The notes beneath the pieces are model-generated. The model was not told the DNA's origin, searched no databases, and saw only the letters and a list, made by a program, of their open reading frames with translations. This document shows positions 1 to 64,000 of a stretch of DNA of 64,000 bases, one piece after another. The translations under genes were made by a program, and so were the position numbers. Every line of letters starts with the position of its first letter. The first letter of the stretch is position 1. Origin of the DNA: Xanthomonas translucens pv. cerealis (GTDB taxonomy: Bacteria > Pseudomonadota > Gammaproteobacteria > Xanthomonadales > Xanthomonadaceae); assembly GCF_006838285.1 (NCBI RefSeq), contig NZ_CP038228.1, forward strand, positions 4,216,001-4,280,000. The letters are read 5' to 3'.

Positions 1-333
1 AGGCCATTCCGCGAACGCTCTGGTGCGAATGCCATCAAGCACCTCCTTGGGAATGCAGGAGTTTTCGTACTGGAAGAACTCTAGGGCGGCATTAAACTGC
101 TTTTTGACAGTATGCAGTTGCATTTCGTAGTCACCGTCCCATTCCGCAAGAGCTGAAGAAAAGATACCGTTGACGAAATTACTTGGATCAAGAATCGAAT
201 AGAACTGATTGAGCTCCAGATAGGCATTAACTTGTTTGTCTAGTGTGTGCTTCTGGATATCAAAGTCATCAGGCCATTCTTCCCGCGATTTTGCAAGGAT
301 GCGTGCGTGAACATCTGCTGGAACACTGCCCAT
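1..333 (-). CDS. Integron cassette ORF, internally repeated protein (partial, runs off left edge)
   Basis: The ORF starts with ATG at 333 and is open for 111 codons to the left edge, so its 3' end is missing. Two units of about 47 residues repeat: one runs from VPADVHARILAKSREEWP, and a second, related unit starts near IPKEVLDGIRTRAFAEWP after an intervening AEWDGDYEMQLHTVKKQF segment. There is no signal peptide or membrane segment. A purine-rich site precedes the start, and an attC site lies directly upstream at 351-403, making this the ninth cassette counted from the integrase. I do not recognise the family. The low GC fits the rest of the array. Confidence 0.7.
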   Translation of the reverse strand, partial: MGSVPADVHARILAKSREEWPDDFDIQKHTLDKQVNAYLELNQFYSILDPSNFVNGIFSSALAEWDGDYEMQLHTVKKQFNAALEFFQYENSCIPKEVLDGIRTRAFAEWP

Positions 334-350
334 AGTCTCTCCTTGAGCGC

Positions 351-403
351 TAAAGCCTGAATTAAGCTGACCCGCGAAGCGGATTCGGCTTGAATGAAGT
401 TAG
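351..403 (-). other. attC recombination site (SieB-like cassette / cassette 9 junction)
   Basis: Imperfect palindrome with TAAAGCC at the left end and GTTAG at the right end around a central stem with a GAA loop. It matches the other sites in the array and lies between two oppositely bounded cassette ORFs. Confidence 0.85.
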
Positions 404-418
404 CCATCTCTGATAGAT

Positions 419-967
419 TCACCAGCCCCGTTCCCGCTTGTCAGTGCGATAGGTATTGGTTGTCCCTTGCAGTATGTGCGGATTCGCATGGATATAGTCC
501 CACGCAGCATCAGTGATGTTGTGAGCAAAGCCTTCCAGAAGGCTCCCCATTGAAGCAGAGCGATAGATGATGCGGTTTGCAACCAAACCCTGAACTACTC
601 CGTCGTCCACCTTGAGCATGTTGGCACGAGTTTCTTTGGCAAAGTAGTATCGAAGGATCTGCTTTTCATCTTCTGTGAGCGAACATAGCTTTTGAGCGAT
701 GTGTTTCCGCACGCTACGCTGGAAGAATTGTCCAGCTGCCCAGTCCCAGCAGGTTGAGATAGCAGAAACGCACCAAAGGACTGCACTGACAAGAAACGTC
801 AGGCCAAGCCATTGGCGATTCGCCGTTACAAATTTGTCAAGGCCAATCCGCTGAAGCCAAGTGTCTGGTAGGAACAGTAAGGCGCCAGAAACGATTGCCA
901 CCGCAATAAGGTAGCGGGGCGCGAGCTTAAGGAACTCAATGGCTGATTTGGCGAAATCGGCAAACAT
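419..967 (-). CDS. SieB-like superinfection exclusion protein (cassette)
   Basis: 182 residues. The N-terminus has two hydrophobic segments (about residues 17-34 and 52-70), followed by a cytoplasmic domain with LTEDEKQILRYYFAKETR and DDGVVQGLVANRIIYRAS-like sequence (here IIYRSAS). This layout and these motifs match the superinfection-exclusion protein B family known from P22-type phages and bacterial genomes, in which an inner-membrane protein aborts or blocks infection by other phages. The gene fills a whole integron cassette between attC sites at 351-403 and 980-1034 and reads away from the integrase. The assignment rests on recalled family sequence, and activity is inferred. Confidence 0.75.
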   Translation of the reverse strand: MFADFAKSAIEFLKLAPRYLIAVAIVSGALLFLPDTWLQRIGLDKFVTANRQWLGLTFLVSAVLWCVSAISTCWDWAAGQFFQRSVRKHIAQKLCSLTEDEKQILRYYFAKETRANMLKVDDGVVQGLVANRIIYRSASMGSLLEGFAHNITDAAWDYIHANPHILQGTTNTYRTDKRERGW

Positions 968-979
968 ATAATTGATGGC

Positions 980-1034
980 TAACGCCTGAATTAAGCCGAC
1001 TTGCGAAGCAAGTTCTGCTTGAATGAATTGTTAG
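980..1034 (-). other. attC recombination site
   Basis: TAACGCC to GTTAG palindrome of 55 bp. Its stem arms (CTTGC/GCAAG around GAA) differ in sequence from neighbouring sites but keep the pairing, as expected for sites recognised as folded single strands. Confidence 0.9.
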
Positions 1035-1055
1035 ACCAGCGCCAAAGAACTCGCA

Positions 1056-1277
1056 TTAGTCTGCTCGGCAATAGGTGCAAACCTTGAAAGCACCTTGCGG
1101 GAACTCTCGGTGAGCCAATGCCTCGGCAGATGCAACAGATCTGACAGAGAACCAACCGCCGTCGCGGCCAAGCGCCTCGACTGGCTTGAGCTCAGTGCCA
1201 TGAGGTTTTGGAACGTATGGGCATGACTCATCGTGAAGTGTGGAAGAACGCAATGGCTTGTCGATGTTCAGCAGCAT
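1056..1277 (-). CDS. Small cassette protein with paired cysteines
   Basis: 73 residues starting MLLNIDKPLRSSTLHDESC and ending KVCTYCRAD. There are three cysteines: one near residue 19, and a C-x-x-C pair near the C-terminus (CTYC). This could bind a metal or form a disulphide. There is no signal peptide. It occupies the cassette between attC sites 980-1034 and 1302-1356 and is the better of two overlapping small frames: it starts with ATG close to the upstream attC and has an ordinary composition. I cannot name the family. Confidence 0.6.
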   Translation of the reverse strand: MLLNIDKPLRSSTLHDESCPYVPKPHGTELKPVEALGRDGGWFSVRSVASAEALAHREFPQGAFKVCTYCRAD

Positions 1278-1301
1278 CTACGCTGATCTCCTACGCAGGT
1301 A

Positions 1302-1356
1302 TAACGCCTGAATTAAGCCGACCCGCGAAGCGGGTTCGGCTTGAATGAATTGTTAG
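1302..1356 (-). other. attC recombination site
   Basis: TAACGCC to GTTAG palindrome of 55 bp with arms CCCGC/GCGGG around GAA and outer arms AAGCCGA/TCGGCTT, with one unpaired T on one side. Confidence 0.9.
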
Positions 1357-1868
1357 CCCTCATGCCGATGACCGTCACTCCAAAAAGTTTGGGCAAAACC
1401 GGCATCATCTGCGAGGAAGAGCCGAACTTTGCTAGTGAAGCGCCGACCGGACAGGTCTCTGTATTTGATTCTGACAGGAATTTTGGCGCCAGCGTGCCAT
1501 GAATCTGACTGACCTAGATGCCAGAACCCATTTGAAGTTGATCGGCCATTTGCCAGTACGGGAATGTCGATGCCGGAGAAGAAGCACCGTTGAGCATCTT
1601 TAGGTATAGCGGTTTGTTGCAGGGCGGCCAGAACATCCGACTCTTTTGCGATGAGGCGGATGTCACGCGCAGGCCGATTGCCCGTGTTCTCAACGAGAAG
1701 GTTGAGCGCAATTCCGGCGCTACTTCCGCCCTGTGAAGTAACGCGAGCAGAGACAAGTGGTCGGTTCGCTTGGCGCCAAGAGTAGATGGCGAAAAACAGC
1801 GCCGCGAAAGCAATCGCCGCAGAGACGATGCCGAGTAAGCTGCTGCCAGAACCGACGATGATGTTCAT
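1353..1868 (-). CDS. Membrane-anchored cassette protein of unknown function
   Basis: 171 residues. One N-terminal membrane helix (about residues 10-30, LLGIVSAAIAFAALFFAIYS) is followed by a soluble domain with a beta-rich look, including LLVENTGNRPARDIRL, a phrase typical of immunoglobulin-like or CARDB-type beta sandwiches. The ATG is at 1868, and the stop codon lies inside the downstream attC, which is common for tightly packed cassettes. No catalytic motif is visible. A periplasm-facing or cytoplasmic sensor/anchor role would be speculation. Confidence 0.7.
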   Translation of the reverse strand: MNIIVGSGSSLLGIVSAAIAFAALFFAIYSWRQANRPLVSARVTSQGGSSAGIALNLLVENTGNRPARDIRLIAKESDVLAALQQTAIPKDAQRCFFSGIDIPVLANGRSTSNGFWHLGQSDSWHAGAKIPVRIKYRDLSGRRFTSKVRLFLADDAGFAQTFWSDGHRHEG

Positions 1869-1874
1869 GAGGGC

Positions 1875-1929
1875 TAATGCCTGAGTTAAGCCGCGCCGCG
1901 AAGCGGCGTCGGCTTGAACGAATAGTTAG
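1875..1929 (-). other. attC recombination site
   Basis: TAATGCC to GTTAG palindrome of 55 bp with central arms GCCGC/GCGGC around GAA. Same layout as the neighbouring sites, different stem sequence. Confidence 0.88.
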
Positions 1930-1936
1930 GCGGCAA

Positions 1937-2281
1937 CTACTGCTTGCCGAACGTGAAGATAAAGCGCTCTCCGCCGAGGTCGCCCTTGCCGGTACCACGT
2001 GTGCCTGTGGACACAAACGTGAAAGGCCCAGTACGACCATCGTCGCAGGAGAACACTCCCTCACCATCGCGTCGACTCACGTACACGAAATTGCCCTTGC
2101 AGGTAGCGCCCCGCGAGGTGACAAGCGTCATGTTGCCACCACCATCCATGTAGCCCGTTGCAGTCCCAGTGAATGTCTCACTTGAATTCATTACGTTGCC
2201 CCGCACCGGCAGCGTCATGCTGCAAGACGTCAGAACCATCGCAGCACTGATGGAAGCAGCGAGCTGTAGAGCCTTTTTCAC
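1937..2281 (-). CDS. Small lipoprotein (cassette)
   Basis: 114 residues starting at a GTG (2281) behind AAGGGGAACTT. The signal peptide ends in a lipobox (LTSC, Cys about residue 20), so the mature protein should be a lipid-anchored envelope protein of about 95 residues. It is rich in Gly/Thr and carries two further cysteines (ATCKG and VFSCDDGR) that could pair. Cassette lipoproteins of this size are common in Xanthomonas and Vibrio integrons and mostly uncharacterised. No function can be assigned. Confidence 0.75.
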   Translation of the reverse strand: MKKALQLAASISAAMVLTSCSMTLPVRGNVMNSSETFTGTATGYMDGGGNMTLVTSRGATCKGNFVYVSRRDGEGVFSCDDGRTGPFTFVSTGTRGTGKGDLGGERFIFTFGKQ

Positions 2282-2310
2282 AAGTTCCCCTTGATGTTTG
2301 ATTTGCCGCC

Positions 2311-2365
2311 TAACGCCTGAATTAAGCCGACTGGCAAAGCTAGTTCGGCTTGAATGAATTGTTAG
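2311..2365 (-). other. attC recombination site
   Basis: TAACGCC to GTTAG palindrome of 55 bp. Inner arms are CTGGC and a diverged partner (GCTAG) around AAA, so the tip is less perfect than in other sites. Confidence 0.87.
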
Positions 2366-2739
2366 AACTTGGCCAAGATGTCCGCCTTTTTGCTGTTGAA
2401 CTCCTCCGCCGTCAATAGGCCTTGGTCATGTAACTGCTTGAGTTGTGTGAGCTTGGCAGCAACAGACTCATTAGGCTCGGGTGCGGGCTGTGAAACAACT
2501 TGGACCTCTGGCGGTTTGGTGTTGCCGCCTAGAGTGGTGAAGGCCGCAGCAATGCTGCCGAGGAAGAAGCCGCTGAGTGCGCCCCAGAAACCAAATATAA
2601 AGTAGCCAATCGTACCGGCGATGAGACCCAATATGAAAGAAAGCACTGTATTGGATTGGTCTTTGGACTTGTCTCGCTGGCAGTACGGGCAAACTTGGCC
2701 GTTGAATGGAATATCCTTGCCGCATCCGGAACATCTCAT
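2362..2739 (-). CDS. Zinc-ribbon / membrane / SHOCT-domain protein (cassette)
   Basis: 125 residues from ATG at 2739, chosen because GGGGGAGAG sits just upstream; a longer frame would need a TTG. Order of parts: an N-terminal zinc ribbon (CSGCGK then CPYCQR), a glycine-rich membrane region (about residues 30-70), a proline-rich linker, and a C-terminal SHOCT helix pair (LTQLKQLHDQGLLTAEEFNSKK). SHOCT is a short oligomerisation domain found at protein termini. Probably an inner-membrane scaffold or regulator; its role is unknown. The stop codon falls inside the downstream attC. Confidence 0.75.
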   Translation of the reverse strand: MRCSGCGKDIPFNGQVCPYCQRDKSKDQSNTVLSFILGLIAGTIGYFIFGFWGALSGFFLGSIAAAFTTLGGNTKPPEVQVVSQPAPEPNESVAAKLTQLKQLHDQGLLTAEEFNSKKADILAKF

Positions 2740-2758
2740 AGGTCTCTCCCCCAAGTTC

Positions 2759-2813
2759 TAACGCTTGAATTAAGCCGACCCGCGAAGCGGGTTCGGCTTA
2801 AATGAATTTTTAG
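2759..2813 (-). other. attC recombination site with weakened right end
   Basis: Same 55-bp layout as the other sites, but the right core reads TTTTAG instead of GTTAG, so one of the conserved core bases is lost. Confidence 0.8.
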
Positions 2814-2854
2814 GTGCGCGCTGTAGCGAACACCCAGTGTAGTGACCGACACTG

Positions 2855-3079
2855 TCACCAAGAATGGCCATTAGTACCACAGTTGCGCTCAAGAGAATCC
2901 ATGACCTCGTCTGCGGTGTACTGCTTTGCACGATATGCGTCAATGTTTGTCTGAACTATTGCACGACAATTCTTGGGCAGACCCCTCTCTCCGTAGATCG
3001 GCTTGGCATTCGGGTCGCCTTGGCAGGCGACGAGCGCTGTTGTTGCTACTATCAGGCTAAGTATGTAGCAAATTTTCAT
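2855..3079 (-). CDS. Small lipoprotein (cassette)
   Basis: 74 residues. The signal peptide ends in a lipobox (LVAC, Cys about residue 19), leaving a mature part of about 55 residues with two cysteines (KNCRAI and RNCGTNG) that could form a disulphide. The middle contains a short helical stretch with YTADEVMDSLERNC. Starts with ATG at 3079. The cassette is bounded by the attC at 2759-2813 and a reduced attC-like remnant at 3088-3109. Family not recognised; a small envelope protein. Confidence 0.7.
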   Translation of the reverse strand: MKICYILSLIVATTALVACQGDPNAKPIYGERGLPKNCRAIVQTNIDAYRAKQYTADEVMDSLERNCGTNGHSW

Positions 3080-3087
3080 CGCACACC

Positions 3088-3109
3088 TAACGGTTGAATG
3101 GATTGTTAG
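3088..3109 (-). other. attC remnant lacking the central stem
   Basis: Only 22 bp: TAACG, then TTGAATGGATTGTTAG, the two outer core-site regions of the local attC type with the whole palindromic centre gone. It still sits exactly between two cassette ORFs. Confidence 0.6.
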
Positions 3110-3116
3110 TGCTCAC

Positions 3117-3521
3117 CTAGGGTGCACTTTTATTTGGGTTGCACTGCTGCTGGGCTCCAATCTCCTCAAGCTGCGCGCCGCCAAGCCCTGTGCTTGCAAC
3201 AACTTGGTCATTGCGGATCAAGAAATACGTGAGTTTAAAGCCAACGAAGGCGCCAAAGCTGTTCTTTGAATTGATACGAGCGCACACGGCGTAACCAAAC
3301 TGCTTGTTGCCCCCAAGTCCTGACCAATCCTTACGAGGCTCAAAAAGATATTTGACGTCAGCCGAGTAGGGATCTTTGAGTGTCTGCGACAAATAGTCTT
3401 TAATCGTCGCATCGTAGTCGGTGGGCGCTGGACCGTAATTGGCGGAACTCATCTCTTGCTGTGTAGGTGTGCTAACACAGCCGCTCAAAGCTAATGCGAG
3501 AACAATACAAAAATACCTCAT
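3117..3521 (-). CDS. Lipoprotein of unknown function (cassette)
   Basis: 134 residues with ATG at 3521. The signal peptide ends in LSGC (Cys about residue 15), marking a lipoprotein. The mature region contains YLSQTLKDPYSADVKYLF and a later GYAVCARINSKNSFGAFVGF stretch, the pattern of small secreted proteins in which a short helical part precedes a beta domain; two cysteines remain in the mature region. Its flanks are the attC remnants at 3088-3109 and 3531-3562. No enzyme motif is seen. Confidence 0.7.
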   Translation of the reverse strand: MRYFCIVLALALSGCVSTPTQQEMSSANYGPAPTDYDATIKDYLSQTLKDPYSADVKYLFEPRKDWSGLGGNKQFGYAVCARINSKNSFGAFVGFKLTYFLIRNDQVVASTGLGGAQLEEIGAQQQCNPNKSAP

Positions 3522-3530
3522 GTCGCCCCC

Positions 3531-3562
3531 TAATGTTTGATGTGAGCCCTAACTACTATTAG
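3531..3562 (-). other. Degenerate attC-like junction
   Basis: TAATGTTTGA followed by CTAACTACTATTAGG between two cassette ORFs. It has core-like ends, but no stem comparable to the other sites can be drawn. Confidence 0.45.
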
Positions 3563-3921
3563 GCCGCGACCTCGCCAGTGGAAAGCAGATGCTCAAACTG
3601 CTCACGGGTGAGAACCGCAACGCCTTGCAACCTAGCCTTGGATAGCTTTGCTGGCCCAGCATTGTCTCCAGCACAGAGAAAAGCAAGACTCTTTGTTACC
3701 GAGGTAACAACCTCCAACTGCGACTCGCTCGCCAATACAATGAGTACTTCTTTGTCAGCGGCAGAGAACCCAGTGAAGCAAACCTGGATGAGCCGATCTT
3801 TGTGCGGCACCGCATTGGCATAGACCCAGTTCCAACCATCGACCTCTGTCATCACTGCGATTTTTTCAGCGCTGAACGGACTCTTGGCTTTTAAGATGCG
3901 TGCGAGCTTGTCTGTTGGCAT
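3559..3921 (-). CDS. BRCT-domain protein (first cassette)
   Basis: 120 residues. Residues about 40-115 look like a BRCT domain: a beta strand with the CFTGF motif (LIQVCFTGFSAADK), a helix, a second strand (LEVVTSVTKSLAFLCAG) and a final helix (VLTREQFEHLL), as at the C-terminus of NAD-dependent DNA ligase or in RFC1. The N-terminal 40 residues are unassigned. BRCT domains bind DNA ends or phosphoproteins, but a free-standing copy has no enzyme activity of its own. This is the cassette next to the integrase, so it would be the last one inserted and the one best placed for transcription from an attI-side promoter. Confidence 0.7.
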   Translation of the reverse strand: MPTDKLARILKAKSPFSAEKIAVMTEVDGWNWVYANAVPHKDRLIQVCFTGFSAADKEVLIVLASESQLEVVTSVTKSLAFLCAGDNAGPAKLSKARLQGVAVLTREQFEHLLSTGEVAA

Positions 3922-4000
3922 AGCGGTTTAACTACCATTGGACCGCCTAAAAGCGCTGTTGCACCAAGTATCGACTAACGCCGGAGGTCTGGGAAGGGGG
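3922..4000 (-). other. Candidate attI region
   Basis: The segment between the first cassette and the integrase gene. On the minus strand, GTTAAAC (3926-3932) fits the integron core-site consensus GTTRRRY exactly and marks the insertion point. CTAACG (3975-3980) may be an accessory integrase site. Boundaries are inferred. Confidence 0.55.
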
Positions 4001-4090
4001 AATTCCTACTTCGTAACAATGACTTGCCGGATGGCAATCGACGGTCTTGGCGTCGATGCTGGTTGCGTTATCCGACGGTTGAGCAGGTGT

Positions 4091-5102
4091 ATGCGTTACA
4101 CCCGTGACGATGCAGGCGTAACGACGCGCCTGGCGCCCAAGCTACTGGATCAGGTCCGTGGTCGGCTGCGGCTTCGCCACTACAGCCTACGCACCGAGCA
4201 GGCGTATGTGGGCTGGATACGGCGCTTCATTTTGGCTAATGGCAAGCGGCATCCGGTGCAGATGGGGCGGGCAGAGGTCGAGGCGCTGCTGACCGAACTG
4301 GCGACGCGTGGCCAGGTGTCGGCCGGAACGCAGAATCAGGCGCTGGCGGCGCTGCTGTTCCTTTATCGCGATGTTCTGGGCGTGGAGTTGCCCTGGATGG
4401 AGCATCTGGTGCGCGCCAAGCGGCCGCGGCGGATTCCGGTGGTGCTCTCGGCCGAGGAGGTCGCGCGCTTGCTGACGATGCTGGAGGGATCCTGTCGGCT
4501 GATGGCGGGGCTGCTGTACGGCAGCGGGATGCGGTTGCTGGAATGCCTGCGGTTGCGGATCAAGGGTGTGGACATGGTTCGCGGCGAGATCGTGGTGCGC
4601 GACGATAACGGCGGCAAGGATCGGCGGGTGCCGCTGCCGCAGCCTGCGCGGAGAATTGATGCACCAACGCGCGCGGGCGCTGCTGCTCCACGCCGCGGAT
4701 CTTGCCGAGGGGGCAGGAAGGGTATTCCTGCCACATGCGTTGGCGCGCAAGTATCCCAATCCCGATGTCGCGCCCGGTTGGCAGTATCTGTTCCCCGCCG
4801 CGCGTCGATCGGTGGATCCGCGTAGTGGCCGAGTGGGCCGGCATCACGTGTCGGAGGAAACGCTGCAGCGCACGGTGCAGGCGGCACGGCGCCGTGCAGG
4901 CATCGCCAAGCCGGCGACCTGCCACACCTTGCGGCATGCCTTCGCCACGCACCTGCTGGAAGCCGGCCACGAGATCCGCACCGTGCAGGAGCTGCTGGGC
5001 TACAAGGAGGTGGCCACCACGCAGATCCACACGCCTGTGCTGGGGCGCAGGGCGTCTGCGGTGCGCAGTCCGTTGGATGGGCTGGGCGTCGGCGGTGAGT
5101 GA
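4091..5102 (+). pseudogene. intI: Integron integrase, frameshifted and missing catalytic Tyr
   Basis: A tyrosine recombinase of the integron class, about 335 residues if the frame were intact. From ATG 4091 it reads LRLRHYSLRTEQAYVGWIRR and continues through the first catalytic arginine ([13 protein letters not shown]) to VPLP near 4643. It then shifts frame and resumes as [15 protein letters not shown]. The integron-specific insert (HALARKYPN.. GWQYLFPA) is present in the second part, and the box [12 protein letters not shown] keeps H and R. Two further active-site changes are visible: the second box reads LLGYKEV where family members have LLGHKDV (codon 5001-5003), and the nucleophile position reads TTQIHTPVL instead of TTQIYTHVL (CAC at 5028-5030). 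Each change alone should abolish recombination. It lies just downstream of ilvD, the standard Xanthomonas position. Confidence 0.9.
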
Positions 5103-5205
5103 CGTGCCGCCAAGAACAGCAACCCAGCTGTGGGCGTGTGTGGTCACGCGTCGGGATTGATGGCCCGAGGCCACCCAGAGTCCCTCCCACAGTGCAATGC
5201 CGGGA

Positions 5206-5243
5206 TGCCATGGAGACCGTGGGAGTCCACGGTCTCCATGGCA
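5206..5243. terminator. Perfect 17-bp hairpin downstream of ilvD
   Basis: Arms TGCCATGGAGACCGTGG and CCACGGTCTCCATGGCA with a GAGT loop, 5 bp beyond the ilvD stop codon. No T-tract follows on either strand, so if it terminates transcription it is not a classic intrinsic terminator. It could instead be a stabilising 3' stem or an element footprint. Confidence 0.5.
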
Positions 5244-5248
5244 ACGCC

Positions 5249-7087
5249 TCAACCGTCCAGCATCGCCTTGTCGCGTACCGCGCCCTTGTCGGCGCTGGTC
5301 GCCAGCAGCGCGTACGCCTTCAGCGCGGTGGTGACCTTGCGCGGGCGTACTTCCACCGGTTTCCAGCCTTGCGCGTCCTGGGCGGCGCGGCGGGCGGCCA
5401 GTTCGGTGTCGTCGACCAGCAGGTCGATGCGGCGGTTGGGGATGTCGATCAGGATCCGGTCGCCGTCGCGGACCAGGCCGATGGCGCCGCCGGCCGCCGC
5501 TTCCGGGGAGGCGTGGCCGATCGACAGGCCGGAGGTGCCGCCGGAGAAGCGGCCGTCGGTGAGCAGGGCGCATTGCTTGCCCAGGCCCTTGGACTTGAGA
5601 TACGAGGTGGGGTAGAGCATCTCCTGCATGCCGGGGCCGCCCTTGGGGCCTTCGTAGCGGATTACCACCACGTCGCCGGCCTGCACTTCGTCGGCGAGGA
5701 TGCCCTTGACCGCCGAGTCCTGGCTCTCGAATACCTTGGCGTTGCCTTCGAACACGTGGATCGATTCGTCCACGCCGGCTGTCTTGACCACGCAGCCGTC
5801 GAGGGCGATGTTGCCGTACAGCACCGCCAGTCCGCCTTCCTGCGAGTAGGCATGGGCGACGTCGCGGATGCAGCCCGCTTCACGGTCGGCGTCCAGCGTC
5901 GGCCAGCGCGTGGCCTGGCTGAAGGCGATCTGGGTGGGGATGCCGGCCGGGCCGGCCTTGTAGAAGGTGTGCACGGCCTCGGCGTCGGTCTGGGTGATGT
6001 CCCATTGCGCGATGGCGTCGGCGAGGGTGCGGCTATGCACGGTGGGCTGGTCGGTATGCAGCAGGCCGCCGCGCGCCAGCTCGCCGAGGATGGCGAGGAT
6101 GCCGCCGGCGCGGTGTACGTCTTCGATGTGGTACTTCTGGATGTTCGGCGCGACCTTGCACAGCTGCGGCACATGCCGCGACAGGCGGTCGATGTCGCGC
6201 AGGGTGAACGGCACTTCGCCTTCCTGCGCGGCGGCGAGCAGGTGCAGGATGGTGTTGGTGGAGCCGCCCATCGCGATGTCCAGGGTCATCGCGTTCTCGA
6301 ACGCTTTGAACGTGGCGATGCCGCGCGGCAGCGCGGTGGGATCTTCGGCGCCGTACCAGCGGTGGCATAGCTCGACCGCGGTGCGTCCGGCCTTCAGGAA
6401 CAGCTGCTCGCGGTCGGCATGGGTGGCGACCACGGTGCCGTTGCCGGGCAGGGCCAGCCCCAGCGCTTCGGTCAGGCAGTTCATCGAGTTGGCGGTGAAC
6501 ATGCCCGAGCACGAGCCGCAGGTGGGGCAGGCGCTGCGTTCGAAGGCGGCGACCTTTTCGTCGGAGGCGGTGGGATCGGCGGCGATCACCATCGCGTCGA
6601 TCAGGTCCAGGTTGTGGTCGGCGAGCTTGGTCTTGCCCGCTTCCATCGGCCCGCCGGACACGAATACGGTGGGGATGTTGAGGCGCAAGGCGGCCATCAG
6701 CATGCCGGGGGTGATCTTGTCGCAGTTGGAGATGCACACCAGCGCGTCGGCGCAGTGCGCGTTGACCATGTACTCCACCGAGTCGGCGATGATCTCGCGG
6801 CTGGGCAGCGAATACAGCATGCCGTCGTGGCCCATGGCGATGCCGTCGTCCACGGCGATGGTGTCGAATTCCTTGGCCACGCCGCCGACGCGCTCGATCT
6901 CGCGCGCGACCAGCTGGCCGAGATCCTTCAGGTGCACGTGGCCAGGCACGAACTGGGTGAAGGAGTTGGCAATGGCGATGATCGGCTTGTGGAAGTCGGC
7001 GTCCTGCATGCCGGTGGCGCGCCACAGCGCGCGCGCGCCGGCCATGTTGCGGCCGTGGGTGGAGGTCTTGGAGCGATAGTCGGGCAT
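5249..7087 (-). CDS. ilvD: Dihydroxy-acid dehydratase
   Basis: 612 residues, the usual length. It dehydrates 2,3-dihydroxy-isovalerate and 2,3-dihydroxy-3-methylvalerate to the 2-keto acids of valine and isoleucine synthesis. Cluster-binding motifs are clear: [12 protein letters not shown] and [19 protein letters not shown], followed by the [14 protein letters not shown] signature. The C-terminal half has [12 protein letters not shown] and [10 protein letters not shown]. The start [17 protein letters not shown] at 7087 is preferred over an upstream extension because it matches the family N-terminus. It borders the integron. Confidence 0.97.
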
Positions 7088-7373
7088 GGGGGTGTCGTGC
7101 GGTTGGAAGGCGGGCGGCCCGGCGGGCCGCAAAGGGTTGCATTAGCAACCGTTTTGCGCGCCACACAGGGCCATCCGCCACGGTATCACGCGGTCTGCGC
7201 GCTTGCCCTTGCCGACGATGAACCGGCGCCTGACGTGGAGCGCATGGACGCCGCCGCGCTACGCGATCCGGCGACCGGGGGCTGCGGATGCATGGGCCTG
7301 CGCAATGCCGGCAATTTCCGTCTCCGCACGGAACCAGGCATCATCGGGTTCTGTGCTCCGGCAGGGGGAACCG

Positions 7374-7916
7374 ATGAAGCGATCCAAGAAAGCCGCGCTG
7401 TTGCTGATGGGCACCGCGCCGCTGCTGTTCACCGCCTGCGCGCCTGAAGCCAAGCCCCAGGAGGGGCTGTACACCTCGGTGGAAGCCTGCGCAGCGCAGA
7501 CCCACGACATCGGCACCTGCCGCGAGGCGTTCAAGCAGGCGCAGCAGCAGGCGGCCGCCCAGGGACCCAAATACGCCAGCCGCGAACAGTGCGCGCAGGA
7601 GTATTCGGCCGAGCGCTGCGTGGAGCAGCGTGACAGTCAGGGGCACTCGTTCATCGGGCCGCTGATGACCGGCGTCTTCCTGTCGCAGATGCTCAACGGC
7701 AACCGCATGTCCGGCCTCAACGCCGCGCCCGCGTACCAGGACCGACAGAGCCAGTGGCAGCGTCCGGCAACCGGTGCCGGCCACGGCGCTGCGGCCAGCA
7801 GCCTGCACGGCAACCGGACCATGACCCATATCGGCGCAACGCCGCACCGGGCGGTCACCGTCAGCCGCGGCGGTTTCGGCAGCTCCAGCGGCGCGCGCGG
7901 CAGCGTCGGCGGCTGA
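7374..7916 (+). CDS. DUF1190 family lipoprotein (YgiB-like)
   Basis: 180 residues from ATG 7374 with GGGGGA upstream. The lipobox is FTAC (Cys about residue 21). The mature part is Cys/Gln-rich in the first half (EACAAQTHDIGTCREAF, EQCAQEYSAERC) and Gly/Ser/Arg-rich and low-complexity at the end. This matches the DUF1190 family (E. coli YgiB), which is almost always followed by a glutathionylspermidine-synthase-like gene, as here 40 bp downstream. Probably an outer-membrane or periplasmic lipoprotein; its role is unknown. Confidence 0.85.
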   Translation: MKRSKKAALLLMGTAPLLFTACAPEAKPQEGLYTSVEACAAQTHDIGTCREAFKQAQQQAAAQGPKYASREQCAQEYSAERCVEQRDSQGHSFIGPLMTGVFLSQMLNGNRMSGLNAAPAYQDRQSQWQRPATGAGHGAAASSLHGNRTMTHIGATPHRAVTVSRGGFGSSSGARGSVGG

Positions 7917-7956
7917 CCGCCGCGCCTCTCTACGCCCCATCAACCAAGGCAAGCAC

Positions 7957-9138
7957 ATGCAACGCATCGCAATCGTCGAACGCGGCGACTGGCGCGCGCA
8001 GGCCGCCGAGTGCGGCTTCCGCTTCCACACCATCGGTGGCGAACGCTACTGGGACGAACGCGCCTATTACGCTTTCAGCCTGCGCCAGATCGAACACGAT
8101 CTGGAGGATCCCAGCGCCGAGCTGCACCAGATGGCGATGGGGCTGGTGGACGAGGTCGTCGCCAGCGAGGAGTTGATGCAGCGCCTGGCGATTGCGCCGG
8201 CGTTCCGCGACTGGATCGCCGAGAGCTGGCGGCGCCGCGATCCGCATCTGTACGGGCGCCTGGACCTGGCCTACAACGGCAGCGGCCCGGCCAAGCTGTA
8301 CGAACTGAACTACGACACGCCGACCTCGTTGTTCGAATCGGCGTTCTTCCAGTGGCAGTGGCTGGAAGACCAGCGCGCGCAGGGGCGCCTGGCGCACGAC
8401 GCCGACCAGTTCAATTCGATCCACGAGACGCTGGTGGAGCGCTTCGCCGAACTGGCGGCGCAGTTGCCGCCGCCGCTATCCTTCGCCGCGGTGCGCGATT
8501 CGGAGGAAGACCAGGGCACGGTCGCCTATCTGCGCGATTGCGCGGCGCAGGCCGGGCTGTTCGGCGATGCGATCGCGATCGAGGACATCGGCCTGTCCGA
8601 GGACGGGCGCTATACGGATCTGGACGACGTGGTGATCGGCGCCTTGTTCAAGCTGTATCCGCTGGAAGACCTGTTCGCCGAACGTTTCGGCCAGGCCCTG
8701 CCGGGGTCGGGCCTGCGCTTGCTGGAGCCGCCGTGGAAGGCGGTGCTGAGCAACAAGGGCATCCTGCCGCTGCTGTGGTCGCGCCATCGCGGCCATCCCA
8801 ATCTGCTGCCGGCCGCGTTCGACGATGGCGCCGCGCTGCCGCCGGGCTGGGTACGCAAACCGCTGCATTCGCGCGAAGGCGCCAACATCTCCCTGCATCT
8901 GGCCGACGGGCGCATGCTGCAGAGCGACGGTCCGTACCAGGGGCCGTGCATCGTGCAGCAGGCGCATCCGCTGCCGGCGTTCGACGGCCGCTATCCGATG
9001 GTCGGCAGCTGGATCGTCGGCGATACCGCGTGCGGCATCGGCATCCGCGAGGACGACGGCCCGATCACCCGCGACAGTGCGCGCTTCGTGCCGCATGCGA
9101 TTGTCGAAGCGGGGCGGCCTGGGGTGCTGTATGCCTGA
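7957..9138 (+). CDS. Glutathionylspermidine synthase-like ATP-grasp protein (YgiC-like)
   Basis: 393 residues. It matches the C-terminal, synthetase-type half of glutathionylspermidine synthase: YELNYDTPTSLFESAFFQWQW near the start, LLEPPWKAVLSNKGILPLLW and KPLHSREGANI in the ATP-grasp core, and a C-terminal SWIVGDTACGIGIRED. It lacks the amidase half of the bifunctional enzyme. The substrate in this family (YgiC/YjfC) is unproven, but an ATP-dependent amide ligase acting on a peptide-like acceptor is likely. It pairs with the DUF1190 lipoprotein just upstream. Confidence 0.88.
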   Translation: MQRIAIVERGDWRAQAAECGFRFHTIGGERYWDERAYYAFSLRQIEHDLEDPSAELHQMAMGLVDEVVASEELMQRLAIAPAFRDWIAESWRRRDPHLYGRLDLAYNGSGPAKLYELNYDTPTSLFESAFFQWQWLEDQRAQGRLAHDADQFNSIHETLVERFAELAAQLPPPLSFAAVRDSEEDQGTVAYLRDCAAQAGLFGDAIAIEDIGLSEDGRYTDLDDVVIGALFKLYPLEDLFAERFGQALPGSGLRLLEPPWKAVLSNKGILPLLWSRHRGHPNLLPAAFDDGAALPPGWVRKPLHSREGANISLHLADGRMLQSDGPYQGPCIVQQAHPLPAFDGRYPMVGSWIVGDTACGIGIREDDGPITRDSARFVPHAIVEAGRPGVLYA

Positions 9139-9242
9139 GCGTCTCCACCCAGGCGCTTGGCCATCCATCACCATGCGGTCGCGCGACGATGACTGGAACC
9201 GAGGCCCGCGCGCGGGCGCTGCGGACCGAAACAGACGTGCCG

Positions 9243-10541
9243 CTACAACAACCCGTCGCGCTTGACCGCAAGATAGCGTTCCACCAGCGCGCCCGGCAGC
9301 TCTTCGCCGGTGACGTCGAGCACCATCACGCCGTGGCTGCGCAGCGCGTCGTGGGCGTCGCCGCGCTGCTGCAGATAGCGCGCCACCGCGCCGGCCTGCA
9401 CCGCCTGCTGCAGGTCGTGCACGTCCTGCGCCAGCGCCTCATCCAGCGCGCGTTCGCGCAGGCTGGCCACGCACACCAGGTGGCGGCGCTGCAGCAGCCG
9501 CACCGCGGCGAGCAGGTCTTCGATGTCCTCGTCGCGCACGTTGCTGACCAGCATCACCAGCGAACGCCGGCGCTGGCGCAGCGACAGGTCGGTGGCCGCG
9601 GCCAGGTAATCGGTGGCCACCGCCTGCGGCTGCAGGTCGTAGCTGGCGCGCAGCAGCGTATCGACCGTGCCCATGCCGCGCTGCGGCGCGACCCAGCGCG
9701 CGTCGCCGCCGCTGGCCATCAGGCCGACCGCATCGCCCTGGCGCAGCGCCAGGTACGACACCACCAGTGCGGCATTGAGCACGTGGTCGAAATGCGACAG
9801 GCCGCTCTCGCTGGCCATCATCCGCCGCCCGGTGTCGATCAGCATCAGCAGCTGCTGGTTCTTCTCGTCCTGGTATTCGCGCGAGATCAGCTTGCGCGCG
9901 CGCGAGGTGGCCTTCCAGTCGATCTGGCGCAGGCTGTCGCCGACCCGGTATTCGCGCATCTGGTGGAAGTCGGTGCCTTCGCCGCGGCGCCGCTTCAGGT
10001 GCGCGCCGACCAGCCGCGAGGCCTGTTCGGCGCTGAACAGGGCGAAGCGGGTCAGTGGCGCGAAGTTCGGATACACGCGCACGGTCTGCGCCGCGCCGGC
10101 CACGCGCCGCTGCCGCCACAGGCGCCAGGCCGAGTGCAGGCGCAGGTGCGTGCCGGGAAAGTCGAAACGGCCGCGCGCGGTCGGGCGCAGCCGGTAGCTG
10201 AGGCGGGTTTCGCTGGCCGCGGGCAGGGTCACGCGGCGCGGCAGGCCCTGCATCCACCAGCCGCTGGGCACCAGATCGAACACGTCCAGCGTCTGCCGCC
10301 GCGCGCTGTCGATGCGCAGCCCGGCCTCGCGCTCCACGCCCAGCGGCAAGGCTTCGGGCAATTCGCGGCGCAGCTGCGGGGTGGGGCTGCGCCACAGCCG
10401 CCACGCATCGAACGCGGCGACCACCGCGATCGCCGCCCCCAACGCCTGCCACGGCCACAGCGGCAGCAACTCCAGCGCCGTGGCCAGGCCGCACAGCGCC
10501 CACAGGCCGAGCAGGGCTAGCAGGGGCGGGGCGGGTCTCAT
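9243..10541 (-). CDS. DUF58 domain protein
   Basis: 432 residues. Two N-terminal membrane helices (about residues 5-45) are followed by a beta-rich region (SYRLRPTARGRFDFPGTHLRL) and the DUF58 signature (GEGTDFHQMREYRVGDSLRQIDWKATSR in two parts), then a von Willebrand A-like fold (LLMLIDTGRRMMASES, LVMLVSNVRDED). Such proteins are partners of MoxR-type AAA+ ATPases. It is the last gene of the RDD/SpoIIM/DUF4129/DUF4350/MoxR set, separated from moxR by a 163-bp gap that contains an inverted repeat. Confidence 0.9.
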   Translation of the reverse strand: MRPAPPLLALLGLWALCGLATALELLPLWPWQALGAAIAVVAAFDAWRLWRSPTPQLRRELPEALPLGVEREAGLRIDSARRQTLDVFDLVPSGWWMQGLPRRVTLPAASETRLSYRLRPTARGRFDFPGTHLRLHSAWRLWRQRRVAGAAQTVRVYPNFAPLTRFALFSAEQASRLVGAHLKRRRGEGTDFHQMREYRVGDSLRQIDWKATSRARKLISREYQDEKNQQLLMLIDTGRRMMASESGLSHFDHVLNAALVVSYLALRQGDAVGLMASGGDARWVAPQRGMGTVDTLLRASYDLQPQAVATDYLAAATDLSLRQRRRSLVMLVSNVRDEDIEDLLAAVRLLQRRHLVCVASLRERALDEALAQDVHDLQQAVQAGAVARYLQQRGDAHDALRSHGVMVLDVTGEELPGALVERYLAVKRDGLL

Positions 10542-10550
10542 GGGGGGCTT

Positions 10551-10693
10551 GGGACCAGGGACCGGGGACCGGGGACCCGGGTGCGGTCATGTGGGCGGCG
10601 AGTCGGGCTACGGCCGTTGTCGGCCACGGTCCATGCACGCGCAGCGCCGACGCCGCGCTCGTCCGGGTCCCCGGTCCCAGGTCCCCGGTCCCG
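10551..10693. repeat. Inverted pair of GGGACC-type 7-bp-phased repeats
   Basis: The left arm (10551-10580) is built of GGGACC(G/A) units. The right arm (10663-10693) is its near-perfect inverted copy (CCGGGTCCCCGGTCCC...). About 80 bp of unremarkable sequence lies between. The pair could fold into a strong stem in the moxR-DUF58 transcript. Confidence 0.75.
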
Positions 10694-10704
10694 CTTCCCG
10701 AGCT

Positions 10705-11697
10705 TCATTTGCGCGGCGCCTCCACCTTCGCCAGCAGCGCGCCCAGCGCGTCGTCGGCGCTCTGGCCTTCGATCTGCAGTTCCGGTGCCAGCGCGATGCG
10801 GTGGCGCAGCGCCGGCTTGGCGATGTCGCGGATGTCGTCGGGGGTGACGAAGTCGCGGCCGCACAGCACCGCCTGCGCGCGCGCGGCGCGGATCAGGGCG
10901 ATGCTGCCGCGCGGGCCGGCGCCGAGCGCGATGCCCGGCCAGCTGCGGGTGGCGGCGACGATGCGTACCGCGTAGTCGATCACCTGCGGGTCCACCGCGA
11001 TCGCCGCGGTGCCCAGCTGCATCGCCACCACATCGGCGGCGCTGAGCACGCGCGGCACCTGCGACAGGTCGAAGTCGCCGGCACTGCGCCCGGTGGTGAC
11101 CGCTTCCACCATCCGCTTCTCGTCTTCCAGCTGCGGGTAGTCGATCAGGATCTTCAGCAGGAAACGGTCCAGCTGCGCTTCCGGCAGCGGATAGGTGCCT
11201 TCCTGCTCGACCGGGTTCTGCGTGGCCAGGGCCAGGAATGGCGGCGCCAGCGGGAAGGCTTTGCCCTCGATGGTGACCTGGCCTTCCTGCATCACTTCCA
11301 GCAGCGCCGACTGGGTCTTGGCCGGGGCGCGGTTGATCTCGTCGGCCAGCAGCAGGTGGGTGAACACCGGGCCGCGGCGGATCTTGAAGCTCTCGGTCTT
11401 GGGGTCGTACACGGCGTGGCCGCTGACGTCGCTGGGCATCAGGTCGGGGGTGAACTGCACGCGTGCGTAGTTCAGCTCCAGCGCCTGCGCCAGCGCGCGC
11501 ACCAGCAGGGTCTTGCCCAGCCCGGGCACGCCTTCGATCAACACATGGCCGCCGGCCAGCAGTGCGATCAGGATCTGCTCGAGCACTTGCGGCTGGCCGA
11601 TGAAGGCCTGCCCGACCGCAGCGCGGATCGCCTCGACGCGTTCGATCAAGGCGGGGCCGGTGAGGGGGGCAATGGAGTCGGCGGGGGTGGTGGTCAT
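10705..11697 (-). CDS. MoxR family AAA+ ATPase
   Basis: 330 residues from ATG 11697. Walker A is GVPGLGKT, Walker B is LLADEINRAPAKTQSALLE, sensor 1 is LATQNPVEQEGTYPLPEAQ, and a C-terminal lid holds the GASPRG-type sequence (here GAGPRGSIALI). MoxR ATPases act as chaperones that assemble or activate partner complexes, often with the DUF58 and VWA proteins encoded alongside. Its start overlaps the stop of the upstream DUF4350 gene (ATGA), indicating translational coupling. An apparent long N-terminal extension is only out-of-frame coding of the upstream gene. Confidence 0.93.
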   Translation of the reverse strand: MTTTPADSIAPLTGPALIERVEAIRAAVGQAFIGQPQVLEQILIALLAGGHVLIEGVPGLGKTLLVRALAQALELNYARVQFTPDLMPSDVSGHAVYDPKTESFKIRRGPVFTHLLLADEINRAPAKTQSALLEVMQEGQVTIEGKAFPLAPPFLALATQNPVEQEGTYPLPEAQLDRFLLKILIDYPQLEDEKRMVEAVTTGRSAGDFDLSQVPRVLSAADVVAMQLGTAAIAVDPQVIDYAVRIVAATRSWPGIALGAGPRGSIALIRAARAQAVLCGRDFVTPDDIRDIAKPALRHRIALAPELQIEGQSADDALGALLAKVEAPRK

Positions 11698-12881
11698 AAC
11701 TGGTTTCTCATCTGCACGAGGAGGCGAATGCGATCGCGGAAGGCGAGATGTTGCTTGGGCGCTGGCGCCTGCAGCGCCTGTTCGACCTGCGCCGCCGGCA
11801 GGTTCAGGCGTTCGGCGATGGCCGCGGCCTGGGCCGGACCCTGCAGCGCCGCGGCGAGCGGTGCGCGGCGCCGCAGCCGGGTCAGGAATGCCTGGCGCAT
11901 CGCCGCGTACAGCAGCGCGGCCTTGCCGTAGCGGAACAGGTGCTCGCCGCTGGCGCGCACGTGTTCCAGCAGCGAGCGGCGGTCGCCGGCCGGCGCGGCC
12001 TGCAGCGGGCCGAAGCGCTGCATGCGCGACCACAGCCAGGCCAGCAGCATCAGCAGTGCCGGCAGCCAGGCCGGCCAGCCGCGGGTGAACAGCGTGTACC
12101 ACAGCGACGGCAGCTCGGCGGAGTAGATCAGGTACACGGTGCCGTGGCCGTAGTTGGGCGCCAGGATCTGCCGCGCCAGCAGGCGGTGCGGCACGTCGCG
12201 CAGGCCGCCGCTCGGCGCGGCGGGCGCGGCCTCCGGTGTGTCGTCGCGCAAGGGAGTGCCGCCGTTGCTGCCGTTCTGCAGGAAGTCCATTTGCGCCAGC
12301 AGGTCCACGGTGCCGTCGCCGTATGGAAGGCGCGCGTAGGCGTAGTCCGCGTCGCTGCCCCACAGGTTGCTGGCCGCATCCTCGTCGATCTGGAAACGCC
12401 GGCCATTGCAGAACTCGCTGTGCTTGGGCTGTCCGGGAATGGCCAGTGTCAGGCAGTGCTCCGGCTTGCCGTCCTCCAGCGTGACATCGAGCGCATCGAA
12501 GATCGGCAGCTTGGCCGTGGCGCCGTCCTCGTCGGCCGCCGGTGTGCGCAGGATCAGGTGGCCGCCGCGCTCGACCCAGGCCAGCAGCGCCTCGCTGTCG
12601 GGCTTGCTCAGCGCGCGCGGGTCGCCGAACAGCAGCACGCTGTCGTGCGGCTGCAGGCGCATCGCCGCCAGGTCCAGGCGCTGCCGCGATTCGGCGCGCA
12701 CGCCGTCGGCGCGCAGGGTCTGGCGCAATGCATACAGCGGGTTGTAAGCGGCCTCGCCGCGCGGCGGCAGCGCCAGCTCGCGCTCGGCGCGTTCGTAGCG
12801 GCCCAGGAACCAGGCCACCAGCACGCTGGTCAGCAACAGCCCGAGCAGGAAGATCAGCGCATTGCGGGTGCCGCTGTTCAT
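11694..12881 (-). CDS. DUF4350 domain membrane protein
   Basis: 395 residues. The N-terminal helix (ALIFLLGLLLTSVLVAWFLG) is followed by a DUF4350 domain resembling a GATase-like fold (YNPLYALRQTLRADG, DSVLLFGDPRALSKPDSEALLAWV, GGHLILRTP) facing the periplasm, a second helix about residue 285 (WPAWLPALLMLLAWLW) and a cytoplasmic tail. It sits between DUF4129 and MoxR with ATGA overlaps at both ends, so it belongs to one coupled operon. Function unknown; probably a membrane component served by the MoxR ATPase. Confidence 0.88.
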   Translation of the reverse strand: MNSGTRNALIFLLGLLLTSVLVAWFLGRYERAERELALPPRGEAAYNPLYALRQTLRADGVRAESRQRLDLAAMRLQPHDSVLLFGDPRALSKPDSEALLAWVERGGHLILRTPAADEDGATAKLPIFDALDVTLEDGKPEHCLTLAIPGQPKHSEFCNGRRFQIDEDAASNLWGSDADYAYARLPYGDGTVDLLAQMDFLQNGSNGGTPLRDDTPEAAPAAPSGGLRDVPHRLLARQILAPNYGHGTVYLIYSAELPSLWYTLFTRGWPAWLPALLMLLAWLWSRMQRFGPLQAAPAGDRRSLLEHVRASGEHLFRYGKAALLYAAMRQAFLTRLRRRAPLAAALQGPAQAAAIAERLNLPAAQVEQALQAPAPKQHLAFRDRIRLLVQMRNQL

Positions 12882-14551
12882 GCGCGCCACCGGTACTGCT
12901 GCTGCAGCTCTTCGAGCAGAGCGTCGAAGGCGGCGGCGTCGGGCAGGCGTGCGGCGTAGGCAGCGTATTGCCAGGTGCGCACCATGCGCGCGAACAGGTC
13001 GCGGTCGGTGTCGTCCGGCAGGCGCCTGGAGGCGCGCAGGCATTGCGCTTCGGTGGCGCCCGGCGGCAGCGCCAGGTTGGCCCGTTCGCACACGGTCGCC
13101 ACGCTGGCGCGGTACAGCAGCGCCAGCGCGTCGCGCTGCTTGCCCTCGCGCCATAGCCGGCGTGCGCTGGTGGCGACGTCGTCCGGCATCGGCTCGGCGC
13201 TCAGCACCGGCGCATGCGCCAGCGGCGTCTCGACCGCGGCACGCTTGCGCCCGCTGCCGCGCATCCATGGTAGCCAGTGCTTGGCGGTCAGCAGCAGGAC
13301 CAGCACCAGCATGCCGGCCAGCAACCACATGCCCCATTCGCCGACGAACGCGAACACGGCCGCCACGCTCGCCAGCAAGCCCCTGCCGAAGCGTGGATCG
13401 ATCTTGCTCTGATCGGGTTTCTTTTCCTCGTTTTCGCTGCGGTCGCGCTTCTTCCAGTAACCGATGCTGCGCTTGCCCGACAGCAGCGGATCTTGGTAGG
13501 CGCGGTCGGCGGCGCGGTCGAAGCGCGTGTCGGCAGCGGGCACGGTGTCGAAGACGTCGTCGAGCGCGACCGGCTCGGGCGCGTCGTCCGCGCTTTTTTC
13601 CTGTGCTTTCGCCGGGTCCTTGATGTCGCCGTCGTCGCCGGCGGTTTCCTGCGCCGGTTGCGGCGCCGGGGCGGGGCGCGCCTGCGGCTCGGCCGCGACG
13701 GCGGGGTCGCCGGCGCCCGGCGCTGCGGTTTGTGCGCGCAGCGCCGCGCCGGGCGCGCCGAGCAGGGCCAGCGCCAGCAGCAGCGGCGCGGCGTCGCCCA
13801 GCCGCTCGCGCAGCCGGCGCAGCGCCATTTCCACGTCCCAGGCTTCGATCTCGGTGCGCCGGTTGAGGTACAGGCCGAAGCCGGCACCGACGAAGAACGG
13901 TTCGATCAGCGTCATCGCCAGCCAGCCGAAGACATTCAGGCCGATGTCGGCCCAGGCCGGGTTCTCCTCGCCGACCAGCGCCCACGCCGCGCGCACCGTC
14001 TCCGGCAGCAGCTCCACCGGCACGAACATCAAAATCGCCGCGATGCAGGCCAGGCACAGCATCGCCTCGAAGTGCCAGCACACGCTGGCCAGCAGCAGCG
14101 CATGTCCGTACACCGCGCCGCCCAGGCTGCGGCGGCGCTGCCGCTGCTGCTCGGCGCTGGCCCCTTCCAGCAATTCCAGCGGCATGAACACCGTGCGCGC
14201 CGGACTCAGCCGGCGCCAGGTCAGGTAGCCGAACAGCGTGCTCCAGCCCCAGCTCCATTGCGCGCGCAGGGTGTCGCGCACGCGTGGCACGTCGCCGAAC
14301 ACGCCGCGCGAGATCACGAACAGCGGGATCCGGTCCAGCACCGGTTTCAGCCACCACAACAGCAGCCCGGCCAGCCAGATCCGGTCGATCGCCCAGGCGC
14401 CGAGATTCAGCAGCGCGAACAGCGGCACGCTGATCAGCAGCCACGGTTTCCAGATCGCGCCGGCATGACGGCGCACCAGCGCGCTGCCCAGCTCCATCGC
14501 CTCCCAGGCCGAGCGTGCGCGCAGCACCACGTCCAGGCGCTCAATCCGCAT
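12878..14551 (-). CDS. DUF4129 domain multi-pass membrane protein
   Basis: 557 residues. The N-terminal half has about five membrane segments (WLLISVPLFALLNLGAW, HALLLASVCWHFEAMLCLACIAAILMF in two helices, and others). A long Ala/Pro/Glu/Asp-rich linker follows (about residues 280-370), then another helix (WLLAGMLVLVLLL) and a C-terminal DUF4129 domain (ARRLWREGKQRDALALLYR ... ATEAQCLRASR). DUF4129 occurs with transglutaminase-like and MoxR systems. It overlaps DUF4350 by 4 bp and SpoIIM by 11 bp. Confidence 0.88.
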   Translation of the reverse strand: MRIERLDVVLRARSAWEAMELGSALVRRHAGAIWKPWLLISVPLFALLNLGAWAIDRIWLAGLLLWWLKPVLDRIPLFVISRGVFGDVPRVRDTLRAQWSWGWSTLFGYLTWRRLSPARTVFMPLELLEGASAEQQRQRRRSLGGAVYGHALLLASVCWHFEAMLCLACIAAILMFVPVELLPETVRAAWALVGEENPAWADIGLNVFGWLAMTLIEPFFVGAGFGLYLNRRTEIEAWDVEMALRRLRERLGDAAPLLLALALLGAPGAALRAQTAAPGAGDPAVAAEPQARPAPAPQPAQETAGDDGDIKDPAKAQEKSADDAPEPVALDDVFDTVPAADTRFDRAADRAYQDPLLSGKRSIGYWKKRDRSENEEKKPDQSKIDPRFGRGLLASVAAVFAFVGEWGMWLLAGMLVLVLLLTAKHWLPWMRGSGRKRAAVETPLAHAPVLSAEPMPDDVATSARRLWREGKQRDALALLYRASVATVCERANLALPPGATEAQCLRASRRLPDDTDRDLFARMVRTWQYAAYAARLPDAAAFDALLEELQQQYRWRA

Positions 14552-15569
14552 CGCCGGCCTCCGCCATGCCGCGTCCGCCGCGCCACAGCCAGACCAGCAC
14601 CAGCGTCCATAGCAGCCCGGACACGGTGTACTTCACTGCCGCCGGCAGCGTGCCGATCGAGGACCAGAACGCCTCGATGAAGGCGGCGACCAGCAGCATG
14701 AATGCCACGCCCAGGCACAGTTTGGCGCCGATGGTGCCGCCTTCGACCAGCGCATCGATGCGCCGGCGCCGGCCCGGCGCCAGCAGCTTCAAGCCCAGTT
14801 GCAGGCCGGCGCCGCCGGCGATCACGATCGCGGTCAGTTCGAACGGCGCATGCCCGGCGACGAAGCGCCAGAACGTCACCCCGTAACCGATCTGATGCAG
14901 GTGCCCGGCCACCGCGCCGATGGTGACGCCGTTGAACAGCAGCACCAGCACCGTGCCGAGCCCGGCCAGCAGGCCGCTGGCGAAGGTGCGCAGGCAGATG
15001 CTGATGTTGTTCATGATGTACACGCCGAACATGTGCCAGTCGTCGCCGCTGCTGCTGCGGCCGAGCTTGTGTGCGGCCGTGGCCGGGTCGTACATCGCCT
15101 CCATCTGCGCGATCTGCATGGGATCCATCAAGCCGTGGATCAGTTCCGGCCGGTATTGCAGCAGCACGAAGAGGGTGACCAGCGGCGCCATGAACAGCGC
15201 GGCGGCCGCGGCCATGCAGCCGGCCTGGCTGCGTACCAGCTGTGGGAAATCGGCGAACAGGAACTCGGCCGCGCGCCGCCAGCGCGGCCGCGGCGGCCGG
15301 TATAGTTCGGTGTGGCCCTGTTGCATCAGTTGCTGCAGGCGCGCGGTGACCAGCGGGCTGTAGCCGCGCTTGCGGGCCAGCGCCAGCTGCTGGCACAGGC
15401 GCCGGTAGCGGGCCGGCATGTCTTCGTCGGCCAGGCGCCATGCGTGCGCGGCGCTGTCGGGCGCGCTCGCGTCCGCGCTCGCAGGGCGCTTGCGGCCGTG
15501 CGTGTGCAGCCAGGTCTCGAAGGCCTCCCACTCGTGCTGGTGGCGGGCGATGAACTGCTCCTGCCTCAT
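14541..15569 (-). CDS. Stage II sporulation protein M-like membrane protein
   Basis: 342 residues from ATG 15569. The cytoplasmic N-terminus (about 110 residues, MRQEQFIARHQHEWEAFETW) is followed by five or six helices, with the SpoIIM signature region FGVYIMNNISICLRTFASG and a glycine-rich stretch FNGVTIGAVAGH. In spore formers SpoIIM belongs to the engulfment machinery. In Gram-negatives the homologue occurs, as here, next to RDD, DUF4129 and MoxR genes and its role is unknown. Coupled to RDD (4-bp overlap) and DUF4129. Confidence 0.88.
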   Translation of the reverse strand: MRQEQFIARHQHEWEAFETWLHTHGRKRPASADASAPDSAAHAWRLADEDMPARYRRLCQQLALARKRGYSPLVTARLQQLMQQGHTELYRPPRPRWRRAAEFLFADFPQLVRSQAGCMAAAAALFMAPLVTLFVLLQYRPELIHGLMDPMQIAQMEAMYDPATAAHKLGRSSSGDDWHMFGVYIMNNISICLRTFASGLLAGLGTVLVLLFNGVTIGAVAGHLHQIGYGVTFWRFVAGHAPFELTAIVIAGGAGLQLGLKLLAPGRRRRIDALVEGGTIGAKLCLGVAFMLLVAAFIEAFWSSIGTLPAAVKYTVSGLLWTLVLVWLWRGGRGMAEAGDAD

Positions 15570-16252
15570 CGCCGCCCCAACAGCCAGTTGGCCATCGCAT
15601 ACAGCCGCAGCACGCCGGCCTGGCCGGGTGTCTGCGTCAATGGCAGCGCCAGCGTGGCCAGTTCCAGCTGCCGCGCCGGGGCCAGCCGCGGCGCGCGTTC
15701 GGCGAAGGCGATCAACGCCGCCTGCTCGGCCGGCAACAGGCGGCACGGCGGCGCCACGGCGCTGGCGATCGGCGGCGCCGCCGCCGCGTGGCGCGGCGCC
15801 TGGTGGATCACCAGGGTGCCGGCGACCATGTCGCCCAGGCGCCGCGCATGCGCGTCGAACAGGCAGGCGATCAGGCCAATGGCGTAGCCGAACGGCAGCA
15901 TGTCCACGGTGCGCAGCAGGTTGCGGGTGATCGCCGCCATCCACCCGGCCGGGGCGCCGTCGCGCGCGACCACGCGCAGGCCCAGCGCCTTCTTGCCCAG
16001 GGTCTGCCCGAACCAACCTTCGAGCACGATCGGGTAGGCCCAGAACACCAGGAACATCGCCACCAGATACAGGCCCTGGCCGAAGCCGCCGAGCGCGCCG
16101 AGCAGCATGCCCATCGCGGTCAGCACGGCGAAGCGCACCGCCAGGTCGATCAGCCAGGCCAGCGCGCGCGGCACCGCGCCGGCGGCCGGCAACTGCAACG
16201 GCACGCCTTCGGGCGTGATCACTTCACGGTAGGTGTCGAGCATGCCGCTCAT
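15566..16252 (-). CDS. RDD family membrane protein
   Basis: 228 residues from ATG 16252 (MSGMLDTYREVITPEGV). The RDD core holds three helices with the name-giving residues: RALAWLIDLAVRF at the start, GQTLGKKALGLRVV in the middle and LRTVDMLPFGYAIG. A soluble C-terminal part of about 80 residues follows. This is the first gene of the coupled operon, with a 225-bp gap upstream that should hold the promoter. RDD proteins have been linked to small-molecule or ion movement; the exact role here is unknown. Confidence 0.88.
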   Translation of the reverse strand: MSGMLDTYREVITPEGVPLQLPAAGAVPRALAWLIDLAVRFAVLTAMGMLLGALGGFGQGLYLVAMFLVFWAYPIVLEGWFGQTLGKKALGLRVVARDGAPAGWMAAITRNLLRTVDMLPFGYAIGLIACLFDAHARRLGDMVAGTLVIHQAPRHAAAAPPIASAVAPPCRLLPAEQAALIAFAERAPRLAPARQLELATLALPLTQTPGQAGVLRLYAMANWLLGRR

Positions 16253-16477
16253 CGCCGGGTTGCGGCGCGGCGCGCCTGCGCGCCTGCGATGTAGGGAAAC
16301 CGTCCTTGCGTCCGGCCGGCGGCCTGTGGCGGCATGCGTGATCTCGACTGCGTCCTGCTCCGAACCGCGACTGTAGCCGGCGCGGCGCCAATTGCCCAGC
16401 CGGTGCCGTGGTTGGCGCCGCAGGGGCTTCACGCGATGACGACGACGATGGCACGACACGCGCGCCGCGTGGGCCGC

Positions 16478-17293
16478 TCAACGCACCGTGCCGCCGTCGC
16501 GCTTGCGCCCGGAGAACAGCTTGCCGATCCCGCTGGCCAGCGCCATCACCCCTAGCGCCAGCAGCTTCCAGGCCTTGGCCAGCACCAGGCCGAGCTTGGC
16601 GAACAGGCCGGCCTTGGCCGCCAGGCCGCCGCCGATCAAGGTCGCCAGGCCATAGCTGGCGATCTTGTCGGTGGACGGGTTGTGGTCGGCATAGCGCGCG
16701 CCGCTGTCGAATTCGGCCATCGGCAGCAGCTGCTGCATGCCTGCGCGCACTCGCGGCAGTGCGTCCATGCCGGTGATGGCGTTGAGGCTCAGGTAGCCGT
16801 GGCGGCCGAGCACGCGGATGTCGTAGTTGAGGGTGTGGCCTGGGTTGCCCTGAAACGCCAGCTCGCGTGCCCAGTACAGCTTCTTGGTCGCGGCGTCGTA
16901 GCGCGGCGGCACCGCCCAGCCGACCAGCTCCACGCTTTCGTAGCCGGCTTCCTTGCGCGGCGTGTTCTCCTCGCGGGTCTCCTTCTGCTTGTCCGCGAGC
17001 ATGTCCTTGTAATCGATGTTGCTGGCGTCCTCGTCGGACACGTAGCCGTCATCGGCATAGGTGACCACCACCGCCCAGCTGCCCTTTTCGTCCAGCGCAG
17101 GCTGGCGCGGCACGATCATGCCCAGCACGCTGTCGTCGGGCGGGTTGCCCCAGTAAGATTCCAGGACCTGGCGCGCGTCGTCCTTGCCCAGATAGCGGAA
17201 GTCGTGGTTCAGGTCGAAATGCACCTTGGCCTGCGGCACTTCGATGTGCCCGTCCTGGAAATGCAGCGAGGCGACGAACTGCTCGGCGCTCAT
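16478..17293 (-). pseudogene. DUF2167 membrane protein lacking its 5' end
   Basis: The DUF2167 domain is clear: SAEQFVASLHFQDGHIEVP, DFRYLGKDDARQVLESYWGNPP, VVVTYADDGYVSDEDA, ELVGWAVPPRYD and KLYWARELAF, with a C-terminal hydrophobic region (about the last 60 residues) and a basic tail. Family members carry an N-terminal signal peptide that is absent here. Homology stops near 17,335, where a fragment of the gamma-carbonic-anhydrase gene begins instead. The first in-frame ATG (17293) gives 271 residues with no export signal, so the product, if made, would be mislocalised. I call it truncated by rearrangement. Confidence 0.75.
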
Positions 17294-17335
17294 GCCGTCC
17301 TTGCCGTGCGCTTCTCCTCGCGCTCGCCCACGAGG

Positions 17336-17575
17336 CATGCGCCCATGCCGATCAGGCACAGGTCCTCGATGGTGCAGGCGTGGAGAATGGTGCCGTCCTG
17401 GATGTTGCTGCGCGCGCCGATGCGCACGTGGTTGACGTCGCCGCGGATCACCGCGCCCGGCCACACCGACACGTCCTCGTCCAGTACCACGTCGCCGATT
17501 AATCGTGCAGGCCGGATCCACGTAGGCGCGTGCGCCGAGTTGGGGTGACTTGTCGAGGAATGGGCGGATCGGGGC
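17336..17575 (-). pseudogene. Partial second copy of the gamma-carbonic-anhydrase-like gene
   Basis: Reads EDVSVWPGAVIRGDVNHVR and CTIEDLCLIGMGAC, almost identical to the intact gene at 19448-19999, but only its 5' half. The copy lacks 87 bp (29 codons) compared with the intact gene, exactly the segment between two 18-bp direct repeats (19714-19731 and 19801-19818). The start codon and the region after PACT have also drifted (an in-frame stop replaces LIGD). It abuts the broken end of the DUF2167 gene. Confidence 0.85.
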
Positions 17576-17838
17576 TATGGCGGTCCGCGACGATGGCGGT
17601 CAAGGGCCGTCGCGGCAGGCGATGCTAGCCTGCGTGCCGATCCGGCCGCTGCCGAGCAGGCACGCGCAGGCAGATGCCAGCGTACCGATGCGGAGCGTGG
17701 GCATGCGCGTTTTTCTCGCGCATCGGGGTGGGTCACGCGATACGTCTACGGTAAATGCAAAGCAGTGCATTGCATCGGGTCAGGCAGGCGCGGTAGCGTC
17801 CGGCCACTGTCTTTCCCCTTTCATGCAGGAATTTCGTC

Positions 17839-19137
17839 ATGCCGCATGCTGCTGTACCAGGCTCCCTCATGCAGGACCGCATGGGTGGCTTCCAATGGAT
17901 GGCCGTCGGGATTTGCGTGGTGTTGACCATGCTCGACGGCTTCGACGTGATGGTGATGGCATTCACTGCATCGCACGTGTCCGACGAGTGGCAGTTGTCC
18001 GGCAAGCTCCTGGGCGGGTTGCTCAGTGCCGGTTTGATCGGCATGGCGGTGGGCTCGTTGTGTGTGGCGCCCCTGGCCGATCGTTGGGGGCGGCGGCGCC
18101 TGATCCTGGGTTGCCTGGCGATTCTCACCGTGGCCATGGGAGCCTCGGCGATGGCGCAGAATGTGCAGCAGCTTTGGATCTCGCGGGCGTTCACCGGCCT
18201 CGGCATCGGCGCGATGTTTCCCAGCATCGGGGCGATCACCGCCGAATACGCCAGCGCCAGGTGGCGCAGCGCGGCGGTGGTGCTGCAGACCACCGGCTAT
18301 CCGATCGGCGCCGCGCTCGGCGGCGTGATCGCCGGCTTGCTACTCGAGCGCTGGCACCTGCACTGGCACGCGGTATTTCTGTTCGGTGCGGGGTGTTCGC
18401 TGCTGTGCATGCCGCTGGTGCTGGCGTGTTTGCCCGAGTCGCTGGATTTCCTGGTCAGCCAGCGCCCGAGCAACGCGCTGGCCCAGCTCAACGCGACGTT
18501 GCTGCGCATGCGGCATGCGCCCTTACCGGAGTTGCCGCCGCGCGATGCCGTTCCACGCCAGGGTTATGCCGTGCTGTTCGTCGGTGCGATGCGCCGACGT
18601 TCGCTGTTGCTCGCACTGGCGTTCTTCTTGCACATGTTCGCATTCTTTTTTGTCCTGAGTTGGACACCCAAGTTACTGATCGCGGCCGGTATGTCGGCGC
18701 AGCAGGGGATCACCGGCGGGACCTTGCTCAACCTGGGCGGTATCGTCGGTGGCGGTGTGTTCAGTTGGCTGGCGGTGCGCTGGTCCTTGCGTTGGTCGAC
18801 GCTGGCGATGTTCCTGCTGGGGGCGTTGGCGATGCTGGCTTTCAGCGCTTACAGCACGCACCTTGCGTCGGCCTTCGCGATTGCCCTGGTCATCGGTGCT
18901 GCGGTGTTCGCGGCGATGTCCGGGCTTTACGCGACCGCACCGGTGGTATTCGATGCGTCGATCCGCAGCACCGGCCTGGGCTGGGCGATCGGCATCGGCC
19001 GCATCGGCGCGATCCTGTCGCCACCGACAGTGGGGTGGCTGCTGGACGGCGGCTGGTCGCCCCAGCACCTGTATCTGCTGTGCACGGTGCCGTTGCTCCT
19101 GGCGGCGGTAGCGCTGCTGGCCCTGCGCACGCGTTGA
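17839..19137 (+). CDS. MFS transporter, AAHS-like (organic/aromatic acid) family
   Basis: 432 residues with 12 predicted membrane segments. Helix 1 has LTMLDGFDVMVMAF, the D-G-x-D pattern of aromatic-acid:H+ symporters (PcaK, BenK, MhpT). The loop 2-3 motif is PLADRWGRRRLIL and helix 4-5 has GLGIGAMFPSIGAI. Such carriers import benzoate-type acids or other small organic acids with protons. No catabolic genes surround it: it lies between the duplicated gamma-CA fragment and other gene scraps, so it may have arrived with the rearrangement. The substrate is inferred from the motif only. Confidence 0.85.
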   Translation: MPHAAVPGSLMQDRMGGFQWMAVGICVVLTMLDGFDVMVMAFTASHVSDEWQLSGKLLGGLLSAGLIGMAVGSLCVAPLADRWGRRRLILGCLAILTVAMGASAMAQNVQQLWISRAFTGLGIGAMFPSIGAITAEYASARWRSAAVVLQTTGYPIGAALGGVIAGLLLERWHLHWHAVFLFGAGCSLLCMPLVLACLPESLDFLVSQRPSNALAQLNATLLRMRHAPLPELPPRDAVPRQGYAVLFVGAMRRRSLLLALAFFLHMFAFFFVLSWTPKLLIAAGMSAQQGITGGTLLNLGGIVGGGVFSWLAVRWSLRWSTLAMFLLGALAMLAFSAYSTHLASAFAIALVIGAAVFAAMSGLYATAPVVFDASIRSTGLGWAIGIGRIGAILSPPTVGWLLDGGWSPQHLYLLCTVPLLLAAVALLALRTR

Positions 19138-19157
19138 GCCGCGCGCTGCGCGCCGCG

Positions 19158-19290
19158 CATGGGGGATCGGCAGATGCATCTTGAACCCGAGCGGACCGGT
19201 GTCCTGCATCGTCCCCACCGTCAGCTGCCAGGCGATGTGCCGGGACTTCAGGTCGATCGCGCTGAGGGTGGCCAATGGCGGCACCTGACC
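19158..19290 (-). pseudogene. Scrap of a PQQ-dependent glucose-type dehydrogenase gene
   Basis: Minus strand reads PPLATLSAIDLKSRHIAW and GTMQDTGPLGFKMHLPIP, the C-terminal repeat region of membrane-bound quinoprotein glucose dehydrogenases (PPFGTLSAIDLKT..., DTGPLG...). About 40 residues remain, with no flanking domains. The opposite strand at 19298-19425 ends in another short open stretch (KTRFFFTVPRARQRYRLDAG) that I could not assign. Confidence 0.65.
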
Positions 19291-19447
19291 AGCGCCGACA
19301 AGACGCGGTTCTTCTTCACCGTACCGCGCGCCCGTCAGCGGTACCGCCTCGACGCCGGTGTCGATCGCTTCGGCGAGGCGCCGCGCCCGATCGGCCGCGC
19401 GGTGCTGGCGTTGGCGGCGCAGTAGCGGTGCCGGCGTGCCGCGCCGC

Positions 19448-19999
19448 CTACGGCGGCGACGCAGCGGCCGCGGCCAGGTAGCGATCCTTCAGGCGCACGT
19501 AGTGCTGCGCCGAGTAGTGCAGGCTCTCGATCTCCCTGTCGCTGAGCATGCGTGCCTTGCGGGCGGGATTGCCCAGCCAAAGCTCGCCTTCGCCGACGGT
19601 CTTGCCGGGGCCGACCACCGCGCCGGCGCCGACGAAGCCGTACTTCTTCACCGTGGCCCCGTCCAGGATGCACGCGCCCATGCCGATCAGGCACAGGTCC
19701 TCGATGGTGCAGGCGTGGATGATGGTGCCGTGGCCGACGGTCACGTCCGCGCCGATCAGGGTCGGGTAGCCGGCCGCGTTGAACGGGCTGTGGTGGCTGA
19801 CGTGGATGATGGTGCCGTCCTGGATGTTGCTGCGCGCGCCGATGCGCACGTGGTTGACGTCGCCGCGGATCACCGCGCCCGGCCACACCGACACGTCCTC
19901 GCCCAGTACCACGTCGCCGATGAGGGTGCAGGCCGGATCCACGTAGACGCGTGCGCCCAGCTGCGGCGCCTTGTCCAGGAACGGACGGATCGGGTTCAC
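19448..19999 (-). CDS. Gamma-carbonic anhydrase-like hexapeptide-repeat protein
   Basis: 183 residues. Left-handed beta-helix repeats run through the protein (DVSVWPGAVIRGDVNHVRIG, NIQDGTIIHVSHHSPFNAAG, VGHGTIIHACTIED). The three zinc-ligand histidines of the gamma-CA family fit H in IIHVSHH, H in VGHG and H in IIHAC. The GTG at 19999 (VNPIRPFLDKAP) is chosen because it matches the family N-terminus; the upstream open frame has no sequence support. Family members such as YrdA have weak or no proven CA activity. A partial copy lies at 17336-17575. Confidence 0.9.
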   Translation of the reverse strand: MNPIRPFLDKAPQLGARVYVDPACTLIGDVVLGEDVSVWPGAVIRGDVNHVRIGARSNIQDGTIIHVSHHSPFNAAGYPTLIGADVTVGHGTIIHACTIEDLCLIGMGACILDGATVKKYGFVGAGAVVGPGKTVGEGELWLGNPARKARMLSDREIESLHYSAQHYVRLKDRYLAAAAASPP

Positions 20000-20289
20000 G
20001 GCATTCTCCGAGGGAGTGGCGGGGGGCAGCGGACTGCGGCGCGGCTGTCGATGATAGCGCCTGGCTGCGAAGCGCTTCGGGCGCATGGCGGGGGCCGGGG
20101 AGGTGCCCGCACTGGCGCGGTTGATAAGGCGGGGGCGTCGTGCGCGCAGGCGCGGCACGCTTGCCCACAGGCCAGGGGCAAGCGCGATGCAGGCCAGGGC
20201 ATCGCCGTCGGGCCGGGCCAGGATACCGCGCGCCGCATCGGCGGTCGCGGACCGGCGAGCCCGTCGCGCGAGCTCGCCGTAGGCGTTTG

Positions 20290-20385
20290 CTACTTCTTCT
20301 TTTCTTTCTTGGCCGCGCGCTTTTCCTTCAGCGTCTTGGTCGGCTGCTTCTTGTCGCTCTTCTTCTGATCCAAGCCCTTGCTCAT
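20290..20385 (-). CDS. Small lysine-rich protein (31 aa)
   Basis: ATG at 20385 behind GAGGGTGTC. The product is MSKGLDQKKSDKKQPTK followed by TLKEKRAAKKEKKK, nearly half lysine and with no hydrophobic segment. Short lysine-rich proteins with the same TLKEKRAAKK ending are found across proteobacteria. Probably nucleic-acid or ribosome associated, which is inferred from charge only. Confidence 0.7.
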   Translation of the reverse strand: MSKGLDQKKSDKKQPTKTLKEKRAAKKEKKK

Positions 20386-20553
20386 GACACCCTCTGGACG
20401 ATTGCACGATGGATTGCCGGCTGCGGCCGCCGGGGCGGCGATCGCGGCGACTACTTTACTCCGCTTGCGGCCGGCCCTGCCGCCGTTGTCGCCCGGCATG
20501 CACCCACGGTTGGGTCATAATCCGGTTTTCCCCTTCAAGGTCCCCCGCGTCCG

Positions 20554-21411
20554 ATGAAAACCCCCCAGGGCCTGCAGCCGCTGATCGAGGACGGCGTCAT
20601 CGACAGCGTGCTGCGTCCGCTCAAGAGTGGCAAGGAGGCCGCCGTGTACGTGGTCCAGGCCGGCGATGACGTATTGTGCGCCAAGGTCTACAAGGACATG
20701 GCGCAGCGCAGCTTCCAGGCCCGCGTGCAGTACCAGGAGGGCCGCAAGGTGCGCGGCAGCCGCCAGGCGCGGGCGATGGGCAAGGCGACCAAGTTCGGCC
20801 GCCGCGAGCAGGAGGCCGCGTGGAAGGACACCGAGGCCAACACCCTGTACCAGCTGGTGGATGCCGGCGTGCACGTGCCGCAGCCGCGCGGCTACTTCCA
20901 CGGCGTGCTGCTGATGGACCTGGTCACCGATGCCGACGGGCAGAGCGCGCCGCGGCTGGGCGAAGTGGAGCTGGAGCCGGAGCAGGCGCGCGCGTTCCAT
21001 ACGCAGCTGATCGGCGACGTGGTGAAGATGCTGTGCCTGGGCCTGGTGCATGGCGACCTGTCCGAATACAACGTGCTGGTCGCCACCGCCGGTCCGGTGG
21101 TGATCGATTTCCCGCAGGTGGTCAGCGCCGCCGGCAACAATGCCGCGCGCGACATGCTGCTGCGCGACGTGCACAACCTGCGCGACTGCCTGGGCCGCGC
21201 CGCGCCCGAACTCAACGACACCCACTATGGCGAGGAGATGTGGGCGCTATACGAGCAGGGTGAGCTGCGCCCGGACAGTGCGCTCAGCGGCCGCTTCGTG
21301 TTCGACACCCACCGCGCCGACGTACGCGCCGTGCGCGATTCGATCGAGGATGCGCGGCAGGAAGCGATCATTCGCCAGCAGGGCCGCGAGGCCGCCGCCG
21401 ACGAGGATTGA
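20554..21411 (+). CDS. RIO-type serine/threonine kinase
   Basis: 285 residues. The kinase core is complete: nucleotide-binding region PLKSGKEAAVYVVQAG with the lysine in LCAKVYKD, the RIO-specific flexible loop (about residues 55-90, basic), the hinge VLLMDLVTD, the catalytic loop LVHGDLSEYNVLV and the metal-binding VIDFPQVV. RIO1 kinases act in ribosome maturation in eukaryotes and archaea. The bacterial branch (PA4780-like) is functional as a kinase but its targets are unknown. Single gene with its own SD. Confidence 0.92.
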   Translation: MKTPQGLQPLIEDGVIDSVLRPLKSGKEAAVYVVQAGDDVLCAKVYKDMAQRSFQARVQYQEGRKVRGSRQARAMGKATKFGRREQEAAWKDTEANTLYQLVDAGVHVPQPRGYFHGVLLMDLVTDADGQSAPRLGEVELEPEQARAFHTQLIGDVVKMLCLGLVHGDLSEYNVLVATAGPVVIDFPQVVSAAGNNAARDMLLRDVHNLRDCLGRAAPELNDTHYGEEMWALYEQGELRPDSALSGRFVFDTHRADVRAVRDSIEDARQEAIIRQQGREAAADED

Positions 21412-21797
21412 GCGCGGCGGCAGTGCCTCCTGCGGCCTGCCGAACACGCACCCAGCGCCGCGCCGCCGATCGCATCGGCGGCGCCACTGCCGCGGCCTGC
21501 AGCTCTGGCCATCGTCGTCACCGCTTGCCGCGGCCACGCAGTGAGCGCGGCTGTGGCGTGACGTGGCGCCGTCACGCGCTCGGCAAACGCGCGCGATCGC
21601 GCAGCGCAAACGGCAATATGCGTATCCCGATGCGATACCAAGGTATCGCCCGCAATACCAATCTTTCGCCAATCTTTCTGCGCGCACACGCAAGTTGAAG
21701 TGGCAGCTGACTGCCGTTTTCGTCGCGCTGTATTGCTGGAATACATTTCGTGTAGCGTTGCGCGCTTCGATCTCCCCACCCCCACGATTTCTCGCTT
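21412..21797. other. Upstream region of the RND operon with a palindrome
   Basis: No gene recognised. The base composition drops in GC towards the operon. A near-perfect palindrome, GCGATACC-AA-GGTATCGC, lies at 21632-21649, about 150 bp before the adaptor gene. It is a plausible repressor operator, but no regulator gene adjoins. Confidence 0.4.
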
Positions 21798-22982
21798 ATG
21801 TTCGACGCCTTCGCCGCGCCTCGTTGTTTCATTTTCTGTGGATCCGTTGTTGCGCTGGCGATGGCGGCGGGGTGTTCGTCCACTGCGCAACCGCCGCCGC
21901 CGATCAAGGTCGGCACCCTGACGGTGACCGCGCAGACCATGCCGGTGGAGCAGGCCTTGCCCGGCCGCACCGTCGCCTTCGAGGTCTCCGACGTGCGCCC
22001 GCAGGTCAATGGCCTGGTGCGCAAGCGGCTGTTCACCGAAGGCCAGGACGTGGTGGCCGGACAGGTGCTCTACCAGATCGATCCTGCGCCGTACCAGGCC
22101 GCCTACGACAGCGCCCGCGGGCAACTCGCGCAGGCCCAGGCCGCGGCGCTCGCGGCGCGGCCCAAGGCCGAGCGCTACCGCACCCTGGTCGAGCAGGACG
22201 CGGCCAGCAAACAGGATGCCGACGATGCGCAGGCCGCCTTGAAGGAAGCCGAAGCCAACGTGGTGGCGACGCAGGCAGCGTTGCGGGCGGCGCGCATCAA
22301 TCTCGACTACACCCGCGTGCTGGCGCCGATCTCCGGCACCATCGGCAGCTCGGCCTACAGCGCCGGCGCGCTGGTGACCGCGCAACAGGACGCGGCGCTG
22401 ACCAGGATCCAGCGCCTGGACCCGATCTACCTGGACGTGAGCCAGTCCAGCACGCAGCTGCTGGCGCTGCGCGAGCAACTCGACGCCGGCCGCATCAAGG
22501 CCAGCGACGGCAAGGTCGCGGTGCGGGTGCGGCTGGAGGACGGCCGCTTCTATCCGCATCCCGGCACGCTGGAATTCGTCGGCACCTCGGTCGATCCCGG
22601 CACCGGCGGAGTGACCCTGCGCGTGGTCGTGCCCAATCCGCAGCACCTGCTGCTGCCCGGCATGTACCTGCGTGTGCTGCTGCCGTTGGCCAGCGACCCG
22701 GGCGCGATCCTGGTGCCGCAACAGGCGGTGACCCGCGATGCCAAGGGCGAACCGCTGGTGAAGCTGCTCGACGCGCACGACCGGGTGCTGGAGCGGCGCA
22801 TCCGCACCGGCGACACGGTGGGCCACGATTGGGTGGTGCAGTCCGGACTCAAGCCGGGCGAGCGGCTGATCGTGGTCAACGGCAGCCGCGCCGAGATCGG
22901 CAAGCCGGTCGTGCCGTATGCGGTCAGCGCCGCGCAGCTCGAGGCCGCGCCCGCGCTGCCGGGCGACGCCCAGGCCGACTGA
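21798..22982 (+). CDS. RND efflux periplasmic adaptor (MexA/SmeD-like)
   Basis: 394 residues. The signal sequence ends in MAAGC, a lipobox, so the protein is probably lipid-anchored to the inner membrane. Lipoyl halves surround an alpha-hairpin (VRPQVNGLVRKRLFTEGQDV ... PAPYQAAYDSARGQLAQAQ ... INLDYTRVLAPISGTIG), followed by beta-barrel and membrane-proximal domains. It joins the RND pump encoded 9 bp downstream to the outer-membrane channel. No local TetR gene is seen, unlike many acrAB/smeDEF loci. Confidence 0.93.
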   Translation: MFDAFAAPRCFIFCGSVVALAMAAGCSSTAQPPPPIKVGTLTVTAQTMPVEQALPGRTVAFEVSDVRPQVNGLVRKRLFTEGQDVVAGQVLYQIDPAPYQAAYDSARGQLAQAQAAALAARPKAERYRTLVEQDAASKQDADDAQAALKEAEANVVATQAALRAARINLDYTRVLAPISGTIGSSAYSAGALVTAQQDAALTRIQRLDPIYLDVSQSSTQLLALREQLDAGRIKASDGKVAVRVRLEDGRFYPHPGTLEFVGTSVDPGTGGVTLRVVVPNPQHLLLPGMYLRVLLPLASDPGAILVPQQAVTRDAKGEPLVKLLDAHDRVLERRIRTGDTVGHDWVVQSGLKPGERLIVVNGSRAEIGKPVVPYAVSAAQLEAAPALPGDAQAD

Positions 22983-22991
22983 GGAGCTGCC

Positions 22992-25900
22992 ATGTCGCGT
23001 TTCTTCGTCAACCACCCGGTGGTGGCCTGGGTCATGGCCATCGTCGTCGTCCTGGTCGGCATGCTGGCCATCCACGCGCTGCCGATCGAGCGCTATCCGC
23101 AGATGGCGCCGCCGACCATCACCGTGCGCGCCGCCTACACCGGCGCCTCGGCGCAGACCGTGGAGAACACCGTCACCCAGCTGATCGAGCAGTCGCAGCA
23201 GAGCCTGGACCACCTGCTGTACATGACCTCGACCAGCGCCTCGGACGGCACCGCGCAGGTCAACCTGGTGTTCGAGACCGGCACCAATGCCGACACCGCG
23301 CAGGTGCAGGTGCAGAACCAGCTGCAGTCGGTGATGTCGGTGCTGCCGCAGGCGGTGCAGCAGAACGGCCTGGTCATCACCAAGTCCAGCGGCTCGCTGT
23401 TCGAGGTGGTGGCGTTCACCTCCGACGACGGCAGCATGGACAACTTCGATGTCGCCAACTACATGGAATCGAACATCGACGACCAGATCAGCCGGGTCAG
23501 CGGCGTGGGCAACATCCAGCCGATGGGCTCGGAGTACGCCATGCGCATCTGGCTGGATCCGGAGAAGCTGCGCAAGTACGCGCTGATGCCCTCGGACGTG
23601 GAGAACGCGCTGCAGGCGCAGAACACCGACGTGTCGGCCGGCGAGATCGGCGGCCAGCCGGCGCTGCGCGGGCAGCGCCTGGATGCGACCGTGACCACGC
23701 GCAGCCGCCTGCACACGCCGGCGCAGTTCGGCGCGATCGTGCTCAAGAGCGGCCCCGGCGGCGCCGCGGTGCACCTGTCCGACGTGGCCAGGATCGGCCT
23801 GGGTCCGGAAACCTACGACAGCATCACCCGTTTCAACGGCAAGCCCTCGGCGTCGCTGGGCATCGAGTTGAACGCCGACGCCAACGCGGTGGAAACGTCA
23901 AAGGCGATCGACGCGCGCCTGCAGGAACTCAAGCAGTACTGGCCGCACGGCTACAGCTACCACATCGCCTTCAGCACCACGCCGTTCGTGACCACCTCGA
24001 TCAAGGAAGTGGTCATCACCCTGATCGAAGCGGTGCTGCTGGTGGTGGCGGTGATGTACCTGTTCCTGCAGAACTGGCGCGCCACGCTGGTCCCGACCAT
24101 CGCGGTGCCGGTGGTGCTGATGGGCACCTTCGGCGTGCTGGCCGCGTTCGGCTACTCGATCAACACCCTGACCATGTTCGCGATGGTGCTGGCGATCGGC
24201 CTGCTGGTGGACGACGCCATCGTGGTGGTGGAAAACGTGGAGCGGGTCATGAGCCAGGAAGGGCTGCCGCCGAAGGAGGCGACGCTGCGCTCGATGCAGC
24301 AGATCGGCGGCGCGCTGGTCGGCATCGTGCTGGTGCTGACCGCGGTGTTCGTGCCGATGGCCTTCTTCAACGGTGTCACCGGGGTGATCTACCGGCAGTT
24401 CTCGATCACCATCGCCGCCTCGATGATCCTGTCGGTGCTGGTGGCGATGAGCCTGACCCCGGCGCTGTGCGTGACCATCCTCAAGCCGCTGCACCATGGC
24501 GAGGCGCCGATCGGCTCGCACGGCCGCCTCGGCCGGTTCTTCGTCTGGTTCAACACCCGCTTCCGCCACCTGACCGAGCGCTACCGTGCGCTGGTCGAGC
24601 GGGTGCTGGGCCGGCGCGCGCTGGGCCTGCTCGCCTACGCGCTGCTGCTGGGCGTCACCGGCGTGCTGCTGTGGCGCCTGCCCGGCGCGTTCCTGCCCGA
24701 CGAGGACGAGGGCATGCTCAACGTACTGGTCAAGCTGCCGGCCGGCTCCACCCTGGAGCAGACCATGGGGGTGACCGACCGCCTGACCAAGGCCGCGCTG
24801 CACGAGCCGGGCGTGCGCTCGGTGCTGTCCTCGGCCGGCTTCAGCGTGACCGGCGCCGGGCAGAACGTCGGCATGGCCTTCGTCCGCCTCAAGGACTGGG
24901 ACGACCGCGAGGACGACGCCGACACCATCGCCGCGCATCTCAACCAGGCCCTGGCCGACATGCCCGACGCGGAGCTGTTCGTGACCTCGCCGCCGGCCAT
25001 CAGCGGCCTCGGCGACGCCTCCGGTTTCACCTTCGAGCTGATGGATTACGAAGGCGCCGGCCACGCCGCCCTGGTGAACGCACGCGACAAGCTGCTGCGC
25101 CTGGCCGGGCGCGATCCCAAGCTGCGCGACGTGCGCTACGCCAGCCTGGAGGACGCGCCGGTCTACGCGGTCAAGATCGACGACGATAAGGCCCAGGCGC
25201 AGGGCGTGGACCCGGGCGACATCAACGCCACGCTCAACAGCGCGCTCGGCGGCGACTTCGTCAACAACTTCATCTACAAGGGCCGCATCAAGAAGGTGTT
25301 CGTGCAGGGCGACGCCGAGGCGCGCATGGCGCCGCAGGATCTGCAGCGCTGGACGGTGCGCAACGCCAGCGGCGACATGGTGCCGATGTCGGCCTTCACC
25401 ACCTCGCACTGGACCAGCGCGCCGGCCGCGCTGGAGCGCTACAACGGCGTGTCGGCGATGGAACTCACCGGCCAGGCGGTGGCCGGCGTCAGCTCCGGTG
25501 CGGCGATGGACGCCATGGCCGAACTGAGCAAGCAGCTACCGCATGGCTTCGGCTATGCGTGGTCGGACATGGCTTACCAGGAGAAGCTGTCGGCCAACCA
25601 GGCGCCGGCGCTGTACGCGATCTCGCTGCTGTTCGTGTTCCTGTGCCTGGTGGCGCTGTACGAAAGCTGGACGATCCCGTTCGCGGTGATGCTGGCGGTG
25701 CCGGTGGGCGTGTTCGGCGCGGCGCTGCTGATGACCGTGCGCGGCCTGCAGAACGACGTGTATTTCCAGGTCGGCCTGCTGACCACGGTCGGCCTGGCGG
25801 CCAAGAACGGCATCCTGATCGTGGAGTTCGCGCGCGAGCTGGAGCTGCGCGGCGAACCCCTGCTGGCTGCCACCCTGCACGCGGTGCAGATGCGCCTGCG

Positions 25901-26117
25901 GCCGATCCTGATGACCTCGCTGGCGTTCCTGCTCGGCGTGCTGCCGCTGGTGTTCAGTCACGGTGCCGGCTCGGCGGCGCGTCATTCGCTGGGTACCGGC
26001 GTCACTGGAGGCACGCTGGCGTCGATCACCCTGGGGCTGTTCTTCGTGCCCTTGTTCTACGTGATCGTGCGCAGCGTGTTCCCCGGCAGCAAGCCGCCGC
26101 TGGAGGCCACGCCATGA
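22992..26117 (+). CDS. RND multidrug efflux inner-membrane transporter (AcrB/SmeE-like, HAE1)
   Basis: 1041 residues, the usual length. It has 12 membrane helices and two large periplasmic loops. The proton-relay aspartate pair lies in helix 4 (LAIGLLVDDAIVVVENVER), and the lysine partner is in GLAAKNGILIVEFA in helix 10. The start SRFFVNHPVVAWVMAIVVV and SQQSLDHLLYMTSTSASDGT are typical of HAE1 pumps. Drives drug export by proton antiport as a trimer with the adaptor upstream and the channel downstream; its stop overlaps the next start (ATGA). Confidence 0.95.
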   Translation: MSRFFVNHPVVAWVMAIVVVLVGMLAIHALPIERYPQMAPPTITVRAAYTGASAQTVENTVTQLIEQSQQSLDHLLYMTSTSASDGTAQVNLVFETGTNADTAQVQVQNQLQSVMSVLPQAVQQNGLVITKSSGSLFEVVAFTSDDGSMDNFDVANYMESNIDDQISRVSGVGNIQPMGSEYAMRIWLDPEKLRKYALMPSDVENALQAQNTDVSAGEIGGQPALRGQRLDATVTTRSRLHTPAQFGAIVLKSGPGGAAVHLSDVARIGLGPETYDSITRFNGKPSASLGIELNADANAVETSKAIDARLQELKQYWPHGYSYHIAFSTTPFVTTSIKEVVITLIEAVLLVVAVMYLFLQNWRATLVPTIAVPVVLMGTFGVLAAFGYSINTLTMFAMVLAIGLLVDDAIVVVENVERVMSQEGLPPKEATLRSMQQIGGALVGIVLVLTAVFVPMAFFNGVTGVIYRQFSITIAASMILSVLVAMSLTPALCVTILKPLHHGEAPIGSHGRLGRFFVWFNTRFRHLTERYRALVERVLGRRALGLLAYALLLGVTGVLLWRLPGAFLPDEDEGMLNVLVKLPAGSTLEQTMGVTDRLTKAALHEPGVRSVLSSAGFSVTGAGQNVGMAFVRLKDWDDREDDADTIAAHLNQALADMPDAELFVTSPPAISGLGDASGFTFELMDYEGAGHAALVNARDKLLRLAGRDPKLRDVRYASLEDAPVYAVKIDDDKAQAQGVDPGDINATLNSALGGDFVNNFIYKGRIKKVFVQGDAEARMAPQDLQRWTVRNASGDMVPMSAFTTSHWTSAPAALERYNGVSAMELTGQAVAGVSSGAAMDAMAELSKQLPHGFGYAWSDMAYQEKLSANQAPALYAISLLFVFLCLVALYESWTIPFAVMLAVPVGVFGAALLMTVRGLQNDVYFQVGLLTTVGLAAKNGILIVEFARELELRGEPLLAATLHAVQMRLRPILMTSLAFLLGVLPLVFSHGAGSAARHSLGTGVTGGTLASITLGLFFVPLFYVIVRSVFPGSKPPLEATP

Positions 26118-27556
26118 GCGCACGGTCGTCGCGCCTGCTGGCGCTGGCCTGCTGTACGGCGCTGGCCGCGTGCAGCATGGCCCCGCACTACACGCGCCCG
26201 GCCGCGCCGGTGCCGCTGCAGTTCGACACCGCGGGCAGCGCCCCGTCCGCGGCCGGCGCAGCGCTGGCGCTGCCGGACTGGCGCGAGGTGTTCCTGGATC
26301 CGCGCCTGCGCCAGGTCATCGCGCTGGGCCTGGACAACAACCGCGACCTGCGCGTGGCCATGCTCGCGATCGACAAGGCGCGCGCGCAGTACCGGATCCA
26401 GCGCGCCGCGCTGGCGCCGGCGCTGGATGCCACTGCCAGCAGCGGCCGCCAGCGCACCAGCGCCAGCGCCAGCGAAAGCGGGCAGGCGCAGATCGACAGC
26501 AGCGACACCGTGCAGGTCGGCATCAGCAGTTGGGAGCTGGACCTGTTCGGGCGCGTGCGCAGCCTCAAGGACGAAGCCCTGGAAACCTGGCTGGCCAGCG
26601 CCGAGACCCAGCGCAGCGTGCGCGTGAGCCTGATCGGCCAGATCGCCGACGCCTGGCTCGCGGTCGGTGCCGACCAGCAGTTGCTGGCCCTGGCGCAGCA
26701 GACCCTGGACAGCCAGGAGCAGACGCTGCGGCGCAGCCGCGACCAGCACGCCAACGGTATCGGCTCGGGCCTGGACTTGGCGCAGATCCAGAGCAGCGTG
26801 GAAGCGGCGCGGGTCGCGGTCGCGCGCGCTGCCACCCAGCTCGCGCAGGCGCGCGATGCGCTGCAACTGGTGGTCGGCGCGCCGGTGGACGCAGCGTTGC
26901 TGGCCGGCACCGATGCGTTCGACGGCAGCGTGGCGCTGGCGCCGGTGCCGGCAAGCTTGGATGCCGCAGTGCTGCTGCAGCGTCCCGACGTGCTCGCCGC
27001 CGAGCACGCGCTGAAGGCGGCCAACGCCGACATCGGCGCCGCCCGCGCGGCATTCTTCCCGACCGTGTCGTTGACCGCCTCCAGCGGGCGCAGCAGCGAC
27101 GCGCTGTCCACGCTGTTCGCGGCGGGTTCGCGCACCTGGGCGTTCGTGCCCAGTATCGCGCTGCCGATCTTCCACGCCGGTGCGCTGAAGGCGTCGCTGG
27201 ACGTCTCCAGGATCGGCAAGAACATCGCCGTGGCGCAATACGAGAAAGCCATCCAGAGCGCCTTCAGCGACGTCGCCGATGCGCTGGCGCAGCGCGACCA
27301 CCTCGACGCGCAGCTGAGCGCGCAACGGGCGCTGGTGGAGGCGGTGCGGCGCAGTCAGACGCTGGCCGAAGCGCGCTACCGCGCCGGCGTGGACGGCTAC
27401 CTGCAGGTGCTGGACGCGCAGCGTTCGCTGTATGCCGCGCAGCAGGACCTGATCGCCTTGCGCCTGCAGGACGACAGCAATCGGGTCGCGCTGTACACCG
27501 TGCTGGGCGGCGGCGCGGATGCGCGCGCGACAGCGCCTGCCGCGGCAAGTCGGTGA
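26114..27556 (+). CDS. Outer-membrane efflux channel lipoprotein (OprM/SmeF-like, NodT family)
   Basis: 480 residues from ATG 26114, overlapping the pump gene by 4 bp. The signal peptide has the lipobox LAAC (Cys about residue 18). Two TolC-type repeats are visible: WREVFLDPRLRQVIALGLDNNRDLRVA at the start of the first and LLQRPDVLAAEHALKAANADIGAARAAFFP at the start of the second. The C-terminus has VDGYLQVLDAQRSLYAAQQ. Completes a tripartite pump in one operon. Confidence 0.93.
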   Translation: MSARSSRLLALACCTALAACSMAPHYTRPAAPVPLQFDTAGSAPSAAGAALALPDWREVFLDPRLRQVIALGLDNNRDLRVAMLAIDKARAQYRIQRAALAPALDATASSGRQRTSASASESGQAQIDSSDTVQVGISSWELDLFGRVRSLKDEALETWLASAETQRSVRVSLIGQIADAWLAVGADQQLLALAQQTLDSQEQTLRRSRDQHANGIGSGLDLAQIQSSVEAARVAVARAATQLAQARDALQLVVGAPVDAALLAGTDAFDGSVALAPVPASLDAAVLLQRPDVLAAEHALKAANADIGAARAAFFPTVSLTASSGRSSDALSTLFAAGSRTWAFVPSIALPIFHAGALKASLDVSRIGKNIAVAQYEKAIQSAFSDVADALAQRDHLDAQLSAQRALVEAVRRSQTLAEARYRAGVDGYLQVLDAQRSLYAAQQDLIALRLQDDSNRVALYTVLGGGADARATAPAAASR

Positions 27557-27601
27557 GCGCGGGGCCGGCGCAGGTGCGCGTCAGCCCACGCGGATGCAAC
27601 A

Positions 27602-27668
27602 TGTGGGAGCGACTTCAGTCGCGACGGGCCTTCTCGGTAACGCGCGTCGCGACTGAAGTCGCTCCGCA
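27602..27668. repeat. REP-type palindrome
   Basis: GGAGCGACTTCAGTCGCGAC at 27606-27625 and its exact inverted copy at 27646-27665, separated by 20 bp. This is the classic intergenic REP pair of Xanthomonas and relatives. It may also end the RND transcript as a stem-loop. Confidence 0.9.
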
Positions 27669-27758
27669 GACGCGTAGCGCGCTGACGGTATCGCACGCTC
27701 GCGCAGCTTGCTACTCACCGGCTGGGCCGCGATCGGCATCCCCGTGGGAAACGTCCGA

Positions 27759-28642
27759 TCACGCGGTGCATCCCATCTCGCCCAGCCAGGCATGCTGCTG
27801 CGCCGTCTCCACACCTTCGGCCACGGTGGAAATGCCAAGGACGCCCACGATTTCGATGATCTTGCGTACCAGCGCGCGTTGGCTGGCGTCGGCATCCATC
27901 CTGCGCACGAACGACCGGTCGATTTTCAGCTCGTCCAGCGGCAGCGCCTGCAGTAGCGACAGCGAAGAGAAGCAGGTTCCGAAATCGTCCAGCGACCAGG
28001 AGATGCCGTCCTCGCGCCCGGTGCACCACGGCGCGCATATCTTCGACGAAGCTGGCCGACACCAGCTGCAGCGGACTGACGTTGACCGACAGCAGCAACT
28101 GCGCAGCGCCGGGATGCCGCCCCCACGCGTGCAGCTGCAGGCATGCCTGTTCCAGCACCCACAGGCTGATCTGCTGGATCAGGCCGGTGTCTTCGGCCAG
28201 GCGAACCAGTTCGGCCGGTGGTTGCAGCCCATGGCCCGGTTGATTCCAGCGCAGCAGCACTTCCGCGCCGATCAGCGGTCCGCGCGCCGACACCTGCGGC
28301 TGCAGGTGCACGCGCAGCGCGTTCTGCGCGAGCGCGCGGACCAGCGCCGCATGCTCGTCCAGCCGCAGCTTGATGTCCTCGCTGAAGATGGCCAGTACCC
28401 CGGCGGTCAACGCCAAGGCGGTCACGGTGTTCAACGCGTGGCCGATGCGGTGGATATTGTCCGGCATCAGTTGAGGCGCTTGCATAGCGGGATCCCGAGT
28501 GGGCAAGGTGACCCAGACGCCGGCCAGTGGCAAGAGGAGCGCGCGGCAGCGACGCGTCCCCCCGCGGTGCAGGACCAAATAGCCATCCAGCGCCTCCGGC
28601 GCTATCGCCGCCGCGCTGGCGCAGGTGGCACCTGTCGGCATG
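27759..28642 (-). pseudogene. EAL-domain c-di-GMP phosphodiesterase remnant
   Basis: One frame reads FSEDIKLRLDEHAALVRALA (the end of a GGDEF domain) and then an EAL domain: LRVHLQPQVSA, GAEVLLRWNQPGHG, PAELVRLAEDTGLI, LLLSVNVSPLQL. Near 28,015 the frame breaks, and the rest of the domain continues in another frame: SWSLDDFGTCFSSLSLL, LPLDELKIDRSFVRRM and ISTVAEGVETAQQ. The signature E is in EVLL rather than EAL, and DDFGTG has become DDFGTC. The GGDEF part is almost gone. Not expected to be functional; the 5' end is uncertain. Confidence 0.8.
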
Positions 28643-28742
28643 CGGCGCACCGTGCCGGTGTTCAGGCATCGGCGTGGATCCGCTGGCGCAACAGCGCATC
28701 CAGCGCCCGCGGAGCGCCGCTGCCGCCCGCCAGCGGCGCCGC

Positions 28743-30632
28743 TCACGCCACCCTGCTGCGCCGCGCGCGCTCCAGGTGCACCAGCAGCAGCGAGATCGCC
28801 GCGGGGGTCATACCGGGGATGCGCTGCGCCTGGCCCACGGTTTGCGGGCGCACGCGCAGCAGCTTCTGCTGCACCTCGGCCGACAGCCCGCGCACCTGCG
28901 CGTAGTCGAACGCCTCGGGAATCGGCGTGTCCTCGTGGCGCTGCTGGCGCGCGATCTCGTCGCGCTGGCGGTCCAGGTAGCCGGCGTACTTGATGCCGAT
29001 CTCGACCTGCTCGGCGACCTGCGCGTCGTCCACGCCCGGGCCCAGCGACGGCACCCGCATCAGCGCGGCGTAGTCCAGCTCCGGGCGCTTGATCAGGTCG
29101 AGCACGGTGGTCTCGCGGCTCACCGTCACCCGCAGCGTCGCGGCGACCTCGCGGCCCAGCGCATTGCCCGGCGTGGCCCACAGCGCGCGCAGCCGTTCGT
29201 TCTCCTGCGCCACCGCCTCCTGCTTGGCCTGGAAGCGCGCCCAGCGCGCCTCGCCGACCAGGCGCAAGTCGTGGCCGATGCCGGTCAGGCGCGCGTCGGC
29301 GTTGTCCTCGCGCAGCTGCAGCCGGTATTCGGCGCGGCTGGTGAACATGCGGTACGGCTCGGTGGTGCCGTGGGTGATCAGGTCGTCGATCAGCACGCCG
29401 ATGTAGGCCTGGTCGCGGCGCGGCGACCACGGCTCCAGCCCGCGCGCCTGGCGCGCGGCGTTGAGCCCGGCGATCAGTCCCTGCGCGGCGGCTTCCTCAT
29501 AGCCGGTGGTGCCGTTGATCTGGCCGGCGAAGAACAGCCCCGGCATGGCCTTGGTCTCCAGCGAGGCCTTCAGCCCGCGCGGGTCGAAGAAGTCGTATTC
29601 GATCGCGTAGCCGGGGCGGGTGATGTGGGCGCGCTCGAAACCGCGGATCGAGCGCACCAGCTCCAGCTGCACGTCGAACGGCAGCGAGGTGGAGATGCCG
29701 TTGGGATAGATCTCGGCCACGTCCAGGCCTTCGGGCTCGACGAAGATCTGGTGGCTGGCCTTCTCGGCGAAGCGCACCACCTTGTCCTCGATCGACGGGC
29801 AGTAGCGCGGGCCGATGCCCTCGATCTGGCCGGTGTACAGCGGCGAGCGGTCCAGCGCGCCGCGGATGATGGCGTGGGTGCGCTCGGTGGTATGGGTGAT
29901 CCAGCACGGGACCTGGCGCGGATGCTGGGCGCGTTCGCCCATGAACGACATCACCGGCAGCGGATCGTCGCCGGGCTGCTCTTCCATCGCCGCGTAGTCC
30001 AGGCTGCGCCCGTCGATGCGTGGCGGAGTGCCGGTCTTGAGCCGGTCCACGCCGAAACGGCCGTCGCGCAGCGTCTGCGCCAGCGCGGTGGCCGGCGGGT
30101 CGCCGGCGCGGCCGCCGGCGTACTGGGTCTGGCCGATGTGGATTTTGCCGGCCAGGAAGGTGCCGGCGGTCAGCACTACCGCTGCCGCTTCGAAGCGCAG
30201 GCCGGTCTGGGTGATGGCGCCGCGCACGCGCTCGCCTTGCACGATCAGCGCGTCCACCGCCGCCTGGAACAGGGTCAGGCTGGGCTGCGCCTCGACCAGG
30301 CGCCGGATCGCGCTGCGGTACAGGCTACGGTCGGCCTGGCAGCGGGTGGCGCGTACCGCCGGACCCTTGGAGGCGTTGAGCGTGCGCCACTGGATCCCGG
30401 CCAGGTCGGCGGCATGCGCCATCGCCCCGCCCAACGCATCGATCTCCTTGACCAGGTGGCCCTTGCCGATGCCGCCGATGGCCGGGTTGCAGCTCATCGC
30501 GCCGACCGTCTCCATATTGTGGGTCAGCAGCAGGGTACGCGCGCCGGCGCGCGCGGAGGCCAGCGCCGCCTCGGTGCCGGCATGGCCGCCACCGATCACG
30601 ATGACGTCGTAGCGGTAGAAGGAATCGCTCAT
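28743..30632 (-). CDS. mnmG: tRNA uridine-5-carboxymethylaminomethyl modification enzyme
   Basis: 629 residues, full length. FAD-binding motif [16 protein letters not shown] at the N-terminus, then [57 protein letters not shown] and [19 protein letters not shown], with the C-terminal tRNA-binding helical domain. With MnmE it modifies U34 of tRNAs reading split codon boxes. Single-copy housekeeping gene; a structured sRNA candidate is divergent from its 5' end. Confidence 0.97.
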
Positions 30633-30748
30633 CGGGGACTCGTCGGACGAGTCACGCGGACCGGAATGGGCGCGTTGGCGAGGCGATGCGCACTGGGAGA
30701 GGGTATTTTTGTGTGTTTCATCACAATTTCAGAATTTGGAACTAAAGT

Positions 30749-30764
30749 TGGCATGCGCTCTGCA
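30749..30764 (+). promoter_or_regulatory. Sigma-54 (RpoN) type promoter
   Basis: TGGCATGCGCTCTGCA has GG (30750-30751) and GC (30762-30763) exactly 10 bp apart, as the -24/-12 elements require. The predicted start is near 30775. An AT-rich stretch upstream (30,705-30,748) could aid bending. No activator site was identified. Confidence 0.6.
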
Positions 30765-30774
30765 GATAACCCTA

Positions 30775-30891
30775 CTGCACCCAACGTGGCATTGCGTCAG
30801 GGGCGTACGACTGGAATTGGAACAGGGGCCAGTCACGCGCACGTTGGGGGAGCTGGGGGCCGGTAGTCGGGGGACTGCCGGCCCTTTTTTT
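30775..30891 (+). ncRNA. Candidate sigma-54-dependent structured small RNA, about 117 nt
   Basis: The segment begins at the predicted sigma-54 start and ends in an intrinsic terminator. Internal pairing is strong: CCCAACGTG (30780-30788) with CACGTTGGG (30840-30848). Inside it, GCGT plus GACTGG (30803-30814, AC bulge) pairs with CCAGTC plus ACGC (30829-30838), leaving a 14-nt loop AATTGGAACAGGGG. No ORF with a ribosome site is present and no plus-strand gene follows, so a leader or riboswitch role is unlikely. I do not recognise the RNA family. Confidence 0.6.
30857..30891 (+). terminator. Intrinsic terminator of the sRNA candidate
   Basis: GGGCCGG-T-AGTC pairs with GACT-G-CCGGCCC around a short G loop (12 pairs including one G-T), followed directly by seven T. 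Confidence 0.85.
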
Positions 30892-30936
30892 ATGCGCGCG
30901 ATTCAGGCCCCGCCCCAGCAACCGCAATGCCCGAAC

Positions 30937-30970
30937 GCGAAAAGCCCCGGCGAGCCGGGGCTTTTCGTTT
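30937..30970. terminator. Bidirectional intrinsic terminator
   Basis: AAAAGCCCCGG-CGAG-CCGGGGCTTTT with A and T tracts on both sides. On the minus strand it ends the transcript of the lipoprotein gene at 31134-31685; on the plus strand it would back up the sRNA terminator. Confidence 0.85.
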
Positions 30971-31133
30971 TAGGCGCCGACGCCCGACAGGGCCGGAACA
31001 GGGGGGATCCAGATTTCCCTGTCGGACATCGACATAGACGGTAGGGCGATCCCTTCAGGTCATAAAGCGACGCAGGAGGTCACCCGGTACGCCCTAGAGT
31101 GCGTCTTGTGCCTGCGTGAAATCAAGCTTTTTC

Positions 31134-31685
31134 TTAAGGCTCTAGTGTGCGCTTTGTCCCATTGCTACGCCCCAGATTGCCAGGCCGGGGCGCGGACGGC
31201 CGCGGCTGGGCGGCCGGCCTGGGCGCGCTTGCCGGACGTGACTGCATCGACTGCGGACGCGGCTGCATCGACTGGGGGCTTGGGCCGGCGTTGGCGGCAT
31301 CGGGGCGGCGCAACCGGTCCAGGTCGCGCCACGGCGACTTGACCCGGCCACCGCCACCGCCGATGACCGGCGGCGGACGGTCCGGCGGACGGCCGTTGTC
31401 GTCTGGTCGCGGGCGCGGCTGACGGTAGCGCGGCGGACCATAGTAGTCGCGGGAGTAATACGGGCCGTCGTAGCCGTAGTAGCCGTAGCCGTAATAGCCG
31501 GAGCCATAGCCGTAGGGCTCGGCGCTGTAGGGCGCGTAGTAGCCATCGGAGTAGCCTGCCGGATAGCGGTATTCGACCGTTGGGGCGCCGCGGTAGTAGC
31601 CGCCGCCGTTGTCGGCGTAGTCGTAAGTGGCGCAGCCGCTCAGCGTGGCCAGCAATCCAGCGGCCCAGATCAGGCGCATATTCAT
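31134..31685 (-). CDS. Tyr/Gly/Pro-rich lipoprotein
   Basis: 183 residues. Lipobox LSGC (Cys about residue 18). Residues about 30-85 are dominated by Tyr and Gly (YGYGSGYYGYGYYGYDG), and the second half is Pro/Arg/Ser-rich with repeats (PQSMQPRPQSMQSRP). Low-complexity lipoproteins of this type are common in Xanthomonas and unassigned. The second codon pair offers an alternative ATG two residues in. Envelope location follows from the lipobox; function unknown. Confidence 0.75.
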   Translation of the reverse strand: MNMRLIWAAGLLATLSGCATYDYADNGGGYYRGAPTVEYRYPAGYSDGYYAPYSAEPYGYGSGYYGYGYYGYDGPYYSRDYYGPPRYRQPRPRPDDNGRPPDRPPPVIGGGGGRVKSPWRDLDRLRRPDAANAGPSPQSMQPRPQSMQSRPASAPRPAAQPRPSAPRPGNLGRSNGTKRTLEP

Positions 31686-31850
31686 AGCGAATCCTCTCCC
31701 TGAGGCTGACCGACAGGTTCGACGTATTGCATTGAATGCCCCCTTAACCCGCTTCGTCGGTGATTGAACGCTTAAGTCGCGTACAACGGCTGTGTTGTCC
31801 CGGCAGCCGGCGACAACGCGAACTTGCGACGATACGCTAACCTTTCACGC

Positions 31851-32222
31851 ATGTTCTCATCTTCACTGCCCGTTTTCGCGGATGTGACGGCCGCGGCCGC
31901 GCGGATCGCGCCGCATGCCCAGGTGACCCCGGTCCTGCGCCCGCAGGCGCTGAACGCATTGGCCGGCGCCAGCCTGCACTTCAAGGCCGAACACCTGCAG
32001 CACGACGGTGCGTTCAAGTTCCGCGGCGCCTGCAATGCGGTATGGGCGCTGAGCCAGACGCAGGCTGCGCGTAGCCGCGGCATCTGCTGCCACGTGGTGG
32101 TGCCGGAGGGCGCGCTGGCGGCGGTGCTGGTACAGCCGGAGCGCTTCGCCGGGCGTCGGGTCGGGCTGATTCTGTCCGGCGGCAACGTCGATCTCGACGC
32201 CCTGCCGTGGGGCATGGCGTGA
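31851..32222 (+). pseudogene. Threonine dehydratase-like gene with large internal deletion
   Basis: The first 75 residues match fold-type II PLP dehydratases, including the lysine motif GAFKFRGACNAV. After CHVVVPEGA the sequence jumps to the family's C-terminus (LAAVLVQPERFAGRRVGLILSGGNVDLDALPW). About 180-200 central residues, with most of the PLP site, are missing, yet the frame is kept. A 123-residue product could not form the enzyme. ATG at 31851; the stop overlaps the next gene's start. Confidence 0.8.
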
Positions 32223-32824
32223 AGCCGCGACCACGACCCGGCTGGCTGGGCTGGCTCGGCCGGCTGGGCGCGCTGCTGGGCCTGTGGCTGCTGGGCGTGG
32301 CGATCTACATCGTCTGGGTCGGCGACCGCGACCAGGCGGCACCGGCCGACGCGATCATCGTGCTCGGTGCGGCAGCCTACGACGCCAAGCCCTCGCCGGT
32401 GTTCGAAGAGCGCATCCGCCACGGCCTGGACCTGTACCAGCGGGGCTATGCGCCGACCCTGATCTTCACCGGCGGCTTCGGCGGCAACGGCGCGCGCTTC
32501 GCCGAGTCGCAGGTGGCGCGCCGCTACGCGCTACGCCACGACGTGCCGGCCGACGCGATCCTGATCGAGACCGTCTCGCGTACCACCCGCCAGAACCTGC
32601 TGGAGGCGCGCGGGTTGATGCGCAGCCACGGCCTGCACCGGGCGATTATCGTCAGCGATCCGCTGCACATGGCGCGAGCGCTGCGCCTTTGCCGCGAGCT
32701 GCAGATCGAGGCGCTGGCGTCCTCGACCCCGAGCACCCGCTTCCGCAGCTTCCAGACCCGCTGGCGCTTCCTGCTGCAGGAGGTGTACTTCTTCCACCGC
32801 GACCTGCTGCTGCCGGGCGCCTGA
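32219..32824 (+). CDS. YdcF/SanA-like DUF218 membrane-anchored protein
   Basis: About 201 residues from GTG 32219 (an in-frame ATG at 32207 is possible). An N-terminal helix (LGALLGLWLLGVAIYIVWVG) is followed by the DUF218 domain: ADAIIVLGAAAYDAKPSPVFEERI, TLIFTGGFGGNG, ESQVARRYALRHDVP, SRTTRQNLLEARGLM and AIIVSDPLHMARAL. The acidic, Asn and Arg residues of the family active cleft are in place. DUF218 proteins are linked to envelope barrier function and lipid-carrier or polysaccharide steps. It overlaps the dehydratase remnant. Confidence 0.85.
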   Translation: MKPRPRPGWLGWLGRLGALLGLWLLGVAIYIVWVGDRDQAAPADAIIVLGAAAYDAKPSPVFEERIRHGLDLYQRGYAPTLIFTGGFGGNGARFAESQVARRYALRHDVPADAILIETVSRTTRQNLLEARGLMRSHGLHRAIIVSDPLHMARALRLCRELQIEALASSTPSTRFRSFQTRWRFLLQEVYFFHRDLLLPGA

Positions 32825-32871
32825 GCGGGTCTGGCCGCCGTATCGTGGGCGCCGGCACGGCATGAGGGGGG

Positions 32872-33302
32872 ATGAAGATCGACGGAACCCGCGAGTAAGA
32901 CCGCGCCATCGAACTGGTGCTGTCCTACTACGACGCGTTCAACCGCGGCGACCGGGCGGCGATGCTCGACAAGCTGACCGACGATGTCGCGCACGATCTC
33001 AACCAGGCCGCGCGCGAGACCGGCAAGGACCGCTTCGCCGCGTTCCTTCAGCGGATGAACGCCAGCTACCGCGAACAGTTGCGCGACATCGTGGTCCTGG
33101 GCGGGGGCAGGATGGCCGCCGTGCCGCCGCCGAATACGTGGTGCACGGCCAATGCCGCCACACCGACGAAGGCCTGCCGCCGGCGCTCGGGCAGACCTAC
33201 GTGCTGCCGGGCGGGGCGTTCTTCGACATCCGCGACGGCAAGATCGCCCGGGTCAGCAACTACTAGAACCTGCAGGACTGGATCGACCAGGTGTCGGCCT
33301 GA
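32872..33302 (+). pseudogene. SnoaL-like / ketosteroid isomerase-like pseudogene
   Basis: Reads MKIDGTRE, then a TAA (32896-32898), then IELVLSYYDAFNRGDRAAML and DVAHDLNQAARETGKDRFAAFL, a SnoaL-like fold. Near 33,110 the frame shifts, and the end continues as VLPGGAFFDIRDGKIARVSNY, then a TAG (33264-33266) and NLQDWIDQVSA. Three independent lesions in about 140 codons make it non-functional. Confidence 0.85.
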
Positions 33303-33332
33303 GCGGTGGCACGCCCGGCCGCCCGGCGGTTA

Positions 33333-33400
33333 TGTAGGAGCAACTTCAGCCGCGACAGGCCCTACCCGTAGACTCGGTCGCGGCTGAAACCGCTTCTACA
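33333..33400. repeat. REP-type palindrome
   Basis: TGTAGGAGCAACTTCAGCCGCGAC and an inverted partner GTCGCGGCTGAAACCGCTTCTACA (a few mismatches). Same family as the element at 27602-27668. Confidence 0.85.
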
Positions 33401-33450
33401 GGGAGTGCATCTACAGGGGGGGGGCATCTGCATCGGTTCTGTGCTCTTAC

Positions 33451-33488
33451 GAGTCCCGGGTCCCGGGTCCCCGGTCCCGAGTCCCGAA
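33451..33488. repeat. 7-bp-phased TCCC repeat
   Basis: Units GAGTCCC, GGGTCCC, GGGTCCC, CGGTCCC, GAGTCCC in a row, directly downstream of bioC. Confidence 0.8.
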
Positions 33489-33501
33489 GCAAAGCGCCGC
33501 C

Positions 33502-34392
33502 TCAATCGCCACGACGACGGATCGGGATCGCCGACACCGGCACCGCGGCGATCTCGCTGCCGCCCTCACGGATCGGCGCGCCCGGCGGCGGCGCCCAGGC
33601 GTGGGCATAGATCACCTCCCAACTGCTCGGCAGCTTGCCGTCGGCGTTGCGCAGCGGCTCGTAGGCGGCGCTGGCGGCGGCGAAGCGGCCGCGTCCGGTC
33701 AGCGTGTGGCGGCGCGCGTGCAGCGCGTTGGTCGCGCCGATCGCGCGCAGTTCGCGCATCAGCGCGGTCAGGTCGGAATAAGTGAGGGTGAACAGGTCGC
33801 GGTCCAGCACCGGGTCGCGGAAACCGGACAGCATCAAGGCATCGCCGAACTGCGCGATCGGCGCGAAGCGGCTCACGTGCGGCGTTTCCCGATCGGCCTG
33901 GGCGAACGCCTCGCGCAGTTCCACCAGCGTGTCCGGGCCGAAGCTGGAGCACAGCAGCAGGCCGCCGGGCTTGAGCACGCGGCGGAAGCCGGCGAACACC
34001 GCCGGCAGGTCTTCGACCCACTGCAGGCACAGGTTGCTGAAGATCACATCGACGCTGTGCTCGGCCAGCGGCAGTGCGCGCGCGTTGGCGCAGACGCGGC
34101 CGAACGGCTTCCACCAGCCGGCCTGGCGCTTGGCCTGCTGCAGCATCGGCAGCGCCTGGTCGAGCGCAATCACCTGCGCGCGCGGCCAGCGCTTCTTCAT
34201 CGTCGCGGCGGCGTGCGCCGGGCCGCTGCCCACGTCCAGCAGCACCTGCGGCACGCGGTCGCCGAGATAGTCCAGCGATTCCAGCAGGCGCTTCTCGACC
34301 TCGTGCTGCAGGGCGGCGGCGGCATCGTAGCTGGCGGCGGCGCGCGAGAACGCGCGGCGGATGTGGTGGGCGTCGAACGAAGAGGAATCCAT
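33502..34392 (-). CDS. bioC: Malonyl-ACP O-methyltransferase
   Basis: 296 residues from ATG 34392. SAM-binding motif I is LLDVGSGPAHAA, followed by VIALDQALPML, and motif post-I/IV is VIFSNLCLQWVEDLPAVF. FRRVLKPGGLLLCSSFGPDTL is the usual BioC stretch. Methylates malonyl-ACP so that fatty-acid synthesis can build the pimeloyl moiety of biotin. It lies last in the bioB-bioF-bioH-SDR-bioC row, which supports the call over a generic class I methyltransferase. Confidence 0.93.
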   Translation of the reverse strand: MDSSSFDAHHIRRAFSRAAASYDAAAALQHEVEKRLLESLDYLGDRVPQVLLDVGSGPAHAAATMKKRWPRAQVIALDQALPMLQQAKRQAGWWKPFGRVCANARALPLAEHSVDVIFSNLCLQWVEDLPAVFAGFRRVLKPGGLLLCSSFGPDTLVELREAFAQADRETPHVSRFAPIAQFGDALMLSGFRDPVLDRDLFTLTYSDLTALMRELRAIGATNALHARRHTLTGRGRFAAASAAYEPLRNADGKLPSSWEVIYAHAWAPPPGAPIREGGSEIAAVPVSAIPIRRRGD

Positions 34393-34503
34393 CGGCGCAT
34401 TATCGCCGGCCGCGGCGCGCAGCGGCCAGCCGTGTGGTCGCAACGTGTGCGGTCAACGGCGCCATGCCGGGCATTGCGACCAATTCGCCGATCGCGAACG
34501 ATC

Positions 34504-34547
34504 GAGTCCCGAGTCCCGAGTCCCGAGTCCCGAGTCCCGAGTCCCGG
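34504..34547. repeat. 7-bp tandem repeat, GAGTCCC type
   Basis: Six consecutive GAGTCCC units, nearly perfect, four bases before the SDR stop codon (on the bioC side). Confidence 0.9.
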
Positions 34548-34550
34548 CCC

Positions 34551-35333
34551 TCAGAACGTCCCCGGATACACCCCGCCATCGAGCAACAGGTTCTGCCCGC
34601 TGAGATAGCCGGCCTGCGCGCTGCACAAAAACGCGCAGGCCGCGCCGAATTCCGCGGCCGTGCCGAAACGCCCGGCCGGAATCTGCTCGCGCTTGTGCGC
34701 CGCCACGGCGTCCACGTCGGTGCCGTTGCCCTGCGCGACATGGGCGAAATTGCTGCGCAGCCGGTCGGTGTCGAACTGGCCGGGCAGCAGGTTGTTGATG
34801 GTGACGTTGTGCGCGACGGTGCGCCGCGCCAGCCCGGCGACGAAGCCGGTCAGGCCGGCGCGCGCGCCGTTGGACAGGCCCAGGCTGTCGATCGGCGCCT
34901 TCACCGCCGCCGAGGTGATGTTGACGATGCGGCCGAAACCGCGCGCCTGCATCGCATCGACGGTGGCGCGGATCAGCGCGATCGGCGCCAGCATGTTGGC
35001 GTCCAGCGCGCGCAGCCAGTCGGCGCGTTCCCAATCGCGGAAGTCGCCCGGCGGCGGGCCGCCGGCGTTGTTGACCAGGATATCGACCTGCGGGCATGCC
35101 GCCAGTGCGGCGGCGCGTCCGGCCTCGGTGGCGATGTCGGCGGCGACCGCGATCACCGCGCCGGCGCCGGGTAGCGCGCGCAGGCCGGCCGCCGCCACAT
35201 CCAGCGCGGCCTGGCCGCGCGCCACGATCACCACGTTGACGCCTTCGCCGGCCAGCGCCCGCGCGCACCCCAGGCCCAGGCCCTTGCTCGCGGCGCAGAC
35301 CAGCGCCCATTTGCCGGCGATTCCCAGATCCAT
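34551..35333 (-). CDS. Short-chain dehydrogenase/reductase-fold protein in the biotin cluster
   Basis: 260 residues from ATG 35333. The Rossmann nucleotide site is CAASKGLGLGCARAL, then NNAGGPPPG, and the Ser region is IVNITSAAVKAPI. The canonical Y-x-x-x-K is not there: the aligned segment reads LGLSNGARAGL, a change typical of a distinct SDR subgroup that is annotated as 3-oxoacyl-ACP reductase-like. Catalysis may therefore differ or be absent. Its place between bioH and bioC suggests an accessory link to fatty-acid/pimelate synthesis, but this is context only. Confidence 0.85.
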   Translation of the reverse strand: MDLGIAGKWALVCAASKGLGLGCARALAGEGVNVVIVARGQAALDVAAAGLRALPGAGAVIAVAADIATEAGRAAALAACPQVDILVNNAGGPPPGDFRDWERADWLRALDANMLAPIALIRATVDAMQARGFGRIVNITSAAVKAPIDSLGLSNGARAGLTGFVAGLARRTVAHNVTINNLLPGQFDTDRLRSNFAHVAQGNGTDVDAVAAHKREQIPAGRFGTAAEFGAACAFLCSAQAGYLSGQNLLLDGGVYPGTF

Positions 35334-35468
35334 GTCTGCGTTCCGATCGATTGAAGGAACCGCGATGATCGGACATCGGCATGGCGGCGGCCAGGGTGGC
35401 GTGTTGATGCGGGAGGCAATCCCGCTCCCTCCCACAGAAAGCGCAAGCGCGCATCCGCAGCGAGCGCG

Positions 35469-36230
35469 CTACGCCAGTCCGGCGAGAAATCCGCGCAACG
35501 CCTGCGCCACCGCATCGGCCTGGCCGAGGAACGGCGCATGGCCGCCACCGGCGATGCACAGCGTCTGCGCCTGCGGCGCCAGCGCCGCGGCATCCTGCAT
35601 GCCGGCGGCCGAGACCAGCCGGTCGCGTTGGCCGCCGATCCACAGGCTGGGCACGCGAAGGCCCGGTAATGCGCGGCGCAGGTCGCTGCGCTCGAGCAGC
35701 GCCAGTCCGTCCTGCAGCGCCTGCGCATCGGGTTCGCCGCGCGCGATCAGGGTCTCGCGCAGCGTGCGCAGCTCGGCGCGCGCATGCGCCGAGCCCAGCG
35801 TGTCCAGCGCGAGGAAGCGGTCCAGCGTGCCGCGGTAGTCCTCGGCCAGGTCGCGGCCGAACTGCGCGAACACCTGCGGTTCCACCGCATGCGGCCAGTC
35901 GCTGCCGCGCACGAACCGCGGCGTTGCCGCGAGCATCGCCAGGCCGCGCACCTGCGGCTGGGTCGCCGCGGCATGCAGCGCGAACAGCCCGCCCAGCGAC
36001 CAGCCCAGCCACGCCGCCGGCGGCGTCGCCGCGGCGATCGCATTGACCACGTGCGGCAGCGCCAGCGGTGTGTCGTCGCCGCGGCTGTGACCATGTCCGG
36101 GCAGGTCCACCAGGTGCATGCGGAACTGTGCCGACAGACGCTCCACCAGCGGCGCGAAGATGCCGCCGTGCAGCGCCCAGCCGTGGATCAGGACCAGATC
36201 GGGGCCGTGCCCCACAGTGTCGATGTGCAT
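35469..36230 (-). CDS. bioH: Pimeloyl-ACP methyl ester carboxylesterase
   Basis: 253 residues from ATG 36230. Alpha/beta hydrolase: oxyanion region VLIHGWALHGGIF, nucleophile elbow LGWSLGGLFAL, acid in GGQRDRLVS and His in GGGHAPFLG. BioH removes the methyl group added by BioC from pimeloyl-ACP methyl ester, closing the BioC-BioH route. Located between bioF and the SDR gene, all co-directional. Confidence 0.95.
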   Translation of the reverse strand: MHIDTVGHGPDLVLIHGWALHGGIFAPLVERLSAQFRMHLVDLPGHGHSRGDDTPLALPHVVNAIAAATPPAAWLGWSLGGLFALHAAATQPQVRGLAMLAATPRFVRGSDWPHAVEPQVFAQFGRDLAEDYRGTLDRFLALDTLGSAHARAELRTLRETLIARGEPDAQALQDGLALLERSDLRRALPGLRVPSLWIGGQRDRLVSAAGMQDAAALAPQAQTLCIAGGGHAPFLGQADAVAQALRGFLAGLA

Positions 36231-36296
36231 CGTCGCTCGTGTGCCGAATGGGAAAAGAGAACCGGGCAACGCCGCGCTCCGCTCACATCGGCCCGC

Positions 36297-37502
36297 TCAG
36301 GCCGGCAGACCGACCGGGTGCGCAACCAGGCGGTCACGCGCCAGGGCAAGGGCGTCCAGCAGCGCCTGCACCTGCGCCGGCGTGTGCAGCGCCGACAGCG
36401 TCACCCGCAGCCGCGACTTGCCTTCCGGCACGGTCGGCGGGCGGATCGCCGAAACCAGGAAGCCGGCCTGCTCCAGCGCCGCCGACAGCGCCAGCGCGCT
36501 GGCCTCGTCGCCGCACAGCAGCGGCTGGATCGGGGTGTCCGAGGCCATCAGTTCCAGGCCGTGGCGGCGCGCGCCGCCGCGGAACGCGGCGATCGCCTCG
36601 GCCAGGCGCTCGCGCCGCCACTGGTCGCGCCGCGCCAGTTTCACCGCGGCCAGCGAGGCGGCGGCCTGCGCCGGCGGCAGCGCGGTGGTGTACAGGTAGG
36701 GGCGGGCGGTTTCGGCCAGGTGCCGGATCAAGGCCTCGTCGCCGACCACCAGTGCGCCGTAGCCGCCCAGCGCCTTGCCCAGGGTCACCAGTTGTAGCGG
36801 CACGTCATCCACGCCCAGCCCGGCCTCGGCCACGCAGCCGCGGCCATGCGGACCGAGCACGCCGACGCCGTGCGCATCGTCCACGTACATCAGCGCCTGC
36901 TGCATGCGCGCCACCAGGGTCAGTGAGCGCAGCGGGGCGATGTCGCCATCCATGCTGAACACGCCATCGGTGGCCAGCATCGCCGCGCCGTCGGCGGCGT
37001 GCCTGAGTTGGCGCATCGCGCCTTCGGTATCCAGGTGCGGGTAGCGGCGCAGGCGGCAGCCGGCCAGGCGGGTGGCGTCGAGCAGGCTGGCGTGGTTGAG
37101 CCGGTCCTGCACGCACACGTCGTCTTCTTCGCTCAGCAGCGCCTGCTGCACCGCCAGGTTGGCGAGGAAGCCGCTGCCAAACAGCAGCGCGCGTGGATAG
37201 CCGAGCCAGTCGGCGACCTCGCGTTCCAGGCTCTCGTGCAGCGCATGGTGGCCGCACACCAGGTGCGAGGCGGTAGCGCCGACGCCCTCGCGTGCGGCCG
37301 CGTCCTGCAGCGCGGCGAGCACTTCGAACTGTTGCGCCAGGCCCAGGTAGTCGTTGCTGCAGAAGCCGGTCAGCCAGCGCCCGTCCAGTTCCAGGCGTAC
37401 GCCGTCGCGGCGGCCCACGTTGCGGCGCACGCGGATGCGGCCCTGCGCCTCGCGCAGCATGCGCAAGGACTGGATGCGGTCGTGCAGATCGGGACGTGCC
37501 AT
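36297..37502 (-). CDS. bioF: 8-amino-7-oxononanoate synthase
   Basis: 401 residues from ATG 37502 ([20 protein letters not shown]). PLP-dependent alpha-oxoamine synthase: [10 protein letters not shown] near the start, [11 protein letters not shown], the substrate-binding NHASLLD, the aspartate in [12 protein letters not shown] and the PLP lysine in [11 protein letters not shown]. Condenses pimeloyl-ACP with alanine. Sits between bioB and bioH. Confidence 0.96.
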
Positions 37503-37620
37503 GGGCGGCGGGGCATGGGTCGGTTGGCTAGCGTAGCGCGTCCCCGGCCGGGCCGGGCGCCGCCAGCGATGGACGGCTGGATCGGCGGATGGACGCGCGC
37601 GCCGGCGCGGCGCGCTGGGC

Positions 37621-38676
37621 TCAGACCAGCGCGGCTGCGATCGCCGGCCTGTCCGCGGTCGGCGCCGGTGCGGTGATGTCCGCATGCACGGTGCCGGGAT
37701 GGTCGTGCGCATCGGCGTCCACCGTCACCTGCATCGGCTTCAGCCCCAGGCGCGAAAACAGCGCCTGGTCGCGCGCGGTGTCCGGGTTGCCGGTTGTCAG
37801 CAGTTTTTCGCCGTAGAAGATCGAATTGGCGCCGGCGCAGAAGCACAGCGCCTGCAGTTCGTCGCTCATGCTCTCGCGGCCGGCCGACAGCCGCACCATC
37901 GCCTGCGGCATCGCGATACGGGCCACGGCGATGGTGCGTACGAACTCGAACGGATCCAGCTCGACGGTGCCGTGCAGCGGGGTGCCGGCGACCTGCACCA
38001 GGCGGTTGATCGGCACCGAGTCCGGGTGCACCGGCAGGTTGGCCAGCGCCTGCAGCAGGCCGGCGCGCTGTTCGCGCGATTCGCCCATGCCGACGATGCC
38101 GCCGCAGCAGGTCTTCATGCCGGCATCGCGCACGTGGGCGAGCGTGTCCAGGCGGTCCTGGTACTGGCGGGTGTGAATGATGGTGTCGTAGAAGTCCGGC
38201 GCGGTGTCCAGATTGTGGTTGTAGTAGTCCAGCCCGGCCGCCTTCAGCGCCTGCGCCTGGCGCCCGTCGAGCATGCCCAGGGTGGCGCAGGTCTCCAGGC
38301 CCAGCGCCTTCACCTCGCGGATCATCGCCGCGACCTTGGGGATGTCGCGGTCCTTCGGCGAGCGCCACGCCGCGCCCATGCAGAACCGCGACGCGCCGGC
38401 GGCCTTGGCCTGGCGCGCCTTGGCCAGCACCGTCTCGGTGCTCATCAGTTTCTGCGCGTCCACGCCGGTGTCGTAGCGCTGCGCCTGCGGGCAGTACGCG
38501 CAATCCTCCGGGCAACCGCCGGTCTTCACCGACAGCAGCGTGGAGACCTGCACCTGCGACGGATCGAAGTGTTCGCGATGCACTGCGGCGGCGCGGTGCA
38601 GCAGCTCCGGGAACGGCAGATCGAACAGGGCGAGCAATTCCTGGGGTTGCCAGTCGTGTCGGACGACAGCGGACAT
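37621..38676 (-). CDS. bioB: Biotin synthase
   Basis: 351 residues from ATG 38676 ([18 protein letters not shown]). Radical-SAM cluster motif [12 protein letters not shown], followed by [33 protein letters not shown] and the [2Fe-2S] ligand region [14 protein letters not shown] with the distal arginine in [15 protein letters not shown]. Inserts sulphur into dethiobiotin. First gene of the minus-strand biotin row and divergent from comF. No BirA-type operator palindrome is evident between them. Confidence 0.97.
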
Positions 38677-38725
38677 GGGAGTTTCCTGACGGTCAGCGGC
38701 TGGGAAAGCAGCCAGTCTGGTGAGC

Positions 38726-39451
38726 ATGGATATCCCTGTCAACTTCATCGGCGGGCATCGGGTTGACGGCTACTGGCGGCAGCTGCAGCGCTGGCTGCTG
38801 CCGGAGCGCTGCCTGGTCTGTAGCGAACCCGGTGCCGCCGACCTGGACCTATGCCCGGCCTGCCGCGACGCGCTGCCCTGGAATGCCTGCGCCTGCCAGA
38901 CGTGCGCGCTGCCGTTGCCGACATTGGAGGCGAACCAGCTGTGCGGCAGCTGCCAACGCACACCGCCGCCGCTGGCGCTGGTCGCCAGCGCCTGCGTCTA
39001 CGCCGCGCCGGTGGATGGGCTGCTGCGTCGTTTCAAGTTCCACCAGGACCTGGCCGCCGGGCGCGTGCTGGCGGCCGTGCTGCAGGCGCGTTGCGCCGGC
39101 CTGCCGCGGCCACAGGCGCTGTTGCCGGTGCCACTGCACCGCGCGCGGCTGCGCCAGCGCGGCTACGACCAGGCGCTGGAACTGGCGCGGCCGCTGGCGC
39201 GCGCGCTGGGCCTGCCGCTGTGCGCAGGCCTGCAGCGTGTGCGCGCGACGGCACCGCAGTCCGAACTCGATGCGCAGGCGCGACGCCGCAACCTGCGCCA
39301 TGCGTTCGCGGTGCAGGCGCCGCTGCCGGCGCACGTGGCGTTGATCGACGACGTGATGACCACCGGCGCGACCCTGCATGCTGCGGCACGGGCGCTGCGC
39401 CGTGCCGGCGTGGCGCGAGTCGATGCGTGGGTGGTGGCGCGGGTGCCGTGA
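38726..39451 (+). CDS. comF: ComF family amidophosphoribosyltransferase-like protein
   Basis: 241 residues; ATG 38726 is preferred, with CTGGTGAG just upstream. The N-terminal zinc-binding part has CLVC and CPAC, then CQTCALP and CGSC. The C-terminal phosphoribosyltransferase fold has [21 protein letters not shown] and the PRPP loop [13 protein letters not shown] (here [15 protein letters not shown]). ComF takes part in DNA uptake and processing in competent bacteria; comM also lies in this window. Confidence 0.93.
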
Positions 39452-39731
39452 GCGCGCCGCATGGCACGGCGCGCGCACGCCATGGCGGTGCGTGTTGCGT
39501 ACGCCGCTGCAGAGGCGTCGCCGGCGTCTGGATATTCGGGATTGCGAGCCAAATGCGTTTGGCATCGGGCGCATGCGGGAGCAGACGCAGACGTGCGGCG
39601 AGGCGCATGGGCCGCGCGCATGCGCTGGCGGGCCATGCATGCACCGCCCTGCCAGCGCATGCTGCGTGTGCGTAAGCAGACGCCAGCGGCGTTCTTCTAT
39701 GATGCCGGTCAACGGAAGACAGGAGATGGCG

Positions 39732-40223
39732 ATGCGCTGGATGGCTTGGACAATGACGATGGCGTTGTGCATGTTCGGTGCGAACGGCTGCGGGATCGGC
39801 AAGGCGCCGGACAGCGCCGGAGCGAGCGCGGTCAAGGCCAGGATGGAATGGCGTCTGGCCAGCAACGCGCCGCGCGCCGGCTATGCCGAGGCCGCGTACC
39901 AGGGACGGCCGGTATATCTGGCGCCGCAGCAGCTGTTGGCCGTCGATGGCGCCGCCACGGTGACGCGCGTGGACGGCGACGATGGCCGGCCGGCACTCGA
40001 TCTGCGTTTCGCTGGGCACGACGATCGCCTGACCCGGGCGACCGAGCAGAACATCGGCAAGCCGATCGCGCTGCTGGCCGACGGTCAGGTGCTCACCGTG
40101 GCGACGGTCATGTCCCCGCTCCCCGGCGACAGCCTGCGGGTCAGCGGTCTGCAGGATGTGCAGGAACAGCAGCGGGTGTTTGCGCTGCTGACGCATGCGC
40201 CGACGACGGACGGGACGCGTTAG
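39732..40223 (+). CDS. Putative lipoprotein with SecD P1-like domain
   Basis: 163 residues. ATG 39732 is preferred because ACAGGAG lies 6 bases upstream; an ATG two codons earlier has no spacing. The short signal ends at FGANGC, a weak lipobox. The mature part contains YLAPQQLLAVDGAATVTRVDG and LTRATEQNIGKPIALLADGQVLTVATV, the pattern of the periplasmic head of SecD (binding of substrate peptides). Stand-alone SecDF-head lipoproteins occur in Xanthomonas, with unknown role. Confidence 0.65.
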   Translation: MRWMAWTMTMALCMFGANGCGIGKAPDSAGASAVKARMEWRLASNAPRAGYAEAAYQGRPVYLAPQQLLAVDGAATVTRVDGDDGRPALDLRFAGHDDRLTRATEQNIGKPIALLADGQVLTVATVMSPLPGDSLRVSGLQDVQEQQRVFALLTHAPTTDGTR

Positions 40224-40313
40224 CGCTGGCTGGCGCGATCGGGAGGGGTGACGTTTTCACGGTGGCGTTGCGGCTGAAGCAGCTCTACAGGATTCGATCG
40301 ACGGTTTTGTATG

Positions 40314-40333
40314 AGGGACTTCAGTCCCGACGC
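40314..40333. repeat. Short REP-like unit
   Basis: GGGACTTCAGTCCCGAC, one unit of the local REP family with a 6-bp stem; no inverted partner nearby. Confidence 0.55.
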
Positions 40334-40440
40334 TTTACCGGCAACGCCCGGACCAAGTGCGCCCTGCGGCATTGCCGCCAGCGGCCGAGGACGCCGATTG
40401 GCTTGGCAATGTGCTCGGGCGACGTTGCCAGTGCGTGGCT

Positions 40441-40476
40441 TCCTGGTTCGGACCTACCTCCTGGTTCGGACCTACC
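40441..40476. repeat. Exact 18-bp tandem duplication at the ubiA stop
   Basis: TCCTGGTTCGGACCTACC occurs twice head to tail. The ubiA stop codon (40472-40474) lies in the second copy, so the duplication falls at the end of the gene and would add repeated residues only if read through. Confidence 0.9.
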
Positions 40477-41374
40477 TCGCGCGCAACGCCAACGTCGCGG
40501 CGATGCCGGCGAAGATCGCCAGGCCGACCCAGTTGTTGTGCAGGAAGGCGCGGAAGCAGGGCGCGCGTTCGCGGGTTCGCGCGATGCGGAATTCGTAGGC
40601 GACCAGCAGCGCGGCCACGCCCAGGCCCACCCAGTACCAGAGCCCCAGCGCGCTGCGGGTGCCGACCAAGCCCAGCGCGACGAACATCAGCGCATACAGG
40701 ATGCCCTGCGCGACCAGGTCCAGGTCGCCGAACAGGATCGCGGTGGACTTGGAGCCGGCGCGCAGGTCGTCCTCGCGGTCGACCATCGCGTACCAGGTGT
40801 CGTAGGCGGTGGCCCATAGGATGTTGGCCGCGTACAGCAGCCAGCCCAGTGCCGGCACCTTGCCGCCGATCGCAGCGAACGCCATCGGGATGCCCCAGCC
40901 GAAGGCCATGCCCAGATAGACCTGCGGCAGGTAGGTGTAGCGCTTCAGATAAGGATAGCTGGCGGCCAGGAACAGCCCAACCACGCTCAGGCCGATGGTC
41001 AGCGGGTTCATCGTCAGCACCAGCGCGAAGGCGACGATCATCAGCAGCGCGAACACCGCCAGCGCCTCGCGGCCGCCGACCGCACCGGTGGCCAGCGGCC
41101 GGCTGCGGGTACGCTCGACCTGCGGGTCCAGCCAGCGGTCGGCGTAGTCGTTGATCACGCAGCCAGCCGAGCGGGTCAGCCAGACCCCGGCGCTGAACAC
41201 GAACAGCGTCCACAGCGGCGGCACCCCGTCGGCGGCCAGCCACAGCGCCCACCAAGTCGGCCACAGCAGCAGCAGCGCGCCGATCGGACGGTCGCCGCGC
41301 AGCAGTTTCCAGTACTGGCCCAGGCGCGCGCGCGGCGGCAGCGCGGCGGGCGTTTCGTAGCGTTCGTAACCCAT
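40472..41374 (-). CDS. ubiA: 4-hydroxybenzoate octaprenyltransferase
   Basis: 300 residues from ATG 41374. Integral membrane prenyltransferase with about eight helices and two aspartate-rich motifs: [20 protein letters not shown] (N-D-x-x-D) and [20 protein letters not shown]. Attaches the polyprenyl tail to 4-hydroxybenzoate in ubiquinone synthesis. Monocistronic in appearance. Confidence 0.95.
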
Positions 41375-41663
41375 CGCGCAAGGGTAGCAGCCGGGCCTGC
41401 CCGGCGGCAGCAGGGTGCCGCCCGCGACTGCCGCAAGCAGCTTGCGTCTGTGCGCCGTCGCGGCGAACCAGGCGCGCGAACCGTGAAACGCATCGGGTGC
41501 GTGGCGGCTGAACCCCGGCCGGCCTCGCGCAAGCCGCCCCCGTCGGCGGGTCGCCACCAGCGGCCGCCGCGCGCCCTGGCGAATGCCGGGGCCGGTCGCT
41601 GCGGCATGCGATCGGCATGGGGCAGACGCGGCGCGCAGTTTGCCGTTAGAATGCGCGTCCGTT

Positions 41664-41740
41664 GCGCCCGTAGCTCAGCCGGATAGAGTAGTGGCTTCCG
41701 AAGCCATTGGTCGGGGGTTCGAATCCCTCCGGGCGCACCA
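41664..41740 (+). tRNA. tRNA-Arg (anticodon CCG)
   Basis: 77 nt including an encoded CCA. The acceptor stem GCGCCCG pairs fully with CGGGCGC. The D arm is present, and the anticodon loop TTCCGAA gives CCG. The T arm GGGGGTTCGAATCCCTC is canonical. Reads CGG codons. Confidence 0.97.
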
Positions 41741-42254
41741 CATCCTCCCCAGCCTGTATGGCCTCTTCGAGCGCGAACCTGCCGCTGGTGGACACGGCCT
41801 TCGGCGCTGCGGCGAGCGACGCCCTGTGGCGTTGCCGCCGCTGCCCGTAAGGCTCGGGATGCCGCGCTGCGACCTTCTGCGTTGAAAGGCCGGCGCGTCC
41901 CGCGTGTCTCTTCGTGCGCGCCGCATCATCGTGCATCGTGCATGGAATTCCTTCCGCCGCTGGCCCGCATCGCCTTCGGCGTTTCGGCGACCGGCGGTAT
42001 GGGATGCGTGACGCCGCCGCCGCTCCCCGCGATGCCGCGCTGGATTGCGCCGGGCTGCATCGCCAGCGCGTGCGGCCCGTACAACACGGCGCCCTGGGTC
42101 GTGCCGGCGCCGCCGCTTGGACGCGCGTGGCCGCGGTTGCTGCGCTCCAGTGCGGGGCAACTCCTTCGCATCCTCTGTGGCGCCGTCTCATCGAGATCGC
42201 TATGAATGGTGTGGCGCGGGCTTCGTTACCGCGGCGCCTTGCCGGAGGCCACCG
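41741..42254. other. Gap downstream of tRNA-Arg, no gene recognised
   Basis: Only GC-rich spurious frames. No integrase and no clear repeat of the tRNA 3' end, so no sign of an island at this tRNA within the window. Confidence 0.5.
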
Positions 42255-43088
42255 GTGATCGGTCCGCGTACCCCGCTCGGCAAGCCTGCGGTCCACTTGC
42301 TGGGCGACGACGATGCGCTGGCCTACCTGCGGCTCGGCGACGGCGCCCCGGTGGTGCTGGTGCACGGCGCGCTGTGCGACTACCGCTATTGGGCGCCGCA
42401 ACTGCGCGGCCTGTGCGAGCGCTTCGCGGTCGCCGCGCTGAGCCTGGGCCAGTATTTCCCGCAGTTGCCATCGTCGCTGCGGCATTCCTTCGGCTGGCGT
42501 TGGCATGCGCAGCAGGTCGCAGGGTTCCTCGCCAGCTACGGACAACCGGTGCATCTGGTCGGTCATTCGCGTGGCGCCGCCGTGGCCTGGCAGGCCGCGC
42601 TGCAGCGGCCGGCCGCGATCGCCAGCCTGAGCCTGTTCGATCCGGGCGGGCCGCCGCCGCAGGGCCTGCCCGAGGACGTGCTGGCGATCCGCGCGCAGGC
42701 GATCGCATTGCTGGGCGAGGGCCAGGTCGAGGCCGGCCTGGAATGTTTCGTCGATTCGGTCAGCCAGCCGGGCGCCTGGGCGCGCAGCAGCGCGTCGTTC
42801 CGGCAGATGGTGCGCGACAACGCGCAGACCCTGGCGCCGCAGATCGGCGATGCGCTGCCGGCCTACGACCGCGAACAGGCCGCGACGCTGGCGCTGCCTG
42901 TGCTGCTGGTCAGCGGCGAGCTGAGCCCGGCGCAGTACCGCGACAACGCTTTTGCGCTGGCCGAGTGGTTGCCCGACGCGCACCACCACGTCCTCGCCGG
43001 CGCCTCGCACGGCATGACCTTCACCCATGCGCGGCGTTGCAACGCGCTGATCGCCGAAGCAGTCGCCATCGCCGGCAGGCTGGGTTGA
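42255..43088 (+). CDS. Alpha/beta hydrolase
   Basis: 277 residues. GTG 42255 is chosen because GCCGGAGG lies just before it and the following residues (IGPRTPLGKP) lead straight into the fold; the longer upstream frame is GC-driven. Features: oxyanion turn VVLVHGALCDYRYW, nucleophile GHSRGAAVAW, acid region LLVSGELSPAQYRD and His in GASHGMTF. The substrate cannot be told; a small ester, or a lactone or cofactor-free dioxygenase-type role, are both seen in the family. Stands alone. Confidence 0.85.
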   Translation: MIGPRTPLGKPAVHLLGDDDALAYLRLGDGAPVVLVHGALCDYRYWAPQLRGLCERFAVAALSLGQYFPQLPSSLRHSFGWRWHAQQVAGFLASYGQPVHLVGHSRGAAVAWQAALQRPAAIASLSLFDPGGPPPQGLPEDVLAIRAQAIALLGEGQVEAGLECFVDSVSQPGAWARSSASFRQMVRDNAQTLAPQIGDALPAYDREQAATLALPVLLVSGELSPAQYRDNAFALAEWLPDAHHHVLAGASHGMTFTHARRCNALIAEAVAIAGRLG

Positions 43089-43490
43089 AAGCGCTGCGCA
43101 GGGCGCCGCCGCGGCGCGGAACAGTCGTGGCGGACGATTATCTATACAAGAACTGTGCGCTGGCGAATCATTATCTTGCCGCGTGCGCCGATGCGCAGGC
43201 ACGGCTCCGCTGTTGATATGCAGCGCGTTTTGCGCAGAGTTCTGTGGTGGCTGTCAGATAACGGTTATATATCGCGCCTCGCACCTCTCCGAGTGCAGCA
43301 TCACGCACTGTCCTTATGAGACGGCCGTTACAGATGTGAATTATTTGAAATTGAAGCATTGACAGCCGTAGCCGGTTGGATGAGGTTTGAATCGAACGCG
43401 ATATCGCCTCTGTTGTACCGGCCGTCACCGCGTTCCACGCAACCGCAGCCGCAGTTTCACTCCGTCAAAAAACAGTCAGGGGATTCTTCC
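43089..43490. other. Upstream region of the two CrtC/AttH-like genes
   Basis: No gene. Lower GC than the surroundings, with several AT-rich stretches (for example around 43260-43275 and 43335-43360), which suggests promoter DNA, but no motif is certain. Confidence 0.4.
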
Positions 43491-44579
43491 GTGAAAATCA
43501 TCCGGATGCACAAGCTCGTGCATGCGCTAGCGGTCTCTGCCCTTACGCTTTCTGTCGTGATGCTTGCATCCGATGCGATGGCGCAGGCAGTAGGGACGTT
43601 TGCGCCAATCGAAACCAGTATTACGCTTCCGCACGATGAAGCAGCGCATCGTCAACCCGCCGAATGGTGGTACATGACCGGCTTTCTGGACGGGACCGAT
43701 CCGTCAGGTGGAAAGCACTCCTACGCCTACGAAATGGTCGTCTTCCAGATCGTCGGCATTGCCAATACGCAGCCGGTCTACGATGCGCACTTCGCGATCT
43801 CGGACCTGGATCGCGGCGACTTCCGCTTCAAAAAGCAGGTGATCATCGGGCCGTTGACCAATTCGACCGACCGTTTCGATCTGGATGTCGCCGGTTTCCA
43901 GATGGGCGGGTCGATGGGCACGTACTACGCCAAAGCCTCGCCACCAGATCTGGACTATGCCATCGACCTCGCCACGCAGGCATTGCAAAAGCCGACGTTG
44001 AACGGGACCAACGGTGTGGAAACCTATGGCGGATTCATCTCGCCGTATTATTCCTTCAACGTCAACGCAACCAGCGGGACGGTGTGGGACCACGGCGTGC
44101 CGGTCAAGGTTGCCGGAACCTCCTGGTACGACCACGAATGGGCCAACGGCATTCCCGGGGACGCCAACAGCGGATGGACTTGGTTCGGCGTGTCGCTGGA
44201 CGACAACAGCCAATACAACATCAGTTTCTTCATGAAGGGCGACGGCACGGTAGATCAAGCACTCGCCGTCAAGACCGCCGACGGTCACTACACGCCGATC
44301 GATCCCGACGCCATCAAGCTCGAACGTATCGGCAGCTGGAAGAGTCCCAATACCGACTACACCTATCCGGCGCAATGGAAGGTCACCTTGCCGGACGGCG
44401 CAATCACTATCACCCCGATGCTGCAGAACGCCGAACTGTATGCACCGGCCACGCAAAAGTTCTATTTCGAGGGTCCCGCCAAGGTGGTGGGCACATTGGC
44501 GGGAAAATCCATTACCGGCAAGGCGTTCGCAGAAATGAATCCGTGGGGCGTCGAATGGGGTGCGCGCGTCCTGCCTTGA
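43491..44579 (+). CDS. Secreted CrtC/AttH-like lipocalin-fold protein (copy 1)
   Basis: 362 residues from GTG 43491 with CAGGGG upstream (an ATG five codons in is the alternative). Signal peptide cleavable after DAMAQ. The mature part matches the predicted secreted hydrolase/carotenoid hydratase-like family: HRQPAEWWYMTGFLDG, YAYEMVVFQIVG, GTSWYDHEWANG and AEMNPWGVEW. In true CrtC the D-x-x-W region after TSW is catalytic. There are no carotenoid genes nearby, and export to the periplasm argues for another substrate. A paralogue follows 58 bp downstream. Confidence 0.85.
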   Translation: MKIIRMHKLVHALAVSALTLSVVMLASDAMAQAVGTFAPIETSITLPHDEAAHRQPAEWWYMTGFLDGTDPSGGKHSYAYEMVVFQIVGIANTQPVYDAHFAISDLDRGDFRFKKQVIIGPLTNSTDRFDLDVAGFQMGGSMGTYYAKASPPDLDYAIDLATQALQKPTLNGTNGVETYGGFISPYYSFNVNATSGTVWDHGVPVKVAGTSWYDHEWANGIPGDANSGWTWFGVSLDDNSQYNISFFMKGDGTVDQALAVKTADGHYTPIDPDAIKLERIGSWKSPNTDYTYPAQWKVTLPDGAITITPMLQNAELYAPATQKFYFEGPAKVVGTLAGKSITGKAFAEMNPWGVEWGARVLP

Positions 44580-44637
44580 AGTCACCGAATCGCATCCAGC
44601 CAGCACGACATCCATCATCACCTTGCAGGGGATCACA

Positions 44638-45735
44638 ATGAGTATCTCAACAAGAACGTTTGGGCGCTTCCGCGGCTGGCTCGCCGCTGCCATGGTCATC
44701 GCGTGCGGGTTTTCGTCCGTACCCGCGGCTGCGCAAGTTTTCGAACAGCCCGCATCGGTACAATTGCCGCGCGACGAAGGTCCGCACCACAGTCAGTTGG
44801 AATGGTGGTATTTCGTCGGCCATCTGTATGGCGTCGATCCCAGTGGCGTCAAGCGCGAATACGGGTACGAGGTCACCGTGTTCCAGTTGTGGCCGGTCGG
44901 ATCCGGGCCTGCCATCTACTCCTGGCATTTCGCGGTCACGGACGTGAACAACACGCTGCACAAGGTGGAGGAGCGCGTCGTCTCTGACCAGATTCCGGAT
45001 CAGAAGGGCAGTTTCAGCTTCACCAACAAGGACTGGTCGATCAGCGGGTCGCAGCAGAATTACGCGATCAAGGCCGCGCTCAGCGATGGACGCTTCGCAA
45101 TCGACCTCAAGACCAGCAGCGATATGCCCTTCGTCCTGCACAACGGCAACGGCGTGGTGGATTATCGGCCCATCGCCCAAACGTCGGCCTATTACTCTTC
45201 CACGGCGCTGGATACGGAAGGGACGGTCTACGACAACGGCGTGCCGGTCAAGATCGTCGGCACCTCCTGGCAGGACCGCCAGTGGTTCGTGAAGGGCGCC
45301 GCATTCGATGAAAACGGCTCCTTCTTCGGCGGCGGCTGGAACTGGTTCGCCATCCAGCTCGATGACGATACGCAGTACATGCTGTACTACCTGCAGGATC
45401 CGAACACCGGTGCCGTCACCAACAAGTTCGGCACGCGCGTGTCCAAGGGCGTGGCGACGGCAGTGGCCGGCAGCCAGATGGATCTGAAGGCGCTTTCGAC
45501 CTGGACCAGCCCGAATTCCGGCTACACCTACGCGTCGAAGTGGAACGTGATCCTGCCGGAAGGATCGCTGACCATCACCCCGTTGGTCGAGGATCAGGAG
45601 ATGCTGTGGAGCGGACACCGCACCTACTGGGAAGGATCGTCGCAGGTGGTCGGCACGCTCAACGGCAATGACGTGACCGGTCGCAGCTACGTCGAAGTCA
45701 ACCCGTGGAGGCAGCCGTACACCTCGCTGCCCTGA
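44638..45735 (+). CDS. Secreted CrtC/AttH-like lipocalin-fold protein (copy 2)
   Basis: 365 residues from ATG 44638 (CAGGGGATCAC upstream, the same ribosome site as copy 1). Signal peptide ends SVPAAAQ. Shares the landmarks of copy 1 at low identity: HSQLEWWYFVGHLYG, YGYEVTVFQLWP, GTSWQDRQWFVK and VEVNPWRQ. The D-H-x-W of copy 1 is D-R-x-W here, so the active sites may differ. The two genes form a probable operon and old duplication. Confidence 0.85.
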   Translation: MSISTRTFGRFRGWLAAAMVIACGFSSVPAAAQVFEQPASVQLPRDEGPHHSQLEWWYFVGHLYGVDPSGVKREYGYEVTVFQLWPVGSGPAIYSWHFAVTDVNNTLHKVEERVVSDQIPDQKGSFSFTNKDWSISGSQQNYAIKAALSDGRFAIDLKTSSDMPFVLHNGNGVVDYRPIAQTSAYYSSTALDTEGTVYDNGVPVKIVGTSWQDRQWFVKGAAFDENGSFFGGGWNWFAIQLDDDTQYMLYYLQDPNTGAVTNKFGTRVSKGVATAVAGSQMDLKALSTWTSPNSGYTYASKWNVILPEGSLTITPLVEDQEMLWSGHRTYWEGSSQVVGTLNGNDVTGRSYVEVNPWRQPYTSLP

Positions 45736-45883
45736 ACAACGCAGCATTGCGGCCTCTGGTTCAGGCGGAGACGTTCGCCTGGACCAGTCGCGTTTGTAGC
45801 ACTGGCAATATGCGGTGCGGTGCCGGACCCGTCTGGCCGGCGTTGGCGGGATGCTCGCCTTCCGGCTCCTGGCGGTTGCGTGG

Positions 45884-47404
45884 TCAGGCGCTGCGCGCCA
45901 ATGGCGCCTCACCGCGGTCCAGGTGCCGGTAACCGATCGCTTCGGTCAGGTGCGCTGTCGCGATCGCGTCGCTGCTGGCCAGGTCGGCGATGGTGCGGGC
46001 CACGCGCAGGATGCGGTGCAGGGAGCGTGCCGACAGGCGTAGGCGGTCGATGGCGTGTTCCAGCAGCGCTTCGTCGCGCGGCTGCAGGCGGCAGTCGCGC
46101 AGGGTCTCGCTGTGGCCGAGCTGGCCGTTGGGGCAGCCGGCGCGCGCCAGCTGGCGTTGCCGCGCCTGTTCCACCCGGGCGCGCACGTTGGCGCTGCTTT
46201 CGCCGGGAGCGGCATTGGCCCGCAACGCCTGCGGCGGCAGCCGGGGCACGTCCACATGCAGGTCGATGCGGTCCAGCAAGGGGCCGGAGATGCGTGCGCG
46301 GTAGCGGCGGATGCTGTCGTCGCTGCAGCGGCAGCGGCCGCTGGCATCGCCGGCCCAGCCGCAGGGGCAGGGGTTCATCGCCGCGACCAGCTGGAAGCGC
46401 GCCGGGAACTCGGCGCTGCGTGCGGCCCGCGAGACGGTGACCGTGCCCGATTCCAGTGGCTCACGCAGCACTTCCAGCGCGTGCCGGTTCCACTCGGGCA
46501 ACTCGTCGAGGAACAACACGCCGCGATGCGCCAGCGAGATTTCGCCGGGGCGCGGATGGGTGCCGCCGCCGACCAGCGACACCGCGCTGGCGGTGTGGTG
46601 CGGGGATCGGTAGGGGCGTTGCCGCCAGCGCGCCGGGTCCAGGCCGCGACCGCTGACCGAGGCGATCGCCGCCGCTTCCAGCGCCTCGGCCTCGCTGGCT
46701 TCGGGCAGGATGCCGGGCAGGCGCGAAGCCAGCAGGGTCTTGCCGCAGCCCGGGCTGCCGATCAGCAGCAGGTGGTGGTGGCCGGCAGCGGCGATTTCCA
46801 AGGCGCGTCGCGCCTGCGCTTGTCCGCGCACGTCGCTCAGGTCGGGAAACGGCGTGACCGCGGCCGGCAGGGCTTCGGCGGCCGGCAGAGTCTTGGTGCC
46901 GTTCAACAGTGCGCAGACTTCGAGCAGGGTGCGCGCGGTGAATGCCTGCACGTGTTGCGCCAGCGCCGCTTCGGGGCCGTTGCCGGCGGGCACGATCAGC
47001 GTGCGTCCGGCTTGCGCGGCGGCCAGTGCCGCCGGCAGCACCCCGTCCACGGCGCGCAGCTCGCCGGTCAAGGCCAGTTCGCCGAGGAATTCGTAGTTGC
47101 CCAGCGCCTGTGGGGCGAGTTGCCCGGCGGCGGCGAGGATGCCCAGCGCGATCGGCAGGTCGAAGCGGCCGCCGTCCTTGGGCAGGTCGGCCGGGGCCAG
47201 GTTGACGGTGATGCGCCGCGCCGGGAATTCGTATTGCGCGCACAGGATGGCGGCGCGCACCCGGTCGCGCGATTCGCGTACCGCGGCCTCGGGCAGGCCG
47301 ACGATCTGCGTGGCCGGCAGTCCGCCGGACAGATGGACTTCGACCCGAACCGGAGGCGCAAGCACCCCCGCGCGGGCACGGCTGTGCACCAGCGCCAGGC
47401 TCAT
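45884..47404 (-). CDS. comM: ComM/YifB family Mg-chelatase-like AAA+ helicase
   Basis: 506 residues, full length. An N-terminal Lon-protease-like S5 fold (VHSRARAGVLAPPVRVEVHLSGGLP) is followed by Walker A IGSPGCGKTLLASRLPGI, GVLFLDELPEW (Walker B) and FQLVAAMNPCPCGWAGD with the characteristic cysteines, then a C-terminal helical domain (ARSLHRILRVARTIADL). ComM promotes branch migration during natural transformation. Followed by ubiK on the same strand. Confidence 0.95.
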   Translation of the reverse strand: MSLALVHSRARAGVLAPPVRVEVHLSGGLPATQIVGLPEAAVRESRDRVRAAILCAQYEFPARRITVNLAPADLPKDGGRFDLPIALGILAAAGQLAPQALGNYEFLGELALTGELRAVDGVLPAALAAAQAGRTLIVPAGNGPEAALAQHVQAFTARTLLEVCALLNGTKTLPAAEALPAAVTPFPDLSDVRGQAQARRALEIAAAGHHHLLLIGSPGCGKTLLASRLPGILPEASEAEALEAAAIASVSGRGLDPARWRQRPYRSPHHTASAVSLVGGGTHPRPGEISLAHRGVLFLDELPEWNRHALEVLREPLESGTVTVSRAARSAEFPARFQLVAAMNPCPCGWAGDASGRCRCSDDSIRRYRARISGPLLDRIDLHVDVPRLPPQALRANAAPGESSANVRARVEQARQRQLARAGCPNGQLGHSETLRDCRLQPRDEALLEHAIDRLRLSARSLHRILRVARTIADLASSDAIATAHLTEAIGYRHLDRGEAPLARSA

Positions 47405-47417
47405 GATGGCGGGTGGA

Positions 47418-47687
47418 TCAGGCTTGCGCGGACGGCGCGTTGCCGCTGCGCACGGCTTCCAGCGCGGCGACGCTGCGTTCCAGCGCTTCCAGCTTCTCGC
47501 GGGTGCGCAGCAGCACCGCGCGCTGCACGTCGAATTCCTCTCGGGTGACCAGGTCGAGCTTGCCCAGCCCGGCCTGCAGCGCGCTCTTGAAGGTGCTCTG
47601 CAGTTCGTCGCGGGATTCGCGCAGGCCTGGCGGCACCAGGTCGCTGAGGCGGCGGGCGAGGTCGTCGAGGTGATTGAGGTCGATCAT
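47418..47687 (-). CDS. ubiK: Ubiquinone biosynthesis accessory factor UbiK
   Basis: 89 residues from ATG 47687. MIDLNHLDDLARRLSDLVPPG, then an amphipathic middle and a C-terminal coiled coil (FDVQRAVLLRTREKLEALE), the BMFP/YqiC layout of a trimeric protein. It assists the Ubi complex with UbiJ. An upstream open extension is not supported. Confidence 0.92.
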   Translation of the reverse strand: MIDLNHLDDLARRLSDLVPPGLRESRDELQSTFKSALQAGLGKLDLVTREEFDVQRAVLLRTREKLEALERSVAALEAVRSGNAPSAQA

Positions 47688-47800
47688 GGCGATGCTCCGG
47701 CAGGTGGCTTCAGACTGCGGCACCCTGCGGTTCGGGGCCATCGGTATCGGGCGCGGTGCGCTGTCGGAAAATTCCGGCGATGGCGCGCGCTGCCATTTGA

Positions 47801-48202
<402 letters not shown>

Positions 48203-48417
48203 GGTCTGCGCGCGCGGCGGCCTGCGCCGCGGCCATTTCGATTTCGGCATCGCCTGGCGCGTTGCAGGCGATTGCAATGCCCAGGCGCTGCTGCGGCGAC
48301 GCAGCGCGCGCATGCCTCGTCGGTGTTGCGCCTGCGACAGGTGCAGAGACAGCGACCGGACGAAGGCTTTACTGGCATAACGCGTCGCCGGGGCGATGCG
48401 CGCCCCCTCCGCTGCTC

Positions 48418-48437
48418 ATACCATTTAAATACCGGAG
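48418..48437. promoter_or_regulatory. NagQ-like box 1
   Basis: On the minus strand CGGTATT-TAAA-TGGTATG, a direct repeat of TGGTATT separated by 4 bp, as I recall for GntR-type NagQ regulators of N-acetylglucosamine genes in Xanthomonas. Confidence 0.5.
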
Positions 48438-48547
48438 ATGGGATCGGTGGCCTGGCGCGACCCAAGCCCTGGACCCGCTTCAAAGCGCATCTGCGCGAGC
48501 AAAATGGCTACCGCATCGAGGTAGTCGCTAGCCTACTCTTTGTCGTA

Positions 48548-48567
48548 ATACCATTCCAATACCGGAG
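48548..48567. promoter_or_regulatory. NagQ-like box 2
   Basis: On the minus strand CGGTATT-GGAA-TGGTATT, the closer match of the two. It ends 7 bp before the GH84 start codon, where a bound repressor would block transcription or initiation. Confidence 0.55.
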
Positions 48568-48574
48568 GGCGGAA

Positions 48575-50577
48575 ATGACGCGACACGCCGCGGCGGCGGG
48601 CTTGCGTTCGATGATGCTGGCACTGGGCCTGGCCCTGGCAGTCCCGGCCATGGCGCAGCCGGTCACGCGGCCCGCGCTGTTTCCCAGCCCGGTATCGATC
48701 CGGCTGGAGGCCGGCACCGTCGCGCTCGGTGGGAAGGTGGTGCTGGTCGCCGCGCCGGGCGCGGACCCCACCTCGGTCGCGCTGGTCCGCCGCATCCTGC
48801 TGTCGGCAGGCGTCGAGCGCATCGCGAGCGCATCGCGCCTGCCGGCCACGCTCAAGCAAACGTACATCGTCGTCGGCACCGGCTAGTCGGCGGTCGTCCG
48901 CGGCGCGCTGGCGGGCAGCAAGGCCGTGCAGGAGACGCGCAAGGAGGGCTATACCCTTGCCAGCGTCGCGGCCGGCAAGGGCAGCCTGATCACGCTCGCC
49001 GGCCACGACGCCGACGGCCTGTTCCATGCCGCGCAGACCTTGCGCCAGCTTGCCGAACGCTCGGCCATTCCGACCCTGGTCATCCAGGACTATCCGGCGA
49101 TGGCCATCCGCGGCACGATCGAGGGGTTCTACGGGGCGTCATGGTCGATTGCCGATCGCGCCAAGCACATCGAGTTTCTCGCCCGCACCAAGGCGAACAC
49201 CTCCATCTACAGTCCGAAGGACGATCCGCATGCGTGCGACCGCTGGCGCGAGGCCTATCCCGCGGCCACGCTGAAGGCGCTAGGCAAGTTGGTGGCGACC
49301 GCCCAGCGCAACCATGTCGATTTCGTCTACGCGATCTCGCCTGGGCCGTCGGTCTGCTTCTCCGATCCGGCCGATGCCAAGGCGCTGCTGCGCAAGTTCG
49401 ACGCGTTCCGTGCGCTGGGCGTGCGCAGCTTCTATGTCGCGCTCGACGATATTGAATACAACAAGTGGAATTGCGCGCGCGACAAGACCGCTTTCGGCGC
49501 GTCGCGTGCGGAAGCGGCCGGTGTCGCGCAGGCGCACCTGCTCAACCTGGCGCAGGCGGACCTGGTCGCCCGGCACGATGCGGCGTCGCACCTGATCATG
49601 GTGCCGACCGAGTATGACGACGCCAAGGAAAGCCCGTACAAGGCCGCGTTGCGCCAGCATCTGGATCCGAAGATCGTGGTGCAATGGACCGGCACCGATG
49701 TCGTGCCGCCAGCCATTTCCATCCCCGATGCGCGTGCGGCGACCAAGGCATTCGGACGCAAGACCCTGCTGTGGGACAACTACCCGGTCAACGATGACGA
49801 AACCTCGGCCGGTCGCTTGCCGCTGGCGCCCTACGCGCGGCGCGAGGCCGGCCTGTCCGCCGAGTTGGCCGGCATCGTCGCGAACCCGATGAACCAGAAA
49901 GTGCCGAGCCGTGTGGCGGTGATGGGGCTGACCGCGTTCGCATGGAACGACCAGGGCGACGACGCCGAGCGCACCTGGCATGCGGCGGCGCGCGAGCGAC
50001 CGCGGCACTGCTCACCTTCTTCGATACCCAGCAGCTGGCGCCGACCTTCGGCAGCCAGCCGTGACAGGAACAGGCGCCGCGGCTGAAGGCCGTGCTCGAC
50101 CGGGTCCCCGAAGCGCTGGCCGGTGACGACGCCGACGCGCGCGGCCAGGCGCTTGCCGAGCTTGCGCGCAGCGCGGACGCGATCGTGCCCGCCGTCATCC
50201 GCGCAGGGGTGGCCGATCCCGGCTTCGCAGAACAGTCGCGCCCCTGGCTGGATGCGATGCAGGTCTGGGGGCGCGCGCTGCAGGCGACGGCAGCCGGTCT
50301 GCAGGCCGCCAACCGAGGCGACACCGCGGCGTCGGGCGTGTTCGCCGATGCCACCCGGCTCGCCGCCGAGGCCGCGGCGAGCCAGTCGATCCTTGGCGCG
50401 ACGCGCTTCGGCGGGCCAGTCAAGATTGCCGATGGCGTGCTCGATCGTTTCGTGGCGGACGCCCCGACGCTGATCGCGCTGGACGTACCCGCCAACTCCG
50501 CTCCGACGGCTCGGCGCGCGCCTGCATGGCGCGCGCAGCCCTGCGCGGGCGATGCGGCCGCTTTCAGCGTGGCGTAA
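48575..50577 (+). pseudogene. GH84 beta-N-acetylglucosaminidase, disrupted
   Basis: From ATG 48575: a signal peptide (LGLALAVPAMAQ) and the N-terminal GH84 partner domain. A TAG at about 48884-48886 then interrupts after 104 codons. The same frame continues through the catalytic domain (RGTIEGFYGASWS, HIEFLARTKANTSIYSPKDD, the catalytic aspartate pair in SFYVALDDIEYNKW, and LLWDNYPVNDD). Near 50,000 the frame shifts; the helical part goes on (ALLTFFDTQQLAPTFG) to a TGA at 50062-50064 and then LKAVLDRVPEALAG. Three lesions, although the active site is preserved. Would have released GlcNAc from glycoconjugates in the periplasm; the operator boxes upstream fit. Confidence 0.85.
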
Positions 50578-50978
50578 ACGTCTTGTCGAACAGACCTTCG
50601 GCTGCAGGATCGGCGCCCTGCAGGTGCCGACGCAATCACGCCGGCCATGCCAGTCAGGCCACGCATTGTCGTCGGCATGCGCGACCTCGACCAGGCGTTC
50701 TCAAGCCGCGGTATAGCCGCGTCCAAGGGTCAGCCAGAAGGTGAGTACGACGATCGCGCCGGCGAGCACGACGGTCAGGCTGGATGGCGGTGGCCGGACC
50801 CGGGACGGGTGCCGGGAGAGCGCGACCAAGAGCAGGCCTAACGGCGCGAGCAGGCTTTCCTGCGCCGCTTCCTCGAGAATGGGCAACGCCTCGCCTGCGC
50901 TGCCGTTGCAGAGCGGCCACAACGCCGCGAGTCCGCGCGGCGTGGCCGGTGCCAACCTCGTCGGCGCCGGCCCAGCGC
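50578..50978 (-). other. Gap with possible membrane-protein remnant
   Basis: No intact gene. On the minus strand a stretch ending at about 50701 reads LAPLGLLLVALSRHPSR and VVLAGAIVVLTFWLTLGRGY, one or two hydrophobic segments that look like the tail of a lost membrane protein. Weak evidence. Confidence 0.3.
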
Positions 50979-51830
50979 TTAACCGCCCAGCGCCTCGGCC
51001 ACGAACGGCGGCAGCACCTGGGTGCCGGTGTGCAGGTGCGCACTGTAGTAGCGGGTGACGAACGGCTTGGCCGCCGCATCGGCTTCGCGGAAGTCGAAGC
51101 CGCCGGACTTGCGCGCCAGGGTCACGCTCCACCAGCCGGTCGGGTAGCACGGCTGCGGGAACGGCACGGTGTGGAAGCTGGCGAAGCCGGCCTTGCCCAT
51201 TTCAGCACGCATTTCCTTGATCAGGTCCAGCAGCGCCAGCGGCGATTCGGATTGCTGCACCAGGATGCCGTCGTCCTTCAGCGCCTTGAAGCAGCTGGCG
51301 TAGAACGCCTTGTTGAACAGGCCTTCGGCCGGGCCGACCGGGTCGGTGGAATCGACGATGACGATGTCCACGCTGTTTGCCGGGCAGTTGGCCATATAGG
51401 CGATGCCGTCGTCGAACAGCAACTCGGCGCGCGGATCGGCGTTGGACTCGCACAGCTCAGGGAAGTACTTCTCGGCCATGCGCGTGACCTGCTCGTCGAT
51501 GTCGCACTGGGTGGCGCTTTCGACGCATGGGTGCTTGAGCACTTCGCGCAGGGTGCCGCAGTCGCCGCCGCCGATGATCACCACGCGCTTGGGCGCGGCG
51601 TGGGTGAACAGTGCCGGGTGGCTGATCATCTCGTGGTAGAAAAAGTTGTCGCGCGTGGTCAGCATCACCGCGCCGTCGATCACCATCAGCTTGCCCCAAT
51701 CGGTGGTGTCGTAGATCTCGATCTTCTGGAACGGCGACTGCACCTCGTCCAGCTTGCCGGTGATGCGATAGCCGATGGCCGAGCCGGTGGGCTGGAAGTG
51801 TTCGATGTACCAGTTGTCGTTGGCGCTCAT
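50979..51830 (-). CDS. speE: Spermidine synthase
   Basis: 283 residues from ATG 51830 (MSANDNWYIEHFQPTGSAIG). Aminopropyltransferase motifs: MVIDGAVMLTTRDNFFYHEM, VVIIGGGDCGTLREVLKHP, the gatekeeping DSTDPVGPAEGLF and QQSESPL. Transfers aminopropyl from decarboxylated SAM to putrescine. Divergent from speA, so the two polyamine genes share a 311-bp intergenic region. Confidence 0.95.
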   Translation of the reverse strand: MSANDNWYIEHFQPTGSAIGYRITGKLDEVQSPFQKIEIYDTTDWGKLMVIDGAVMLTTRDNFFYHEMISHPALFTHAAPKRVVIIGGGDCGTLREVLKHPCVESATQCDIDEQVTRMAEKYFPELCESNADPRAELLFDDGIAYMANCPANSVDIVIVDSTDPVGPAEGLFNKAFYASCFKALKDDGILVQQSESPLALLDLIKEMRAEMGKAGFASFHTVPFPQPCYPTGWWSVTLARKSGGFDFREADAAAKPFVTRYYSAHLHTGTQVLPPFVAEALGG

Positions 51831-52141
51831 GCAGGGGATTCCTAGGAAAGCAAGAAAGAAGATGGACTCATCCTTCTCCCACCGGGAGAAGGTGGCGCGC
51901 AGCGCCGGATGAGGGTCGGGCGCAGCCTCGCGCAGCCAGATCACGCGACGCCCGACCCGAATCCATCGCCGGATGAGTGTGTAGCGCCGCCTCGTGCAGT
52001 CAGACCACACGACACGGCACCCGAACCCAGACCCACCCAGCTCCCACTAAGGCAGGCGCGTCAGGTCGGCGCGAATTGTAACGGAGCCCACGCGTAGCAG
52101 GCGTTACAATCCACGCCCCTTTTCTCCGCCGAGCCGCCACG
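51831..52141. other. speE-speA divergent intergenic region with repeat element
   Basis: Contains CCTTCTCCC-ACC-GGGAGAAGG (51870-51890), a short hairpin of the kind common between Xanthomonas genes, followed by two related segments with GCCGGATGAG (51910 and 51969 regions). Promoters for both genes must lie here; none is clear. Confidence 0.55.
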
Positions 52142-54031
52142 ATGAGCGATTGGTCCCTCGACCAGGCCCGCAAGACCTATTCGATCCCGCATTGGGCCGA
52201 TGGGTATTTCGACGTGGATGCGGCCGGCCGGATGGTGGTGCGCCCGCAAGGCGCCGACGGCGTGGCGATCGCGTTGCCCGAGGTGGTGGATGCCGCGCGC
52301 GCGGCCGGCGCCAAGCTGCCGATGCTGGTGCGCTTTCCGGACATCCTGGGCGAGCGCCTGGGCAAGCTGCAGTCGGCCTTCGCCCAGGCCCAGGCCGACT
52401 GGGACTACGCCGGCGGCTACACCGCGGTGTACCCGATCAAGGTCAACCAGCACCGCGGCGTGGCCGGCACCCTGGCCAGCCACCACGGCGAGGGTTTCGG
52501 CCTGGAAGCGGGCAGCAAGCCGGAATTGATGGCGGTGCTGGCGCTGTCGCGGCCGGGCGGGCTGATCGTCTGCAACGGCTACAAGGACCGCGAATACATC
52601 CGCCTGGCGCTGATCGGGCGCAAACTGGGCTTGCAGACCTTCATCGTCATCGAGAAGCCGTCGGAGCTGAAGCTGGTGCTGGAGGAAGCGCGCGCGCTGG
52701 ACGTCAAGCCGGGCCTGGGCGTGCGCATGCGCCTGGCCTCGCTGGGCGCGGGCAAGTGGCAGAACAGCGGCGGCGACAAGGCCAAGTTCGGGCTGTCGCC
52801 GCGGCAGGTACTGGACCTGTGGAAGGCGCTGCGCGACACCGAGTACGCCGACGCGCTGAACCTGCTGCACTTCCACATGGGCTCGCAGATCTCCAACGTG
52901 CGCGACATCGCCAACGGCATGCGCGAGGCCACGCGCTATTTCGTGGAGCTGTCCAAGCTGGGCTCCAGGATTAGCCACGTCGACGTCGGCGGCGGCCTGG
53001 GCATCGATTACGAAGGCACCCGTTCGCGCAGCTATTGCTCCATCAACTACGGCCTGCATTCCTACGCCAGCAACATCGTGCAGCCGCTGGCCAACGCCTG
53101 CGAGGAACACGGCCTGCCGCCGCCGCGGATCCTCACCGAGTGCGGCCGCGCGATGACCGCGCACCATGCGGTGCTGATCGCTAACGTCTCGGAAGTGGAG
53201 CAGGCACCGGAAGGGCGCGTCCCCGACGCGCATGCCGACGAGCCGACGGCGATCCGCCACCTGCGCGAGATCCACGACGAGCTGGACGTGCGCCCGGCGG
53301 TGGAGCTGTTCCAGGAAGCGCAGCATTTCCATGCCGAAGGCCTGTCCAGCTACGCACTGGGCCAGATCGACCTGCCGCAGCGCGCACGCATCGACGACCT
53401 GTTCTACGCCATTGCGCACGGCGTGCGCGCGCGCCTGAGCCACGAGGAAAAGAGCCACCGCCCGGTGCTGGACGAACTCAACGAGCGGTTGGTGGACAAG
53501 TATTTCGTCAACTTCAGCGTGTTCGAATCGATTCCCGACGTATGGGCGATCGACCAGGTGTTCCCGATCGTGCCGATCGAGCGCCTGAACGAGGCGCCGG
53601 CGCGGCGCGGTGTGATCTGCGACATGACCTGCGACTCCGACGGCATGGTCAAGACTTACGTCGAGAACGAGAGCCTGGACAGCTCGCTGCCGCTGCACGA
53701 ACTGCACCCGGGCGAGAGCTACCGGCTCGGCTTTTTCCTGGTCGGCGCCTACCAGGAGATCCTCGGCGACATCCACAACCTGTTCGGCGACACCGATGCG
53801 ATCGAGGTCAGCACCGATGGCGACGGCTACCGCATCGCCCAGCAGCGCCGCGGCGACACCACCGACGTGATGCTGGACTACGTGGGCTATGCACTGGCCG
53901 ACCTGCGCGCGGCCTATGCCGAGCGCGTGGCCGCCGCGCAGTTGCCGGCGGCGCAGGCGCAGGCCTTGTCGGCGGCGCTGGAAGCGGGGCTGACCGGCTA
54001 CACCTATCTGTCGGACGAGCCGCTGGGCTGA
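52142..54031 (+). CDS. speA: Biosynthetic arginine decarboxylase
   Basis: 629 residues. Fold-type III PLP enzyme: PLP lysine in TAVYPIKVNQHRGV, glycine-rich HVDVGGGLGIDYEGTRS, LTECGRAMTAHHAV, and the catalytic cysteine in CDMTCDSDG. Converts arginine to agmatine, the entry to putrescine and, with SpeE next door, spermidine. Full length. Confidence 0.96.
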   Translation: MSDWSLDQARKTYSIPHWADGYFDVDAAGRMVVRPQGADGVAIALPEVVDAARAAGAKLPMLVRFPDILGERLGKLQSAFAQAQADWDYAGGYTAVYPIKVNQHRGVAGTLASHHGEGFGLEAGSKPELMAVLALSRPGGLIVCNGYKDREYIRLALIGRKLGLQTFIVIEKPSELKLVLEEARALDVKPGLGVRMRLASLGAGKWQNSGGDKAKFGLSPRQVLDLWKALRDTEYADALNLLHFHMGSQISNVRDIANGMREATRYFVELSKLGSRISHVDVGGGLGIDYEGTRSRSYCSINYGLHSYASNIVQPLANACEEHGLPPPRILTECGRAMTAHHAVLIANVSEVEQAPEGRVPDAHADEPTAIRHLREIHDELDVRPAVELFQEAQHFHAEGLSSYALGQIDLPQRARIDDLFYAIAHGVRARLSHEEKSHRPVLDELNERLVDKYFVNFSVFESIPDVWAIDQVFPIVPIERLNEAPARRGVICDMTCDSDGMVKTYVENESLDSSLPLHELHPGESYRLGFFLVGAYQEILGDIHNLFGDTDAIEVSTDGDGYRIAQQRRGDTTDVMLDYVGYALADLRAAYAERVAAAQLPAAQAQALSAALEAGLTGYTYLSDEPLG

Positions 54032-54769
54032 TCGACCCGACATGCGCTAGCCGCCAGCGCGCGCCGCCGGCCCGCACCGTGGGCGGCCGGTACACCGCGG
54101 CTGCTACGGCTGGCGATTGCGGCAGCGCACCTGCGCTCGTCGACGCTGCATGTCGGTGCTATCCGGCGGCGTCGCCATTCTAAACAAGCAGCGCTGCGTG
54201 CATGCCTCTGTGCTGGGGGCATCGCCTGACAAGGATGTCGCTGCGTGTTTGCCCGGCCATGCGTCGCGATGACCATGCAGGTTGAAGCGTGGTGACGGTG
54301 CTGCCTTGGCCGCGCATAGCGGCTTATGGCATTCCACATCTGCGCGGTCTGCGTGCGCATAGACGCCACGGCTGATACAGATCGAAGGCGAGAGTGGTTC
54401 GAATCACTGTTTTATCGGTGTGTCTACGGTAGCGGACATGGGACTGTGATTTGCTCCAAAGGATGTCGGTGGACAGTGCGCAAGCGTAAATGGAAACTCT
54501 CTACATGGAATCTAAATATTGACTGCCTTTTTATTTGGCTGTCGGTGTTGCGTGCTTGTACTTTCTCGATCAGGGCAATGATCCGTTGTCATCCTGCCGC
54601 TGGTTGAAGTGGGGGTGGTATTTGGGCGTTTCCCCGGATTTTTCCGGTTTCCGGACCGGGGATCATATTAACTCGATCTCAATCCGGCTCCTTGTATGTG
54701 GTGCTTTCTCGACGTCGATTCCGGCGTCGATGGCAACGCCTTGCGAGCGAGTCCAATAAGGAGCATGCC
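54032..54769. other. Long low-GC region upstream of the NRPS cluster
   Basis: No gene recognised in about 740 bp. From about 54,320 to 54,750 the sequence is much lower in GC than the flanks (runs such as CTAAATATTGACTGCC and CTTTTTATTTGG), which suggests acquired or regulatory DNA. An SD (AATAAGGAG) precedes the NRPS start. Confidence 0.5.
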
Positions 54770-57700
54770 ATGAATCAGCTCTCCTGCGGTTCCCTGCCTT
54801 TGACCGTCGCCCAGCGCGGACTATGGGTTATACATAAAATCAATCCGAAGGCTTCGCTGAATTTGTCCGAGGCGCTGGAACTGTTCGGTCCGATCCAGCC
54901 GCAACTGATCCTGCGCGCATCGAGGCAGCTGGTGTGCGAATTCGAGACTATCCGGATGCGCATCGTCGAAGAGAACGGCTTACCGCGACAGCGGGTGGAG
55001 GCCGAATACCTCGGCGATTTTCCGTATCTCGATTTGAGTGGCGGCCCGGCGCCACGGCAGGCGGCCGAGTGCTGGATCGCGCAGGTGATTGAGCGGCAGT
55101 GGGACATCGCGCGCGATCCGCTGTGGAGGTGCGTGCTGTTCCGGCTGGGCGAAGACCACTATCTATGGGTGCAATACGGGCACCATCTGGTGATGGACGG
55201 CTACAGCGGCGGGATGGTCGTGCAGCGACTGGCCGAGCTCTACAGCGCCTATGCCGCGGGCGTCGAGCCTCCGGCGAGCACGGTGGGTACCCTGGCCGCG
55301 CTGGTCGAGCTGGAAGCGTCGTACCGCAAGTCCGAACGTTTCCTTCGCGATCGCGACTACTGGGCGCAGCAGTTGGCCAACCCTCCGCCGGCGGTGAGAC
55401 TGACGCGCCGTCCCGGCGCGTCGCACTGCGGCTTTCTGCGCAGTACGGGCCACCTGTCCAGTGCGAAGATCGCGCGTCTGCGCGAACTCGGCGCACTGTA
55501 CGGCGTCACGCTGCCGCAGTTGCTGATCGCGTTGGTCGCCGCGTTCTACCATCGCAATACCGGCGCGGAGGATATGATCTTCGGCATGCCGGTGACCGGG
55601 CGGGTCAACCGCCAGTACCGCAGCACGCCGTGCATGCTCGCCAATGCGGTGCCGATCCGCCTGGCAATGGCGCCGCAGGCGCCGTTCCACAGCCTGTTCG
55701 CGCAGGTGGCGTCAGTGGTCAGGTCGGCGCTGCGGCATCAGCAATATCGCTACGAAGATCTGCGTCGCGACCTGGGCCTGGTCCGCAACGACCAGCAGCT
55801 GGCATGGCTGGCGGTGAACATCGAGGCGTTCGACTACGCGCTGGATTTCGGCGGAGTCAAGGCGATTCCGCACAATCTGTCCAACGGCTCGTTCGAGGAT
55901 CTGACCATCTTCTTCTACGAACGCGGCGACGGTGCCGACGTGCGCTTCGATTTCGATGCCAATCCTGGGCTGTACACCCGCGAGGAACTGGACGAACACC
56001 GCCGGCGCCTGTTGCAACTGGTCGATTCCGTTCTGGACGATCCAACCCAGGCGTTGGGGCAGGTGGACATGCTGGGTGCGCAGGAGCGCGCACGCCTGCT
56101 CTACGACTGGAACCGCACCGACGCCGCGCTGCCCGAGCCGAGCAGCCTGCCGCACTGGTTCGCGCAGCAGGCAGCCGCCACGCCCGATGCGATCGCGGTG
56201 CGTTGCGCTAGCCAGGTGCTGGACTACCGCAGCCTGCAGCAGCGCAGTGCGCAGCTGGCGGCGCAGTGGGTCGGGGAGGGGGTGTCGCCGGGCGACGTGA
56301 TCGCGGTGGCGTTGCCGCGCAGCGCGCAGTTGCTGGTGGTGCTGCTGGCGGTGATGTGGAGCGGCGCCACGTATTTGCCGCTGGATCCGCGGGGTCCGGC
56401 GGAGCGCAATGCGACGATGCTGAACGACTCCGGCGCGATCGCGCTGGTGTGCGAACCGGCGCAGTGGGAGCAGCATGCGTTGGGCGGCATCGTGTGGCTC
56501 GATCCGCAGGCAGGGACCGACCTGGACCCGTTGTCCGCGCCGCGCGCCACGGCCGATGGCATCGCCTATCTGCTCTACACCTCCGGTTCCACCGGAACGC
56601 CCAAGGGGGTGGAGGTCAGCCACCGCAATCTGGCCAGCTTCCTGTTCGCCATGCAGGAGGAACTGCAGTTGCAGGCCAGCGACCGGGTGCTGGCGCTGAC
56701 CACGATCAGTTTCGATATCGCCGCGCTGGAGCTGTATCTGCCGCTGATCTGCGGCGCCAGCGTGGTCGTGGCCGGCGATGGTTTGCTGCACGATCCGCAC
56801 GGCCTGTCGCGGTTGATCGCGCGCGAGCGCATCAGCCTGATGCAGGCCACGCCTTCGCTGTGGCGCATCCTGCTGGCCAACGAGGATCTGCCGTTGCAGC
56901 AGGTGCACGCCCTGGTCGGCGGCGAAACGCTCAGCGGCGCGCTGGCGACCCGGCTGCTGCAGCGTAGCGCGCGGCTGACCCACCTGTACGGCCCTACCGA
57001 AACCACGGTGTGGTCCACGCTGATGCGCCTGACCCCGGCAGAGACGGCATCGGTTCCGATCGGCCGACCGCTGCGCAATACGCGCGTCTATGTGCTCGAC
57101 GGCCAGCAGCAGCCGGTCCCTACCGGCGCCAGCGGCGAGCTCTACATCGGCGGTGCCGGCGTGGCCAAGGGCTACAGGAAGCGGCAGCAGCTCAACGATG
57201 CGTCCTTCCTGCCAGATCCGTTCGTCGCTGATGGCGGGCGCATGTACCGCACCGGCGATCTGGCGCGCTGGCGCGAGGACGGCGTGCTGGAATTCCTCGG
57301 CCGCGCCGACGCACAGTTGAAGATCCGCGGGCACCGGGTCGAACCGGGCGAAGTGGAAGCCGCGCTGCTGCGGCATCCGGCAATCGCTGCGGCGGCGGTG
57401 GTCGGCCACCGCGCTGGCGACGGCGATGGCGCGATGCAACTGGTGGCCTATCTGGTGGCGGCCGGCGACGCGACGCTGCCGACGCTTGATACGCTGCGCC
57501 AGCAACTGCGGGCGCGTTTGCCCGAGTACATGCTGCCGACCGTGTGCATGGCGTTGCCGGCGCTGCCGCTGACCCCCAACGGCAAGCTCGACCGCAAGGC
57601 GCTGCCGGTCCCGGGCAGAGCGGAGGTTCCGCGCTACGTGGCTCCGCGCACTGCGCTGGAGGAGCGCCTGGTCGCGCTGTGGCAGCGCTTGCTGGGGGTG

Positions 57701-58783
57701 GAGCGGATCGGCGTGCACGACAACTTCTTCGAACTGGGCGGCGACTCGTTGACCGCTGCCGAACTGCTGGCGCGGTTTCCCAGTCATTTCGGGATCGAAC
57801 TGCCGCTGGGTAGCTTGTTCGATGCATCGACCGTGGCCGGCCTGGCCACGTTGATGGAAAACGCCGAGGAGTCGCAGAACGATCCGCTCGCGCCGTTGCT
57901 GCGGCTTCGCCGGGGCGATCACGGCAACCGGCCGCTGTTCTGTATCCATCCGGTGGTTGGGCTGGGCTGGTCGTATCTCGGCCTGCTCGGCCAGCTCGAC
58001 CCAGACTGCCCGGTGTACGCCCTGCAGTCGCCGGCCTTGCGCAGCGGCGCGGCGTTGCCGGACAGCATCGAGACGATCGCGGCCGATTACCTGCGGCGGA
58101 TCCGCTGCGTGCAGCCGCAGGGGCCATACCGGTTGCTGGGCTGGTCGCTGGGCGGTTTGATCGTGCATGCGATGGCCGCCGAACTGCGGGCCGGTGGCCA
58201 CGAGGTGGAATTGCTGTCCATCCTCGACGCCTATCCGTATGCCGCGCGCATCGCCGCGCTGGGCGACGATGCGGCCAGGGTGCGCGCCGCCTTGGCGTTC
58301 CTCGGCCTGCGGCTGCAGCCCGGCCAGCCGGCTCCCGCGTGCATGGCCGATCTGTCGATGTTGCTGTGCGAACACTACGGCTTGCTGTCGCTGCCGCTGG
58401 TGCAACAGTTGCTGCAGGACGATCCGCAGTTGCTGGAGCGCATTGCCGCTTTGGTCGAGCACCAGCTGGCACTGGCCAGCGACTACCAGCCGCAGCGTGT
58501 GGACGTTGACTTGCTGTTCTTCGATGCGGCGATCAAGCCGGCTCTGGACCTGTCGCCGCTGCTGGATCATCGCCCCGATGCCTGGCGCGATTTCGTGGCC
58601 GGACTGGACGTGCACCCGATCGACAGCGACCACCAGTCGATGCTGCAGTCGGCGCCAGCGGCGCAGATCGCGCGGATCGTGGATGCGCGTCTGCGTCCGC
58701 ACCAGTGCGCACCGCGCGCGTCCGCGGCCGCATCGCGATTGGCGCAGCCGCTGCCGGCCACGGAGGTGCTGGCCGATGTCTGA
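54770..58783 (+). CDS. Single-module non-ribosomal peptide synthetase (C-A-T-TE)
   Basis: 1337 residues from ATG 54770. Condensation domain about 1-440, with active-site YGHHLVMDGYSG. Adenylation domain about 460-960: LYTSGSTGTPKG (A3), FDIAALELYLPL (A4), LYGPTETTVW (A5), YRTGDLARW (A7), LTPNGKLDRKALP (A10). Thiolation domain about 985-1055, FFELGGDSLTAAEL. Type I thioesterase to the end, GWSLGGLIVHAMA with His in HPIDSDHQSM. The same order as EntF. Reading the ten-residue specificity code by eye gives D-I-L-Q-L-G-L-V-W-K, close to the glycine code DILQLGLIWK. With one C domain and no donor module, it probably joins an acyl or other donor to glycine. The next gene overlaps by 8 bp. Confidence 0.92.
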   Translation: MNQLSCGSLPLTVAQRGLWVIHKINPKASLNLSEALELFGPIQPQLILRASRQLVCEFETIRMRIVEENGLPRQRVEAEYLGDFPYLDLSGGPAPRQAAECWIAQVIERQWDIARDPLWRCVLFRLGEDHYLWVQYGHHLVMDGYSGGMVVQRLAELYSAYAAGVEPPASTVGTLAALVELEASYRKSERFLRDRDYWAQQLANPPPAVRLTRRPGASHCGFLRSTGHLSSAKIARLRELGALYGVTLPQLLIALVAAFYHRNTGAEDMIFGMPVTGRVNRQYRSTPCMLANAVPIRLAMAPQAPFHSLFAQVASVVRSALRHQQYRYEDLRRDLGLVRNDQQLAWLAVNIEAFDYALDFGGVKAIPHNLSNGSFEDLTIFFYERGDGADVRFDFDANPGLYTREELDEHRRRLLQLVDSVLDDPTQALGQVDMLGAQERARLLYDWNRTDAALPEPSSLPHWFAQQAAATPDAIAVRCASQVLDYRSLQQRSAQLAAQWVGEGVSPGDVIAVALPRSAQLLVVLLAVMWSGATYLPLDPRGPAERNATMLNDSGAIALVCEPAQWEQHALGGIVWLDPQAGTDLDPLSAPRATADGIAYLLYTSGSTGTPKGVEVSHRNLASFLFAMQEELQLQASDRVLALTTISFDIAALELYLPLICGASVVVAGDGLLHDPHGLSRLIARERISLMQATPSLWRILLANEDLPLQQVHALVGGETLSGALATRLLQRSARLTHLYGPTETTVWSTLMRLTPAETASVPIGRPLRNTRVYVLDGQQQPVPTGASGELYIGGAGVAKGYRKRQQLNDASFLPDPFVADGGRMYRTGDLARWREDGVLEFLGRADAQLKIRGHRVEPGEVEAALLRHPAIAAAAVVGHRAGDGDGAMQLVAYLVAAGDATLPTLDTLRQQLRARLPEYMLPTVCMALPALPLTPNGKLDRKALPVPGRAEVPRYVAPRTALEERLVALWQRLLGVERIGVHDNFFELGGDSLTAAELLARFPSHFGIELPLGSLFDASTVAGLATLMENAEESQNDPLAPLLRLRRGDHGNRPLFCIHPVVGLGWSYLGLLGQLDPDCPVYALQSPALRSGAALPDSIETIAADYLRRIRCVQPQGPYRLLGWSLGGLIVHAMAAELRAGGHEVELLSILDAYPYAARIAALGDDAARVRAALAFLGLRLQPGQPAPACMADLSMLLCEHYGLLSLPLVQQLLQDDPQLLERIAALVEHQLALASDYQPQRVDVDLLFFDAAIKPALDLSPLLDHRPDAWRDFVAGLDVHPIDSDHQSMLQSAPAAQIARIVDARLRPHQCAPRASAAASRLAQPLPATEVLADV

Positions 58784-60134
58784 GCAACAGCATGCAGCGT
58801 CGGCGCGCGGCGCGACAGTGGCGATCTTCACGATTGGCACGCGTGGCGACATCCAGCCGATGCTGGCGCTGGGATGCGAACTGCAGCAGCGAGGCCATGC
58901 GGTCCGCATCGTCACCAGCGCCAACTTCGCCGAGCAGATCCGCGCTGCCGGGCTGAGCTTCTTCGCGCTCAGCGGCGACTTCCAGGCGTTGCTCGAAAAC
59001 GATCGCGGTATCGCCGAACTGGGATTGCAGTTGCGGGCGATGGCAAGGATTTTTCGCGAGCACATGGCGTTCTGGGCCAGGGACTGGGTGGCGCAAGGGC
59101 AATTGGCGTGCACGGGGGCGGACCTGTTGATCGGCGTTGGCAATGCCAGCCTGCTCGCAGCGGCACTGGGCGAGGCCTGCGCGATTCCGGTGGTGTTCGC
59201 GCAGTTGCAGCCCTTGACCGCATCGCGGCACTTGCCGCCGATGCCGCTGGCCGGGCGCAGCGTGCCGGGGCCGCTGAGCATGGCCGCCTATCAGCTGCTG
59301 CGCCTGGGGGCGTGGTGGGTGATGCAGCCGGCGATCAATCAGTGCGTGCGCGCACAGCTCGGGTTGCGTCCTTATCCTTGGTACGGGCCTTATTTTCATC
59401 GCGATTCGGCGCGGGTGCGGGTGCTGTATGGGTTCAGCCCCCACGTGCTGCCGCGTCCGTCCGACTGGCCCGAGTCGGTGCAGATCTGCGGCTATTGGAT
59501 GCTGAAGGAACCGCAGTGGCAGCCGCCCGCGGCGTTGCAGGCGTTTCTCGACGCCGGTCCGGCGCCGGTCTACATCGGCTTCGGCAGCATGGTCAGCCCC
59601 GACCCCCAGGCATTCGCCGCGACGCTGGTCGAGGCGGTGCGGCGCAGCGGCCGGCGCGCGGTGCTGGCCAGCGGCTGGGGCGCGCTTGACGCCGCGCATG
59701 CGCACGCCGACGCGCAGATCTTCCATCTGCGCCAGGCGCCGCACGCCTGGCTGTTCCCGCGCATGGCCGCGATCGTGCATCACGGCGGCGCCGGCACCAC
59801 CGGCGCTGCGGCCGCGGCGGGCGTGCCATCGGTGGTGGTGCCGTTCTACGGCGACCAGCCGTTCTGGGCGCACTGCCTGGAGCGGCAGGGCGTGGCGCCG
59901 CCGGCGCTGGTCCGCGCCGGCCTGCAGGCGCAGACCCTGGCCGCCGCGCTCGACCAGGCGGCGCAACCGGCGATGGTGCAGGCCGCGGCGCACCTGGGCG
60001 CGCGCATCCGTGCCGAGGAGGGCGTGGCGACGGCCGTGGCGTGGCTGGAACGCTGGGGCGTGTTGCCGCGGCTCGGGCGTGGTGAACCCGATCCCTCGGT
60101 GTCGCCGCAGGCCCTGGGAGCGGGAGGACGCTAG
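58776..60134 (+). CDS. GT1-type (UGT/MGT-like) glycosyltransferase
   Basis: 452 residues from ATG 58776, overlapping the NRPS by 8 bp. N-terminal acceptor domain starts IFTIGTRGDIQPMLALGCEL, typical of lipid, sterol and macrolide GT-B enzymes. The donor site is IVHHGGAGTTGAAAAAGVPS followed by VPFYGDQPFWA, and YIGFGSMV marks the start of the second Rossmann fold. No membrane anchor. Translational overlap argues that it glycosylates the NRPS product or its lipid part. The sugar is unknown. Confidence 0.9.
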   Translation: MSEQQHAASARGATVAIFTIGTRGDIQPMLALGCELQQRGHAVRIVTSANFAEQIRAAGLSFFALSGDFQALLENDRGIAELGLQLRAMARIFREHMAFWARDWVAQGQLACTGADLLIGVGNASLLAAALGEACAIPVVFAQLQPLTASRHLPPMPLAGRSVPGPLSMAAYQLLRLGAWWVMQPAINQCVRAQLGLRPYPWYGPYFHRDSARVRVLYGFSPHVLPRPSDWPESVQICGYWMLKEPQWQPPAALQAFLDAGPAPVYIGFGSMVSPDPQAFAATLVEAVRRSGRRAVLASGWGALDAAHAHADAQIFHLRQAPHAWLFPRMAAIVHHGGAGTTGAAAAAGVPSVVVPFYGDQPFWAHCLERQGVAPPALVRAGLQAQTLAAALDQAAQPAMVQAAAHLGARIRAEEGVATAVAWLERWGVLPRLGRGEPDPSVSPQALGAGGR

Positions 60135-60271
60135 CCCGCATCGCCGCCTTGCAGCGTGGTCGTCGCGCGATGCGGCACGCAGAGGTGAACGGATCCAGCG
60201 CGCATTGAGCGGCCGAGCTGCGCTGCCTAGAATGGCGGCCACGTTCCTCGCCGTGAAAGGATGCCGGCTGC

Positions 60272-61390
60272 ATGCGCTACCCTGGACTGGACCTGTTGCG
60301 TGCATTGGCGATTGTCTTGGTCATGCTGTTCCATTCGTTCGTGGTCGGCGGCCTGGGGCAGGACTGGGCCTGGCTGTCGCGCTACGGCTGGATGGGCGTG
60401 GATCTGTTCTTCGTGCTCAGCGGTTTGCTGATCGGCAGCCAGGTGCTGGCGCCGCTGGCGCGTGGCGAGCCGCTGCGTTTTGGCGATTTCTACCTGCGCC
60501 GTGCGTTGCGCATTCTGCCGGCCTTCGTCGTGGTGTTGGCGCTGTACCTGGCCTGGCCCGGTTTCCGCGAAGCGCCGGGCATCGCGCCGTGGTGGATGTT
60601 CGCCAGCTTCAGCTTGAACCTGGGCATCGACTACGCCAGCCAGCCGGCGTTCTCGCATGCCTGGTCGCTGTGCGTGGAGGAGCATTTCTACCTGGTGTTC
60701 CCGCTGCTGGCGGCGCTGTCGCTGCGGCGGCCGTCGGCGCCGCGCTTCGTCGCGCTGTGCAGCACGGTGGTACTGGCCGGGATCGCGTTGCGCACGGCGA
60801 CCTGGCTGCACGACAGCGCGCTCGAGCGCATCGGCGACGGGCTGCAACGCAACTGGTTCATCGAGGATATCTACTACCCGACCTGGAACCGGCTCGACGG
60901 CCTGCTCGCCGGCGTGGTGCTGGCTGTGCTCAAAGTGTACCGGCCGCAGCGCTGGCAGTGGCTGCAGGCGCATGCGAATGCGCTGCTGCTGGCCGGGTTG
61001 GCGGTGTGCGCGCTGGCGCTGTGGCTGTTCCGTGAGCGCACCGGCCTGCTCGGCAACGCGGTCGGCTGGCCGCTGTTGTCGCTGGGGCTGGCGTTGCTGG
61101 TGATTGCCGGTGCCTCCACGCGCAGCTGGATCGGCCGGCGTGCGCTGCCTGGAGCTGGGTGGTTGGCGGCGATCTCGCACAGCTTGTACCTCACCCACAA
61201 GGCCGTGTTCCATCTCACCCAGAGCTGGTTCGGCGCCGCGCTCGAAGGACGTGGGCTGCTCGCCTTCTCGGTCTATGCGGCGATGGCGCTGCTGGCCGCC
61301 GCGCTGCTGCACTACGCGGTGGAACGGCCGTTCCTGCAGCTGCGCGAGCGCTTGCGGCGCACGTCCGCCGATGTGCCGGTGACTGCCTAG
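60272..61390 (+). CDS. Acyltransferase 3 family (OafA/YrhL-like) membrane protein
   Basis: 372 residues with about ten membrane helices. The catalytic His is in LVMLFHSFVVGG. RYGWMGVDLFFVLSGLLIG, FYLRRALRILPAF and HAWSLCVEEHFYLVFPLL are family landmarks. Transfers acyl groups (often acetyl) from the cytoplasm to sugars across the membrane. It follows the GT gene by 137 bp on the same strand, so it may acylate the glycosylated product; cluster membership is inferred. Confidence 0.85.
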   Translation: MRYPGLDLLRALAIVLVMLFHSFVVGGLGQDWAWLSRYGWMGVDLFFVLSGLLIGSQVLAPLARGEPLRFGDFYLRRALRILPAFVVVLALYLAWPGFREAPGIAPWWMFASFSLNLGIDYASQPAFSHAWSLCVEEHFYLVFPLLAALSLRRPSAPRFVALCSTVVLAGIALRTATWLHDSALERIGDGLQRNWFIEDIYYPTWNRLDGLLAGVVLAVLKVYRPQRWQWLQAHANALLLAGLAVCALALWLFRERTGLLGNAVGWPLLSLGLALLVIAGASTRSWIGRRALPGAGWLAAISHSLYLTHKAVFHLTQSWFGAALEGRGLLAFSVYAAMALLAAALLHYAVERPFLQLRERLRRTSADVPVTA

Positions 61391-61457
61391 GCCGCCACTG
61401 CCGGAGCGCATCGGCGCGGCGATTGCCGGATGTGCGCGGTTCTCCACGCCACGGCTT

Positions 61458-62350
61458 TACTCCGGATCGGTGTAGGCCACGCGCGCTTCGTGCAGGCGCT
61501 GCTGCAGGATCTCCGCCAGCCGCGCCACTGCCGGTGCCGGCTCTGCGTCGGCACGATGCAGGTTCAAGCCCAGCGCCGGCAGCGTCGGCAGGCCGCCGGC
61601 TCCTGGCGGCAATAGTGCAAGCGCTCAGGAACGCCGGCCGGCGTGCGCAAAGTCAGCCCCAGGCCGGCGCGGACCGCGGCCCAGACCCGCGCTGGTGAAG
61701 GCGATGCGCCACGGAATACCGGCCCGGTCCAGCGCCGTGGTCGCCGCCGTGCGCAGCAGGCACGGCGCGTCCAGCATCACCAGCGGCAAGGGCGTCTCAC
61801 CGTTCCAGCCGGCCGGCTCCGGCGGCGGCGCATCGGCCGCGGCGATCCAGCGCATCGGCCAGGCGGCCTGGGGCTGGCGATGCGCCGTCGCGGTTCCCGC
61901 TTCCCAGACCAGCGCCAGGTCCAGCTGGTCGGTTTCGATCCGCGCCAACAATGCCTGATGGCGCGCGATGCGCGCTTCGATGCGCACCTTGGGATGCGCG
62001 CGGGCGAAGCGCCCGAGCACGTCAGGCAACATGTGCTCGCCGAAATCCTCCTGCAGCCCGAGCCGTACCCAGCCCTGCAGGGCGGGTTCGTGCAGCGCGG
62101 CGGCGGCGGCGTTGAGGTCGAGCAGGCCGCGTGCGTAGGCCAGCAGTACCTCGCCCGCCTCGGTCAGCGCCAGCTAACGGCCACTGCGGCGCAGCAGTGC
62201 CTGGCCGGCCTGGTCTTCCAGCTTCTTCCGCTGCGCGCTGATCGCGGACGTGGAACGCCCCTGCCGATCTGCCGCCTTGGCGAAGCTGCCCAGCTCGATG
62301 CCGGCGACGAAGCTGCGCAGCGCATCGAGGTCGAAGGTGACGCGACGCAC
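61458..62350 (-). pseudogene. LysR family regulator, disrupted
   Basis: From GTG 62350: FDLDALRSFVAGIELGSFAK and ADRQGRSTSAISAQRKKLED, a LysR winged helix-turn-helix, then TAG at 62174-62176 after 58 codons. The frame reopens as LALTEAGEVLLAYARGLL and the substrate-binding domain (FARAHPKVRIEARIARHQ). It shifts near 61,665 and ends in another frame at 61458 (LAEILQQRLHEARVAYTDPE). The LrhA/HexA-like sequence with two lesions is not expected to work. Divergent from the CMD-like gene, which it probably once controlled. Confidence 0.85.
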
Positions 62351-62455
62351 GCTATCGATCCTGTTTTATCGAAAATTGGGTGCTGAATTTCCTGATTTTC
62401 AGGAACATCTTCGGTGGCTAGGCTGGGCGCAGTCAATCTCCATCGCGAGACGCGA

Positions 62456-62760
62456 ATGTCCGACCTATCCCAGTCTGATGCGGCCTTGTTCGGCGATATC
62501 GCGCCAAAATTCGCGCAGCTGACCGACGAGGTGCTGTTCGCCGACCTGTGGCAGCGTCCTGCGCTGTCGCCGCGTGAGCGCAGCCTGGTCACGGTCGCGG
62601 CGCTGGTGGCGCTGTACCGGCCGCAGCAGCTGCCGTTCCACCTGAGCTGCGCGCTGGACAACGGCCTGAGCCGCGATGAACTAGCCGAAGCAATCACCCA
62701 TCTGGCGTTCTACGCCGGCTCGTCGGCCACGTATCCATGCCGACAAGCGGCGGTTGAGGC
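62456..62760 (+). pseudogene. Carboxymuconolactone decarboxylase-like gene, 3' truncated
   Basis: From ATG 62456: MSDLSQSDAALFGDIAPKFA, LTDEVLFADLWQRPALSPRERSLV and LPFHLSCALDNGLSRDELAE, then HLAFYAG, where family members continue with a WPAA-type C-terminus. Here the sequence changes to SSATYPCRQ and runs without a stop into a phased repeat and the SDR gene. The CMD fold is AhpD-like; the Cys-x-x-His of AhpD is not present (HLSC only). Its usual function would be as a small reductase/decarboxylase. Confidence 0.75.
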
Positions 62761-62792
62761 ACCAGCACCCAGGCTTCGCCTGTTTGCTTTTA

Positions 62793-62823
62793 CCATTCCC
62801 GATTCCCCACTCCCCATTCCCGG
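62793..62823. repeat. 7-bp-phased TCCC repeat inside a continuous reading frame
   Basis: ATTCCCG, ATTCCCC, ACTCCCC, ATTCCCG units. In the frame shared with the CMD remnant and the SDR gene it encodes IPDSPLPIPG. Confidence 0.85.
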
Positions 62824-62830
62824 CCTCTCA

Positions 62831-63586
62831 ATGACCCAGACCGCCCTGATCACCGGCGCTACCTCCGGTTTCGGTGCCGCCGCCGTGCGCCGCTTCGTCA
62901 ATGCCGGCTGGCGCGTGATCGCCACCGGCCGCCGCGCCGAGCGGCTGCAGCCGCTGCTGGCCGAGTTCGGCGCCGAGCGCGTGTACGTGGCGGCGTTCGA
63001 CATCCGCGACGAAGCCGCGCTCGATGCGCTGCTGGCCGCGCTGCCGGACGCGTTCCGCGGCATCGACCTGCTGGTCAACAACGCCGGCCTGGCGCAGGGC
63101 ACCGCCCCGGCGCAGGCTGCGTCGCTGGACGACTGGCGCACGATGATCGACACCAACATCACCGCGCTGGTGACCCTGACCCATCGCCTGCTGCCTACGC
63201 TGATCCAGCGCCGCGGCGCGATCGTCAACATCAGTTCGGTGGCCGCGCTGTACCCGTATCCGGGCGGCAATGCCTACGGCGGCACCAAGGCCTTCGTCAG
63301 CCAGTTCTCGCTGGGCCTGCGCGCGGACCTGCACGGCACCGGCGTGCGCGTGACCGCGATCGAGCCGGGCATGGCCGAAACCGAGTTCACCCTGGTCCGC
63401 ACCCACGGCGACCAGGGCGCGTCGGACACGCTATACCACGGCGCGCAGCCGATGACCGCCGAGGACATCGCCGAGCAGATTTTCTGGGTCGCCACGCTGC
63501 CGCCGCATCTGAACATCAATCGGCTGGAAATCATGCCGGTGACGCAGTCCTTCGCCGGCTTCCAGGTGGCTAGAAGCCGGGAATAG
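62831..63586 (+). CDS. YdfG-like short-chain dehydrogenase (3-hydroxy acid dehydrogenase)
   Basis: 251 residues from ATG 62831. Cofactor site LITGATSGFGAAAVRRF with the NADP-type Arg in GRRAERL, NNAGLAQG, catalytic Ser in NISSVAALYPYPGG and Y-x-x-x-K in NAYGGTKAFV. LPPHLNINRLEIMPVTQSFAG is the YdfG-type C-terminus. Oxidises L-allo-threonine, serine and related 3-hydroxy acids in characterised members. Upstream frame is open through the CMD remnant, so a fusion protein is possible; the start chosen matches the family. Confidence 0.88.
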   Translation: MTQTALITGATSGFGAAAVRRFVNAGWRVIATGRRAERLQPLLAEFGAERVYVAAFDIRDEAALDALLAALPDAFRGIDLLVNNAGLAQGTAPAQAASLDDWRTMIDTNITALVTLTHRLLPTLIQRRGAIVNISSVAALYPYPGGNAYGGTKAFVSQFSLGLRADLHGTGVRVTAIEPGMAETEFTLVRTHGDQGASDTLYHGAQPMTAEDIAEQIFWVATLPPHLNINRLEIMPVTQSFAGFQVARSRE

Positions 63587-63602
63587 GGAGTGGGGAATCG
63601 GC
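63579..63602. repeat. 7-bp-phased GGGA repeat overlapping the SDR stop
   Basis: GGGAATA, GGGAGTG, GGGAATC units on this strand (TCCC on the other). The last codons and stop of the SDR gene are inside it. Confidence 0.8.
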
Positions 63603-63756
63603 AATTAGGAACAGCGAAAGCAGGCGTCGACGTGCTCCCCCTGCTACAGGTCACTGCAGCTAGGTTCCCATCAGCGTACTCGCGCGACTGGCGAGGCAAT
63701 TCAACGACTGTCCTATGCAGGAGGCCGGTCGCAGGGAATGCAGGAGACGCCGCTTT

Positions 63757-63777
63757 TCCCCATTCCCGATTCCCAGC
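63757..63777. repeat. 7-bp-phased TCCC repeat
   Basis: CCCCATT, CCCGATT, CCCAGCC units, ending 2 bp before the SPOR gene stop. Confidence 0.75.
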
Positions 63778-63778
63778 C

Positions 63779-64000
63779 TCACTGCGCCTTGATCGCGATC
63801 GCCGGCAGGCCGCTGCCGGTCAGTTTCTGCTTGGCCGCGGCCAGTTCGCTGGCGGTGCCATACGGGCCCATGCGCACGCGGTACACGGTCTTGCCGCTGA
63901 TCTGCGCCGATTCCACGCGCGCCGACAGGCCCAGCATCGCCAGCTTGGCCTTGGTCGATTCGGCATCGCCGGAGGCGCCGAACGAACCGGCCTGCAGGAT
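63779..64000 (-). CDS. SPOR-domain protein, C-terminal part (runs off right edge)
   Basis: 73 residues are visible and in frame to the edge. ILQAGSFGASGDAESTKAKL, then LGLSARVESAQISGKTVYRV and RMGPYGTASELAAAKQKL form a complete SPOR domain, which binds denuded septal peptidoglycan. The N-terminus lies outside, so FtsN, DedD or another SPOR protein cannot be told apart, though FtsN-like is likely. Confidence 0.88.
   Translation of the reverse strand: MLQAGSFGASGDAESTKAKLAMLGLSARVESAQISGKTVYRVRMGPYGTASELAAAKQKLTGSGLPAIAIKAQ

Follow-up and report, generated by a model that had tools for sequence, protein, structure and literature searches.

A conserved sigma-54 element upstream of the small RNA asX1 and a neighbouring hairpin with a complementary loop suggest a two-RNA system in Xanthomonas and its relatives

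The small RNA asX1 (Rfam RF02235) was reportedly described by Schmidtke in 2012 (doi 10.1093/nar/gkr904). For the arrangement proposed here, in which asX1 would act on a second RNA encoded beside it (the partner), the GlmY/GlmZ pair, in which sigma-54 is involved, offers a comparison. That pair likewise contains a decoy small RNA (PMC7073468); no GlmY/GlmZ match was found at Rfam gathering scores in the window, that is, in the whole stretch of 64,000 nucleotides from Xanthomonas translucens pv. cerealis that was analysed (NZ_CP038228.1, positions 4,216,001 to 4,280,000). In Campylobacter, the small RNA CJnc190 has a cis-encoded antagonist, CJnc180, which is antisense to it and extensively complementary (PMC8687705), whereas the two genes considered here do not overlap and pairing would be loop to loop. 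As proposed for asX1, CJnc230 (FlmE) of Campylobacter depends on RpoN, and another small RNA, CJnc170 (FlmR), has the opposite effect; CJnc230 derives from the flgE transcript, and direct pairing of the two is not described in the accessible text (PMC11187230). The same bacterial family as that of the partner contains sX13 (RF02232), which has hairpins with C-rich loops (PMC3771888); the partner differs from it in sequence and genome place and has no Rfam match. Pairing with G-rich ribosome-binding sites has been published for both sX13 (PMC3771888) and CJnc190 (PMC8687705).

At the locus studied here, plus-strand positions 30778–30891 match asX1 over the full length of the Rfam model (115.7 bits, gathering score 70) and represent the same RNA as entry RF02235, with a predicted 5' end at 30775–30778. 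This contradicts the original prediction, made from the sequence alone, that no annotated RNA matches the segment, and the reading as a new RNA family was rejected on the same grounds. Apart from asX1, an ordinary tRNA gene at 41664–41737 is the only Rfam match of the window at gathering scores. The accessible literature on asX1, RF02235 and RpoN-dependent small RNAs of Xanthomonas holds no link between asX1 and sigma-54, and the literature searched names neither a regulator nor a target. To that extent, asX1 is already known, while its sigma-54 promoter, its partner and its diverged forms beyond the family appear undescribed, possibly with the exception of the original description of asX1, which may say more. 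Expression of asX1 has been reported for X. campestris pv. raphani (PMC4652430) and for Xylella cells (PMC12189769), and a prediction of RpoN sites in Xylella covered only regions upstream of annotated genes (PMC3224663). The Rfam model finds asX1 in 266 of 297 genomes and 46 of 54 genera of the family, and in all 20 genomes of the window's genus. Under stricter filters, 24 of 151 genomes taken across the order were positive, all 24 of them within the family, with none among the 126 outside it.

The sequence at 30775–30891 (117 nt) indeed contains the predicted structured segment with a 14-nt loop and a terminator. It folds at −62.4 kcal/mol, compared with −44.0 for shuffled sequences (z −5.65; 0 of 200 shuffles as low). 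Three elements make up this fold: an outer stem, a 6-bp inner hairpin whose 14-nt loop is AAUUGGAACAGGGG (30815–30828), and a terminator of 14 bp with seven T behind it. The inner hairpin, hairpin 2 (30809–30834, plus strand; stem GACTGG/CCAGTC, loop AATTGGAACAGGGG), is defined by sequence, alignment fold and covariation; its loop is open in the alignment fold, shows two weak internal pairs in the single-sequence fold, and carries the motif GGAACAGGGG at 30819–30828. The terminator stem, which the T run follows, was placed by a terminator scan at 30855–30886, plus strand. The predicted stems also withstand covariation analysis: 23 of the 29 pairs are changed on both sides with the pair kept, and the score reaches 0.437, compared with 0.205 in shuffles (0 of 500 reached it) and no more than 0.122 when the alignment is slid. 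On none of the five measures did any of the 500 shuffles or slid controls attain the value of the true alignment. Across loci, the open loop of hairpin 2 hardly varies. A function as a CsrB/RsmZ-type sequester of RsmA was rejected, as the GGA motifs are not conserved; the loop GGA is missing in three loci of genus g42 and in locus L094, and the linker GGA in genus g17.

Upstream of asX1, the −24/−12 element TTGGCATGCGCTCTGC occupies 30748–30763 of the plus strand, with GG at 30750–30751, ten intervening bases and GC at 30762–30763, the spacing that had been predicted. In the window, TTGGCANRNNNNNTGC occurs once against 0.35 expected, and 28 of 100 shuffles contain at least one copy; the single copy is thus weak evidence, and the case rests on conservation. 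The pattern TGGC[AG]-N7-TGC was found within 36 nt upstream of asX1 in all 98 aligned loci from 31 genera, a non-random draw of best matches plus a spread over genera, and the same test gave 0 of 98 for each of eight neighbouring 36-nt control windows; the predicted boxes are hence conserved. After genus weighting, T-G-G-C and G-C stand at 100% while the flanks are at background, and the distance from the GC box to the Rfam start is 12–15 nt in 97 of 98 loci (best-score rule), which suits a sigma-54 start. At the level of sequence, asX1 is thereby placed behind a putative sigma-54 element conserved in the family, and its transcription would be driven by sigma-54. RpoN is encoded in 293 of the 297 family genomes, with two copies in the window's genome; genomes with a single RpoN (e.g. 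G005 and G008) also hold asX1, so the second copy is not needed for its presence. The sole genome at least 90% complete and without RpoN (G034) is also without asX1. Two genomes with asX1 and no RpoN match (G080 and G279, both 86% complete) run against this link and probably reflect missing sequence.

The surroundings of the element hold further features. No block common to all genera, as a candidate enhancer-binding site, was found upstream of about −34; within mnmG, silent-site conservation is somewhat raised at the first codons (0.79, mean 0.67), and no other stretch stands out clearly. About 60 nt upstream of asX1 lies a CRP/Clp-like palindrome, TGTGT-N6-TCACA (30710–30725), which is complete in 17 of 17 loci of genus g17 and in 3 of 20 of genus g1 (with a half site in all 20 of the latter) and mostly absent elsewhere; it may serve asX1 or mnmG. 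The latter (28743–30632, minus strand; assigned by its reading frame, with an mnmG start motif upstream in most loci) diverges from asX1. On the plus strand, the nearest credible reading frame downstream begins near 31824, at a distance of about 0.93 kb from asX1, which supports the earlier view that the RNA is not a leader. This frame, 31824–32222, has a threonine-dehydratase-type look at only 132 residues, and its relatives are longer frames cut by the ends of the loci. The one other sigma-54 site of the window's genome with a downstream GCAC (L130, G000:C1:345853) precedes a type IV pilin gene. The promoter-plus-GCAC pattern occurs in 280 of the 297 genomes; it is unspecific for asX1 and was dropped as an asX1 count because many of the extra matches are pilin promoters.

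The ten loop bases GGAACAGGGG have a single further copy in the window, at 30995–31004 within a larger block, GGAACAGGGGGGATCC. In 95 of 98 loci, a related block follows asX1 at a distance of no more than 700 nt, and the three exceptions all belong to genus g3. The block lies within a hairpin about 80 nt downstream of asX1 on the minus strand that the original prediction had overlooked (30971–31034; loop segment GGATCCCCCCTGTTCC, the complement of plus-strand 30995–31010; defined by fold, covariation and covariance model). Its fold reaches z −4.57 on the minus strand and −0.51 on the plus strand; the minus-strand pairs of 72 distinct sequences comprise 1116 Watson-Crick, 197 G-U and 14 A-C among 1368 cells; and compensatory changes affect both sides of 13 of 19 pairs (44 sequences), with a covariation score of 0.356 compared with 0.239 in shuffles (0 of 500 reached it) and no more than 0.138 when slid. 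Fold, G-U and A-C counts and covariation therefore indicate an RNA that is read from the minus strand and whose loop is complementary to that of asX1. A location on the plus strand was rejected in view of the poor fold, the same counts and the covariance-model score (13.3 bits, compared with 83.3 on the minus strand), and a peptide gene is disfavoured by single-base indels seen by eye among the loci. Neither the partner hairpin nor sX13 (RF02232) gave an Rfam match, at gathering scores in the window or at E values up to 5 in 30500–31200. The partner's own model has one match each in 277 of the 297 family genomes.

With asX1 called by its Rfam model and the partner by its own covariance model (11 asX1-negative genomes by subtraction), 265 of the 297 genomes contain both RNAs, one asX1 alone, 12 the partner alone and 19 neither (Fisher p 6e-21, uncorrected for kinship, with 8 of the 19 double negatives from the one genus g9). 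The sole asX1-only genome (G282) is 87% complete, and in at least two of the 12 partner-only genomes (G040 and G094) a sigma-54 site precedes a diverged asX1. All eight sampled g9 genomes, missing both RNAs, have RpoN. In genus g3, the partner lies upstream of asX1 on the same strand in two genomes (G002 and G132) and about 0.9 kb downstream of it in a third (G082), so the order has changed while linkage has held. In 93 of 94 loci, the partner loop GGAUCCCCCCUGUUCC and the asX1 loop GGAACAGGGG can form 9–11 consecutive Watson-Crick pairs; the exception has five, and with G-U allowed all 94 reach at least nine. The loop duplex averages −21.0 kcal/mol, compared with −10.4 for shuffled partner segments, and 0.16% of shuffles reach the observed mean. 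Because both loops are nearly invariant, intermolecular covariation is invisible within the family, leaving complementarity without covariation. Nested co-folding of the two RNAs gains only −1.1 kcal/mol, and nested co-folding models are unable to represent kissing loops.

Altogether, we consider it probable, with some reserve, that a sigma-54-dependent asX1 base-pairs through its apical loop with the C-rich loop of an adjacent second RNA and acts as its antagonist. The partner would be transcribed from an apparent sigma-70-type promoter beside asX1, convergently in most genomes, and the two RNAs would meet in the cell and form a loop-loop complex. The most likely outcome of such pairing would be that asX1 serves as a decoy of the partner, so that sigma-54 activity would release whatever the partner controls; which of the two is the regulator and which the regulated, we infer. 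By analogy with sX13 and CJnc190, the C-rich loop of the partner would suit G-rich ribosome-binding sites. That the targets of asX1 are instead mRNAs or a different small RNA, for instance sX13, with the neighbouring hairpin as one of several partners, is possible and on the whole unlikely: sX13 has C-rich loops (PMC3771888), is present in 284 of the 297 genomes and shows by eye, in the window's genome, a CCCCUG stretch giving six pairs, yet the neighbouring loop offers 9–11 pairs and is co-inherited and linked. The idea of asX1 as a sponge for sX13, which is more widely spread than asX1, is a weak rival.

For the proposed loop-loop pairing, expression of the partner is the weakest link. A transcript of about 154 nt (30936–31089, minus strand) is predicted from promoter-like sequence and a weak terminator-like stem. 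Its −35-like TTGATT (31120–31125) and −10-like CACTCT (31096–31101), both on the minus strand, conform to a pattern, TTGnnn-N16-19-CANNCT, that 78 of 94 loci have upstream of the partner and 0 of 94 have in a control window, the pattern having been chosen after the loci had been seen. A consensus scan for sigma-70 promoters reported none in 29900–31900, a stretch that includes these boxes. The palindrome AAAAGCCCCGGCGAGCCGGGGCTTTT (30940–30965), recognized from sequence and cross-locus comparison, may be a weak terminator that escaped the terminator scanner, which in 29900–31900 reported only that of asX1. Terminator-like hairpins follow the partner in 13 of 30 genera, two of them being the asX1 terminator itself, and are missing in 17. 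We know of no transcript of the partner hairpin, and this was counted against the two-RNA reading, as were the negative scan for a sigma-70 promoter, the fruitless search for an activator site, the small gain on nested co-folding and the g9 genomes with RpoN and neither RNA. Between the promoter-like sequence and the hairpin lies a conserved block, TGACC-N5-GCGTC-N6-TGACC (about 31058–31085, minus strand); an RNA helix was rejected for it, as neither strand gave a consensus structure.

Beside the hairpin and on its strand, a tyrosine-rich lipoprotein-like gene (31134–31685, minus strand; a reading frame with no Pfam match above cut-off) is conserved, with its end 100 nt before the hairpin. The latter could hence be the 3' end of the mRNA of this gene, with asX1 controlling the stability or termination of its neighbour, and the pair does stay linked. 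Against this speak the promoter-like sequence that 78 of 94 loci have between the stop codon and the hairpin, the different genes that adjoin the hairpin in other families and the rearrangements in genus g3; we judge such an mRNA end rather unlikely and infer that the partner is transcribed separately.

Outside the family, the partner model matches 32 of 126 genomes at 35–44 bits (23 in family f12, five in f11, three in f3 and one in f5). The 20 loci fetched from these all keep GGAT[T/A]CCCCCTGTTCC in the hairpin, and 14 of them have TGGCA-N7-TGC 90–330 nt upstream, on the opposite strand. Each of these 14 has GCAC where the RNA would be expected to begin and carries CAGGGG at offset 42–54, a motif that 13% of random windows from the same loci contain; in the eight loci scanned, Rfam recognized none of the diverged RNAs. 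For f12 and f3 (15 loci), the longest pairing is 6–7 nt, is not significant per locus (p 0.19–0.73) and falls in some loci elsewhere than at the CAGGGG site; one f12 locus (L176) is rearranged and has no in-place sigma-54 site, and the f5 locus has a 10-nt match and no sigma-54 site. In f11, a short RNA with its own terminator lies behind TGGCCCG-N4-NTGC in 4 of 4 loci and carries CAGGGGG; CAGGGGGAATC or longer pairs with the local partner loop over 11–13 nt in three of the four (0 of 500 shuffles as long), and the exception, L186, has 8 nt elsewhere (p 0.058), while by eye its CAGGGGGAGTCC would pair with one G-U. Judged from these sequences, related families appear to keep a diverged sigma-54 RNA with CAGGGG, much shorter and in another pairing register in f11.

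In f12 and f3, 5 of 11 loci show complementarity of at least six bases between the partner loop and the ribosome-binding sites of a small protein; 8.6% of shuffles score as high, and this suggestive result was not used as evidence. Beyond the partner in these families (L172–L191), a second sigma-54-like site precedes a protein of about 60 residues with an HDL[ML]IE motif. Pfam gave no match to this protein above cut-off; 295 relatives were found, several named Dokdonella or Rhodanobacteraceae.

For the order, we see an even chance that an old two-RNA switch extends across several families, consisting of a C-rich-loop hairpin RNA with a sigma-70-type promoter and a sigma-54-dependent decoy with CAGGGG; one family would have rebuilt the decoy in a much shorter form with shifted register, keeping the sigma-54-type promoter, the place and the complementarity. 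The retention of complementarity to its own partner in another register in f11, together with a partner that folds and covaries on the minus strand only, so that its loop is the complement, also makes it improbable that GGAACAGGGG is common to both sites through protein binding or local duplication with the loops unpaired; for this stand the identical ten bases that a plus-strand reading gives at both sites and the invariance of the loops, which precludes a covariation test inside the family. Least credible by far is that a sigma-70 promoter reads asX1 and the −24/−12 element is coincidental, as a candidate −10, GATAAC at 30765–30770 (by eye), varies while the sigma-54 element is kept in all 98 loci, and a consensus scanner found no sigma-70 promoter in 29900–31900.

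In summary, the conserved sigma-54 element provides a testable regulator for asX1, and the co-inherited partner with its complementary loop a testable mechanism. If the proposed decoy function of asX1 is true, an RNA pair would carry sigma-54 signals, such as those for nitrogen or pili, on to translation, and this pair would have been retained throughout an order with many plant-associated members. Its order-wide spread and changed pairing register would then constitute a natural experiment on the evolution of RNA pairs.
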